Shown piece after piece: positions 1 to 64,000 of a stretch of 64,000 bases of DNA. Where the stretch lies: positions 14,479,075 through 14,543,074 of the forward strand of contig OZ038533.1 of assembly GCA_964036665.1 (NCBI GenBank), given 5' to 3'. Every line of letters begins with the position of its first letter. The stretch's first letter is position 1. Source of the DNA: Gordius sp. MW1. Lineage: Eukaryota > Nematomorpha > Gordioida > Gordea > Gordiidae. The notes under the pieces were generated by a model, which saw nothing but the letters and a program-made list of their open reading frames with translations, did no database searches and was not told the origin of the DNA. Both the position numbers and the translations under genes were made by a program.

Positions 1-229
1 TTTATAAATTTTTGTTACCCAACTATGCCCATTGTCGTTAACATCGCACTTTTCAATATATAAAATTAACACCTTTAAGTATTTTAAACTATTACAAATC
101 TATTTAATTATGAATAAGTATGCCTTTTCCTATATTTTTTTGTATCATAAACGATTGACCCTAAATTTTTCATAAATGTTATATTAATTTATGGACTAAG
201 CCAAAGCACGCTGGGTCGGGCACAGCTAG
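1..229 (+). mobile_element. Helitron 3' end (partial)
   Basis: The segment ends in GGGCACAGCTAG followed by T, the CTAG|T terminus expected of a Helitron. The related end CCGGGTCAGCTAG|T occurs three more times in the window (50787, 48220, and 31605 on the minus strand), and GGCACAGCTAG recurs on the minus strand at 55425. The 5' end lies outside the window. No coding sequence is visible in this piece. Confidence 0.6.
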
Positions 230-304
230 TGGTCTAATAAAACCACCTTCCCAATGTAGAGAGACGGGTGAACAGAAATATAAAATGTTTATTCTAATCC
301 AATA

Positions 305-634
305 CAGTCAAAACCGTTTAATTGCAAAGCCTTGGGCCTGAAAAAAAAATTCGCGATTAACCGATATTTCGCGATTAAACGATGGAAATAAAAGTACATG
401 TACATTATATTAAATATTCATTTCTTATGCTTCGCAATAAAACGATATTTTATATAATTATCTGGTTGATTTAAGGACTCGAAAATGTTTGTGAACATCC
501 GATATTGTACTATTAAGCGATTTGTCAATAAACAATGTTTTTGTTAATATTATCGTTTAAAAAAAAATGGAGGTTAACTTCGCGATTAAAAGATTTTCGC
601 GATAATCCGATTTGTGATTAAAATGTTTCGACTG
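305..634. mobile_element. MITE with pogo/Tigger-like inverted ends
   Basis: The left end reads CAGTCAAAACCGTTTAAT and the right end, reversed, reads CAGTCGAAACATTTTAATCA. Both ends are flanked by TA, the target site of Tc1/mariner and pogo elements. Repeated 'cgcgattaa' motifs lie inside both ends. No transposase is present in the 330 bp, so it is non-autonomous. Assignment to pogo/Tigger rests on the CAGTnnAACC-type terminus and TA duplication, not on a database match. Confidence 0.6.
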
Positions 635-636
635 TA

Positions 637-1508
637 GTCAGTTTTAATAAAAATTTAAATCTTTTTTAAATGTGGGAAATCGGTGGTATTGTTTTTCCTA
701 GCCTAAACGCTCTAGCATGCAGGATTTTAGGACAGGTAGGTCGTTTATAAAAGCTTGCCCGTCATTCAAAATCTTAAGAAACAATTATATCGCGTCAATC
801 GTTTGTCAAAAATTATAAGAATTATATTTTAAATTATATACTTTTCAAATTTATTAATGTTCGGGTCAAGCTATATTTAACCCCCGGCCTGACTTTAAGT
901 TTCTTTATAATCAAGACCTTTTGTCTTTTAATTAAAATTTTTTTGTAATCCTGGCAAGGCGCCAAAAAGATAGTTTTGCAGGTCTCAAAGAGCAGTGCAG
1001 AAATCAGCATATAGACTACTTGATGTAAAATCTTCAGTTGTTTAAAAACAATTAATAAAGTTGGACACTAATAAAATTACTGGGTCCTATAAGAAACAAT
1101 GTTATGTGTATTTTTTGATATTTTGCCAGCTCTCGAGCTTAATCTATATTTATAGTATAAAGGTTTCAGCGTAAGTTACTTTATTTTCTCAAAAAAATTA
1201 GGCTAATTTAAATACAAGATCATTTATTTATGATAATTTAATAAAATTAAGCTATGTTTAAGAATGAAAGGGATAATTATTTACATACTTAGGGACATTA
1301 TGTTGAAGAATAATTATATTCCAAAAATTTAACTAACATAAAGCAAAGATAAATTGCAATTATTATCACAACATTTTGGCAACTGTACTAGGATCATTTC
1401 AAATCCAGGAGACCATGCACAATTTATACCGTGGTGCCAGCTTTTAAATCTATAGGTCCCGGGTAGCTAAATAAGTGCATAATACAGAATAAACAATTAA
1501 GGTAGAGT
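637..1508. other. AT-rich intergenic DNA
   Basis: I see no exon, RNA gene or bounded transposon here. The sequence is low-complexity A+T with scattered short direct repeats. Confidence 0.5.
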
Positions 1509-1516
1509 CTAGCAAT

Positions 1517-1702
1517 CATGGGCGTACCCAGGTTTTGAATTAAGGGGGGGGGGGCAAAACGTTTACGAGTTCATTTAGAGGGGGGCCAAACATAAATTTT
1601 TTTAATTTTTTAATGTTTTTGCATTGAAATTTTTTTTCGTAAATTAGGGGAGGGGGCAGCCGCCCCCCCCCTGCCCCCCCCCCCCCCCTGGGTACGCCCA
1701 TG
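1517..1702. mobile_element. MITE, CATGGGCGTA family (hAT-type, 8-bp TSD)
   Basis: A 186 bp element starts CATGGGCGTACCCAGG and ends with its inverse. It is flanked by a perfect 8-bp target duplication CTAGCAAT (1509-1516 and 1703-1710), which fits hAT-superfamily mobilisation. Inner G-runs and C-runs lie beside the two ends. Relatives occur at 10623, 11960, 16512, 33525 and 42589, with truncated copies at 14512 and 55350. No coding capacity. Confidence 0.75.
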
Positions 1703-1710
1703 CTAGCAAT

Positions 1711-2821
1711 TAATAAAATTTAAATTTTATTTGAGTAAAATATTTTTGGCATACCTATAAGGAATCCGTACTAATTAAATAAGGAACGCGATTAGTTTAA
1801 TAAGTCTTGTTACATAGCTCCGAGTTAATATTTAGTGAGCCGATGGAGTAAATTCTCATACTGTATATTTGCGAGTGAGGGTGTTAAATACAAAAAATGT
1901 TTTGAGAAATCCAATCAAACTTAAAGCTTAGTTTATTTGATAAAGGATGCTATAACTTTACAAAGGTTGCGTGTAACAAGGATTAAAGATACGGATAGAT
2001 AATATAGGCTAGGTTGGTGTCAGAAAAGAACAGGCAATCATAATATAGCTAATAGCTATATTGATAATAAATTTTATAAATTTTTTCTAATATACCTCCT
2101 CCTGATTTGGGCCTAAAATTGTGACATTTGGAGGCCCGACGCTCCCTTCACATACTGCTATTTCAAGGCAATTGTTTAATTTAATGACCTTATTTAGTAT
2201 AAACAATGCATTGCTAAATTGATTATGCATATCGCTACCCTTCTGTTAAGCCTTCGCCTATTCTTCTTTTGAAAAAAATCTTTTAAACTTTAACGGCGTT
2301 TTAAATTCTAAATAAAAATACTAATCACCCTAATTTTTTCAAAAATTTCGTCATTACACTTTTATTTTTTATTATAGAACAAAATCTTTAAATCTCAGGT
2401 AATAATCTACACGACCGGCTCAAATTCCTTCTCCACTCGAGTATTTTCGGGACAAAAAATAAATAGGTCGACTCTACGTTCTTTTGAAAGTGTTTTCAAA
2501 ATACGTAATAATATTGCTCATAGTAGCCTGTACTGCTTCTAAGCAGTATATTATGGGCGTAAAAACCTGTGCTAGTTATTAAGCTAGGCTTACACAATTC
2601 CAAATTATTTTAAATCAAGAATTGGTAAATGTTAAAACTTTAATAGATCCCGAGCCCAACTTTAACCTTCGTTAGAAATTTTAAGACTTTGTAGCATAAT
2701 AAAAGGCGAATTAAAGGGGGGGGGGCAGCTGCTCTATTTGCCCTGAGTTATACCCTGGTCTAACCATATAAATGTCCTAAAATATGGATAACTAAAATAA
2801 AGCGGATTTTTGATCATATTA
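1711..2821. other. AT-rich intergenic DNA
   Basis: No supported gene. A poly-G run near 2717-2725 resembles the inner part of the CATGGGCGTA MITEs but lacks their ends. The open frame over 2734-2928 on the minus strand overlaps this and the start of the next MITE and has no protein-like features. Confidence 0.45.
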
Positions 2822-2830
2822 ACCTTTTGC

Positions 2831-3077
2831 GGTGCCCCGTCAACTTGCCGAAAACCATTTTGCCGAATTGAATGTCCCAATGTTAAAAATTGTCCCCCAA
2901 TTATAAAATGTCCCCAACAAAAAAGCATTTAATCATGATTTAGGTATTTTTTATGATAAAATTGATAATTATTTTAAAAGGTACTAATTTAGTGCCTTTT
3001 TTATGATAATGGAAAGATTTTCGTTAATGTCTTAGGGTGAATTCGGCAAGATTGTTTTCGGCGAGTTGAAAGTCACC
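2831..3077. mobile_element. Mutator-like MITE (9-bp TSD)
   Basis: The ends are GGTGCCCCGTCAACTTGCC and, reversed from the right, GGTGGTGACTTTCAACTCGCC; inside both follows GAAAACnATnTTGCCGAATT. The flanks ACCTTTTGC (2822-2830) and ACCTCTTAC (3078-3086) match at 7 of 9 positions, fitting a decayed 9-bp target duplication as in Mutator-like elements. A closer relative with a perfect 9-bp duplication lies at 9754-9913. Non-coding. Confidence 0.6.
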
Positions 3078-3109
3078 ACCTCTTACTACTTTTACGCCAA
3101 AAATTTCAA

Positions 3110-3132
3110 ATGTATGTATGTATGTATGTATG
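3110..3132. repeat. (ATGT)n microsatellite at LINE 3' end
   Basis: About five copies of ATGT directly abut the 3' end of the minus-strand LINE that follows. A similar (TATG)n run abuts the LINE copy at 14550, suggesting that this LINE family ends in this microsatellite. Confidence 0.7.
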
Positions 3133-3835
3133 ATTGCCGCGAAGACGCCCAAGAGCTTAGTAAGTGCAATCTAAGGTTGGGCCCCTTCTCACGCCAAATG
3201 GCGCATAAGGCCACGTTGGTGACAACGTGTGTAATGTACCTGTAACAAATTTGATTAATATGCAGTGTAATTATGGCATGGTTATATGTAATACCCTAAT
3301 CCATAAGAATTAAAGAGAACATTCTGGGAGAGCGATTATTACGAATGAGATGTACGCGCCCTTGTAGTTGAAAGACAAGATAGTTGGTTTTTTGAGAACT
3401 CTATCCATAATTTCCTATCTTGCATTATTGTCAACATTGAATCCCAGTCCTGACCCAATAGTTGGATTTCACGAAAAGTCTTATGAAGCCAACTGCCGTT
3501 GCACTTCAAGCCTCTTAGTGAAGGAGGACACCAGAACAGGGAAGACAGGCAATAGTTTGTTCCCTTCCTCCGGGCCTGATGCGCTAAAAAATTCCACTTC
3601 CTTGTTAACATAATATTTTTAACTGGAGGGATCTTGCAACGCATCCACAGATTTTCGTTTGTTATCGTTGCCGGATAAAAGATTCGACATACAATTCGTA
3701 GCATTTTGTTTATGTTAATTTGGAGTTTTTTTATGCCGGGAGCACGCAACGACCAAGATTCACACCCATAAAGAAGTGTTGGTAGAATCATAACTTTAAA
3801 AATCCTCAGGCGGGTGTTAAGGACCAGTTGGCGCG
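3133..3835 (-). pseudogene. 5'-truncated LINE (copy A), RT C-terminal part
   Basis: The minus strand encodes the C-terminal tail of a LINE polyprotein, with the motif LLYGCESWSL, then NENLWMRCKIPP and TRKWNFLAHQ, followed by a 3' UTR near-identical to that of the copy at 20109-23201. The endonuclease and RT catalytic core are missing, as expected of 5' truncation during target-primed reverse transcription. The truncation point is about 20 bp from the UBR7 start codon on the other strand, so this insertion forms the immediate upstream flank of that gene. Confidence 0.8.
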
Positions 3836-3854
3836 AGCGCCAGAAAAATTTCAA

Positions 3855-6800
3855 ATGAGTGATGAATCAGACGAAGAAATTGTGACGGCAATTGACATAT
3901 TGGAACAGGAGAAAATAATTGAAGAAGAAGCAAGTGCCCTCTTTGGAGATTTTGATAACAATATTTGTACATATGAGAGGGTAATTCAGATTTTAATATT
4001 TATAAATAGTTATTTTTTAACTTAATATTTCTAAAGGAATATTTAAAAAGACAACCATTATATTCTTGTTTGACATGTAAATCCTTGTCAGGTCAGTCCG
4101 CTGGAATATGTTTGGCCTGCTCTTTGAACTGTCATGAAGGTCACAATTTAGTGGAATTATATACTAAAAGGTTATTATTTTCCTTAATAATTTTAACCTA
4201 GTTATCAGATTATTTAGATGTGACTGTGGGAATAAGAAATTTAAGGATAACAATTGTGTTTTGAATAATGATAAGGAGGATTATAATTGCAATAATAATT
4301 ATAATCAAAATTTTGACGGTCTCTATTGTACTTGTAAAAGACCTTATCCAGATGAAGATCTGGAAGTAATATATAAGTTATACACAACATAAATATTTTG
4401 TATAAGGATGCAGAAGAAGAAATGATACAATGTGTAATATGTGAAGATTGGTATCACATGAATCATTTAGGTGTATCCCCAATTAATATACCCGACTCAA
4501 AATCATTTTCAGAACTTATCTGTACAAAATGTGCTAATAATTACCCACATCTATTTACTTACAATCACTACGGTATACTTTATTTGAAAATATTACAAGT
4601 ATATAAGTTCAAGATATTAAAGGAAGTGCACCAAATTCATTGGGATTAGACACTCTAGAATCTTTATCATGCTTTTACCAAAGACTTATACAACTTTCTG
4701 AATGTCCTAAAACTGAAAGCACGCCTATCAATCCAACTGATGATAAATTAGAGAGCCCAACAGCAATTGCAACCTTAACTAGGGGTCCTTTATTTTGGCC
4801 TAGTGAAAAATGGCGTGAGCTCCTATGTCTATGTGAAGAATGCATGGTTAGATTATTGTATAAATATGTATGTATATATATATAGTTATTAAGTTAAAAC
4901 TTGTTTGTAATGTTGATTATTAAAAAAATTAATAAAAGGATTGTAAACATACTAATATCAACAACTATTATTTTATTATAACTAATTTGGTTAATTAAAT
5001 TTTTTTAAATTAAAATTAAATCAGTTTAACACTTTGTTTTATATATTATAGCTATAAAATAATGGAAATTATCTATAGGGAGAGTTCATAATAAAATTCT
5101 TTCCATAAATACTATAATGTATATATTAAATTATAAGAAAAGCTCCCAATATAAAGACATCTATCAACTCAGAACTTTAAACAAACTTATATGTTATAAC
5201 AATATTAATCCGTAAAAAGTCTTCATGACCTGATTTATATGGATGTGTCTTAATTTTTAGAGGATGTATAAAGACCATAAGATTGAATTCCTACTTGATC
5301 CTCAAGATTCTCTGGTATATTTCACCAAAAAAAGATTATCAACAACTGATGGTGGCGCAGTGAATGCGAATGAAGATTCTAACTCTTGCGAATCACAGTA
5401 TGAGAAAGGATTAGCAGCATTCTCAACTTTGAATAAGGTTGCCCAAAACGAAATGTTGCATCAATTCAATTCGATGAAAGAAAATTTTAAAGATTATTTG
5501 AAGGATTTCGTAACAACTGGCAAAGTATTAATCTTTTTTATACTCAGGATTACAGTCTTTTTTTGTTTATCATTGTAAGTTTTAGTTTATTTTGTCCATT
5601 TTTTCCAATATTTTGCCCTCGACTAATTTTTAGTTGGAATGTTGTTTACACTAATATTTTATAGCTATTTAGGGTCAATAATACTTTTTAAGTTATGGAC
5701 ATGCACTCAGAGGTTAATAATAAGACTAAACCCTGTTTTAATATTGTATATTGTGTCTCAAATGTAAAGTTGGATATTAGTTATAAAAAATACCAAATAG
5801 GTTGTTTTTAACCTAATTTCTTTGCAGTGTATAATGTATATTTGCTTAAAATTGCTTTATATGGTTACATATTCAAAGTATTGTTATCTATTTAACTTAA
5901 AGAAAAAGATAAGTTATCCATAAAAATCATTTACGTTATAGCCAGGCAATGAACGTTGTCTAAAATTATATTTATAGAAATCAATAACAAATTGTTATTT
6001 GACCCCTTTTAAAAATTGTATGATATAAAATAATGTTTTTCGAAGTTTTTGATGAGACACTAAATACTAGCTTCATAGATCTCTCGAGTAGAAAGATACT
6101 TATTATCATAAATTTGATAATTTTTTAAAAACTCTGGTTAAACGATGAAAAAGCATGCTATGTGTGGCTGACGTATTTACAGGATATTTAGATAAATTCG
6201 ATTTTATAAATAGCTAATAAAATGGGCCGTTTTGGCTATTAAAGAAGTATTATTAATTGCCCCTCAGACACCAGTGTTTATTGAAACTTTAATCTTGTGT
6301 TTGGTAACAAAGACTTTCCTCAGTTCTTTCATGACCTTTTTTGCTCAATATCCTTATAGTCGTTTATGAATGAGAAAGTTTAATTTGATCAAGTTTTAAA
6401 GTTTTTACGGTTTGAGAGTTTGATTATTATTAAGCCTTGTTTTGTGGTACACGTTCATTTCATTGTCCATCTTTTTGGAATGCAGTTTCATATTGCTTAC
6501 CTATAGAGCTGCTAAGGAACTAGTTCCTAAAACTAGTTCCTTTTCTTCAGTAAAATAACTGTGACCAGTTACTTTTACTTCAGGGTAACTGTAACTGTAG
6601 TTAGTTACATTATTTCAGTAACTGTTTAACTAAAGTTACAGTTACTTTTTATAAAATTAAATCTTTTGAGATTAAATACTAAAATTACACGTCTTGTTTG
6701 TGTTCATCACTTTAAATTTAATTTTCCTTCGCCGATCAAATTTAAATTCCGAATAGATAATCCATCCCATCAGTAAATTACTAATATTATATAAAATATA

Positions 6801-9800
6801 TTTTAGTACATTGTATTATCTGCAAAGTTTAAACCCAAAAATTGACAAATTCAAAATTTTGGTTTAAAGAAGATTATATATTATTTATTTGCAGGTAATA
6901 AAATGTAATATTTTGTAATTATTTCCGCCATTTAAAATAACATTTCTCCTCTCAATTGTTTTGTAACAATAGTCCTTTTTATATATGTGCAAAACAGATT
7001 TTTATTAATTTAGAATATTATATAATTTTTACCCAACCTCTAAATTTAAATTTTGATCACTAGGCCATTTAATAAATTAACTATAATACATTATGAAGGT
7101 TATTAAAATAATAATTCACATTTATTATTTTAGCTTAAATTTGCATTTATATCTGTAAAAATTTTAGATATAATATTATTTATTAGCAGGTAAAACTTTA
7201 GCTAAAAATTTAATGTAAGGTTTGGTATAGAATTTTGGCCCTTCAAAAATAATGTTATGAATAATAATTGATTATTTTCCTTTGATTGTTTGATAAATAA
7301 TAGCTTTTCTTATAAAAGTTATCAAATACTATTTTTTAATGATCTAGCCTTTATTATTTATTTTGACTAAAAATTTAAAAGAAAACTCCTTAGGCCTTTT
7401 TTAATAATTATTTTTCTTTAAAGAAAAAAGAAACCAATAAGTTTATATTTCTATGCAACCTGTGAAGCCCTAAATTAAATTACATATCAGCTTCTTTAAA
7501 TACCATTGCAAATTTATGGAAGCGGATTAAAGTAACTATTTAAACTGATGATTAATTTTCAAAGAGTACATCCCCATAAATATAAGAAATCAAAGATAAT
7601 AAGTCTACAGGGAGTCAGCGAACCAAACTGACTCCCACTTCTACCTGTAGTAAAGTTACAGTGGATAATGCCTTGTTATCCTTCAATCCAAGTTTTAAAA
7701 CAAGTTGGTCGTGGATTCGTCTTGAAAAAATAAGGGAATTAAAATAGGCACTTTAAAATACATTTATTCATTGATCCCCAACCAGGAGGAAAGACAGGAC
7801 TAGGTGAACCTAATGCGTTGAATATTTTTAATCTTTTAAAGTCGGAAAGTATTCAAGAGTGCATTCACACTTTGATCAATCCGAATAATAATGAAAATAA
7901 TTATTTTCCTAAATTGAAGAAACTCTTTTATAAATTCAATGTCCCACTACCATCTAGCGCCCCCCCCCCCGTCGAGCGTCTTTTTGGTCTTGGTAAATTA
8001 ATTTTCAATGAAGACCAGCTTATAGATCACAATATAGAAAATAATGTTTTTTTTAGAATCGAATGGTCATTCATTACCTTTTAATATTTATACAAATGTT
8101 TATATTAATGATATTAAAGAATATCGTTTTTTTTTTCAGAGTAACTTTTGGTGTAACTAGTTCCATCAGGTAAGTAACTGGAACTGCAATCAGTTACATT
8201 TGAAAAAATATAACTGTAATTAGTTACATTTTTGTGAAAGTAACTGTAACGTAACTAGTTACTGAGGTAAAGTAACTGTAACAGCTCTACCTACCAATAT
8301 ATTATAAAATTAGCGATAAAAATGGTATAAAATTTTTAAATAAGATTTACTTCGTGGATGCCTTACAAACAAAATACTCTGGCAAACTAAAATAATTCTT
8401 CCTTGATATTGTTGAAGTCCAAATATGACAACTTTTTATTGCCACATTTCATCTAAAAATACACTTGTTACTAGTGTCGTAAAAAGGGCTGGGTTTTGCG
8501 CCTACCTTTGGTTTTAGTCGACTAAAAATACACAGACTAAAGGTTTTTAGCACTATTGGGTACATAGTAAATTATCCTTTAATTAAGTTGCGAGGAGATT
8601 TTTATCTCACTCTACTTTAACTAAACACAGAACACACACTTTCCCTTCTAATATCTCCCCTTAACTATAATAAAGGAATGGCCATTAATTAAATTTTAAA
8701 TCATGTATTAGAGACAAATTTGCTGACTATTACAATTAGTTTAAATTAACATTATTTCGCATTTTTTTAATTACCGAGTTTGTAAAAAAATATCCTAAAT
8801 GGTTTTGATTTTTCAAATGTATATATAAAAGCTACTAATTGCTAAGGACGTTATTGAATCCAATATAATTTTGGCTCATTGAACTTTAATATATTTTAGC
8901 ATAATCATATTATGTGGAACTTTAATTTAATAATCCATACAAAGATTAATTTACACTTAAATTAATCAAAAAAATTAAAATATATTACTTATAAATATAC
9001 TGGTGTTATTTGAAAAAACTGAGTTTAGATGATTATAAATTAAGGTTTAGGCTATAGATATTTATCCATCTCAAAATGCGATTGCCCTGGTCCATAGCTT
9101 TGGAAGCTTAAAATATTTTAAAGGTTTGGAAAGGCCCTTATGCCACCCCAAGATTTTGCCATCACCAATTAACAGTTCTTTTAATTTTTAAAATAAATTT
9201 TTTTTTCTAGTGATATCCCTAAGAATAGTGTTGTAAAAACGGCTGGGTTTTGTTTGGTTGACCTTTGCTTTTAATCGACTAAACATAAATAGTCCAAAAC
9301 CTTTGGTCTATTTATAGGTATCGTTTCAATTGACAAAAGTTCATTTGTAAAAATCTCTAAATCTCTAAACTCCCGTTCTTTAAAAAAATCGCTTCTGTGC
9401 AAAATCTAACATAGTCAAAATCTAATATAGACAATAATTGCTTATGCGCATGCTAGTTTAATAACTTTTTTATGTTTTTAACTCCACAAAATCTAATACA
9501 GGCAATAATTGCTTATGCGCATGCGCAGTTATAAGTGTGACTTAAAACCCTCTGCCTTTGGTAAGTTTTCTAATATTATTATCATTTATTTTGTAAATTT
9601 CACTTCTGTGCAAAATGTATATAGGCAAAATGTAATATAGGCAAGGGTTAGGGTTAGATTTAGATATAGGGTTAGATTTAGATATTTAGAGATTTTTACA
9701 AATGAACTTTTGTCAATTGAACCAGATTCCTATTTATACGACTAAAATAAACAGATGCCCTATCAACTCGCCGAAAACAATCTCGCCGAAAAATAATGTC

Positions 9801-10145
9801 CCCCAGCTAAATAAAGGTCCCCAAGCTTATTAACCCTAACCCATCAACCAATCACAAATTTGGGGGCATTTTTTAGCTGGGGGACATTATTTTCGGCGAG
9901 TTGACGGGCCACCAAATAAACAGACCAAAAAACCTTTGTTTATGTTTAGTGGACTAAAACCAGAGGTCAAACCCAGCCGTTTAACAACGCTATTAACTAA
10001 TAATAGAAACGTATATTCTTTTGGCATGTGAAAAAAAAATATTGTTTTGATGCAGGTTGTGAAAAAGGATGATATTCTCAAATTTTTTGAAAGGGAAGCC
10101 AAAAGGCCAAAGATTGATTCAACCGTTCCTTCTACGTGCAGATAA
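3855..10145 (+). CDS. UBR7: UBR7-like E3 ubiquitin ligase (UBR box + PHD), 7 coding exons
   Basis: Spliced gene; exons 3855-3980, 4037-4170, 4209-4365, 4407-4572, 4623-4846, 5261-5524 and 10056-10145. All joins are GT-AG and in phase, giving 386 residues (human UBR7 has 425). A UBR-box zinc finger spans about residues 43-115 (CLACSLNCHEGHNLVELYTKR, then RCDCGNKKF). A PHD finger spans about 122-187 (YCTCKRPYPDED, MIQCVICEDWYHMNHLG). The conserved WPSEKWRELLCLCEECM region and an acidic coiled C-terminal part follow. The last exon (VVKKDDILKFFERE then TAA) lies 4.5 kb downstream and matches the family's C-terminus. Four introns are 38-56 nt, one 414 nt, one 4531 nt and full of transposons. AATAAA lies at 10231. 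UBR7 is a probable ubiquitin ligase linked to histone H2B. The start ATG was chosen because SDESDEE aligns with the acidic family N-terminus. Confidence 0.92.
6504..8289 (+). mobile_element. Decayed hAT transposon in UBR7 intron 6
   Basis: The ends are TAGAGCTG and its inverse CAGCTCTA, with clusters of the motif 'taactagtta' and relatives inside both ends, as hAT subterminal repeats usually are. The flanks cttaccta and cctaccaa match at 6 of 8 positions (decayed 8-bp duplication). Near the 3' end, 7818-8084 encodes a hAT C-terminal dimerisation remnant (KLFYKFNVPLPSS, then PVERLFGLGKLIF). The rest of the transposase is eroded. Confidence 0.75.
8290..9227. other. Intronic DNA with a solo MITE end
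   Basis: Part of UBR7 intron 6. Around 8475-8570 lies one arm (GTCGTAAAAAGGGCTGGGTTTTG) of the same element type that is bounded at 9228-9992; its partner arm is absent, so this is a remnant. Otherwise AT-rich with nothing recognisable. Confidence 0.5.
9228..9992. mobile_element. Inverted-repeat DNA element hosting a nested MITE
   Basis: The left end TAGTGTTGTAAAAACGGCTG pairs with the right end (TAGCGTTGTTAAACGGCTG when reversed). Further inner arms pair at about 9327-9365 with 9676-9720 (ATTGACAAAAGTTCATTTG). A smaller Mutator-like MITE (9754-9913) has inserted into the right half. No coding sequence; no clear target duplication was found. Confidence 0.6.
9754..9913. mobile_element. Mutator-like MITE, perfect 9-bp TSD
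   Basis: A 160 bp near-palindromic element ending in a form of GRTGsCCyrTCAACTCGCC and flanked by the perfect 9-bp repeat AAATAAACA (9745-9753 and 9914-9922). The 9-bp duplication and long inverted ends fit Mutator-like elements. It shares its ends with the element at 2831-3077. Confidence 0.75.
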
Positions 10146-10230
10146 TCCTGTAATAATCTTGAACTTCCATCATTAATATGAATGTTAATTTATATTTGTA
10201 TATTATATTATGTACGCTTTGAAAGTTTTT

Positions 10231-10236
10231 AATAAA
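10231..10236 (+). other. UBR7 polyadenylation signal
   Basis: AATAAA 86 bp after the UBR7 stop codon; a likely poly(A) signal on the coding strand. Confidence 0.6.
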
Positions 10237-10622
10237 AATGTTAAAGTAGTTCTTTTACGGGCTAGTGCGCAAAGAAAAAAAGACTTAACTGTGGTATGAT
10301 GATAACTATTGCTTCTAATTTATTGGTTTGCTTTTGGTTGTCCATCTGTCCAACTTGTAATATTTCAATAATTGCTTTGGAACTTACACGACTTTTTATA
10401 GCCGTGGACTTATGCTTCTGTAAGACTTTTATTTTGCTTTCGCAAATAGACTAGCTTATGACTGCTGGCTGGCTCTAATTTTTTGACCCCGCCCGAGCCC
10501 ATTATTGTTTACAGGCCTGACTGATTACCTTTATACATATTTGTGTTTGCTGATCTTTATTTAATAGTTGGCTTCTCAACAAAAATTTTAACTTTTATTT
10601 TGAGAAATGATTGAAATAGCAA

Positions 10623-10788
10623 CATGGGCGTAGCCAAGATAAGGCAGACAGGGGAGGCTGCCCCCCTCTAAATCCAAAAGTTTGGTGAAATTGATAAAAA
10701 TCATGGCTAAAATTTCAAAAAATGAACATTTTTCCACTCTCAATTAATTGCCCCCCCCCTCACTCTTAATCCAATGGCTATGCCCATG
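10623..10788. mobile_element. MITE, CATGGGCGTA family
   Basis: Starts CATGGGCGTAGCCAAG and ends with the inverse (GGCTATGCCCATG). The flanks aatagcaa and aatggcaa match at 7 of 8 positions. Inner C-runs are as in the copy at 1517. Confidence 0.7.
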
Positions 10789-10796
10789 AATGGCAA

Positions 10797-11880
10797 TGTC
10801 TTTTAATGCTTGCTATGATATTTTGCTTTAGTAAAAAATGAATTTATATTAGATATGTTATTTAAAAAAAGATCTTTTCCCCCCATAAAATCACTTATTA
10901 AATGTATCACGGGACTTTTAAAATTATTAATTAAGATAATCATTTCCTTCTATAGTAAATTAACTAAATAACTTTTTCCTAATTTAATTTTAATAATTAT
11001 AAAAACTTTAATAAAACTAAATTTTGGTAAACATTTTTATTAAAAAAAATGAGACTCCTAATATAATTTTAAAAAAAATTATAATTGAACTATTTTCATG
11101 CAAAAGACACAGGCATCAAATATGTTTGCATTAAAATGAGTTCTCACAAGTGCGTTTTCCAATTTCTGTACATTTCTCTTTTCCTGCACTTTTTTTCAGC
11201 ATCTTTGCATGAAGATGAGTGTCCCATATTAAGCATTATCAAAACATATATTAATTACCTAATAAGCAAAAATTTTATAACTTATTCTTGCAGTTTTTAC
11301 AAAAAAACAAAATCAATTTTCTTACCCATATTGTCATACATAAATAAGAACCTTTTCCATACTTGCTTTTTCCTTAAGGTTTCCGTTTACTTTAAAAAAT
11401 TCTTTTCAAATATTTTCATCTATTAGAAGTAGATTTCCTTTTTGCTCAATACTCAATTGTTAATGTATTAAAATTTAGAGGGCCCTCTGATACTATTAAG
11501 CCCTTCATGGTAGGAAGAGTGGGTGTTTCAGTTTCTATGTGTTTAACAGATTTATTATTTTAAATAGAATGAAAGACTATACTTAGATAACTACTTCTCA
11601 ACCTACTTTAGCCCCCCCCCCCCCCCGGAATTTTAAGCCTCAAAATAAAGGGGCCGAGCTTCAGGCAGCCCAAACAGGTCTCTAGTCACACACGAGTGTT
11701 AAAACTTTAAATCATTGGCATTTCAACTAAATCGCACTTAAGGTTCATTTAAACATAAATTATGTAATTAAACTTTAAGTAAAAATTATGGATTTATGTA
11801 ACGCCAAGTAAATGCTTGAAAACATAAAAGCAAGCCCAAATATACTATTAAAACTGTGGGTTTGAAAAATTATCCCTCAT
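10797..11880. other. AT-rich intergenic DNA
   Basis: No gene supported. A 113-codon open frame at 11085-11426 is rich in Phe, Ile, Lys and Ser, as expected of random A+T DNA. A C-run lies near 11612-11626. Confidence 0.5.
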
Positions 11881-12240
11881 TTTAATTAGACTTAAAACTT
11901 GTTTTTACAAACTTTTTTACAAAATATTTCCTTGCGGTTTTCATTTTTTAAGTTGATGGTATGGGAGTAGCTAGGGGGGGGGGGGGGGAATGGCGAAAAA
12001 AGTTTTTTTTCAATGCAAAAAGCCTTAATGTTTTGCCCCCCCCCCCCCTAATTGAACTTTATTTTAATTAGACCTAAAACTTGTTTTTACAAACTTTTTT
12101 ACAAAATATTTCCTTGCGGTTTTCATTTTTTAAGTTGATGGTATGGGAGTAGCTAGGGGGGGGGGCGGAATGGCGAAAAAAGTTTTTTTTCAATGCAAAA
12201 AGCCTTAATGTTTTGCCCCCCCCCTAATTGAACTTTTGAA
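11881..12240. repeat. ~180 bp tandem duplication
   Basis: The segment beginning 'tttaattaga' at 11881 is repeated from 12063 almost base for base, differing mainly in the lengths of G- and C-runs. The duplication includes the left end of a CATGGGCGTA-type MITE, whose right end (CTGGCTACGCCCATG) is at about 12268-12282. Confidence 0.8.
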
Positions 12241-12282
12241 CGTTTTGTCCCCCCCCTAATCCAAAACCTGGCTACGCCCATG
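11960..12282. mobile_element. MITE, CATGGGCGTA family, partly duplicated
   Basis: The left end (TATGGGAGTAGCTAGGG) appears twice because of the tandem duplication; the right end reads CCTGGCTACGCCCATG. No clean target duplication remains. Confidence 0.6.
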
Positions 12283-12767
12283 GGTATGGGTAACCCGTTA
12301 AGAGTTTTAATCAAGCAAAAGTTTTTTTTCAATAATTTAAAAAACAATTAAATTTCAATTATTCAATTTAAAAGCTTATTTCCTATTAAAATTTAATTAA
12401 ATAATGTGATTATGAGACACTGATGTTTTGACCACTGGCAATATTTATAAAAAAATATTAGAATAAAATTTGGCCAAAATATAAAACAATAACTACACAG
12501 CAATTAAAAAATAAAGAGTAATCTAATAGGACTCTTAGATCTGTCCTTTTACCAGTATAAGGGACATATTAGGTTTACATTGATATGAAAATAGATGAAT
12601 ATAAATTAAAAATGATTTAATTTTTACCATTTATAATTACCAAGAATCAAAAATAGAAATTTTTTATTAAATTTGATATAAATACCAAAAATTGATATAT
12701 TATGTTCAATTAGTATAAAACAGATATTAATAGGTATTTAGCCCAAAATTGTGTATTTCTTCTAAAT

Positions 12768-13641
12768 TTAAGCTACTTCTATAGATGCAGAAACTTGTTC
12801 TTTAGAAACTAAAGCATCTTTTTTTCTATATTCCATCCTATCAACTTTCACCTCCCCCTTGATCAGTTTATATATGTAAGTTGTGATAAAATCTGATTGT
12901 ATATCCATAAGTGCAAAGGAAGGTTGAGCTTCTCTGCATATGACACATACAAATATTTTATAAAAGATTTACATTTTTGGGCATGAGTGTAGCATATAAA
13001 CCCTCTAAGGTCAAATTTTGATTTAAAAAACAAAAATGTTATAGAAATACAATATATTTGTCTTACGTGTTTAAAGGACTATAAGCACCAGTGGCTGATC
13101 CAGGATTAAGGTAAAATATTCCATTAGATTCATATGCATCAAATTTATGTGAATTGCCACTTATAATAATATCAGTCCCCAATTGTCTTTGCAACATTTC
13201 TAGACTTGCTTTGTCATTAGGGGGTACTAACTATCCAAATTTGAATCAAAAATTAGTTGTAATTACTTGATGTCCATGTAAAATTCCTATTCTAAATTTA
13301 TTAACTGTCACTACTTTTTGCTCAGGAAAGTCAAAATCCTAGTTAACAAAGTAAAACAAATTGCTATTAAATGTTACCTCATCAAAATCTCCTTTAACTA
13401 TGTGCACATCATTAGCTAGCGTTTTTAGATAATTTAACGTATCTTGTGTACACAAGTTTCCTAACAAATTATTAACCTTATAAATAAATTACCTGTACAC
13501 AAAATATGCTGTATTTTCCCTGGTACTAATAATTTAACAAATTGTTCCGGAAGCGTATAGCATCTAAAAGGAATATGAAAATCGCCTATCACTAAAACGA
13601 GCTAAATTAGAATATTTTAAATTAATAACGCAAAATACCAT
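12768..13641 (-). CDS. VPS29: VPS29, retromer subunit, 6 coding exons
   Basis: Coding exons on the minus strand: 13641-13639 (ATG only), 13601-13493, 13460-13378, 13338-13267, 13230-13067 and 12933-12768. All introns are GT-AG (37, 32, 39, 36 and 133 nt) and in phase, giving 198 residues versus 182 in human. The protein is a calcineurin-like phosphoesterase fold: GDFHIP (D8, H10), CTGN (N39), GDFDE (D62), HGHQ (H86), then SGNSHKF, where family H115 is N115, and NPGSATGAY. It ends in a 16-residue extension past the usual ...EYRKK. Vps29 is the retromer scaffold subunit that binds VPS35 on endosomes and is thought not to act as a phosphatase. An exon carrying only the initiator codon also fits the family, where the first exon encodes just Met in one isoform. 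It lies head-to-head with a candidate small gene. Confidence 0.93.
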
Positions 13642-13896
13642 TGACTTATATGTGCATGTATGTACTTTTGCGAATCAGGCTAAACATTCTCCACTTTTGG
13701 GTGACTTTTTCCTATCGTAAAAAAGCGTTGCTTAAACGTTCTCCTACCGAATGAAAATAAACAACGCATCCGCGTTCGTAAATTTTTGCTCGCCTGATTA
13801 CAAATAAACAAACAACAATGCGCCATTTTTAATTTTATTCCCATTTTAGTTTCACCCATATCATTTTTTTGCTCAATTTAGTTATTGAGCTGGGCA
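13642..13896. promoter_or_regulatory. Putative bidirectional promoter region
   Basis: A 255 bp gap separates the divergent start codons of VPS29 (-) and the candidate small gene (+). It contains the less AT-rich motif 'aacaacgcatccgcgttcg' and GCGCC. Nearly all of it (from 13672) is preserved in the inverted copy ending at 20103. The promoter role is inferred from the geometry only. Confidence 0.4.
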
Positions 13897-14048
13897 ATGG
13901 TAAGAGAACAATTACACATATTTTAAATATTTTTTAGATACAATATAGATATTATAAGCCTCAATGGAACTTTTGATGGTGGAAATGTGAAAATATTATC
14001 TTGCCTCTAAAATTTAAGAGAAGGTCAGGTTACAACAGAATAGAAAGT
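13672..14048 (+). repeat. Inverted duplication, left arm
   Basis: This 377 bp segment (shared promoter region, exon 1, intron 1 and most of exon 2 of the candidate small gene) recurs in reverse orientation at 17161-20103 once an inserted transposon is discounted. Identity is high by eye, with small indels. The outer end begins GAATCAGGCTAAACATTC. Confidence 0.85.
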
Positions 14049-14179
14049 GCTATTTTGCTCATTGGTAAGAACTATTATATGTATAATCAAGATTTTTACA
14101 TAAAATTCTAGAGAAGGAATTTTTTGATAAATTGCCCCTTGCAAAGAGAGAGTATGAAGATAGTGTTTACTCAAATTAA
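13897..14179 (+). CDS. Candidate small spliced gene with in-frame TGA
   Basis: I propose three exons: 13897-13899 (ATG only), 13938-14064 and 14112-14179. The introns are 38 and 47 nt, GT-AG, in phase. The frame gives about 65 codons ending ...KREYEDSVYSN then TAA, and AATAAA follows at 14249. Codon 14 (13974-13976) is TGA in an otherwise open frame, read as MIQYRYYKPQWNF, stop, WWKCENIILPLKFKRR onward. This could be a pseudogene, a sequencing error, a mis-chosen exon border or, least likely, a recoded codon. I do not recognise the protein. The support is the splice phases, the poly(A) signal and the gene-like layout beside VPS29; a partial copy at 17161-20103 is more decayed. Confidence 0.35.
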
Positions 14180-14549
14180 TATATATTTACCAATTAATTG
14201 TATTTTTTAACAGCAATATTGCAAATTTATATATACCTTTTTTGTACTAATAAAGTATTTCATGATTCATGTCTACATTTTTATATTATTCAAATTAAAT
14301 TTTAAGTAAAAAGCTAGATTTGAGATGGGAAAAACAAATTGTTGGTAATTACATTTAATGCTGCATTAATTTTATATTTTAGAATACATACAACCTTAAT
14401 TTAAAAGTAATATAAAAATTATATTCATTATTAATAAAGAATTTTAAATTGTATCCACATTTTAATATCTATTTAAATATCTTTGTTTATATAATATTAT
14501 ACATAAATCAGTATGGGCATAGCCAGGGGTAAGTATGTATGTATGTATA

Positions 14550-15880
14550 AGCCCCGATGACAAACAAGAGCTTAGCTAAATCGGCAAGCTAAGATTGAGT
14601 CCCATCTAACACCATTGGTGCATCTCGGGCCACGCTAACCAAAGGTTACGTGTTCAGTTGTTAGTAGGTTAGTGGTTAATTTGTTAGTATACTAAAGCGA
14701 AGGTCAGTACTGTTAGTAAGAAGCACTAAAGTATAAGGAAAAGCGGACCATGCATGAGACTAATATAAGCAAATAAATATTAAATATTAAGGATACGACA
14801 CTTCCTTGAGATTGCGGTAAGAGGACTTGAAGGTTTTCCATTGTTCGCTAGAGCGTCGGCCTCGGGCTCACGGATCGATGGTGTGGAAAGAAAGTCTTTT
14901 TACGATGTGGTTGGTTTGAGGAGCTACCGATTCTCCAATCAGATTGTGGTACTCGCTAGAAGGCTCTCCATCCCTGGTTAGCTAGTTTGGGCGTCGAATT
15001 GGGGCTTATTTACGATGCAGTTGGGTTGAGGGGCTACCGATTATCCATTCAGATTTCGGTGTAAGGCCTAGAAGGCTCTCCATGGTTAATATCTGGGATG
15101 TTGTTGAGTTGAGAGACTATTCGAAGTTGAGGCGGCCGGGAGGGGATACTTTGTGGGGAAATTGGAGGCAGAGAAGGTTTTCCAAGCGGATCTGTTTTGC
15201 ATTATGGGGATTATAGTATTCCACTCGTGGTTGAGGGAACGGAGTTCAGAGAAAGTTTTGTGGATCCAGGATCCTCGACATTTTAGATTTCTTAGTTGGG
15301 GCGGTCTCCATAGTATTGATCTTAAGCAAATGTTTAGTCCATTGCGTCTTGTCTGGTGGGCTAAGAAGTTTCACTTCCGTGATATTATTATGTTTTTATT
15401 GGGAGGGATTTCACAAAGGGTCCAAAGGTTTGGGTTGCTAATTACAACTGGGTAGAATATTTTACAAATTATTCTTAGCATTTTATTTAGTTTGGTTTGG
15501 GCAGCTTTAAGAGTCGGGCCTTTTAGGGACCACGTTTCGCATCCATAGAGGAATACAGGTAGTATGGTGGTTTCGTATAGACGGAGGCGGGTTGGTAGAG
15601 CTAGTTCGTGAGATTTCCAGATCGAATAGCAGGAATAAATCTCTTTAGTGCTTTAGCTAATTTATTAAAGGCATCTTGGTGGGAGTATGTATCTGAAGAA
15701 AGGGTCACTCCTAAGTAGTTTATTGATTCTGAAAAGGGGACTAATGTGTTGTTGATAACCAAGGTAGTATTTTGGTGGGGTAAGTTAATAGATAGCATGT
15801 TAGACTTGCTTGGGTTAATTATTAAACCGGCTTTCTTGCATTCTAAGACGAACCTATCGGCAAAGTTCTGTGTTGTTAAC
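14550..15880 (-). pseudogene. 5'-truncated LINE (copy B)
   Basis: Minus strand: RT C-terminal region (FADRFVLECKKAGLIINPSK, then INYLGVTLSSD) followed by LPVFLYGCETWSLKGP and NKMLRII, all in broken frames, then the same 3' UTR theme as copies A and C. A (TATG)n run at 14532-14548 marks the 3' end. The insertion cuts a CATGGGCGTA-type MITE, of which only 14512-14531 remains. The endonuclease and palm are missing. Confidence 0.75.
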
Positions 15881-16228
15881 CATTATAATATATCTAATAT
15901 AAAAGCGAAATTGGAGAAGATATCCCTTAAGGAATTTGATTCCAGCAACGAAAATATCGAAGACTATTTAGGTTACGTGGACGCTTGCCTTGATATTATA
16001 GGACTATCATCCAATGTGGCAAGGAAAAAGTTAATCAGAGCATTTCTAAGCACGGCCAATTTAAGGAAGCTGTCTCAATTTTTATATCCAAAACTTTTTA
16101 AGGATGCCATATGGGATGAAACTGTCTCGGCTTTGCGTAAAGTATTTAAAAAGACAACTTCGGCATTTGCGGCGAGAATGGAACTGGTGCGATCGAAAAG
16201 CATTATAATATATCTAATATAAAAGCGA
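15881..16228 (+). pseudogene. Gag-like fragment between 28-bp direct repeats
   Basis: The plus strand is open across about 15900-16200 and encodes a helical segment resembling LTR-retrotransposon Gag (SLKEFDSSNENIEDYLGYVD, then KKLIRAFLSTANLRKLSQFL). It is bracketed by identical 28-bp repeats (15881-15908 and 16201-16228, beginning cattataatatatc). No protease, RT or integrase follows. Downstream sequence (16229-16400) has an LTR-like look (AATAAA-containing, 'gagtcgggacagaatt') but no paired LTR is visible. Confidence 0.5.
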
Positions 16229-17160
16229 GTTGCTATTCCAATGATGTCGGTACAACATTCCGTCGGAGCAAAATAAAGGGATTGCGTGCTCGACCATTTT
16301 AAACAAAGAAATCCGACTCGGCCCGTAGCAAATTCCATTGTAGAGTCGGGACAGAATTAAACCCGTTCAATAAATTGATCTTTATTTCCGAAGTAAAATT
16401 TAATAGACTCACTGAGAGTGTTATACATTAGAATCAAGTGTGGTGAATTAGGGTAAAAGTTTTTATATATTATAGCATTTTAGAAAGTATTTGTACAGGC
16501 AGTTGATTAATCCATAGCCAGGGGAGGCTGACTGCCACCCTCTAAATCTAAAAAAATGCAAGAATTTTACAAAAATACAGCTAAAATTGTGAAAAGTTTC
16601 TAAATAGCTTTTGCCCCCTCTAATTTAAATGCTGGCTACGCCCATGTTTATCAGCTATAGAAAGGTCAATAAGAGTTTAAAAGAAATTAATTGCCAGTTA
16701 CATTAATTTCAAACTAAATATATACTTGTTAATAAAGAAGTAGTACTTAAAATTGTGTCACACTCATTTAAACAACTTATTGCTATGCAATTTTAGGTTA
16801 TTTGTACTTATTAATAACAATGTAGCATATTAATGATTTATAAAACCTTTTTTGTAGTTATCAATTTATATCTGTGTCTTAATCTCTATTGACCCTCTAT
16901 TTTTAGTGGGCTTGCTTATAAGATTCAGAGCTTATAGAACCTTTATAAATTATACAGTTTTAGTAATTTCCATGTTTGAACTAACAAATGATGATAACAA
17001 ATAGTTTATTCTATATAAAAAATACATCATTTTAAATAAGTTGAAATTCAAAATACGCGGTAGAGATTTGTTTACAGGAGATTTTGTTTGAGGCTCTCTT
17101 TTTTGGTTCAATATGGGATTATTGCCTAAGTACAAAATAAATTAACAAAATATTATTATT
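16229..17160. other. AT-rich DNA with a CATGGGCGTA-type MITE
   Basis: About 16512-16646 is a decayed CATGGGCGTA MITE (left CCATAGCCAGG, right CTGGCTACGCCCATG). The remainder shows no gene. Confidence 0.55.
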
Positions 17161-20103
17161 ACTTTCTATTCTGTTGTAACCTGAACTTCTCTTAAATCTA
17201 TTCTGTTGTAACCTGAACTTCTCTTAAATTTTAGAGGCAATTTAATATTTTTCACATTTCCACCATCAAATAATATCTATATTGTGGTTCCTAGGCTAAA
17301 TCCCGAAAGCGCACAATCCCGAATTTTAATGCTACACTTTTACGGCAATTAACATATGGTAAAAAATATGCAATCATATAATCAAGCTTTTAATGAATAT
17401 TTGGTTGAGAGAACAAATCAAGATAATACAGAAAGTATAAGTAAGCTTAATATCTAAATATTTATAAATTATCTTTAGAATTTAAAAAGTCGAGTAGAAA
17501 AAATTTGATTCTGACCCATAAAGACTTGGATTATACCAAAATTAAAGATGGAAAACTTTATCATTTGTTAATTGTTAAAGCTTAATTTCATCAAATAAAA
17601 GTCTATTCTAGATATAAATAGGTTATCATAATTCCTTAAATTAATACTGAGATTCTTAAAAGTGCAGGAGATATTTAGATAACTCTTGACATCTCACATG
17701 AAGGTAACTTATAATTCTTAGCACTTATATATTATATAGCTTATTCAAATTATTTGTAAGTTTATTTATAACATTCTATGATTTTTTAGGAGAGGGTGTA
17801 TCAGTTCTTCCTACAAATCTTTAGATTATACAACAGAGCTAGAGTATTATCATTTGTTAATTGTTAAAGCTTAATTACATCAAATAAAAGTCTATTCTAG
17901 ATATAAATAGGTTAAATCAATGATTCCTTAAATTAATACTGAGATTCTTAAAAGTGCAGGAGATATTTAGATAACTCTTAGGTAAAGTTTCTTTGAATAT
18001 GACTAATTTTGCTCATAACAAAAATAGCTTTTTTAATTTTATGATGAACATATTAAATAAGGTACAAACTATAAATTTAGAAAATTTGGCTAAAAAAAAC
18101 TTAAAAACAAAAATTAATAGAATCGTCCAAACTTAAGGAAGTGTTGACACTTTAAATAAAAATACATCATATAAGGTTATATTTAATAATATGAAAAAAT
18201 CTAAATGTAATGTCTATAAACATATACAACTATAAAAATGATAATTTTTGTGTAAAAATGAGTATCAAATTTAATTTATTGTAGATTAAAATGAAAATTA
18301 TAATTAAGTAACTTAATAAACATAGTATAATGAGTTCATTAATTTAGAATTTTTGTGTATTAAGTTGCTAAGCTTTAATAATATTTACTATAATGTATAA
18401 ACTCTTAAAACTATAAAATTAGATTATAAAACAAAGCTAAAATATTGTTATTTGTTGATTGTTAGAGCTTAATTTTATCAAATAAAAGCCTATGCTAGAT
18501 ATATATAGATTAAATGAATGAAAGTATAACCAATCTTTTACTCATTGATAGATTACTCATTATTTACAATTTTATAACCATAAATTCAACAAATTCCATA
18601 AAATGGTATCAGAAATATACATGTAATATTTTCCAAAACAAAATTTTTATAATGTGGGTCTAACTTAAATTTCTATATGACAATAAGTATATTATTGATA
18701 TTTCTTGAAATTAAGTTTGGTAAAATATAAAATTTTTCACATTCCTAAAAAAGTTATTGATAGGTACCAGATTTTCATAACCTGCTATAACATTTTCTAA
18801 TTAGACTTTTTAAAACAAGAACAAGATTTTAAGGCATTTTTTTGCTAGGCTCTTTGGTAAGCATTAAATGTAAAAATTGGGGTAAGAGTTTCATCCATCA
18901 ATCATCTTATATATCAATATAACAGCACATCAATAAGTAAACATTAGTTGAGGTAGATAAAAATAAAATAGAAATAGTTAGTGATTTAGTTATAAATAAA
19001 TTTGCCTTATAATAATAGCAAAAACTTAATACAAAAGCTTATCTAATCACATGCACATTGATACTAATCATATTTAACAATGATCCCTTTACAATCTTAT
19101 AGGATCTAAATTAAGTTATATAGCATCATAAATTGTATGAATAATTTCTATTTAATCTAATGGCTAAAGAGATTGCCCTTTTAAAATTTAATATTTTTTC
19201 TATTAAAGTACAAAAAAACTTTAACAAATTTCTTATATGTTTACTTGCTGAGATTATACTCTGTAACTATATCACTTAACGTTCTAAATATTCCATTAAT
19301 CAACTTTTATAAAAGAATCTAGAGGCATGGGATAGCACTGGGATGATATCCTTTATATAATACTTAAATTTATTATATATTGCTTATTTATACACCACCT
19401 TATACCAAACAAACGTATATCAGTTAATTATATAATTAGTAAATTGTAAAGGTTCCACCCAAATATAGCTCTTGAGTACATAATACCCAAACATTATTGT
19501 ATACCTAATAGGATTAATGATTCCCTGATTTTAAATACGTTAAAATTACCTTAGATATTGATTCCAAACGATTATTATTAATGGCATCCTTTAATTTATA
19601 CCTTGTCACTAAATATTAATACTCATCAGTGATCTGTAAATAAAGCTATATTATGTTACTTGGTGCAGAGGTTAATTAAATGTGATTCTTACATAAGTAA
19701 ATTGTAAAGGGGCACCCAAATCTTGCTCTTGATTATGGATAAAACTTTAAAATTAAAAAACATATGGAAATTTGAAAATCGTAGCAGTAGCATTATTGTA
19801 GCTTCGGGATTGTGCCTTTTCGGGATTTAGCCTATATCCCCTATATTGTATCTAAAAAATATTTAAAATGTGTAATTGTTCTTACCATTGCACAGCTCAA
19901 TAACTAAATTGAGCAAAAAAATGATATGGGTGAAAATAAAATTAAAAAATGGCGCATTGTTGTTTGTTTATTTGTAATCAAGCAAGTAAAAATTTACGAA
20001 CGCGGATGCGTTGTTTATTTTCGTTCGGTAGGAGAAATTTAAGCAACGCGTATTTACGATTTGAAAAATGTCACCCAAAAGTGGAGAATGTTTAGCCTGA
20101 TTC
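17161..20103 (-). repeat. Inverted duplication, right arm (interrupted)
   Basis: Reverse copy of 13672-14048, in two parts (19842-20103 and 17161-17285) separated by a 2.56 kb transposon. Compared with the left arm it has lost about 16 bp in exon 2 of the candidate gene, and a short 'ttaagagaagttcaggttacaac' stretch is duplicated near its inner end. It is therefore the non-functional copy. Confidence 0.85.
17286..19841. mobile_element. 2.56 kb DNA transposon, perfect 8-bp TSD, no transposase seen
   Basis: Flanked by TATATTGT at 17278-17285 and 19842-19849; the left arm of the inverted duplication shows the empty site. The inverted ends share CTAAATCCCGAAA and GCACAATCCCGAA, with outermost bases GG...CC. 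Inside, a ~130 bp block beginning 'tcatttgttaattgttaaag' occurs at about 17560 and 17850, with a weaker copy near 18450. No long open frame is visible. The 8-bp duplication fits hAT or P superfamilies; the family is unresolved. Confidence 0.75.
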
Positions 20104-20108
20104 TATTT

Positions 20109-23100
20109 TTGCCCCGAAGACGCCCAAGAGCTTAGTAAGTGCAATCTAAGGTTGAGCCCCCTCTTACGCCAAATGGCGCATAAGGCCACGTTATTGCTAA
20201 CGTGTGTAATTTTCCTGTAATAAATTTGGTTATTATGCAGTGTATATATTCATAATATTATTATAATGTACTTTAGACGTGTGTTAATCACCGTTGATCA
20301 TAAACAGTAGATTAAAAGGGACCCAACTCAGCGAGAAAGTCGAGAAATATGGGTATCCAGAAAATCTTTCCATGATTTTCTGTCTTGCATAATAGTTTGT
20401 AATGAGTTCCAGTCCTTGCCTAAAGCTTGCATATCACGGAATACTTTGTAAAGCCAACTACCATTGCATGATCGACCCCTTAATGAAGGAGGACGCCAAA
20501 ACAGAGAAGACAAACAGTAGTTAGTGCCTCCCCTTCTAACCTGATGAGCTAAAAAACCCCACTTCCTCGTTGAAATAATATTCTTTATTGGAGGAATTTT
20601 GCACCGTATCCAAAGATTTTCATTTGTAATTGTGTTTGGATAGAAAATTCTACAAATAATACGCAGCATTTTGTTCACGTTGACCTGGATTTTCCTCAGT
20701 TTATGTTCTTTTAGTGACCAAGATTCACAACCATATAGAAGAACTGGAAGTATCATTACTTTGAAGATTCTGAGACGTAGGAAGCGTTAACTGACGAGAT
20801 CTCCATATGGCATAACACGAATAAAATTTGACAAGAGTCCTTTGCAGTTTCGAATCCACATCGGCTTCGGCATAGATATTAGGAGTGAGGTCCACTCCCA
20901 AGTATCGAACTTTTTGGGATACCATAATTGGGTTATTGTTGATAAATAACTCTTCATCTGAGGGAACATTTAGTGTAATCCTGGCGCACTTATCAGCATT
21001 GATAAACAGTCCAGCTTGTTTGGCCTGAATGGGAATCTATCCACCATTGATTGTGCCTTCTGTATAGAGGTTGCCACCATACATATGTCATCAGCAAAAA
21101 GCAGCGATGAACATAGTACCGTTTAACTCGATCCCATCTGAGGCGAACATTGATCTTTTCATTATTAAATCCATTGTTATAATAAAAAGAAGGGGAGACA
21201 ATGGGCAGCCTTGTCTGACTCCCGTCGTGACCAAAATTGGGTCAGATAGATGGTGGAGGTGAGAAACAACTACCTTCATATCTTCATATATAAGAAAGAT
21301 TATTCTGATTATCTTCTTGGGTATTCCCAATAAACATAATGACTCCCATATATATAGGTGTTGGATAGAGTCAAAAGCTTTAGCTAGATCCAAGAACACA
21401 AGAACAAGGGGGGTTTTGCTAGTACTAGAAATATCAATTATGTTTCTAAGTGTGACAACATGTTCCGTAGTTGTGCGGCACCTCCTAAACCCCGCCTGAT
21501 TGTGTCTAAGGGAAGCATCGACCTGACTGTACAACCTATTATATAACACCTTAATAAAAAGCTTTGACTCCAAGCTTATTATTGTCACTCCACGATAATT
21601 GTTCGGGTCCGAGGTAACTCCTTTTTAAATAATTTAATAAGACGTCCCAATGACCAGGAATCTGGCAACTCCTCTTTTTCCCAAATTTTATAGAAAAGAT
21701 GGTAAAGAAGTTTTCCGAACATTTGGGCGTCCGCTTTAAGAGCCTCCGCCGTCATCCCTGTTAAATCAGCCGCTTTATGTGCTTTGAGCGATTTTATGGC
21801 AATAATAATCTCTGATATGGATGGTGGATGGATATCAATCGGGAGCGGTGGAGGTCCTTTGAAATTCTTGATGAACTCTTTATAAATGTCCAAGACGGGG
21901 ACCAACGGGCGGGGGGATAGAATTGAACGAAAGTGGTGTTCCCAAGTTTCAGTCTGTATTAGCGAATCATTTGAACCACTGGTTGATTGTATGCTATAGT
22001 ATGCACGCTTTGTGAACGTGTTATACTTATGACCATTAATTATATTAAACAAGCGATGACTGTTGTTTGAACGTGCTGCTGTTTCTGCCTCATCAGCCCT
22101 AGAATTAATAAATGCTAGCTTATCCTGTCGGATACTTGACTTGATACGTTTACTGAGAGCAGACAAGCATGAATATTTGAAAGGAAAATTATTTTCGCAA
22201 AGAAATATGTTCTTCCTTGTCTTCAGAAGATCCAGTGTCTGTTGCGAAAACCATGTTTTTGTCCTAATACTATTTTGTTGTTTAGATGGATTTGTAAATA
22301 TCTTTAATAACTTAAGACTATGTTCGTTAATCGTGAGCTCAGCAAGATCTGCATTTTTTACCTCATGATGTAAAGAGTCTACAAACTCGAGATCACATGT
22401 CATACCTTTTGGTCTTACTATTTGGCTTCTACCTAATGGTACATGAAGAGTGGCCGCTTTAATAATAATATCCGCAGATATTGCATAGTGGTCCGCATTC
22501 TCTGTAATGGGATCCAAAATTACCTGAAAATTTTTAACAACTTTATAATGACGTGTTCTACAAAGCAAATGGTCAATTTGACTTGGGCGTAAGTTGTTAT
22601 TCCCCCGAAAGGTAACCAACTGATCCTAAGGAAGTAGAGAAAAAGTGGAAGCAATACGCCATCTTTGCTCTTTACACCATTTTTTTAAAAAAATTCCATT
22701 CCTGTTGTTATTGTCTAACGAGTTCTGGCCAATCAAGTTGGCGTCATCACGATCCGTACGGGCAACTGAAGAGTTAAAATCTCCTATTATAATCGGCACT
22801 GACCTCGAACTCAAAGCTTTTGTTGTCGTTGTGATAACATCAAAGAATTCTTTTATTATTTGTAGTTTATATGAAGTAGTGGGGACGTTGACATTTATAA
22901 TCGAAATTTCGCGTGAACCCACTTTCAGATTGAGAATTAGAATTCTGTCAGTAACCCAGTTCACACTCGAAACGATAAGACGCTTGCTAATCAGTGTGGA
23001 GACCCTTGTTGCTGGGTTTTCGGCACGCCCAGCATGATACATTTTGTAGTCTATATATGTATCAGTTCTTGCAAGTGGAATAAGAGTTTGTTGTAAACAA

Positions 23101-23201
23101 AGTATGTTTAATTTATATTTCCTGGCAAACACGAGCATTTGCTGCTGATTTCCTTGCATCATTAATGTATTTATATTTATTGAAGCGATCTTAATTCTCA
23201 T
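20109..23201 (-). pseudogene. Near full-length LINE (copy C): APE endonuclease + RT
   Basis: Minus strand. 23201-21585 encodes an APE-type endonuclease (start MRIKIASININTL; IIIGDFNSS; NADHYAIS) interrupted by a single in-frame TAG at 22626, then a linker and the RT start (KSLKAHKAADLTGMTAEAL). The frame shifts near 21600 into the RT palm (HNQAGFRRCRTTTEHV, LVFLDLAKAFDSI, TTGVRQGCPLSPLLF) and shifts again before the catalytic LLFADDICM near 21090. The C-terminal tail (LLYGCESWSLK, RCKIPPIKN) and 3' UTR match copies A and B. The architecture fits APE-type non-LTR elements, probably RTE- or CR1-like. It is dead because of the stop and several frameshifts. Confidence 0.85.
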
Positions 23202-24025
23202 TTTATAAGTTAAAATTTATACGCAGAAAGTACAGGGGAATACTAGAAGATCAGTTAAAAGCTAAAATTTTCTTACTTTTATACGTTATATAAATATATA
23301 TATATTAGATTTAGTTATTAAATACACAGTCATTTCACCATTGACTTATATAGTATAGGCCAAAATAGAATAAAGGCTTTTACTCGAAAAATTTTTAAAC
23401 TCCTTTTCATTGAATAATAATTATAATATTAGTTTAAAAGTTATATGATGCCTTAATATATCACGGTTCGCTTATTTCTCTCCTTTGTTGCGCTAATCTA
23501 AACGACTCATTTATTATTTTATATATACCTAGTCTCATATATAGATTTTACCTAATAAAAAAAATTATTTGGCGGTTATAAATTTTGAACATTTAAATCG
23601 TATATGCTAGAAACGTGTTGTTTTACATTTATATGCCAATTATATTTAAATTAATATAAGACAGTGATAGTTTTTTGCAGTATTTAAAAGGTTGAACATT
23701 TTTGCAACTGAATTTGTCATGCAATTTTTGATTAGTTTATTATTGTTAATATTCTTTTAATTAAATACATAGTAGCTTTTGGACAAATATTCAATAACTG
23801 GTTTCGCAAAACTCTTTCCCTTGCGTTATTTTAGATTTAAGATTATTAAAATTGTAAGAAAATATAAAATTTTTATATTCCTATACTAGGTGTATAAATA
23901 ACACGTTCCTTAAGTCTTCTCGCAATTTCATCGCTTATAATTCTTAAACTAAAATTTGACACTGTACTTAATATAATGATCATTAGGAGCCAAAGAGTGA
24001 ATGTAACGCCACTTATTATTAATTA
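23202..24025. other. AT-rich intergenic DNA
   Basis: Follows the LINE 5' end. No exon-like sequence, RNA gene or bounded repeat recognised. Confidence 0.5.
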
Positions 24026-24784
24026 CACAGCTCTACAAATTTTGACTTTATGATCACATCCCGCAATCTGACTAATAATTCTGATAGAGAATTTTGCGCT
24101 GAAAATCATATGTTTTTAGTTTTTTTTACAATTACTAGTTTTTTAGATACACGAGGTTGAAGGTGCCAAAAATGCCCTTTTTAAGCCTTTTTGAGGCTAT
24201 ATTGTTATTGTATTTTTAATATTTAATGAATAGTAATATACTCATGTAAATTAAAGTTTCATCTATAGGTTCCATTATTTTGTTTTTTTTATATCACCTC
24301 TAAATTTAAATTTATGCGCATTTCTGTGAACCCCTTCCCCTTATCAAAATTCGTCCCACGATGTCTGGTAAACGGAGTACATTAGAGTTCATACTACATA
24401 CGCGATGTTTACTAACACATATCTCTCTCCCTTCACCTACTCTCCTCTCTTTCTCCTCCACTCTCGCCCATACGAATTTTGATAAGGAGAGGGGGTTTAC
24501 GCAAGCGCGTATAAATTTTAATATAAGGGTGATATAATAAATGAAATAATGGACCTATAGATAAACCTTAATCTACATGAATATATTACTATTTTTCACT
24601 AAATATTAAAAATGCCGTGGCAATATAGCCTCAAAAAGACTTAAAAAGGGCATTTTTGGCACTCCTCGTATATCTAAAAAACTGGTAATCGTAGAAAAAA
24701 ACTAAAAACGTATTATTTTTCAGCGCAAAAATCTCTATCAGACTTATTGGTCGGATTGCGGGATGTTTTTTTTGTAGACCTGTG
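24026..24784. mobile_element. Foldback element with ~345 bp arms
   Basis: The two halves are inverted copies: CACAGCTCTACAAA at the left pairs with TTTGTAGACCTGTG at the right, and the match continues inward (GCCAAAAATGCCCTTTTTAAG; TATCAAAATTCGT) to a spacer near 24350-24470. TTA lies directly outside both ends, possibly a 3-bp target duplication of PIF/Harbinger type. No coding sequence. Confidence 0.75.
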
Positions 24785-24787
24785 TTA

Positions 24788-25217
24788 TAGTCAAGTGTAT
24801 TCTAATCAGCATATTTAGTATGTTAATTGTATTTATTGGTTTCTATTAGTGACATTGTGTTTTTATATTAAAGTTAATCATTATGTTTTAACTAAATTAT
24901 ATATTTTGTGTTACTAGAATCATATTATCGTTTTCCCTTGAATACATTATACTGACGACGAGGAAAAGAAACTCTTGATAATATTAACCTCAACCTGTTA
25001 AATAAAATACGATGATATATTATTTGAAGTGAGGAATTATTTGTGGACATATTTTCATCATAAAAAACTATTTTACAAGCCAAGGAGGAACAACAAAAGC
25101 TTTATTAATTTAGCATTGACCTAAAATATTTATAAAAATTGTCTAATTACAGATGCTATGGTTCTAACGGACATTTTTGTTCTAGGTCCTAAATTATCCA
25201 GGCTCACCATAGGAATT
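24788..25217. other. AT-rich intergenic DNA
   Basis: Nothing recognised between the two foldback elements. Confidence 0.45.
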
Positions 25218-25589
25218 GGGTTCAAAATGCCACAGTCTAAAATGCCACACTGAATATCACGAAAAATTAAATCTCAAATGGGGAGGGAATTTGATGTGCA
25301 TCTAATCCTAACCCCTACCTAAAACGCTGACCTAAAACACTACCCTGAACCTTAACCCTGTCCCTTAAAGTTTTATAGTGCAGCAATAATTGTTAAATGC
25401 ATACGCATGCGCATTATTAAAATGCGCAGCTATCTGATCGGTCTGTTAAATGCATACGCATGCGCATTATAAAAATGGAATTATGCGCTTGCGCAATGAG
25501 TAATTTGATTGACGAATCTCACGATTGTGAGATTCGTAAAACGTGAGATTCAGTGGTATTTTGGACTGTGATATTTTGAAATGATACCC
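25218..25589. mobile_element. Short inverted-repeat MITE
   Basis: The left end (GGGTTCAAAATGCCACAGTC) pairs with the right end, reversed (GGGTATCATTTCAAAATATC then ACAGTCCAAAATACCAC). The interior has CA-rich 'aaccttaaccctg' and repeated 'gcatacgcatgcgcatta' motifs. A related interior ('aattccctccccatttgag') recurs inverted near 36120-36165. Confidence 0.6.
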
Positions 25590-26899
25590 ACCATACAGTT
25601 AGGAGCCAGATGTTCGAGTGGAAATATTAATTTTAAAAAAGGGTTAATTTGGCATTGTCTGAACATGAAATATCTGAGGATTTTAAAATAACAAAGAGAA
25701 ATTATTGAATAATGTCAATAGATCGTCATGATTTACCATGAATCTCATACATGTTTTTAATGTGATAAGTTTAAAAATTAATGTTGTGCCTCTTAAATCA
25801 TTAACAAATTTTTCGCATCGAATTATTTGCAAAAATAAATTTTGAAAAGAAAAGAATATTTTCTAACCTAAAATTGTCCAGCCTAAGTGACACATTTGAA
25901 ACGTTAAAATCTCATATTAATAAGTAGTTCCTAGTGTATTTTTCTATCTAACTTGAGCTAGAAATTAAAGAGGGGTTGGCGAGGCCCGACACCTATTATC
26001 TAAACCCCGGTTAAACATCAGAGTGTACGTGAAGGGTTGAGTAGCAATCTTTCATAACACTTCATAGTTAAAAAGAAATTTTATACGCAATTTTATGAGC
26101 ACATTCATATAAACATAAATAATATAAATCGATTAAAGTTGTTATCAAAAATTGCAAGAATGAAGCGTATCGAAGAAGTTCAAACAAATTTCATATTATA
26201 TGGCGTGTATATCGCGGGTATATAAGGATGCGCTTTCGTTGATCTACATAAATAAAATAATTATAAATAAGAGATATACTATCGAAAAATTGTTTAAAAT
26301 CACCATTGTAAGCAAAAAGTTCTAATTGCAAAATTTATCAAAGTAACCAAAACGTAGTTTATGATATTCTACAATAACAAATCTATATTTTTTAAAAGGG
26401 CAAGATAAGTGAAGCTACTTATATTTTTCTTCCATGACCCTTTATAACTTAAGCTGGTGGTCAGCCGAACAGACAACAATTCCAATTCGTCTTACTTTAA
26501 CACTCTTCCATACCTTTCTTCATAGATTTATTATCGGGAATGTTAGAGGGTGTTAAAAACAAGTCATAGTAATTATCAATCAGTCAAGCAAACCCATCTA
26601 ACTTTACCAGTCCTGCTAAGAAAGGTGACGTTTACACTGATTGGTGGGGCGAGTTAAAGTGTTATCCAATCGTATAATTAATTTGTTTTTAGCACCCTCT
26701 AACATTCCCGATATTAAATCTACGAAGAACATTGATTATGAGGGTAAAAATCTTCTAAAATTTCCATTCCACGTTTTAATTGCTATGTTTCAACTTAAAT
26801 TTAACTTTAACAATACATTATTTCCCTCCATAATTTGCCAGCCACGACTAACCCAAAACCCCGAATGCATTCAACAACAAACGATGATGGTACAGGCTA
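25590..26899. other. 3' flank of the RING gene
   Basis: Downstream (minus strand) of the RING-H2 gene and probably containing its 3' UTR. A small inverted repeat pairs 26536-26563 (cgggaatgttagagggtg) with 26688-26712. The string 'gagggtaaaaatcttctaaaa' at about 26740 recurs at 43192. No other gene seen. Confidence 0.45.
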
Positions 26900-29800
26900 T
26901 CAATCTTCATCGGGTTGGTCGGCTGAAGGGGCAGTATCTATGGCAAATCTACACATAGGGCATCGCTTGCAATTCCTAAGCCAACGGTCGATGCAAGGGG
27001 AGTGATAGAGGTGAAAGCAAGGCAATCTTCGAACCTTCTCGTTCCTCCGAAGTTCTGACAAGCAAATAGCGCAAGATTCAAGAACTACCACTCCAGGGTC
27101 ACAACCTGGCACGCGATTTTGTCTTTCTAACTCTCGTGGTGTTATCTTCTCTTCTTCAACGAAGCGGCGCCTCTTACGTCTCGATGCCCGATCCAGGGTC
27201 GGTGCCTAAAGCATATAATGTTTTAAGTCCCCTAAAACTTCATGTATTTAGCCTCCATGAAGGAAAGTTGTCAAATTAAGCTACTTCGCCATGATTGTAA
27301 TGCCACATTTGTATCAAATTTAAAACTGTAAGCACAAGTATGATTAGAGATTCAATAATATGAGTGGTTTTTCATGTATCCAACGGTTTTTTAAAATGAA
27401 ATTCACCAATAAAAAGGTTTGAGTTATATTTCGGAAAATAATTATATTGCAGTTCCATAAATGATTTTTACCAAACATTTTGCTGCACCTCTCCTTTTTT
27501 CAAATTAAATCTAAGATGGTAACCGGTACTTAAAACTCTCATAACACCTAGGATATCATAATGTCGCTTTTTGACTATACTATTGCCCCTTAATAGCTCA
27601 TTAATTTTCTTATAAATTACGTAAACATATTTTTAAAATTTTAAATCACATATTTAGGGATTAAAAAGATTCTAGTAAAGGGCAGACATTCTTCATAATA
27701 CATTATTGTTAGGCGCATCTCATCTATGGTCAAACCCAGTCCGGTCAGGTCGACGTGAAAGTTTGGTTCTAGGGTCTATAATACATGTCAAATTGAGGCT
27801 TAGATATAATCGTAGCTAAAAAGAAAAAATAATGCAACCCCCTTAATATAGTGGTGGCATCAGCATTTAAACCCCAGTCTCGTTACAGTTTTGTCCCGCC
27901 AAATCGTGTAAATTTAACTCATGTTTAAGTGTAAGCATGTTCAGTTATTAGCGCCTCCATAAACCTTCCCACAGACTTGTAACAATTGTTTGGGGCACTT
28001 TTGCAAAGACATACTAGGTATGATACTGGCAAAACCAGCTTGTCGTGACGCAAATATACAAAGAATGTGTTCCGCGATAACAAAAATTTGGACATAATTA
28101 CACCGAATTTAATCGCTATTTAATGTCGACCTACAAAAGAGGTTTAATTACGCTCCTTAAAACCTCATGTTTCAATTTAAAAAAACTTCCAAAACTGATT
28201 CAAAGGTCCTAATTTTCACAAATCAAGCCAAAATAACAGGGAAATCATTTTAAAGATCTCACCTTAGTGGCGTAACGGTATTCCAAGGTGTGTTCGCTTA
28301 TCATAGCGGTAGAGGCTCCGGGCTCTACGTTATTAAATTGGGCTCCTGAGACATCGAATAGTCTGTGCAAAAATGTGAGTAGCAATTCGTCGGGGTACTC
28401 GGATGCGGTAGTATTAGTTGTTGCTCCATCGTTAGAATTATCACCTACCTCCTCGACACCGCTTATGCCAATACTACTAGATCCCTGTTGTTGTGTAAAA
28501 AAGTGAGGTTTATAGATTTAGCATGAAATCGCAAAATTCATAGGAGTAAAAGAAGTAACGGATAATACTATATTTAATTTTTAACGGTCAATAGAGGCGG
28601 TTATAAAGTTATTTCATTATAATTTGCTAGATATACAGCGTTTCTCTATTTGTTTGAACATCTTAACTACCCTCCCGCACACTAGTAGGAGAGAAAAGGG
28701 TGATCAATCAAAGCTTTTAAAAATGAATGCTCTTTCCCTCTCCTTCCTTCGCGTGCAACTTACTCCCTCCCTGACCGTTTACATTACGCCTCTGGAAAAT
28801 ATTCGAGATTCGATATCGAATTCGAATCCTTATGTGTATTTTCGAATCGAATATGTACATAGATAAGATTCGAAAATTCGAATCGAATCCTTAAAAAATA
28901 TTAAATTTTGATTTATTAAATTTAATTTAAATAGACGAGAACGAGATGCAAAAATCAGCTGTTTTTCTCTAATCGCATTTTAGTTGTTTTTCTTGCTATA
29001 ATTTAAAATGATAGAAAAAGCCTTATTAATGAGGAGGCAGGCATTGGATGACCTGGCTTTAATTACCAATTAATTAAAATAAAAAATTTGTATAAAAAGG
29101 ACAACTCTTATTATAAGGAAGATTTGTTATCCAGCCGTGAATGGGGAGAAATCGAAAAGATCAAATTAACACTTTTTCCTTTATTTAGTGCAACCAATTA
29201 TATCGAGGGAGCAATATCCTACGATTAATTTAATATTGCCAGTCAACTACTAACTCATAGAAAGTTTACAAGGGATTGAAGATGAGAATATTAAATTGGC
29301 CAAACTTAAAATCGAAGAATATATGGCATTTAATAAAGATAGCTTTATTGGCCAGTGTGGTCGACCCAAGGCTCAAAATACAATATTTTGAGTGCTTATC
29401 GCCAATACATGGCATATGTCCTGAAGAAATTAAAGAAGACGTTCAAACTGCTTTAGGAAGCGACCACGACAATGTATCAAATAGCGAGGTATCAACCCTC
29501 GATTGGCTTTTTAAAACCGACATGAACGTCAGATCTCCATTAGAAACGTATCTACACGAACCGCGGGTGCCCTCAAATGTCGAGCCTTTGCAATGGTGGA
29601 ATTGAAATCAACTTCGTTTTCCAGCCATTCAAAAGCTAAAAAAAATTTTCGACACCATGCGAAAGAATTTTTTCAACTGGAACAAACCTATTGACTAAGC
29701 ACAAGCAGTCGTTCAAGGAAGAAACTGTTAGGAAGATAGTTTGCCTCAAAAATTGGCTTAATAAAGCCCCATGATTTTATTTTAATCACACATTTTACAT

Positions 29801-32800
29801 AATTGTTCGCGTATAATTTTTTTATTTTCGTTGTGTGTTGTGTACTGTACTCTATATGTTTTAATAAATTTTTTAATATATATGCACATTAAAAATCATA
29901 GTAATCTTTTATATTTGTTTTTTAATATAAAATTTTATTCAAATCTTTAAATTTTTTTCAAATCAAATCCGAATCTTTATTTTAATATTCGACGAATCTC
30001 GAATCGAATATTTTTTTAGTAAAAGAAATCGAATCCGAATTGAATACTAAAAATATTCGATTCGATTCGAAATCCAGAGGCGTAGTAGTTTACATGCCTT
30101 CGCCACTCTTACATTATTGTTTGCCCTTTTTTATAATTTGGTGGGTTTTGTAAGAAATTTGTTGATTTTTTAATAAAAAAACGTGGTCAAAATTTTAAAA
30201 ATATTGCGGGTAATTTGAATAAAAAAACTGTTGATTTTTTTAATTTTAAGACTGTAATTTTCTTAAGAATTTGGTGGTTTTTGTCAAAAATTTGTCTATT
30301 TTTTTGCCAAATTGTTTGATAAAAAAACTGTTATTTTTTAAATTTAAATTTTTAAAATTTATTACAAATATGAAATTTGAATGAAATATATTTTAAGGTT
30401 TTTAAAAAAAAATTTAGTTTTTACATTTTTACATATGTAAAACCTATACTTTATGAAATTGGTAAAAAAAATTAGAATGAACAATTTTATTTAATAAATA
30501 ATCAAATAAATATTTTAATTTAAACCTTAAAAATATTATTAAAAATTAAATAAAAATGTCATTCTATATTTTGAACTTGCGATTAAGTTAATTATGCTTT
30601 TTACAATTGTTGGTCCTTTAAAAAATTTAGCAAAAAATAGACAAATTTCTGACAAAACCACCAAATTTTTAAGAAAATTACAATCTTAAACTTAAAAAAA
30701 CCAACAGTTTTTTCATTTAAAAATTACCCGCAATATTTAAAATTGTATTCACGTTTTTTTATGTGTCGAATAATTATTTTCGTTAAGTGGGAAGGCTATC
30801 TGGTTGAAATAACTAAGGTTTCATAGTTTATTAAACTTCTTCACCATTGAAATCAAGAATGGGTCCTCTTAACATTAGATTCCATTATAAAATGTCATTT
30901 ACAATGGTATATGGGGGCAATTATAAAGACTTCTTTCGCCAAATTTAAACCCTTACCCAAATTAAAATAATGTTGCCCATATCTATTTAATGTTTTAAGT
31001 TTAATTTTATACAGATAATGTAATAGATACAGGTTTTTATGCGTAGTCTACATTAATGGGCAATGCAGTTGAGATGGAAAGTTTTTAAAGTAACAAAAAT
31101 TTTGACTTTCGTTGCTAGGAAATAATGTGCCCCTCTTTTAGCTCACTTTAAATTTTTTTTTATTGGTTAAAAAGTTTATTTTCACGAAACAAAGTTACAT
31201 AAATAAGTATAAAAATTGCTAGTTAGTTTATTAATGTTTGACTACGCAATATGATTCATTTTTCTTCTATGTGTCATATTTTTGTGTTTTACCAAATAAA
31301 CTAAAAACATACTACTGGTTAATATATTAAAATATTGTTAAGTGCTTAACGCCTTATCATCGATTAAATTGATATCGAACGAGCTTAATTTTATATTAAT
31401 GTTCCTTAAACTATTAATTCATTTCGTCATTGATAAATAATCCTAGCATTATTTTTAGGACTCTCCTCATTGAAAATAGAAGAATTAAATATAAATCAGT
31501 GATTTACTCTAATTGCCGAGCAAAAATACACGACGAATTTACGATTTTTTAAAGGGCACATTATTTCATCGCGATGAATCATTAAAGTCATAAATAGATT
31601 ATAACTAGCTGAACCCGGCAAACGTTGTTTTGCCATTTACCCGGGTGTATTAGCAGAATATATATCAACTTATAGATAAGTTTCAATAGATTAAGAATAT
31701 ATCAAATATAATTGGTAAGTGTTTATTATGCAAAGATTTTTAAACAAATAGTTAAAGAGGGTCCAAGGCCCAGGCCCACCTAAGAGAGAACTGGCCCCAT
31801 GCCCCCCCAAGGGAAAAATCTTTGGCCCCCTGGCCCTTTAAGCATTTTTTTTAATTTTTTGTAATTAAGAAACAATATCATAATTATAATTATTTGTTTC
31901 TGAATAAAACTTTTAATTCTGAACTTAATAATGTCCGAAGAACTGAGATATATCAACATTTATTGGCACTTTGTTAAAATTATTTTAATTTTTCTCCTTA
32001 TTTAAGGCGCAAAAAATGACAAAATTAGATTTTTTAATTTATTTAGCCACGCAGGAGGGGACACGACCGTCCTATAATAATACTCGGGCCTTCGGCCCTC
32101 GTGGGAAGGGGGAGAAGGGAAGGGAAGAGGGGAAGGGAAGGGGGGACGACTCATCTGTACTTCGTATAAATGTATCATATTTGCTATGCAATTTATGGGC
32201 GAGAAAGGTGGGAAGGGGCGAGAAAGGTGGGAAGGGGCGAGAATGCCTATAGGGGGGTATTAAATGCCTAATGATTAATTAATTATTTATACAAATTTTC
32301 CATTATAGGCAAAATGTAATATAGGCAAGGGTTAGGGTTAGATTTAGTGTTTGCTTCTAGTTGCGTATTACATTAGTTTTTATGGCCTTTAGTGATTATG
32401 GGTCTAACAAACATTATATTATAAAACAACACAATGTTAAGAATTTGCAGAATTGTTGGGAGAAATTTTTTGTTGAATTTGAACAATTTTTAATTAAAAA
32501 AATCAAAAATTTGGCCAATGGTCACTTTTTCTCTATTGGTCAGTACCAACAGATACTCTATAAGTCAATGATAGCCAAAAAAAAACGGAAAAAAAAAATT
32601 TTGATGCTCACTTTGGCCAATGGTCATTTTTTTCCATTGGTCAGCAGCCAGCACACGGTAAAAGTGGATATAAATTCATAAGAGTAAAAAAAACGAAAAA
32701 AAAAATTTCGAATCACATTTTGGCCAATGGTCATTTTTTTCCATTGGTCAGCAGCCAGGACACGGTAAAAGTGGATATAAATTCATAATAGTCAAAAAAA

Positions 32801-35800
32801 AACGAAAAAAAAGTTTTCGAATCACATTTTGGCCAATGGTCATTTTGTTCCATTGGTCAGCAGCCAGCGGACGGCCAAAAAGTCATAATAGCAATGGTAG
32901 TAACAGGAACAATCATACTACTGGACCGATTTGGCTCGAACAAATCTTAAAACATGCGCCCGAGTGTGAGGAATAAAATGTGAAATTTTGAGCCAAATCG
33001 GTAGGGTAGTTTTCCAAAATTGGTGGCGGCATAACATACACACATATATATATATACATAGTTTCATTTTTATATATAAGATTAATATTATTTCTCGAAA
33101 ATCAGATGTATTTTAACAATAAAATAGTATTAAGAATGCTCAATTTACCGAAGAATGCTCAAATTAACGTAGACCCGTTGAAATGTAAATAGATCAGTCG
33201 CCCAGCCAGTTAGATGAGGAATAAAAAAAGTCGTTTGGAGAGATACCAACCAAACGATTTCTATAAAAAGTGGTCACGTGATCGTAATAGTCTAAAGATC
33301 GTAAACAACAATAACAATGACGATAACTAGACTAATAATATTGTTAAGCAACTTATGTCGCCATTTTGAGATTCCTACAATGTAATTTTAACTATTTACA
33401 CTAAAGTTTCAAATTTTTTACACCGCATATTTGTTTTTCTTTGTTTCGGACTTTCGGTAGGTGATGATATAAGCTTAATATAAATATTTAAGGAATAGCG
33501 TTTAGTTCGTTAATCATCTCACACCATGGGCGTAGCCAAGGGAGGCAAAGAGGGGCGGCTGCCCCCCTTTCCAAAATTTGTTGAAAATTATTAAAATTAT
33601 GGCTAAAATTTCAGAAAACGATCATTTAGCCCCTTGTTAAAAATTATTATTGCCCCGTTTAATTCTAATGCTGGTAACGCCCATGGCCTACACCCTTAAT
33701 GAATTTCTATAGTATAATGATAACGACGCCTACCAATTCATCTTCTACGAAGGGCCGCGCCACGATGGGACGGTGGGTATCGAGGTAGTGGTAGGGCGGG
33801 GCCGGCTCTCGGGGGGTCACAACCTGACCCCACATCAACAAAGTGGGCGGCACGACGGGCTGGAGTTGGAGAGGCGGTGGAGCCATCATCCGTCGTAAGT
33901 AAGGACACCCTCCGCCTGGGGGGTGGTTGGCATAATGGGCGTGACTTACGGATCGACGATGATGAAAGGGTATCGGAGCGAGGGAGGGTTGTTGGTAATG
34001 AGGAATCACGTGATGCAAGGAAAGCGGGATCGCGGGCGGGGCTCGGCTCTGATACTGAGGGGTCGGCAGATGGTTGACCAGGGGTGGGGCCGTCCTTGGT
34101 ATGCTAAAGCAGACGATATGTTTGAGTAAAAATATGGATATTTATTTTAAACTAACAAGGAATATGGTAAAATTCTATACAAAAATACTTATAGGAGTAA
34201 AATCTTATGATTGTCATATATTTATTTTTTGTGCATGAGTGAGATTAGAATGCTGAATTTATCTTAAATATGGTAGTTTATTGTGGAAATGAGAATGTGG
34301 TCCTAAATAAAAAAAACTACAAAGTTATAAAAACAAAAGAGATTAATCAAGACATGGCATTTACCAGGTCAAAATGGAAACTCATTAAAACAAACTCCAC
34401 ATCTGTGGGACCAATAAGAAGACTGTAAAAACATAACATAAAAATTGTAAATATATGTTGTAAAGTTTAAATAATCTTTAATATAATGCCTTGTTAAAAA
34501 TTTAGAGTTAACTTGAAAAATGCTGATAGAAAGCAATTGGAACCCATTAAAAATAACAAACGGTTTAGTTGATTCATATTGCATAGATAATTAATCTAGA
34601 TATATTGGCACAAAATTTCTAAATAGATTATGTTACGGTTTTAGATACAATCTCTAAAACTTTATAGATAAATCTTTAAATTCGAAAGATAAATTTTTTA
34701 CAATTTAAATAACAAAGGTTCATCTTTGAAGCCAAGTGGTACAAAAATCATTTAGCTTTAAATGTAAGATACCTTTCTAAAAAACCATCATTTCTTATCT
34801 TCTTATATATTTTTGATTTGTTGCATTTTAAGTATCATTAGATTGATTAGAATTTTGTAAGATGGATAAAATAAATCCATTTTCAAATAAATTAATTAAT
34901 TTTTCTTGAAAATAAAAAAATTACAAGATTTAATAAACAACAACAAAAACGTCATGTTCATTAACATAAACAAGTGTTTAATATATCTTTGTCTGCTGAA
35001 TATGTTAAGATGTCAAAAAATATATAATATTATAACATAACAATAAATATTGAATTTATTAATATATTACATCCCTTTAAATTTTTTACTATACACCCCA
35101 ATTATTATTAAACAAGAACAAAAAACTTGATTCAAGCTCAGATTTTTGAGATATGTTAAAAATCTTATTGTTTCTTATATTGAATTATTGAAAGATGTTT
35201 AAACTTTTATCATAAAACAAAATAATTTTTTACTATATTTATATTCATTTTATTTCTAAGTTTCCATTTATATAAACATAAAATTTTATAAGAAATAGAA
35301 TAGCAAGAAATATTAGAAAAAGCATATAAAATCTAAAGTCAATAATTGTGGTATATAATCTTTACTTATACTTCTTATTTCTAATTGATATATCATGTTT
35401 TATTAAAAAATTTCAGTAAATCAATTCACTAAAATTGTAGAAAACTCTCTAAGGCAAAATTAACAATGAGTTGAAAATTCTCAAACTTTACTTTAACTTA
35501 GCATTATAATTTATAATATTACAACAAATGAAAAAAGACTGATTTTTAGGACCTTATTAATAGCAGCTCAATTTAAAAATAAAATGGGTTTAATTTAAGT
35601 TATTGACTAAATAAAACATAATTTAGGATTAGCAATGACTGACATATTGAAATAAAGTTTTTTAGACATAATGAAAGAATGCAACGCAAATCAGCTTTTA
35701 ATTAAGCTTATATTATTACCTGTGAGGTTCAAATTCTACACCAGCAGATGCGTTTGTTACACATCTCCTTCGATTTTCTGATTCAAGTGTTTGATTTCTA

Positions 35801-35943
35801 TAGATGTTATTGTGTAGAGGATTTATCAACGGTTGCGGTCTAGATGTAGGCAAGGTATTAGTAGGTTGATCCGTTGATAAATTATTATCATATTTAATAT
35901 TCCGATTGTGAGTCCCAATATATGGATTTTTTCTGTAGTCCAT
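26900..35943 (-). CDS. Arkadia/RNF165-like RING-H2 E3 ubiquitin ligase, 4 coding exons
   Basis: Minus-strand exons 35943-35720, 34103-33734, 28484-28263 and 27205-26900; all joins are GT-AG and in phase (2, 0, 0), giving 373 residues. Exon 2 is rich in His, Pro and Tyr (IPHYQQPSLAPIPFHHRR). Exon 3 has the DELLLTFLHRL and GASTAMISEHTLEYRYATK stretch, which parallels the region before the RING in Arkadia and RNF165. A basic RRKRRR cluster follows. The RING-H2 is at residues 317-357: C317, C320, C335, H337, H340, C343, C354 and C357, within VRRLPCFHLYHSPCIDRWL. Arkadia-type ligases act in the nucleus on SKI/SnoN and promote TGF-beta/BMP signalling. Here that role is inferred from the C-terminus; SUMO-interacting motifs typical of Arkadia were not seen, so it is nearer the shorter RNF165-like form. 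Introns are 1616, 5249 and 1057 nt; the second is full of transposons. Confidence 0.82.
28785..30087 (+). mobile_element. Decayed hAT transposon in RING gene intron 2
   Basis: The ends are TACGCCTCTGGA and its inverse, followed inward by many TTCGAATCGAA-type subterminal repeats. GTTTACAT flanks both sides (28777-28784 and 30088-30095), with three extra bases at the right end. The plus strand at 29276-29605 encodes a hAT C-terminal remnant (LASVVDPRLK, then LHEPRVPS and LQWWN), continuing out of frame into the dimerisation region. The catalytic part is lost. Confidence 0.8.
30130..30765. repeat. Inverted-repeat element (foldback type)
   Basis: 'aatattgcgggtaattt' at about 30208 and 'tttggtggtttttgtcaaaaatttgt' at about 30270 are matched by their reverse complements near 30720 and 30650. 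The arms are about 130 bp around an AT-rich centre. No coding sequence. Confidence 0.65.
31605..33081 (-). mobile_element. Non-autonomous Helitron carrying the array unit
   Basis: Read on the minus strand, the element starts TCTTATATATAAAAATG at 33081, preceded by A, and ends CCGGGTTCAGCTAG at 31605, followed by T. This is the Helitron TC...CTAG pattern between A and T. It holds, inverted, a copy of the GGGCC-TTC-GGCCC hairpin (about 32088), the G-rich tract and several ~110-120 bp sub-repeats that also make up the 56.5-64 kb array. Near the 5' end are 'gccaaatcgg' and 'ggtggcggcataac'. It has no Rep or helicase. Confidence 0.85.
33525..33685. mobile_element. MITE, CATGGGCGTA family
   Basis: CATGGGCGTAGCCAAGG at the left, GGTAACGCCCATG at the right, with C-runs inside. 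Flanks tctcacac and gcctacac agree at 5 of 8 bases. It sits just downstream (intron side) of RING gene exon 2. Confidence 0.65.
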
Positions 35944-38194
35944 AATTATGTATGAGCGTAAACAGGTGACAAAGTAATCTTGAAATTAAAAATTTGCAAG
36001 TGTAAATGACACCCTGTCAAAGTGGCAGAAAAAAAGCAGCCAAATTGATCAGATCAAAATAGGTCAGGAGGGTTAGGGTTAGTGTTTTAGGTTGGCGTTT
36101 AAGGTTATAATTAGGATTAGGGTTATTTGCACATCAAATTCCCTCCCCATTTGAGATTCAATTCTAATATTTGATAATCTAAAAAAATATTTTTCTGCTA
36201 CTTTTACATCATTCTGCATCTTTGACCCCGATTCGTATAAAGCGCAATATAGCATGTGACACATAAAAAAATTTAATCATTGCAAAAAGGATAATAAAAT
36301 AAATTTTATTTATATTGAAAAGGCAAACGTGGCAGGTAATAATTTTGCCAAACTCTAGAACAAGACGGATAGCTCTCTATGCTCCATTATTTTATTTTAA
36401 ATCAATTGTATAAAGCGATCTTTCCTTTAAAACTCTGGCATAAATCGTAAATTTTGTCCTCTAGGTGATGATTATAGCCATAGAAGAATAAATGTTTCTT
36501 CATAAGTTCAGGCCGTAGTACTGGCAAATGTAAAAATAATAATGTTTATATTCTTCAGGATACAAAAAAGCAAAGGGTCGCTAGAAAATTGATAAAATAT
36601 ATCAAAAAAATTTTCTTCGAATGAAACTTTATTGTGAATATATCATACTTATTTTAAACGCAATAACACTAACAAGATGTGGAAAAAAGAATTTTTGTGC
36701 ACAGTGAAATAATTATGGGACGTTTCCTCCTGGATAGAAATTCTGACCCCTTTGACGTTTTTATAAAAAATTCTTGCCCCTTTACCCTTCCAAGAGAAAA
36801 ATTTTAACCCAAATGAATTAATTAAATAAAAAAATCACAATTATGACTTTTGAGCTAGCCTATTTTTACCCCGTTTAATATATTTCTTACATTTCTGCAT
36901 CATTTTTAATATGCAATGCGAGTAAAACTTAACTTGCCTATATTCCAAGGCAAAAGCTTCGAAGTTGTATCGAAGTATGAGAGTCCCGAGTCCTCGTCTA
37001 AAAAACAAGTGTAATAACGGGATCTCAAAAAGGTTTTCTAATTGCTTTACTTAAATTAATGGCTTGTTTAAGGGAAGCATAAAGCAACAACTGCTAATAT
37101 ATTGTGTGTCAAAGGGCATATTTTGTAATCTTACGCTTCTCAATAGCAACAAGGAAGTGGTGAGGGGCAAAAAAATTATGGCATATAAGGTCTTCTCATT
37201 TGAGGAATAAACCGTTTTCTCATGGTAATAATGATGAGACATCATGACGCCTCATCCTTCCATCCAAAGAAGGTCTGAGGACCCAAGGATTGAGGACTTG
37301 GCCTAATTAGGGGTGGCTTAAATGAATTCTTAGCTTTGTTATGCCTAATTTGTTTATTTTTTATTATCAGAAGATGGCATGTTTTTCAACTATGGTGAAA
37401 CAATTCTGACTAGAATATTCTTTAGTATAGCTAAACCCAAGCTATATGATATGAAAGCTTATAATATTTTAATATATTTAGTTGGCCCAAAAAGTGCAGA
37501 ATGAATTTAAGCCTTTATTAATAGCTTACAAACTAAATCTTTAAGCTAACAATAACACTTTATAATAAAGTAAATGACTTGCTTATTCCAAATTTTACGA
37601 ATCTGGCATTAATTCTTTTTTTGAAAACTTTAAAGCTGATTTGTTAGTTTATGAATATTCTTCATCTTTATTATGTCTTGGTCCCACATCGTGAGGTTTG
37701 TTTTGATAAGTTTCTTCAATCTTAATCGAATAAGGGCCGATCCAGGTTAATTTTCTCATCATAACTTTGTCTAATTGCCTTCACGTTACACAAGGTCGTC
37801 CTCTTCTTCTTTTATTTTAATGCCCCTCTATGTCCAAGACTTTTTATTACTTGAATTGCCTTCCTTTTTTATATGACCATAACACCTTAACAGATTTTTG
37901 TATATCAAGTTTGCCATGGGTTGTGTCATGTCGCCATGACGATCCGAAGGTCGTGCAATCAAGAAGGAGGTAACGAGGAGAGAAAGCGGCAAGCTATAAA
38001 TCAAGAAAAATAGCTAAAAACGTAAAAAAGGAGGAACAAAAATCCTTATTATGATGGATGATAAATAAAGATGTGGCCCGAGAAACGAATTAAAGGAATT
38101 AAATATCAAAAATGTAATTAAAGAAATCCAGAATCCTTGAAAATGGACTGTAAATTAAAAAATGGCGCGGAAAAATAGAGTGAAAAAACAATAA
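35944..38194. other. Upstream flank of the RING gene
   Basis: Probably contains the RING gene 5' UTR and promoter. A small inverted-repeat MITE is likely at about 36020-36215 (GTGGCAGAAAAA against TTTTTCTGCTAC), with 'ggttagggttag' inside. 37650-37800, reversed, has a weak retroelement-like stretch (KLTWIGPYSIKIEETY), too short to call. Confidence 0.4.
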
Positions 38195-39180
38195 CTCGGG
38201 CCTTCGGCCCTCGTGGGAAGGGGGAGAAGGGGAAGGGGAAGGGGAGAAGGGGAAGGGAAGGGGGGACGACTCATCTATACTCCGTATAAACGTATCATAT
38301 TTGCTATGCAATTTATGGGCGAGAAAGATGGGAAGGGGCGAGAATGCCTATAGGGGGGTATTAAATGCCTAATGATTAATTAATTATTTATACAAATTTT
38401 CCATTTATTGGCAAAATTTAATATAGGCAAAATGTAATATAGGCAAGGGTTATGGTTAGATTTAGTGTTTGCATCTAGTTGCGTATTACATTAGTTTTTA
38501 TGACCTTTAGTGATTATGGGTCTAACAAACATTATATTATAAAACATCACAATGTTAAGAATTTGCAGAATTGTTGGGAGAAATTTTTCGTTGAATTTGA
38601 ACAATTTTTAATTAAAAAAATAAAAAATTTGGCGAATGGTCATTTTTTCTCCATTGGTCAGTACCAACAGATACTCTATAAGTTAATGATAGCCAAAAAA
38701 CGGAAAAAAAATTTTGATGCTCACTTTGGCCAATGGTCATTTTTTTTCATTGGTCAGCAGCCAGCACAAGGTAAAAAATATAAATTCATAAGAGTAAAAA
38801 AAAACGAGAAAAAAATTTTCGAATCACATTTTGGCCAATGGTCATTTTTTTCCATTGGTCAGCAGCCAGGACACGGTAAAAGTGAATATAAATTCATAAT
38901 AGTCAAAAAAAACGAAAAAAAATTTCGAATTACATTTTGGCCAATGGTCATTTTATTCCATTGGTCAGCAGCAAGCGGAGGGCCAAAAAGTCATAATAGC
39001 AATGGTAGGAACAGGAACAATTATAATAGTAAAAAAAACGAAAAAAATAATTTCGATTCACATTTTGGCCAATGGTCATTTTTTCCATCGGTCAGGAGCC
39101 AGCGGACGGCCAAAAATTCTTATTATCAATGATAGTAACAAGAACAATCATAAGAGTCAAAAAAAACTCCGGGATTCTAA
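38195..39180 (+). repeat. Single dispersed copy of the array unit
   Basis: Same organisation as the 56.5-64 kb units but inverted: GGGCC-TTC-GGCCC hairpin, G-rich tract, 'aggcaagggtta' tract, then at least six ~110-120 bp sub-repeats each with CCAATGGTCA...CCATTGGTCAG, ending 'ctccgggatt'. The frame is open for 217 codons from 38479 because the sub-repeats lack stops in it; I do not regard that as an established gene. Confidence 0.8.
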
Positions 39181-39400
39181 CTAAAAAACTAGTTAAATTG
39201 CATAGCAATTAAAAGTAAACAACTTTTATTTATGTTTATTATATAATAGCTAATTTAAAAAATCTTATATATAACACACCGAGGGAGATAGAGATAAGGG
39301 GTGGGGCACCTCTTATGCATTAATTTAAAAAATAACACAGCGAGGGAGATAGAGATGAGGGGTGGGGCACCTCTTTCTTATGCTACCCATTAAGACCGGA
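39181..39400 (+). repeat. 60-bp minisatellite and GAGATAGAG repeat
   Basis: One copy of the AT-rich minisatellite (aattgcatagcaatt...ttatttatgtttatt) followed by two copies of 'gagggagatagagat(a/g)aggggtgg', the same order as around 56650-56880 in reverse. Confidence 0.7.
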
Positions 39401-39695
39401 CCATAGAAATCCTCGACAGATTTTCAGAAATTTGGAATTCCTAGGTGATTTTGCACCAATAAAACAAATTGAAAAAAAAATTGAAAAAAAACTTGTTTAC
39501 TGCCATTTTTAAGGTGTCGTATATATCATATATCATACGGTAGGACATGCTGTCTTTATGGCTGTATAAAACGAACTTTTAACCCTATAACTACTCTACT
39601 TTCTGTAAAAGCATAGCTGGAGATAAATTGTTTTAAAGTTTATTTCAACATTTATAAAAAATAATCACAGAAAATATGAAATAATATTGTAAAAG

Positions 39696-40889
39696 TTATA
39701 AAGTATGATATTGAATAAAACAATTTATGTGAAGTCCCACGTTGCATTTTGTGCATATAAATTTCACAGACTTGTGACAAACCCCACACCTCCTTTGTGT
39801 TGGGTTCTTAGCAGGCCAATGTTCAAGCTTATCGAACCAAACCTCGGTATAAACATTGCTGATCCGCTTTGGAACCGAGGGGTACTCCGACTTCTCGTTC
39901 TTCGCGCCCTTCATATAACTTAAAGCGACAGCAATATCCATTGGGTTTGTTCAAGCACCAAAATTTAAACCCAAATTTTATGGGCTTACCACGATAAATT
40001 GTTTCAAATGAAATCTACCATAGTAGGGCTCCATGGCCTCATCTAAAGAATATATCATCGGATTAGGCGCAATATATTTTTCAAAATTGTTGTTGATATG
40101 GTTCATTAAAACATTAACTTTTTTTATGCTTCCAAGTTCCCTGTTAATATCGTTATCAGAAAAGTGTAAATACTTAAAAATATTGAACCTATCTCTTGCC
40201 ATACAATTAACAATGGCACTATTATTAACATCTGCCTGAGTCTGCCAATATAGTCGCTTTTGTGGCAACTTACAATACCCTGATAATAACAACACACCTA
40301 GCAGTTTGTAAATTTCATCACATGAAACATTAAAAGTTTCATCACTATACTTATATTTAGCATATTTTTCACTTTCTCTACGTATAATCTCTATTAAACT
40401 TGGATCCCAAAATAGTTGGAACACTTGTAAAGGTGTCAGGGCATCTTTTTGTATAAAAGTCAATATGTTTGGAACATTTTCTTTAATATTTTGAATTTTA
40501 AATTTTGTATGTTCATTAGTTTCTGGCATAAGATTTATTGGACTCCAAGATAAGAGTTTTTGTTTTTTTGAAGGATTGTCATTTTTATAATTTGGGATAG
40601 GAATTTCTAATAACATTTCTGTAGTTAATTGAATTACTTCATTATCTATATCTCTTATTAAAACTTCAGCTTTTCTTGATAGGACCCCAGGTCCTAACTT
40701 ATGAGGATCATTAATCAAAACTTTATTTTCATCCTCTGAAATTTCATCATTATCAGAATCAAGATAGTCTGGAGGTGGAACCAAGGCCAGATCAATTTGT
40801 TGAACATTGCTCAATAAGGTAGTATTAGATTCCAATAGAGTAAGCACTTCTTCTGTATTCAAAGGCCTACGGTATGATATATACGACAC
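39696..40889 (-). pseudogene. piggyBac transposase remnant, internally deleted
   Basis: Minus strand. 40889-39978 encodes the N-terminal and first catalytic part of a piggyBac-type (DDE_Tnp_1_7) transposase: LTPLQVFQLFWDPSLIEIIR, GVLLLSGYCKLP, then SLDEAMEPYYGRFHLKQFI. A 1-bp shift leads to YRGKPIKFGFKFWCLNKPNGY, a hallmark motif. Then coding jumps directly to the C-terminal Cys-rich zinc finger at 39941-39696 (CGVCHKSVKFICTKCNVGLHINC). About 200 or more residues with the later catalytic Asp residues are missing, so it cannot be active. The motif 'gtgtcgtatatatcata' occurs inverted at 39514 and 40889. A possible small 5' exon (MPSLTRKSKCNS, donor GTAAGT near 41040) is out of phase with this one. 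Confidence 0.8.
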
Positions 40890-42588
40890 TCAATTTTAAA
40901 GACATTTTTTAATATTAAAGTCTTATAAATTTTATATAAAAAACATATCATTTTAAGGAGAAATTTTTATAGTTTAATAATATATCAAATTAAATTAATT
41001 AAATATTGTTTATATAAAACTTTATTAACAAATACTTACGGAAGGTTCTGTTTTTTCGAATTTCTAGAATTACACTTGCTTTTACGAGTTAAAGAAGGCA
41101 TTGAATAAGGAAACACAATAAAAATGATCCACCAGGAAGGTAGATCACATTTTAAGCTTCAATAAAAACTATGTTGGATAATATCTAAGGGCCATTAAGT
41201 ATTAAAATTTTTAGACTAAAAATGATCTATTTTGCGTATGATAAATACGACGGTAGGTCTAAATGGGTTAATTTTAAAAAATCGATAACCTAATATACCC
41301 AATGCAAATAGATAGGGAGGATACAACGGACGGACGGACGGACGGACACCGAAAAACGAGCCCATAAATTGCATAGCAATTAAAAACAGTTTTGAAAATT
41401 GTAACCCAACCAGAGGGTGAGGAATATAAAGGCTAGTAGCTTTACAAAGCCTTTTTGGACAACATTTTTCTTTACCTAACATTTAACGTTGAACATGAAC
41501 ATTGAATTTTATTTTTAGCAGTTAAATATTTAATTTTTAGCATTTTAGGTTTTTACTAATGCAAAAATAAACTAAAACTCAGCACATTAATTTGATCTTT
41601 TAACATTTATGTTTGTAAAGAAAATATAAAACAACGAGTGTGAATATTTTTAATTATAATCTTATCGAAAACCCATCATTTTATTCTTACCTTATTTTAT
41701 TCCATTTTATTCAATTATGCCCAAATCATAGAATGCGCGAAGATAAGAAGGGATACAAAAAAGTTATTATGCGAACGAGATTTATATATAATATATAGGA
41801 AAATAACTTTGTATTAAAGTACAAGGATCTTATTATTGACTTAGCTGTGGATCCTGCGCATGCGCAACCACAACAGTTTGTTACACAATTGGTCAAGTTA
41901 AAAATAAGGACATGTTAATGCGGTTCAGAAGGCTTAAGACTTTTAAAAGATCGACAAGCTTGTCAAGCTATTTGGAAAGATAAGAAAATTGCCATAGTCA
42001 AAATTGTAAATTCTTTTAAAAAATCATAAAAGTTGCAATGAATGACTATTTTCAGGGCCTAAATCAATTACAAATTATTGAAAGGATAAATTCCAAATAA
42101 TATATAGACTTCCATCGGGCATCGGCCCATTAGATCTCAACTTATAATTCTATATCTTATAAATTATAATTAATTACTCAGGTCTACTAAAAATATATCG
42201 TTATATGATATTTAATTATGATAGGGAAATTTAGGCTGATAAACAATATGTATTAAGTTTTTCTTAAGAAGTCCAGGTTTGTAGATAAATGGTGTTAAAG
42301 GTGTATTAAATGGCCCTTTTAACCTTTTTTTAAATTAAATTTCAACTCCATTTTAAATTTTTTTATTAATAATTATCTTATTCTTTTGATTAATCTACAG
42401 GGCTATAAATTCATTGTTTTGTTTCACTTTTGGATTCAATGGGCTAACTTAAACGCTCTGGCCATAATATAACCATTTCTAGTCGTTGTATTATACAATA
42501 TTGATGAATCATTTAAAATAATATACATTTTGCTAAGTGTAAAATCTTTTTAGCCTAAGATGCATGACTGATTTTGAAACCTAACATT
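40890..42588. other. AT-rich DNA with one Helitron-array module
   Basis: 41278-41392 is a reversed copy of the module next to the palindrome in the 56.5-61 kb array ('taacctaatatacccaatgc', then GGAC repeats and gagcccataaattgc). The rest shows no gene. Confidence 0.5.
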
Positions 42589-42754
42589 CATGGGCGTCTC
42601 CAGGATTGGATCTAAGAGGGGGGAATTATGAATTAGGGAGGAGCAAAATGACAATTTTCCATAATTTTAGCCATAATTGTATGCAATTTTAAAGAATTTA
42701 TGGATTGAGAGGGGGGCAGCCGCCCTTCCCTGTCACCCCCTAGCTACGCCAATG
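42589..42754. mobile_element. MITE, CATGGGCGTA family
   Basis: CATGGGCGTCTCCAGG at left and CTAGCTACGCCAATG at right, with inner G- and C-runs. Flanks are only loosely similar. Confidence 0.65.
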
Positions 42755-42829
42755 TTAATATTTATATGGACTTAAAAAGTGTCGGGGTCGGCAGCAAGCT
42801 TACACTTTTCTGAGTTTGATAACCACAAA

Positions 42830-43013
42830 GAAAACAAATGGCGAGAAACGCGGATTAAAATTATCCAGCAATCGAGACGTTCTAGTATGAGCATGATGTT
42901 GAATATTACGCCCATTCCAAAGTAGTCATTGGTACTATGGACAAGGTATGTCCGCATTGTCTTGCACTTAAATTTAAAAATGAGTACAATATTAGAGCAA
43001 AAACTGGGGGCTT
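42830..43013 (+). pseudogene. Helitron Rep N-terminal fragment
   Basis: The plus strand (with frame changes) encodes RETRIKIIQQSRRSS and YEHDVEYYAHSKVV, then IGTMDKVCPHCLALKFKNE. This is the zinc-binding CPHC-ALKFKNE region at the start of Helitron Rep/helicase proteins. It then runs directly into GGGGC-TTC-GCCCC, a hairpin like that ending the array units, so the coding part is cut at a hairpin junction. The helicase C-terminus at 47425 is on the same strand and may come from the same family. Confidence 0.6.
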
Positions 43014-43122
43014 CGCCCCAAGACCCCCGTTTAGCCAAGAACAGTCCCTGCTTCAGATATCTTTGCTTCAAATCCTCATACACATCGATTACTCTTTTAT
43101 ACTACGTAAAATAAAGCATATT

Positions 43123-43184
43123 TGTTTTTAATGGATAAATTTTCGGGAATTCGACAATTCCCGAAAATTTATCCATTAAAAACA
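43123..43184. repeat. Perfect 29-bp hairpin with 4-nt loop
   Basis: Arms 43123-43151 and 43156-43184 are exact reverse complements around the loop CGAC; the central part reads TTTTCGGGAATT-CGAC-AATTCCCGAAAA. It follows the Helitron Rep fragment by about 110 bp. Confidence 0.9.
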
Positions 43185-43875
43185 TCGAATATGAGGGTAA
43201 AAATCTTCTAAAAGCATATTTGCTATGCAATTTATGTTAGAATCGCCATAATTGCATAGCAAAATTACTGGCAAAATCTAAAGTTCATGCCCAACTTGTT
43301 TAAATCTATAGCTACAAAGATTTACCTATTACCTAGTTTATACTAACTAAAAATTAAAAAAAACATATAAAAATAAAAAACAGTAAACGCCAGTGAGGAG
43401 GGTATTTAATGGGGGAGAATAGGGATATCTATGGGTTAAGGATAAAGGATATATTTTGGGAATTAGAATTTTTTAGGAGGCGAGTTTTTGTATAATAAAA
43501 AGGCAGTAAGCGCTTACTGCGAAAGATGTCATTCATGTGATAGCGACAGACTGATAAATTTATTAATTTTAATTTTTGATAGTTTCCTATGCCTTTAGCT
43601 TGTAGATTTACAGTAATCAGAGGAAAGAGGCCAGTGTACTGCTTATGTTAAATCAAAAGATATGCACGGTTATTGGAGCAAAATATAAAAAAAACTACAT
43701 GGGACGGTATGAATTAAAGCGTAATAGTTCCATTTCCATTTCTTCTGCTGTCAAAGCATCGGGGCCGCTCCTAGGCTCTTGGGGCAGAAGACTGCTGGTG
43801 GTAGATAAGCTGATGTTTCATGATATTTGAAACACATGAAAGATAAGTGTAAAATATTTATTTTAATCATCTATA
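43185..43875. other. Intergenic DNA, small palindrome
   Basis: Contains two half-copies of the TTGCTATGCAATT palindrome (about 43218 and 43250) and an exact 18-bp palindrome GCAGTAAGCGCTTACTGC (43503-43520). No gene supported. Confidence 0.5.
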
Positions 43876-44219
43876 AGAACAATCAGTCTTGTTAACGCTC
43901 CTTTTTAAAAGTAGCGATTCCCGCTCCCGCTCCTACCTTTTCAAAAGAAGCGAATCCCGCTCACGCTACTACATATTAAAAGGAGCGCTCCCGCTCCAAC
44001 TAATGGAGCGGCGCTCCATAACCGCTCCTTTGATTTTCATTTTTTTAGTAGGTACACGAAACAAAATCTTATTTTTTTATCAAAACGTTTTATTTATATT
44101 ATATGATATATCAAAATATTTATAATATTTTATTAGCTTTTAAAAGTAATAAATTTTCTAAATGAGAATCTAGCAAACACCCACGCTTCTCCCCTAAGAC
44201 CTAGGCACTACCTTCTAAA

Positions 44220-45945
44220 TCAACTCCAGCAATCAGCTGTGGTACACACATAAGATACTCCAGAGAGCATTTCTACAATATCATCCATCATTTTATCATA
44301 ACGCAAACCTATCTTTGCTATTAGTGTTTGGCGGCACATTACCTTTGCTGAAGGGAAAAACGTTGTTATCATTTTGACAAAGCTAGGATTATCTACAGTT
44401 GATAAAGGAACCAGTGTCTCAATGACATAATTAATGATCGCATTATCTCCTTTAGTTTTTGTAGGTTCATATGTTTTTTGACCAAAATTTAATATTGACT
44501 GTTTTTTCTCAGAAGAGGAAGACTTATTATAACTAAAACTATTGATATGATTTTCAATTTTTGAATTGATTATCATGTACTTTCTAAATATAAATTTATA
44601 AGCTCAACTAATGTTAGTGTTTCGATCTCGTCTCGGTCTCGAAAACAAAATCTCGTCTCGTCTCGGGAGCGATTAGGAAAATCTCGTCTCGGTCTAGAAA
44701 AATTTCGGTCTCGTCTCGACTTTTAAAAAAAAATATATACGGAATAAAAACTTCTCCTGTTTTATTAAAAATATAAATAAGTGTTCAAAAATCCAAATGG
44801 CAAATTTTATATTTTTGGAAAACTTTAATACACAAACTTTTTAAAGATTTAGCCGACATCTCATTGACAATATAAAGATATGAATTAACTCATAAAGATA
44901 ACATTTTCTATAAAAAGTGCAGACTAAAAAAACTAAATAAATTTGAAATATAAAAGATTAAATTTTATTGTTCTAGCAAATTATAATATTTGTATCAAAT
45001 TCACTGTGTCTGTCAACTATAAATGGACTTCGATTATATAAGTTTGCTTATAGTTGATTTAGTTGCATAATTGAGCAAAATGAGACCCTTTATTAACCTT
45101 TGCTAATGCTTCAAAGTAGACCTTAACATATTTAAGGCAAATGTTTAAGTCCATTAATATGACCATCATCAATTATAGCCCATAGTGTTAATTGCACGTT
45201 TACTATAGCGCTATAAACCACACAGTGCGAGTGACATTTAATGACGTTATTATTATTTACAGAATTGATAACTAGTTGCACAAATTAAAACGTTTTAAAA
45301 ACAACAATAAAAGCAGCACTATTATAGAATTAAGAACATAAGGTTTTAAACTTTAAATTAAAGAGTACGTAATTAAATGTATGACAAAAATCAACCATAC
45401 TTAGGTAAATGATTGCCAAATTTTAATTTTTTTGCAAAAAATATAATATTTACTACACTTGGGAATTTTTTTAATATCAAATATATTCCATACATATTGA
45501 TAAACACTTAATACCTTAAATGTAAATTAAAATACACAATAATTTACTAAAATCTAACGATCAATAAAAAGTCGAGATCGCCGAGAAAATCTCATATCGT
45601 CTCGTCTCGACATTAAAATTCTCGTCTCGAGACCGAGATTTTTCTCGGTTTTTCCGCATCACTAACTAATGTATGTAATGAATTGCCCAAATATAATTAA
45701 AACCATTTAAAAAAAAATATTATAAAATAAAGAAATATTGATTTTACCTTCAGGTGTTTTTTTAAATTAAAGCTGCTAATTTTAGAGAAAGAAATCATTT
45801 TGTTATTAACGCACAATAGGCATTTCGCCTTTAATCTGACTTTATCATCTGTATCAATAAGCTTAAAATATTTTTTAAATGGTGGAAATGGAAATTCCAC
45901 TTCGGTTTCTTCTTCATCTTCTATAATCTCTATCTCTAGATCCAT
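44220..45945 (-). pseudogene. hAT transposase remnant (BED finger exon + partial core)
   Basis: Exon 1 (45945-45748) starts MDLEIEIIEDEEETEVEF and encodes a BED-type zinc finger (KCLLCVNNKMISF, then FNLKKHLK), ending at AAG|GTAAAA. Exon 2 (44579 to 44220) continues in phase: KTKGDNAIINYVIETLVPLS, CRQTLIAKIGLRYDKMMDD, VCTTADCWS, the first Asp region of the hAT RNase-H core. It stops there, with only ~340 bp left to the element end. The other catalytic residues and the dimerisation domain are deleted, so the copy is non-autonomous. The intron is enlarged by a nested element. Confidence 0.85.
44615..45664. mobile_element. Nested hAT-type element, perfect 8-bp TSD
   Basis: 1050 bp, ends TAGTGTTTCGATCTCG and, reversed, TAGTGATGCGGAAAAACC, flanked by the exact duplication ACTAATGT (44607-44614 and 45665-45672). 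Subterminal 'TCTCGTCTCG' and 'GGTCTCG' clusters are present at both ends. No coding sequence. It lies inside the intron of the outer hAT transposase gene. Confidence 0.9.
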
Positions 45946-46370
45946 AATAAAACTATTTTTTATTATATATCTATAAAATTAATATGACTTACAGTTACAA
46001 GGTTTTTTAATATAAAAAAGGAAAAACAGATGTTTAATGTTTTAAATGATTAGATGAAAAATCAAAATAAAACTCGGCTCAACATTTAATAATGAATAAT
46101 AAATTAAATTTAAATAAAATTAAAATTACATTTTCATTAAATTTTAATTAACAAACATTATTAATATATTTAAAGAATAATATAATTTATATATTAAATT
46201 TAAAGGAGCGGAGAAGCGGCGCTCCTCCGCTCTAGCCCTAAAAGGAGCGACTCCCGCTCCCGCTCCTCATTTTTAAAAAGGAGTGGCGCTCCAGCTTTTT
46301 TAAAAGAAATGTAGCGGCGCTCAGGAGCGCCGCTCCTGTGGCGCCGCTCCTTAACAAGACTGAGAACAAT

Positions 46371-46894
46371 CTATTTAAAGTAATTAATTGGGATGAATAA
46401 AAATATTATATCAGAGCCTACAGCAATCTTCTCTGCTTTTTTAGGTCTTGTCCTTATGGGTTTAGTGAAAACATCATATTTGACAATATGGCAAATCTAC
46501 ACAATATCATCTAATGTTACTAAAGAATACGGTTTAAGCAAAAGGTTGAATAATTAAAATGGATCATAACCTTTAATTCTTTTGAACATGGAAATTTACT
46601 TAAAAACACCTCAATACCTTGCCATTACAAACCATAAATTGCATAGCAATTAGAATTTTTTTAGTAAAACTGCTAACAACTTTCAATCTATGATGCTTAA
46701 TAAAATATTAATTGCTATGATTTTACTTACTATATGAATGCTGAATGGCTTCTAACATCATTGATTTGTGATAAGATGATGGGTTATTTAAATTTTATGT
46801 TATTACACATCCTGATAGTGTGCAAAATTTTGGATAAATATGATTAATCGCTGTGACGATGCAAAATCTGGAGGCTGCCAAGATATGGTCTATA
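46371..46894. other. Short intergenic stretch
   Basis: AT-rich; one copy of the aattgcatagcaatt palindrome at about 46635. Nothing else recognised. Confidence 0.45.
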
Positions 46895-47330
46895 AATACA
46901 TAAGAGTCAAAAAAAAACAAAAAAAAATTTGATTTACACTTTGGCCAATGGTTATTTTTTTCCATTGGTCAGCAGCCAGCGGACGGCCTCAAAGTCATAT
47001 TATCAATGGTATTAACAAGAACAATATATTAATTTAAAAAAAAATAAATAAAAAAAATTTACCCTCTCCGGGATTCGAACCCATATCAGTAGAGGCGGAG
47101 GCCCTTGTAGGGGGGGGGGGGCACAGGGTAATTATCAATGTTAACAAAAAAAACGAAAAAAAAAATTTCGTTTCACAATTTGGCCAATGGTCATTTTTTT
47201 CCATTGGTCAGCAACCAGCGGACGGCCAAAAAGCCATATTATTAATGGTATTAACAAAAACAATATATTAATTTAAAAAAAAATAAAATAAAAAAAAATT
47301 GGCCCTCGCCGGGATTCGGACCAGCAATTT
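46895..47330 (+). repeat. Array sub-repeats with a tRNA-like B-box stretch
   Basis: Two ~110-120 bp CCAATGG/CCATTGG sub-repeats (about 46920 and 47160) alternate with segments that, reversed, read GGGTTCGAATCCCGGAGAGG followed by a T-run. This resembles a tRNA T-arm (pol III B box) with terminator, and recurs at about 60765-60830. No full tRNA can be folded from it by eye. Confidence 0.6.
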
Positions 47331-47417
47331 AAAAAAACAAACAACGTGACACGTTCGGTGCGGACGCGTTCGGCGCGTGACATAAACAAATGGAAAGTGA
47401 GCCCATAAATTGCATAG

Positions 47418-48220
47418 CAATTAAATGTGGACGACAATGGTTTAAATTCCAAGATACAATAGTTGTTGCCAGGTGACTTGGTTTCATACAAATCTGTCGA
47501 TACAGTTTGCGATGCCAATGAAGCTGTAAATAATTCAATTGAGTTTTTCCATTTAATAGATTTGCCAGGCATGCCACCGCACCATTTACTTGAGGGTCTC
47601 CGGTAATTTTGATTCGCAATTTATACCATCACGGGTGTGCAATGGCACACCATTAGTCATTAAAAAATTAATGAAAAACGTTGTCGAAGTCAGCATTTTG
47701 AATGACAAGTTCCGAGGTGAAAATGTATTGCTGCCACAAATCCCTATGATTCCGATGTGCCCATTAAATTTAAACGCATTCAATTCCCAATTATATTGGC
47801 GTTCGCAATGACAATCAATAAGGCGCAAGGCCAAACGATGTCTATTTGTGGCTTAGATTTAGGCAGACCATGCTTTTCCCACGGACACCTACTATACGTG
47901 GTATGGTCTCACGTGGGCAAACCATTCAGTTTGTTTGTTTTGGTTAAAGACGAACTAACCAATAATATTGTATATTCTCTCGCACTTAGAGATTGATGTT
48001 GAATTATTTTTAATTGCTATAATCTGATGTATGTATGGCTATCAAATTTAATAAAGTATAAAGGATGAAATAAATTAATGTTTAGTGTATTGTCATTTTA
48101 TCAGCTATTATTGTCACAACGCTCCATTCCTATTTTAATCATAACCATATCCCCACACACTTATAGTATTTACTAAAATTAATGTATATATAGCAAAACA
48201 ACGTTTGCCGGGTCAGCTAG
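47418..48220 (+). mobile_element. Helitron 3' portion with helicase C-terminus
   Basis: Begins directly after an aattgcatagcaatt palindrome and ends AACGTTTGCCGGGTCAGCTAG followed by T, the same terminus as the element ending at 50787. It holds the helicase remnant described separately. The upstream two thirds of the element are missing. Confidence 0.8.
47425..47999 (+). pseudogene. Helitron PIF1-like helicase, C-terminal part
   Basis: The plus strand, with frame breaks, reads LPGDLVSYKSVDTVCDANEA, HLIDLPGMPPHHL, CNGTPLVIKKLMKNVVEVSI, GENVLLPQIPMIP, then FKRIQFPIILAFAMTINKAQ, CGLDLGRPCFSHGHL and FVLVKDELTNNIVYSLALRD, stop. This is the end of a PIF1-family helicase as found in Helitrons; AMTINKAQGQ is helicase motif VI-like. 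The helicase would unwind DNA during rolling-circle transposition. At least three frameshifts make it non-functional. Confidence 0.88.
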
Positions 48221-49360
48221 TATTCCTTTAATTTTCCGATATTATTTTGTTGTAATAATTTTTTGTGTATCGCGCGATTTTTTATTCCCCCATCTTATAT
48301 ATGTAGTATATTTCGTTTCGGAATTTAAGATTAGGGCTCATATTAATTGCAAAAGCGTATTATTATTGGGAATTATTGTAGGTAAATATATAAAGCAAAT
48401 AATTTTTAATGGTTAAACCCTTGTTGATAATATAATTTTATCATTTTTCAATTCTTTTCTTTTCGAAAGGGTTACAGGTATAAGAATAAAATTTAAAGTA
48501 AAAAGAACAAATGGTCATTTATTTCGACGAATAGGTCTAAGAAACATTCTTGTGGCCATTTACATATTCGAAACTAGAGTTCGAAGTTGGTATCTTCTAT
48601 ATTTAAAAATGCAAAATCGTTGTGATTATAAAATTTTAGTCCTTAAATTCACAAAATGTCCATTTTCCGGCATCTTTCTTAAAACTAATTGAGATGGTTA
48701 TTGTAATAATTGCTGCTAAAATTCTTTAGTTTTATTAAATCTGATTTAAAAATCTTATTAGATAGCTAGCATTTTTCCCTTGAGGTCGAACTTAAATTTC
48801 ACAACAATGGGAGGGGCCAAGGGCGGTTTTAAAAATATTTTCCATAGCCAATGGTCAAACTCAATAAGCTATTCTTTTGTGTAATTTTTTCAAAATTCGT
48901 TTGATACCTTTTTAAGTCCTTTCAATATTATGCTCCCAAATCTTAGATCTTCATTTAACCTTCGATCTACATATGAGCATGCGAAATAAGAGATCTGCAA
49001 CGGGCCTGTTTAGATCAATCAGCACGCCCGTTACAAATATATAAAAACCTGTGCCCGGTTTGGGCCTTTCAAAATATTAAATGATGGACCCGTATTGCAA
49101 ATTTCTTACAAAGCCCGAGCACAGGACAGCATAAAAGGATTTATATTATACTTCTTTTCCTATTCCATTGTAATATCTTTTAAAGTAATTACACAAAATA
49201 TATATGCTAGAGATGTTAATAATAATCATGCAAAAAATTATACCTATCAATTTATTCACTTCGTTTACTATAATGTTTTTAGATTATTAAAGACTATGAG
49301 TGGAGTGGACCACGTCTTTATAGTTTTTAACACTAATCAATTTGAAATGCGCGTTTTGAT
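48221..49360. other. AT-rich DNA
   Basis: No gene recognised. Around 48990-49130 are GGGCCTG and GCCCGAGCAC motifs that recur near 50820-50950, probably two fragments of one inverted-repeat element. Confidence 0.45.
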
Positions 49361-49906
49361 ATGAATGAATGAATGAATGAATGAATGAATGAATGAATGA
49401 ATGAATGAATGAATGAATGAATGAATGAATGAATGAATGAATGAATGAATGAATGAATGAATGAATGAATGAATGAATGAATGAATGAATGAATGAATGA
49501 ATGAATGAATGAATGAATGAATGAATGAATGAATGAATGAATGAATGAATGAATGAATGAATGAATGAATGAATGAATGAATGAATGAATGAATGAATGA
49601 ATGAATGAATGAATGAATGAATGAATGAATGAATGAATGAATGAATGAATGAATGAATGAATGAATGAATGAATGAATGAATGAATGAATGAATGAATGA
49701 ATGAATGAATGAATGAATGAATGAATGAATGAATGAATGAATGAATGAATGAATGAATGAATGAATGAATGAATGAATGAATGAATGAATGAATGAATGA
49801 ATGAATGAATGAATGAATGAATGAATGAATGAATGAATGAATGAATGAATGAATGAATGAATGAATGAATGAATGAATGAATGAATGAATGAATGAATGA
49901 ATGAAG
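49361..49906. repeat. (ATGA)n microsatellite, ~136 copies
   Basis: About 546 bp of ATGA repeated without a visible interruption. On the minus strand it gives an open frame of repeating SFIH because the 12-bp codon period contains no stop; this is not a gene. Confidence 0.97.
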
Positions 49907-50003
49907 AGAAAAATATAATTTTGTTTTCATTGTTAATTTGATAAACCTTAAATAATTATAAATTGACATATAATATTAAAACATACCTTTCTTTTTTACT
50001 TAA

Positions 50004-50787
50004 TCTATATATATAAAGTAAGGTGTATGTATGTGTGTATGTATGTGGATAAGGGCCAAAATCTGAAACTACCGGCCCGATTCGCGCCAAAATTTAGCCA
50101 TAGATGCCCAGGGAGGCCTCCTTTTAGTTTTAAAAATATCGGACATTACGTTTTAAAAAATGGTTAAACTCTGAAACTACCGGCCCGATTCGCGCGAAAA
50201 TTTAGCCATAGGTGCCCAGGGCGGCCAGGGGTAAAATAGCTTTTTTAGAATCCTAAAATTCCTTTTAGTTTCAAAAATATCGGACATTTCCCGGCCAGTT
50301 TCATTTATAGCATCATATACAATAATGACGTCATACATACAAGGCTGAATTAGATATTTAAAAGTATAATAAAAATGTTATGTATGTAAGGGCTAAATTC
50401 TGAAACTACCGGTCCGATTCGGGCAAAGATTTATTTATAGGCCCAGGGCTGCCAGGGGTAAAATAGCTTTTTCAGAATCCTAAAATTCCTTTTAGTTTTA
50501 AAAATATCGGACATTACGTTTTAAAAAAGGGATAAACTCTGAAACTACCTGCCCGATTCGCGCGAAAATTTAGCCATAGGTGCCCAGGGCTGCCAGGGGT
50601 AAAATAACTTTTTAAGAATCCTGTAATTCCTTTTAGTTTTAAAAATATCGCACATTTCCCGGCCAGTTTCATTTGTAGCATCATATACAATAATGACGTC
50701 ATACATACAAGGCTGAAGTTTTCTCTAATTTTATTATATTAAAGAAAATTGTATTTTTAGCAAAACAACGTTTGCCGGGTCAGCTAG
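50004..50787 (+). mobile_element. Complete non-autonomous Helitron (784 bp)
   Basis: Starts TCTATATATATAAAGTAAGG after A and ends AACGTTTGCCGGGTCAGCTAG before T, the standard Helitron boundaries. The interior holds repeats of 'gaaactaccggcccgattcgcg' and 'tgcccagggctgccaggggtaaaata' at ~110-340 bp spacing. No Rep/helicase. It shares its 3' end with the helicase-bearing piece at 48220. Confidence 0.9.
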
Positions 50788-52370
50788 TAATACATAAAAA
50801 AAAATTATTTTCTACCGGGCTTTTAGTGGCTTTACTTATATTAATTCCCTGCCCGAGCACGTTAGGTTACGGCCCATCCCGGTAAAATATTTTGAAGTAA
50901 AAGCCCAGCCCGTGGTTTGAGTTTTTAGGCCCAGGGCTTGACCATGCTCGAATTTTATCTATAATGAATGCATATATTTAGGAACCAAGCAATTGAAAGG
51001 ATTTTGCTAAGGCAACATAAAATTATATGGCTTATAATGAGTTTGTACAAATAAATTAAACGATTGGAACCTGTGTATTGACAAAAAAATAAAATTTTGT
51101 AAAGTGATCAATGGTATTACCCCAGTCCCTAATAATAACCATACAGCTGTTGTTTGAAACTAAGGATTTTAAGAATACTTTAAGTTTTTATTGCATGTCT
51201 TTTTATGGGTCAATAGGTAACCATTAGCGTAGGGCTCCCATTGACAAAAAACTGCATTTTTTTCAAATTATACGGAAAAAATATAAATAGGAGTCTTGTG
51301 TGTGTTGCTCATATAGAAATAATAACTTCATTAAAAAGGGACCTATCAAATTATAAACCCATTCCATAAGTGCAGCATTAATTATCATTCACAAACCTAT
51401 ATTATTTCCAAAATAAAAGAAAAAGGATTTATTCAATTACCACCAGCAGCAACAAGTGATTATTCCTTTCATGCTACTAAATTTATAGTTATATATCATG
51501 AGGATGCATTAATCAAAACTAGTTATCCCAGATATACCTCACATTTGCACAATATTTATTTATTATCAAAATTCTACTTTTAAATATATTTTTATATTTC
51601 TTAACTATTATCAGAAGAAGTTCCATGTTTACAAACATTTTATAATGCTTTCCATATCATAAAAGGTAAGCAATTTATACCCTACAAGTTTTAATATGAC
51701 CTTTGTTGAATCCTTTGAGCCATTTCATTACAATATCATACTGTTAATAATAGTTTTCCCAGATACTCTATTGTATTATTAACTTGCAAGATTCTTATAA
51801 ATCATACAGCTTTAAACTTTAAAATAATCCCAACTTTAATATCAATTGTTCAACTTATCCTCTCATAAATCAAGTTTTAATTGCTATGCAATTTATGGGC
51901 TCGCTTTTGATTTTGTTTACCGATGTCTTGCTTTGTATAGTTGTTAAATTGCTAAGCAGCTTCAACTAAAAACGCGAGCACGAACACTAGTTGTGTAACA
52001 TGCTAGTTTAGCACAATGAGTGCTAGCTGCTCGGTGCAATAGTTTTAACAGTAGCACGTAAAAATGCTCGTGATGTTAGTCGAAACAGTTAAATCTGTTA
52101 AAAAATTTAGCAGGAGCTCGAGCAGTAAATTCGAGCAGATAGTAGATTGAATTGCTATTTGTTAAAATTTAGTAACTCACAATATTTGCTCATGGTATAT
52201 TATAAAGTTAATATATTATAGTTTTATAAGAAATTAAGCATGTTGAGCATAAAATGATGGATTGCACGATAATAAGATGAGATTGTATATTTGATTTTTT
52301 ACCTGACATGTAATTATATACATTTTGAGTTTTTTAGGTATAAATATTTTGTATAGGTGGTTAAATAAAT
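50788..52370. other. AT-rich DNA
   Basis: Contains a palindrome copy at about 51880 (ttaattgctatgcaatttatgggctcg) and a small imperfect inverted repeat at about 51965-52100 (gcgagcacgaac against tgctcgtgatg). No exon recognised. Confidence 0.45.
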
Positions 52371-54446
52371 ATCTACACACCAAGGACAAAGTACGAAAAG
52401 CTTAAGGATGATCGCGCAAATGAAATGTTTCACGCTCGAGCAACTCCGCTCTTGAAGGTTGCAGGCTTGGGGGGCGACATTAACAAAAGGTGGGACACCG
52501 TTGCCTAAAGGAAACGGCCTTTCAAATCTTGGGACGAACTAAGGGCGGCAGAGCTCACAAGCGTGAACTATGGTGGTGGAATGACTCGGTCAAAGAGGCT
52601 ATAGAAGAAAAGAAGGCGTTGTACCTACGATGGTACAAAACGAAGAAAGGAGAAGACAACGTGGCATATCGTGAAGCGAAACGCAAAGCTAAGATAGCGG
52701 TTGCGATAGCGAGAAACGAGGCTTACACCGATATGGCAAACAAGCTCGATACCAAGGGCGGCGACATAGTCATGTATAAACTCGCAAAGATCAGGGAGAA
52801 AAAAAGTCGAGATGTCGGGACACTGAAAGTCATTAAAAGCGAAGAGGGACGAACGTTGTGCAAACCGAAGGAAGTCATCAAAAGATGGAAAGATTATTTC
52901 CAAAATATGATGAACAAAACAAATGATAGAAGACCGCTAGAGAGGGTGGAACCGGACTCGAACTTGGTTTTACCATTGCAGGCTTATGAAGTAGGAGCGC
53001 AACTAACGAAGATGCGGAAAGGGAAAGCGCTAGGTCCCGATGATTTACCGATCGAAGCTTGGCTTGGGTGCAAAGGAGAAGGAATCGACATAATGACAGG
53101 CCTATTTAACGCTATGCTGTATGAGAGTCGTATCCCTGACCAATGGAGGGAAAGTACGATCATACCCATATACAAAGGCAAAGGAGACGCGCAGGAATGT
53201 GGCAACTTTAGGGGTATCAAGTTGACCTGCCACTCACTAAAACTACTAGAAAGGGTGCTAGTGAAAAGGCTCAATGACGAAGTTTGTCTCTCGCCCAATC
53301 AGTTTGGATTCGTGGCCGGTAAATCAACGATGGATCCAATCTTTGCGTTGAAGCAGACGATGGAAAAATATGGCGACATAAGAAAGAACTTACACATGGT
53401 CTTCATCGATTTAGAAAAGGCCTACGATACGGTTCCGAGAGACTTAATATGGTGGTCCCTTAGAGCCAGAAATATACCCGAAGGATATGTTCGACTTATC
53501 AAGGAAATGTATAATGGCGCGGTTGCATCTGTTAGGACTACCGTAGGAGAAACGAAACCCTTCCGAATAATGATTGGACTACATCAAGGGTCAGCGTTAA
53601 GCCCATTCTTGTTTAATCTAATAATGGATACAATAACAAAGGACTTGCACAAGCCAGCCCCTTGGACTATGCTATATGCCGATGATATTGTCCTATGCGA
53701 TGAAACAAGAGAAGGGGTTTTTCATCAGGCGAAAAAATGGTCAGAACGTTTTTCGGAATTCGGTCTAAAGGTCAGCGAGAAGAAAACGGTTTACATGCAA
53801 ATGATAAGCGGTAGTCCGCAAATGCACAAAAATGACGGTCCAATGTACACGGAGGTTGATAAGTTCACATATCTTGGCTCGCTATTACATCAAGAGGGAG
53901 GATGTACCGCCGAAGTCCATTCACGGATCAAGAAAGCATGGCTCAAGTGGCGCAGCATCTCCGGTGTCATGTGTGACAAAAAGATACCAATTTGGTTGAA
54001 AAGCAAGGCGTACAAAACCATCGTGCGACCGGTCTTGCTTTACGGGAGCGAAACATGGGCTGTAACCACCGCGGAGAGAAACTCTTGCAAGCCACGGAAA
54101 TGAGAATGGTGCGATGGAGCTTAGGCTACACCAAGCTGGATCGCATGACGAACGAATACATGATGACAAAGATGGGTATACAAGCGACGAAGGACTTCTT
54201 AAGAGAAAATCGACTGCGGTGGTACGGCCATGTATTACGAAGAGACGAGGACGATGTCACACGGCGAACGCTGGAGATGGACGTGCCTGGAAGAAGAGGA
54301 AGGGGCAGACCACGTGCCACCTGGAAACGACTGGTCGAAAAGGATATGGACGTCAAACAGATGGAAATTGGCATGGCATGTACGCGACTCAGATGGAAGA
54401 GGCTGCTAAAAACTTACCCCACGTCTGTGGGATTTTCAACACGATA
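52371..54446 (+). pseudogene. RTE-like LINE (copy D), 5'-truncated
   Basis: A different LINE family from copies A-C. 52490-54103 is open for 537 codons: RT fingers (GKALGPDDLPIEAW, STIIPIYKGKGDAQECGNFR), palm (VFIDLEKAYDTVPRDLIWW, GLHQGSALSPFLFNLIMD), catalytic MLYADDIVLCD, thumb, then RPVLLYGSETWAV. A 1-bp frameshift near 54090 leads to the C-terminal tail (RWYGHVLRRDEDDVTRRTLE, then GRGRPRATWKRLVEKDM) to 54446. Upstream, ARATPLLKVAGLGGDINKRW lies in another frame, and the endonuclease is absent. RT-plus-tail resembles RTE-type elements. It is dead but younger-looking than copies A-C. Confidence 0.9.
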
Positions 54447-54458
54447 AAGAAGATATGA

Positions 54459-55110
54459 GGTAAATGTCATAATCTATGTATATGATGCGATTTAAATTTT
54501 TTTTTCAAATTGTGACTCACTAAGAGTTTAAAAAATGTTTTTCACCTTTGAAATCAAGATTTTTGTAAGTTTAGCGGTCGCCCAGGTGACAAATGTCATA
54601 ATCTATGTTTATGATGCGATTTAAAATTTTTTTTCAAATTGTGACTCATTAAGAGTTTAAAAAATGTTTTTCACCTTTGAAATCAAGATTTTTGAAAGTT
54701 TAGCGGTCGCCCACAAATGTCATAATCTATGTTTATGATGCGATTTAAATTTTTTTTTCAAATTGTGACTCACTAGGAGCTTAAAAAATGTTTTTCACCT
54801 TTGATTAAGATTTTTGAAAGTTTAGCGGTCGCCCAGGTGACAAATGTCATAATCTATGTTTATGATGCGATTTAAATTTTTTTTTCAAATTGTGACTCAC
54901 TGAGAGCTTAAAAAATGTTTTTCACTTTTGAAATTCAGATTTTTAAAAGTTTAGCGGTCGCCCAGGTGACAAATGTCATAATCTATGTTTAGGATGCGAT
55001 TTAAATTTTTTTTCAAATTGTGACTCACTGAGAGCTTAAAAAATGTTTTTCACTTTTGAAATTAAGATTTTTAAAAGTTTAGCGGTCGCCCAGGTGCTAA
55101 TGTCATAATC
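54459..55110 (+). repeat. ~127-bp tandem repeat after LINE copy D
   Basis: Five copies plus part of a sixth, beginning 'aaatgtcataatctatg' at about 54463, 54592, 54715, 54843, 54971 and 55099. Each contains 'gatgcgatttaaa', 'attgtgactcact' and 'gtttagcggtcgccca'. It starts within 20 bp of the LINE stop codon, so it is either the LINE 3' UTR or a satellite it inserted into. Confidence 0.9.
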
Positions 55111-55424
55111 TTCATTTATGATGTGATTATCATATTTAATTGCCTTTTTTGTAATATAACTATAAAAATAACTTAAAGTTTTTTATAGACTCTACATAGA
55201 TTTTAATTTAATAATTTTTAGAAATCTTTTGGTGAGGAATCTATTTATTCAAGGATTAGTTACTGAAAATTAATTATTTGATTATAAATATCTTCTGATT
55301 TATCTAAAGTATGTTTGTATTGATTTAACTTATTCTTAGTTTAGTACATGGACGTACGCAGGTTTTGAATTAAGGGGGGGGGGGGGCAGAATTAAAAAAA
55401 AATTTCCCTATTATTTATAATCAA

Positions 55425-56290
55425 CTAGCTGTGCCCGGCCAAGCGTTGCTTTGGCTCAGTCCTTAAGTGGTTAATTAAGTATAAGCTATTAATAAGACTT
55501 ATCTAAAATGGGGTCATATATGAAATAATTTATAATGTGAAAGGTCCGAATGATTTTATGAACTTACTATTTTTAGTATATATTTATATAATAAGACAAA
55601 CCAAATGCAAATTCTGTTTTAGTCATCAAATCCGACTAAAATTAAATGTTTTTGAAAAAATTGCTTATTAATGCTGTTACTTATTATACAATAATACCAT
55701 TATTTTATTTTTCTAGTTAGCTGATTTATTTGAAATACAATTTTCTTTAATATAATAAAATAATTAATTGAAGGATGGATAATTATTAAAAATATGCTTC
55801 TATGATCGACCACGTGATAATAATGACAAAAACTGCATTATTTAAATTTTATTTATTTAATTTAAATAGTCTGTTAAACCCCAATAATTTTAACCGTATA
55901 CTGTAACATTTTTATTATACTTTTAAATATCTAATTCGAGAAAACTTCAGCTTTGTATGTATGACGTCATTATTGTATATGCTGCTATAAATGAAACTGG
56001 ACGGGAAATGTGAGATATTTTTAAAACAAAAAAGTATTTTAAGAATCTGAAAAAGCCATTTTACCCCTGGCCTATCTGGGCATCTACGGCTAAATTTTCG
56101 CTCGAATCGGATCTGAAGTTTTAGAATTTAGCCCTTTTTTAAAACCAAAAGGACGAGAAATGTCCGATATTTTTAAAACTAAAAGGAATTTTAGCAATCT
56201 GAAAAAGCTATTTTACACCTGGCCGCCCTGAGAACCTACGGGTAAAGTTTCGCGCGAATCGGGCTGGTAGTTTCAGAATTAATTCTCATT
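55425..56290 (-). mobile_element. Helitron 3' end and body (5' end unclear)
   Basis: On the minus strand the 3' end reads GGGCACAGCTAG at 55425, followed by T, as at 229. Around 55970-56280 are the 'ctgaaactaccagcccgattcgcgcgaaa' motifs also found in the Helitron at 50004. I could not fix the 5' TC terminus. A truncated CATGGGCGTA-type MITE precedes it at about 55348-55388. Confidence 0.6.
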
Positions 56291-58514
56291 TAAATATCTC
56301 ATTTAATAAAAATTAATGATAGATAAATAATGACATTTATATATAAATAGCATTTACTCAGAATAATCAACGTTGGACTATTTTATATTACATTTAAATT
56401 ATATATGCTTTCATCTTTCTCATTTAAAATATCTCATTTAATGATAATGAGAAAAATTCATCTTCTTCACCTATATATTTTCTCAAATAATCTATAATTA
56501 ATTGCTATGCAATTTATGGGCTCGTTTTTTGTTGTCCGTCCATCCGTCCGTCCGTCCGTTGTCGGTCCGTTACCCTCCTATCTATTTGCATTGGGTATAT
56601 TAGGTTATCGATTTTTTAAATTAATGCATGAGAAAGAGGTGCCCCACCCCTCATCTCTATCTCCCTCGCTGTGTTATTTTTTAAATTAATGCATAAGAGG
56701 TGCCCCACCCCTCATCTCTATCTCCCTCGGTGTGTTATATATAAGATTTGTTAAATTATCTATTATATAATAAACATAGATAAAAGTTGTTTACTTTTAA
56801 TGCTATGCAATTTAACTAGTTATATAATAAACATAAATAAAAGTTGTTTACTTTTTAATTGCTATGCAATTTAACTAGTTTTGGGGTTAAAATCCCGGAG
56901 TTTTTTTGACTCTTATGATTGTTCTTGTTACTATCATTGATAATAAGAATTTTTGGCCGTCCGCTGGCTGCTGACCAATGAAAAAAATGACCATTGGCCA
57001 AAATGTGAATCGAAATTATTTTTTTCGTTTTTTTTGACTATTATGATTGTTCCTGTTTCTACCATTGCTATTATGACTTTTTGGCCGACCGCTGGCTGCT
57101 GACCAATGTTATATAATAAACATAAATAAAAGTTGTTTACTTTTAATTGCTATGCAATTTAACTAGTTTTTAGGTTAGAATCCCGGAGTTTTTTTGACTT
57201 TTATGATTGTTCTTGTTACTATCATTGATAATAAGACTTTTTGGCCGTCCGTTGGCTGCTGACCAATGAAAAAAATGACCATTGGCCAAAATGTGTATCT
57301 GAGTTTATTTTTTCGTTTTTTTTTACTATTATGATTGTTCCTGTTACTACCATTGCTATTATGACTTTTTGGCCGTCCGCTGGCTCCTGACCGATGGAAA
57401 AAATGACCATTGGCCAAAATGTGAATCGAAATTATTTTTTTCTTTTTTTTTGACTATTATGATTGTTCCTGTTCCTACCATTGCTATTATGACTTTTTGG
57501 CCGTCCGCTGGCTGCTGACCAATGGAATAAAATGACCATTGGCCAAAATGTGATTCGAAAACTTTTTTTTCGTTTTTTTTTTGACTATTATGAATTTATA
57601 TCCACTTTTACCGTGTCCTGGCTGCTGACCAATGGAAAAAATGACCATTGGCCAAAATGTGATTCGAAATTTTTTGTCTTTGTTTTTTTTACTCTTATGA
57701 ATTTATATCCACTTTTACCGTGTGCTGGCTGCTGACCAATGGAAAAAAATGACCATTGGCCAAAGTGAGCATCAAAATTTTTTTTTCCGTTTTTTTGGCT
57801 ATCATTGACTTATAGAGTATCTGTTGGTACTGACCAATAGAGAAAAAGTGACCATTGGCCAAATTTTTGATTTTTTTAATTAAAAATTGTTCAAATTCAA
57901 CAAAAAATTTCTCCCAACAATTCTGCAAATTCTTAACATTGTGTTGTTTTATAATATAATGTTTGTTAGACCCATAATCACTAAAGGCCATAAAAACTAA
58001 TGTAATACGCAACTAGATGCTAACACTAAATCTAACCCTAACCCTTGCCTATATTACATTTTGCCTCTAATGGAAAATTTGTATAAATAATTAATTAATC
58101 ATTAGGCATTTAATACCCCCCTATAGGCATTCTCGCCCCTTCCCACCTTTCTCGCCCATAAATTGCATAGCAAATATGATACATTTATACGAAGTACAGA
58201 TGAGTCGTCCCCCCTTCCCTTCCCCTCTTCCCTTCCCTTCTCCCCCTTCCCACGAGGGCCGAAGGCCCGAGTTTTTTTAATTGCTATGCAATTTATGGGC
58301 TCGTTTTTTGGTGTCCGTCCGTTGTCCGTTACCCTCCCTATCTATTTGCATTGGGTATAATAGGTTATCGCTTTTTTAAATTAATGCATGAGAAAGAGGT
58401 GCCCCACCCCTCATCTCTATCTCCCTCGCTGTGTTATTTTTTAAATTAAGAGGTGCCCCACCCCTCATCTCTATCTCCCTCGGTGTGTTATATATAAGAT
58501 TTGTTAAATTATCT

Positions 58515-58755
58515 ATTATATAATAAACATAAATAAAAGTTGTTTACTTTTAATTGCTATGCAATTTAACTAGTTATATAATAAACATAAATAAAAGTTG
58601 TTTACTTTTAATTGCTATGCAATTTAACTAGTTTTTGTTATATAATAAACATAGATAAAAGTTGTTTACTTTTAATGCTATGCAATTTAACTAGTTATAT
58701 AATAAACATAAATAAAAGTTGTTTACTTTTTAATTGCTATGCAATTTAACTAGTT
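58515..58755 (-). repeat. 60-bp minisatellite (four copies)
   Basis: Four tandem copies of a ~60 bp unit 'ttatataataaacata(a/g)ataaaagttgtttactttt(t)aatt' ending in gctatgcaatttaactagtt. The same unit occurs twice at 56757-56880 and 61192-61310, and once at about 57107, 61537, 62716 and 63895, always just before the start of an array unit. Confidence 0.88.
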
Positions 58756-59896
58756 TTGGGGTTATCCCGGAGTTTTTTTGACTCTTATGATTGTTCTTGT
58801 TACTATCATTGATAATAAGAATTTTTGGCCGTCCGCTGGCTGCTGACCAATGAAAAAAATGACCATTGGCCAAAATGTGAATCGAAATTATTTTTTTCGT
58901 TTTTTTTTACTATTATGATTGTTCCTGTTACTACCATTGCTATTATGACTTTTTGGCCGTCCGCTGGCTCCTGACCGATGGAAAAAATGACCATTGGCCA
59001 AAATGTGAATCGAATTTATTTTTTTCGTTTTTTTTGACTATTATGATGTTCCTGTTCCTACCATTGCTATTATGACTTTTTGGTCGTCCGCTGGCTGCTG
59101 ACCAATGGAACAAAATGACCATTGGCCAAAATGTGATTCGAAAACTTTTTTTTCGTTTTTTTTGACTATTATGAATTTATATCCACTTTTACCGTGTCCT
59201 GGCTGCTGACCAATGGAAAAAAATGACCATTGGCCAAAATGTGATTCGAAAATTTTTTTTTCGTTTTTTTTACTCTTATGAATTTATATCCACTTTTACC
59301 GTGTGCTGGCTGCTGACCAATGGAAAAAAATGACCATTGGCCAAAGTGAGCATCAAAAATTTTTTTTTCCGTTTTTTTGGCTATCATTCACTTATAGAGT
59401 ATCTGTTGGTACTGACCAATAGAGAAAAAGTCACCATTGGCCAAATTTTTGATTTTTTTAATTAAAAATTGTTCAAATTCAACAAAAAATTTCTCCCAAC
59501 AATTCTGCAAATTCTTACATTGTGTTGTTTTATAATATAATGTTTGTTAGACCCATAATCACTAGAGGCCATAAAAACTAATGTAATACGCAACTAGATG
59601 CAAACACTAAATCTAACCCTAACCCTTGCCTATATTACATTTTGCCTTTATTACATTTTGCCTATAATGGAAAATTTGTATAAATAATTAATTAATCATT
59701 AGGCATTTAATACCCCCCTATAGGCATTCTCGCCCCTTCCCACCTTTCTCGCCCATAAATTGCATATCAAATATGATACATTTATACGAAGTACAGATGA
59801 GTCGTCCCCCCTTCCCTTCCCCTCTTCCCTTCCCTTCTCCCCCTTCCCACGAGGGCCGAAGGCCCGAGTTTAGTTTGAATTTATTTATTTCAGGTT

Positions 59897-60115
59897 AATT
59901 CATAAATTTTATGTTGTCACCGTTAAGAAAAGATGACGTTTAAGAAATTTAATTCATAAATTTTATGTTGTCTTGTCACCGTTAAGAAAAGATGACGTTT
60001 AAGAAATTTAATTCATAAATTTTATATTGTCACCGTTAAGAAAAGATGACGTTTAAGAAATTTAATTCATAAATTTTATGTTGTCACCGTTAAGAAAAGA
60101 TTACGTTTTACAAAC
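59897..60115. repeat. ~55-60-bp tandem repeat (four copies)
   Basis: Four copies of 'aattcataaattttatgttg' followed by 'tcaccgttaagaaaagatga' and 'cgtttaagaaattt' interrupt the Helitron array. The second copy has an extra 'tcttg'. It is unrelated to the array units. Confidence 0.85.
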
Positions 60116-60925
60116 TACTATAAGTGATACACTTTTACTACAGAACTGTCTGTATATTCAAATTTTCAACGAACGCGAGGAGGTGCGTTTGATTAACATT
60201 TTATTGAACGTCAAAACGCATAAAACCCAATATATCGAAAACTAAAAGGAATTTTAGGATTCTGAAAAAGCTATTTTACCCCTGGCCGCCCTGGGAACCT
60301 AGGGGTAAATTTTCGCGCGAATCGGACCGGTAGTTTCAGAATTTAGCTCTTACATATATACATATATTACTTGCTATGCAATTTATGGGCTCGTTTTTGG
60401 TTGTCCGTTGTCCGTCCGTTGTCCGTTACCCTCCCTATCAATATTGGGTATATTAGGTTATCGATTTTTGAAATTAATGCATGAGAAAGAGGTGCCCCAC
60501 CCCTCATCTCTATCTCCCTCGCTGTGTTATTTTTTAAATTAAAGCATAAGAGGTGCCCCACCCCTCATCTCTATCTCCCTCGCTTTCGGGCGGGGTCGGA
60601 TTTTAATTGCTACGTTAAATTAATGCATAAGTATATCTATTCGTTTTTGAATTGGGTAACATTGATATTAATTGCTATAATTACCCTATGCCCTCCACTA
60701 CAAGGGCCTATGCCTCTACTGATATGGGTCCCTGTGCCCCTACAAAAGCCTATGCCTCTATTAATGTGGGTTCGAACCCCGGCGAACGTTCTGAATTGTT
60801 GGTTCGATTCCCGGAGAGGGCAAAATTTTTTTTTATTTTTTAAATTAAATTAATATATTTCTCCTGTTACTACCATTGATAATATGACTTTTTGGCCGTC
60901 CGCTTGTTCTATTATTGTTTCATTT
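60116..60925. other. Helitron fragment and tRNA-like segment within the array
   Basis: 60235-60350 is a piece of the Helitron body ('ttttaggattctgaaaaagc', 'cgcgcgaatcggaccggtag'). 60680-60835 has two 'aagcctatgcctcta' copies, GGGTTCGAACCCCGG and GGTTCGATTCCCGGAGAGGG, then a T-run, i.e. two B-box-like motifs. The rest is array module DNA with the palindrome at about 60370 and 60928. Confidence 0.6.
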
Positions 60926-63900
60926 TTAATTGCTATGCAATTTATGGGCTCGTTTTTTGGTTGTCCGTCCGTTGTCCGTTGTCCGTCCGTTGTCCGTTAC
61001 CCTCCCTATCTATTTGCATTGGGTATATTAGGTTATCGATTTTTTAAATTAATGCATGAGAAAGAGGTGCCCCACCACTCATCTCTATCTCCCTCGCTGT
61101 GTTATTTTTTAAATTAATGCATAAGAGGTGCCCCACCCCTCATCTCTATCTCCCTCGGTGTGTTATATATAAGATTTGTTAAATTATCTATTATATAATA
61201 AACATAGATAAAAGTTGTTTACTTTTAATGCTATGCAATTTAACTAGTTATATAATAAACATAAATAAAAGTTGTTTACTTTTTAATTGCTATGCAATTT
61301 AACTAGTTTTGGGGTTAGAATCCCGGAGTTTTTTTTACTCTTATGATTGTTCATGTTACTATCATTGATAATAAGAATTTTTGGCCGTCCGCTGGCTGCT
61401 GACCAATGAAAAAAATGACCATTGGTCTAAATGTGAATCGAAATTATTTTTTTCGTTTTTTTTTGACTATTATGATTGTTCCTGTTTCTACCATTGCTAA
61501 TGACTTTTTGGCCGTCCGCTGGCTGCTGACCAATGTTATATAATAAACATAAATAAAAGTTGTTTACTTTTAATTGCTATGCAATTTAACTAGTTTTTGG
61601 GTTAGAATCCCGGGTTTTTTTGACTCTTATGATTGTTCTTGTTACTATCATTAATAATAAGACTTTTTGGCCGTCCGTTGGCTGCTGACCACTGAAAAAA
61701 ATGACCATTGGCCAAAATGTGAATCCGAGTTTATTTTTTCGTTTTTTTTGACTATTATGATTGTTCCTGTTACTACTATTGCTATTATGACTTTTTGGCC
61801 GTCCGCTGGCTCCTGACCGATGGAAAAAATGACCATTGGCCAAAATGTGAATCGAAAATATTTTTTTCGTTTTTTTTTTGACTATTATGATTGTTCCTGT
61901 TCCCACCATTGCTATTATGACTTTTTGGCCGTCCGCTGGCTGCTGACCAATGGAATAAAATGACCATTGGCCAAAATGTGATTCGAAAACTTTTTTTTCG
62001 TTTTTTTTTTGACTATTATGAATTTATATCCACTTTTACCGTGTCCTGGCTGCTGACCAATGGAAAAAATGACCATTGGCCAAAATGTGATTCGAAATTT
62101 TTTGTCTTTGTTTTTTTTACTCTTATGAATTTATATCCACTTTTACCGTGTGCTGGCTGCTGACCAATGGAAAAAAATGACCATTGGCCAAAGTGAGCAT
62201 CAAAATTTTTTTTTCCGTTTTTTTGGCTATCATTGACTTATAGAGTATCTGTTGGTACTGACCAATAGAGAAAAAATGACCATTGGCCAAATTTTTGATT
62301 TTTTTAATTAAAAATTGTTCAAATTCAACAAAAAATTTCTCCCAACAATTCTGCAAATTCTTAACATTGTGATGTTTTATAATATAATGTTTGTTAGCCC
62401 CATAATCACTAAAGGCCATAAAAACTAATGTAATACGCAACTAGATGCAAACACTAAATCTAACCCTAACCCTTGCCTATATTACATTTTGCCTATATTA
62501 CATTTTGCCTATAAATGAAAATTTGTATAAATAATTAATTAATTTTTAGGCATTTAATACCCCCTATAGGCATTCTCGCCCCTTCCCACCTTTCTCGCCC
62601 ATAAATTGCATAGCAAATATGATACATTTATACGAAGTACAGATGAGTCGTCCCCCCTTTCCTTCCCCTCTTCCCTTCCCTTCTCCCCCTTCCCACGAGG
62701 GCCGAAGGCCCGAGTTATTATATAATAAACATAAATAAAAGTTGTTTACTTTTAATTGCTATGCAATTTAACTAGTTTTTGGGTTAAAATCCCGGAGTTT
62801 TTTTGACTCTTATGATTGTTCTTGTTACTATCATTGATAATAAGACTTTTTGGCCGTCCGCTGGCTGCTGACCAATGAAAAAAATGACCATTGACCAAAA
62901 TGTGAATCCGAGTTTATTTTTTCGTTTTTTTTTTACTATTATGATTGTTCCTGTTACTACCATTGCTATTATGACTTTTTGGCCGTCCGCTGGCTCCTGA
63001 TTGATGTAAAAATGACCATTAGCCAAAATGTGAATCGAAATTATTTTTTTCGTTTTTTTTGACTATTATGATTGTTCCTTTTCCTACCATTGCTATTATG
63101 ACTTTTTGGCCGTCCGCTGGCTGCTGACCAATGGAATAAAATGACCATTGGCCAAAATGTGATTCGAAAAGTTTTTTTTCATTTTTTTTGACTATTATGA
63201 AATTATATCCACTTTTACCGTGTCCTGGCTGCTGACCAATGGAAAAAAATGATCATTGGCCAAAATGTTATTCGAAAATTTTTTTTTCGTTTATTTTACT
63301 CTTATGAATTTATATCCACTTTTACCGTGTGCTGGCTGCTGACCAATGGAAAAAATGACCATTGGCCAAAGTGAGCATCAAAATTTTTTTTCCCGTTTTT
63401 TTGGCTATCATTGACTTATAGAGTATCTGTTGGTTCTGACCAATAGAGAAAAAATGACCATTGGCCAAATTTTTGATTTTTTTAATTAAAAATTGTTCAA
63501 ATTCAACAAAAAATTTCTCCCAACAATTCTGCAAATTCTTAACATTGTGATGTTTTATAATATAATGTTTGTTAGACCCATAATCACTAAAGGCCATAAA
63601 AACTAATGTAATACGCAACTAGATGCAAACACTAAATCTAACCCTAACCCTTGCCTATATTACATTTTGCCTATATTACATTTTGCCTATAAATGAAAAT
63701 TTGTATAAATAATTAATTAATTATTAGGCATTTAATACCCCCCTATAGGCATTCTCGCCCCTTCCCACCTTTCTCGCCCATAAATTGCATAGCAAATATG
63801 ATACATTTATACGAAGTACAGATCAGTCGTCCCCCCTTTCCTTCCCCTCTTCCCTTCCCTTCTCCCCCTTCCCACGAGGGCCGAAGGCCCGAGTTATTAT

Positions 63901-64000
63901 ATAATAAACATAAATAAAAGTTGTTTACTTTTAATTGCTATGCAATTTAACTAGTTTTTGGGTTACAATCCCGGAGTTTTTTTTGACTCTTATGATTGTT

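Follow-up and report, generated by a model that had tools for sequence, protein, structure and literature searches.

The last part of the stretch of DNA analysed here (the window: 64,000 nucleotides from Gordius sp., C7:14479075-14543074, in an assembly of 211.8 Mb and 12 contigs) carries a cluster of repeats which in all likelihood consists of same-strand insertions of one kind of transposon, the non-autonomous Helentron-type elements (HINEs); two of these adjoin, two are split by nested relatives, and one extra unit of 1.18 kb is present. The passage from dispersed transposon to tandem repeat is usually visible only afterwards, and here its first steps can be read at one locus, an ordinary but unusually legible case of how a tandem repeat may begin. 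The original prediction, of a Helitron-derived satellite, was partly confirmed: the repeats are real, yet they are not a satellite of a 1.1 kb unit.

The cluster begins at 56496 and continues beyond the window to around 69420 in window numbering; an extension (L041) was read to 73926, and positions past 64000 are given in the numbering of the window plus this extension. Eight 3' hairpin ends lie on the same strand, at 58256, 59853, 62699 and 63878, where the expected terminal hairpin GGGCCGAAGGCCC was found on each unit of the window, and then at 65050, 67483, 68754 and 69404, the last one altered; they are accompanied by six 5' ends. The parts of the cluster are as follows, A-type and B-type being labels coined in the present analysis.

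56496..58271, plus strand: u1, a complete A-type HINE of 1776 bp with 5' TTAATTGCTATGCAATTTATGGGC, central CCAAT repeats and the 3' hairpin GGGCCGAAGGCCCGAG
56502..56521, plus strand: 5' subterminal repeat of u1, TTGCTATGCAATTTATGGGC, palindrome ATTGC-TAT-GCAAT
58153..58173, plus strand: 3' subterminal repeat of u1, in which the 5' end recurs in inverted orientation
58256..58271, plus strand: 3' terminal hairpin of u1 (DNA fold -5.2 kcal/mol)
58272..59868, plus strand: u2, an A-type HINE of 1597 bp, adjoining u1 via seven T
60364..60923, plus strand: B1, a B-type HINE represented by its 5' part and broken at GTTTCATTTT
60924..62714, plus strand: A3, a complete A-type HINE of 1791 bp, nested within a T run of B1
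62715..63893, plus strand: T1, an additional B1 3' part of 1179 bp; a mosaic, T2 at left and A3 at its right end
63894..64000 in the window, continuing to 65065, plus strand: T2, the other B1 3' part, at which the junction of T1 is repeated
from about 65087, resuming at 67500-68769, plus strand: B2, an element cut by B3
65546-67498, plus strand: B3, a complete HINE nested in a T run of B2

From their anatomy the units very probably belong to the HINEs, which are Helitron-like elements with internal tandem repeats. The complete copies of the cluster (u1, u2, A3 and B3) are 1597-1953 bp long. Each complete element has the 5' end TTAATTGCTATGCAATTTATGGGCTCG, followed by T-rich central repeats of 107-128 bp with CCAATGG..CCATTGG hairpins, and finishes in the order GGGCC-GAA-GGCCC-GAG, so that the palindrome stops three bases short of the terminus. 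Perfect CCAATGG..CCATTGG hairpins occur 27 times in the first 69.5 kb (window and extension), whereas 20 single-base shuffles gave 0 on average. Near the two ends is the subterminal repeat TTGCTATGCAATTTATGGGC, palindromic and inverted at the 3' side; it has 20 bases, against 12-15 bp in mite families. HINEs are recognised by such palindromic subterminal inverted repeats (subTIRs), by a short palindrome near the 3' end, and by insertion into TT or T-rich sequence with no target duplication beyond T, and all three are seen here. The inverted copy of the 5' end in u1 lies 98 bp from the 3' end, which is outside the 38-60 bp between 3' subTIR and 3' end of mite HINEs (PMC4067079), a range which that source does not state as a general rule.

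Several measurements given in the original prediction apply to part of the unit only. Four near-equal units of 1095-1110 bp had been described; a common 3' module, extending from the GACTCTTATGATTG motif as far as the hairpin, does measure 1076-1093 bp in all four window units, but u1, u2 and A3 are 1776, 1597 and 1791 bp in full, and only the fourth unit (1179 bp) is of module length. Where seven or more sub-repeats had been counted in each, 6-7 ACCATTGGCC half-sites per unit were found when one substitution at most was allowed. Units following one another head to tail every 1.1 kb were not confirmed: the hairpins are spaced by 1597, 2846 and 1179 bp, and 495 bp of other DNA separates u2 from the start of B1 at 60364.

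The two nestings can be read from their empty sites. The sequence interrupted by A3 is found intact, as TTTCATTTTATTATATAAT, in L013, L022, L026, L027, L041, L046 and L048 (at most two substitutions), and the T run that B3 interrupts is unbroken in B1 and, at up to four edits, in other copies. The 3' part of B1 is present twice, first as T1 and then as T2, and both begin GAG|TTATTATATAATAAAC. Two relatives in direct orientation can gain a further unit by unequal exchange between the 3' halves that they share, and T1 may be such a product; exchange between the 3' half of A3 and the 3' part of B1 is predicted to yield a unit resembling T2 at the left and A3 at the right. This model was conceived before the alignment was made, one A3/T1 variant near their ends having already been noticed by eye. 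In the alignment of seven units 53 columns are informative (A3 differs from T2, and T1 matches either), with the switch between columns 968 and 1228. To the left of column 1228 T1 is T2-like at 34 of 37 informative columns, and from column 1228 it is A3-like at 14 of 16, seven of which represent a single T2 deletion; each of the five exceptions is a state private, or nearly so, to T2 or A3. States private to a pair comprise nine shared by T1 and T2 on the left and two shared by T1 and A3 on the right, an arrangement with a chance of 1 in 55 at sites picked after alignment. The mosaic gives moderate support to an origin of T1 by exchange, to which the repeated junction adds. The same pattern would be expected from gene conversion; crossing-over is the event that we infer.

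The elements are widespread in this genome. A 25-base query for the 3' end, with at most two mismatches, matched at 4780 places (2378 on the plus strand and 2402 on the minus strand, the backwards control giving 0), and a 23-base query for the 5' end, with at most one mismatch, at 8653 (4322 and 4331 per strand; control 0). Judged by eye, the 5' end seems to be common to other subfamilies. Relatives of the unit are present on contigs C1-C8, and the copies sampled elsewhere (L021-L040 are the first 20 regions in the C1 listing) were mostly single. One further dispersed copy lies in the window:

38193..39383, minus strand: dispersed HINE, 3' end intact

T directly follows all 41 of the 3' ends in the sequence examined, and occupies the next three places in 93, 88 and 83% of cases. 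The elements would insert singly into T runs, T remaining on either side. Canonical Helitrons have a TC start, a hairpin, a CTRR end and an A|T target; the units have other ends and a T-run target, and fall outside that class. Single copies that have no Helitron ends and use a different target are what the original prediction had named as evidence against itself, and such copies are what the genome shows.

Head-to-tail neighbours are greatly in excess. Genome-wide, 129 exact 3'-to-5' head-to-tail junctions of at most 30 bp were found (58 plus, 71 minus; control 0), where about 3.0 are expected by random placement; such a number in one genome allows insertion preference to be compared with rolling-circle read-through. 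Tail-to-tail pairs within 30 bp numbered 0, which says little because only 0.84 were expected. Read-through past the 3' hairpin, by which a head-to-tail concatemer would integrate whole and later become a satellite, was put forward as a possible origin by the original prediction and is a published proposal for Helitrons (PMC4067079; PMC12628747). It would account for the excess of junctions and, further, among the 100 of the 129 junctions listed, for 28 spacers of pure T plus AA, which could be exact end joins. The listed spacers as a whole are nevertheless diverse, 64 being of ten bases or fewer and 55 distinct. Read-through also predicts that neighbours are sisters. The dimer loci L042-L048 were a non-random choice from the 100 listed junctions, two being picked for two close junctions; 11 junctions in all were examined, seven of which were testable, with the 5' ends of both adjoining units present. 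At five of the seven (u1/u2, L043, L044, L045 and L046) the upstream neighbour is not the nearest relative, its identity over the first 215 bases ranking 20, 2, 10, 24 and 37, respectively, among 60. At L042 the ranks are 2 and 1; where the rank is 2, the single closer sequence is the array's own third unit. Ranking by score (16/53, 2/56, 17/55, 6/51, 6/55, 2/56 and 1/57) agrees with identity; scores also reflect length.

Distances between the 3' modules were compared in the same way. Those of L044 are 3.5% apart, and dispersed relatives differ from the one and the other by 0.8 and 1.2%; that of u1 is 1.3% from u2 and 0.6% from dispersed copies, while u2, at the same 1.3% from u1, is about equally far from its best dispersed copy (1.2%). 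For L042 the pair and dispersed values are 1.2 against 1.2%, and for L046 2.4 against 2.2%, figures that favour neither origin. Since neighbours are mostly not nearest relatives, independent insertion fits most of this non-random sample. The exception is L042, where three units are each other's nearest relatives and are joined by two identical TTTATTAA spacers; this is a real local tandem, which could have come from exchange or from read-through, and it counts among the points in favour of the latter. In plants, read-through leaves many 5' ends with a single 3' end (PMC12628747), a signature absent from a cluster with eight 3' ends (one altered) and six 5' ends. Furthermore, two of the cluster elements were split by nested insertions for which empty sites exist. 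Read-through as the main cause is therefore not supported, and we regard it as improbable.

Two other explanations of the cluster have a still smaller probability. If it were the edge of a true satellite, unequal exchange would have multiplied the 1.1 kb module until many monomers stood head to tail in long arrays. The tandem pair T1/T2 with its identical junction is of the kind expected, and T1 looks recombinant; the extension to 73.9 kb, however, holds only these two module-length tandem units and then other nested elements, and the final recognisable piece stops near 69420. With 4,780 3' ends and relatives on eight contigs against two module-length tandem units here, a dispersed element that has turned into a satellite is not what is found, and a satellite is very unlikely. 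Alternatively, the order of units could be an assembly artefact in which similar dispersed copies were mis-joined. Mis-joins are possible because the cluster units are alike (94.5-98.1% identity among u1, u2, A3, T1 and T2), but the empty sites, the unlike junctions and the divergence of the units argue against them, as does the contiguity of an assembly of this size in so few contigs; an artefact is equally hard to credit.

Independent same-strand insertion, the preferred reading, raises the matter of why newcomers should settle together and in one direction. The T-rich central repeats and the T-run borders would offer fresh landing sites, so that newcomers would settle beside or inside relatives on the same strand. 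On the plus strand, runs of at least five T and five A number 26 and 9 in u1, 22 and 9 in u2, 27 and 9 in A3, and 29 and 9 in B3, compared with an even background of 5.8 T and 6.3 A runs per kb in the window's initial 56 kb; the bias is weaker for runs of at least four (34 to 22 in u1). For an element requiring T on its own strand, such a bias would favour direct orientation inside relatives. When the first 100 exact 3' ends on C1 were compared, seven pairs of neighbours up to 2.5 kb apart shared a strand and two lay on opposite strands (p 0.09; 4.6 pairs expected overall). This wider-range excess is weak and suggestive only, and it fades with distance, to 10/6 within 5 kb, 15/9 within 10 kb and 23/23 within 20 kb. 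We tentatively consider it possible, if somewhat doubtful, that the central repeats are a strand-polarised landing pad which accounts for the strand bias and through which the family seeds its own arrays without target duplication or read-through, the internal 5' palindrome perhaps providing an occasional start (L033). As a general alternative start the internal palindrome was rejected: of 98 occurrences in the sequence examined seven are atypical, and one of the seven, that in L033, directly follows a 3' end.

Clusters of HINEs, nesting, and double insertion with exchange are already published; what is new here is another family, with an unusually legible history. HINE/DINE-1 elements have palindromic subTIRs, a 3' palindrome, central tandem repeats, T-rich or TT targets, borders with a variable number of T, and a high copy number (PMC4067079), and the Gordius element resembles them in its subTIRs, 3' palindrome, central repeats, T targets, variable T borders and copy number. 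The same source mentions clustering of related Helentron insertions, and ascribes tandem Helitron clusters to bypassed termination (PMC4067079). The oyster Cg_HINE is likewise dispersed, carries satellite-like central arrays and targets oligo-T (PMC7492417); the likeness lies in these described features. Oyster Helitron loci are described as shuffled, nested and tandemised, with elements inserted in others (PMC12628747); the present locus is also tandemised and nested, and its nesting sites and mosaic unit are resolved to the base. As cited there, McGurk and Barbash 2018 derive dimers from insertion-site preference, followed by expansion through exchange (PMC12628747). That logic of dimer and exchange is common to both cases; the review links double insertion to target duplications, whereas here there is no duplication beyond T, with T on both sides. 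In the literature searched, judged by titles, none was precisely on nested same-strand clusters in T runs.

The window also contains a true Helitron, which the original prediction had placed correctly, with TC and CTAG ends, and which holds a copy of the unit.

31605..33081, minus strand: canonical Helitron of a separate multi-copy family, with TC start, GGCAAA..TTTGCC hairpin and CTAG end
32083..32917, minus strand: 5'-truncated HINE nested in this Helitron, 3' end exact

TC...CTAG ends are those of canonical animal Helitrons, which share the genome with the HINE; ends and target differ between the two, and the Helitron's part here is confined to harbouring a single nested HINE. A retroelement was considered for 31605-33081 and rejected. 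Also rejected was the unit as a component of a TC..CTAG Helitron: the unit is bounded by Helentron-type ends of its own, and the inner boundary between Helitron and HINE occurs once in 211.8 Mb (at most three mismatches). When 40 of 2048 candidates for the Helitron flanks were scored, the right flank was found at 39 other places and at eight of these the left flank also, with 158-205 bp of other sequence in between; therefore insertion of the HINE was accompanied or followed by deletion. The 3' module of this HINE is identical to that of a C1 copy (L035). It is a nested insertion with deletion, and the dispersed family did not arise from it. The predicted derivation from a Helitron was thus partly supported: the unit is a rolling-circle-type element with internal repeats, one copy of which lies inside a true Helitron, but it is not part of a TC...CTAG Helitron.

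HINE/DINE-1 elements are non-autonomous Helentrons (PMC4067079), and an autonomous Helentron would presumably mobilise the family described here. A shallow search (150 of 714 Rep candidates scored, 16 loci opened) found no autonomous Helentron with HINE ends, and none was found near HINE ends in L049-L052. At L049 a HINE 5' end lies about 3.6 kb upstream of Rep/helicase remains, while the 10 kb examined there contain no 3' end of a HINE. By tblastn all 16 opened loci, L050 among them, resemble the protein of L050, an autonomous-looking Helitron of 1437 aa with Rep and PIF1 helicase domains.

One of the 98 internal palindromes in the sequence examined was found to start a unit directly after a 3′ end. 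The case is L033, a locus elsewhere in the genome that bears a non-autonomous Helentron-type element (HINE); here, at L033:2243-2300, the unit begins with a 5′-type palindrome of internal position, and the 3′ end immediately precedes it.

Nested in two of the hand-picked dimer loci (L043:2557-3090 and L048:2066-2600) is a shared 5′ end that belongs to a different subfamily, and its 25-base left flank is identical in both, a pattern resembling movement of a composite element.

In the B-type HINE of the window, GGTTCGAACCCCGG and GGTTCGATTCCCGG are present at 60760-60830, and they may resemble tRNA B boxes. The 495 bp separating its 5′ part from the A-type HINE u2 holds a 54-bp tandem repeat of about 4 copies (59895-60114), and an ATGA microsatellite of 136 perfect copies (100% matches) lies at 49361-49905. 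At 47424-47987, immediately next to a minus-strand 5′ end of HINE type, lies a Helitron-type helicase fragment that is 40% identical to amino acids 1247-1437 of the protein from L050, a locus with an autonomous-looking canonical Helitron. Upstream of that Helitron gene, at L050:300-3000, are direct repeats of, by eye, about 130-150 bp.
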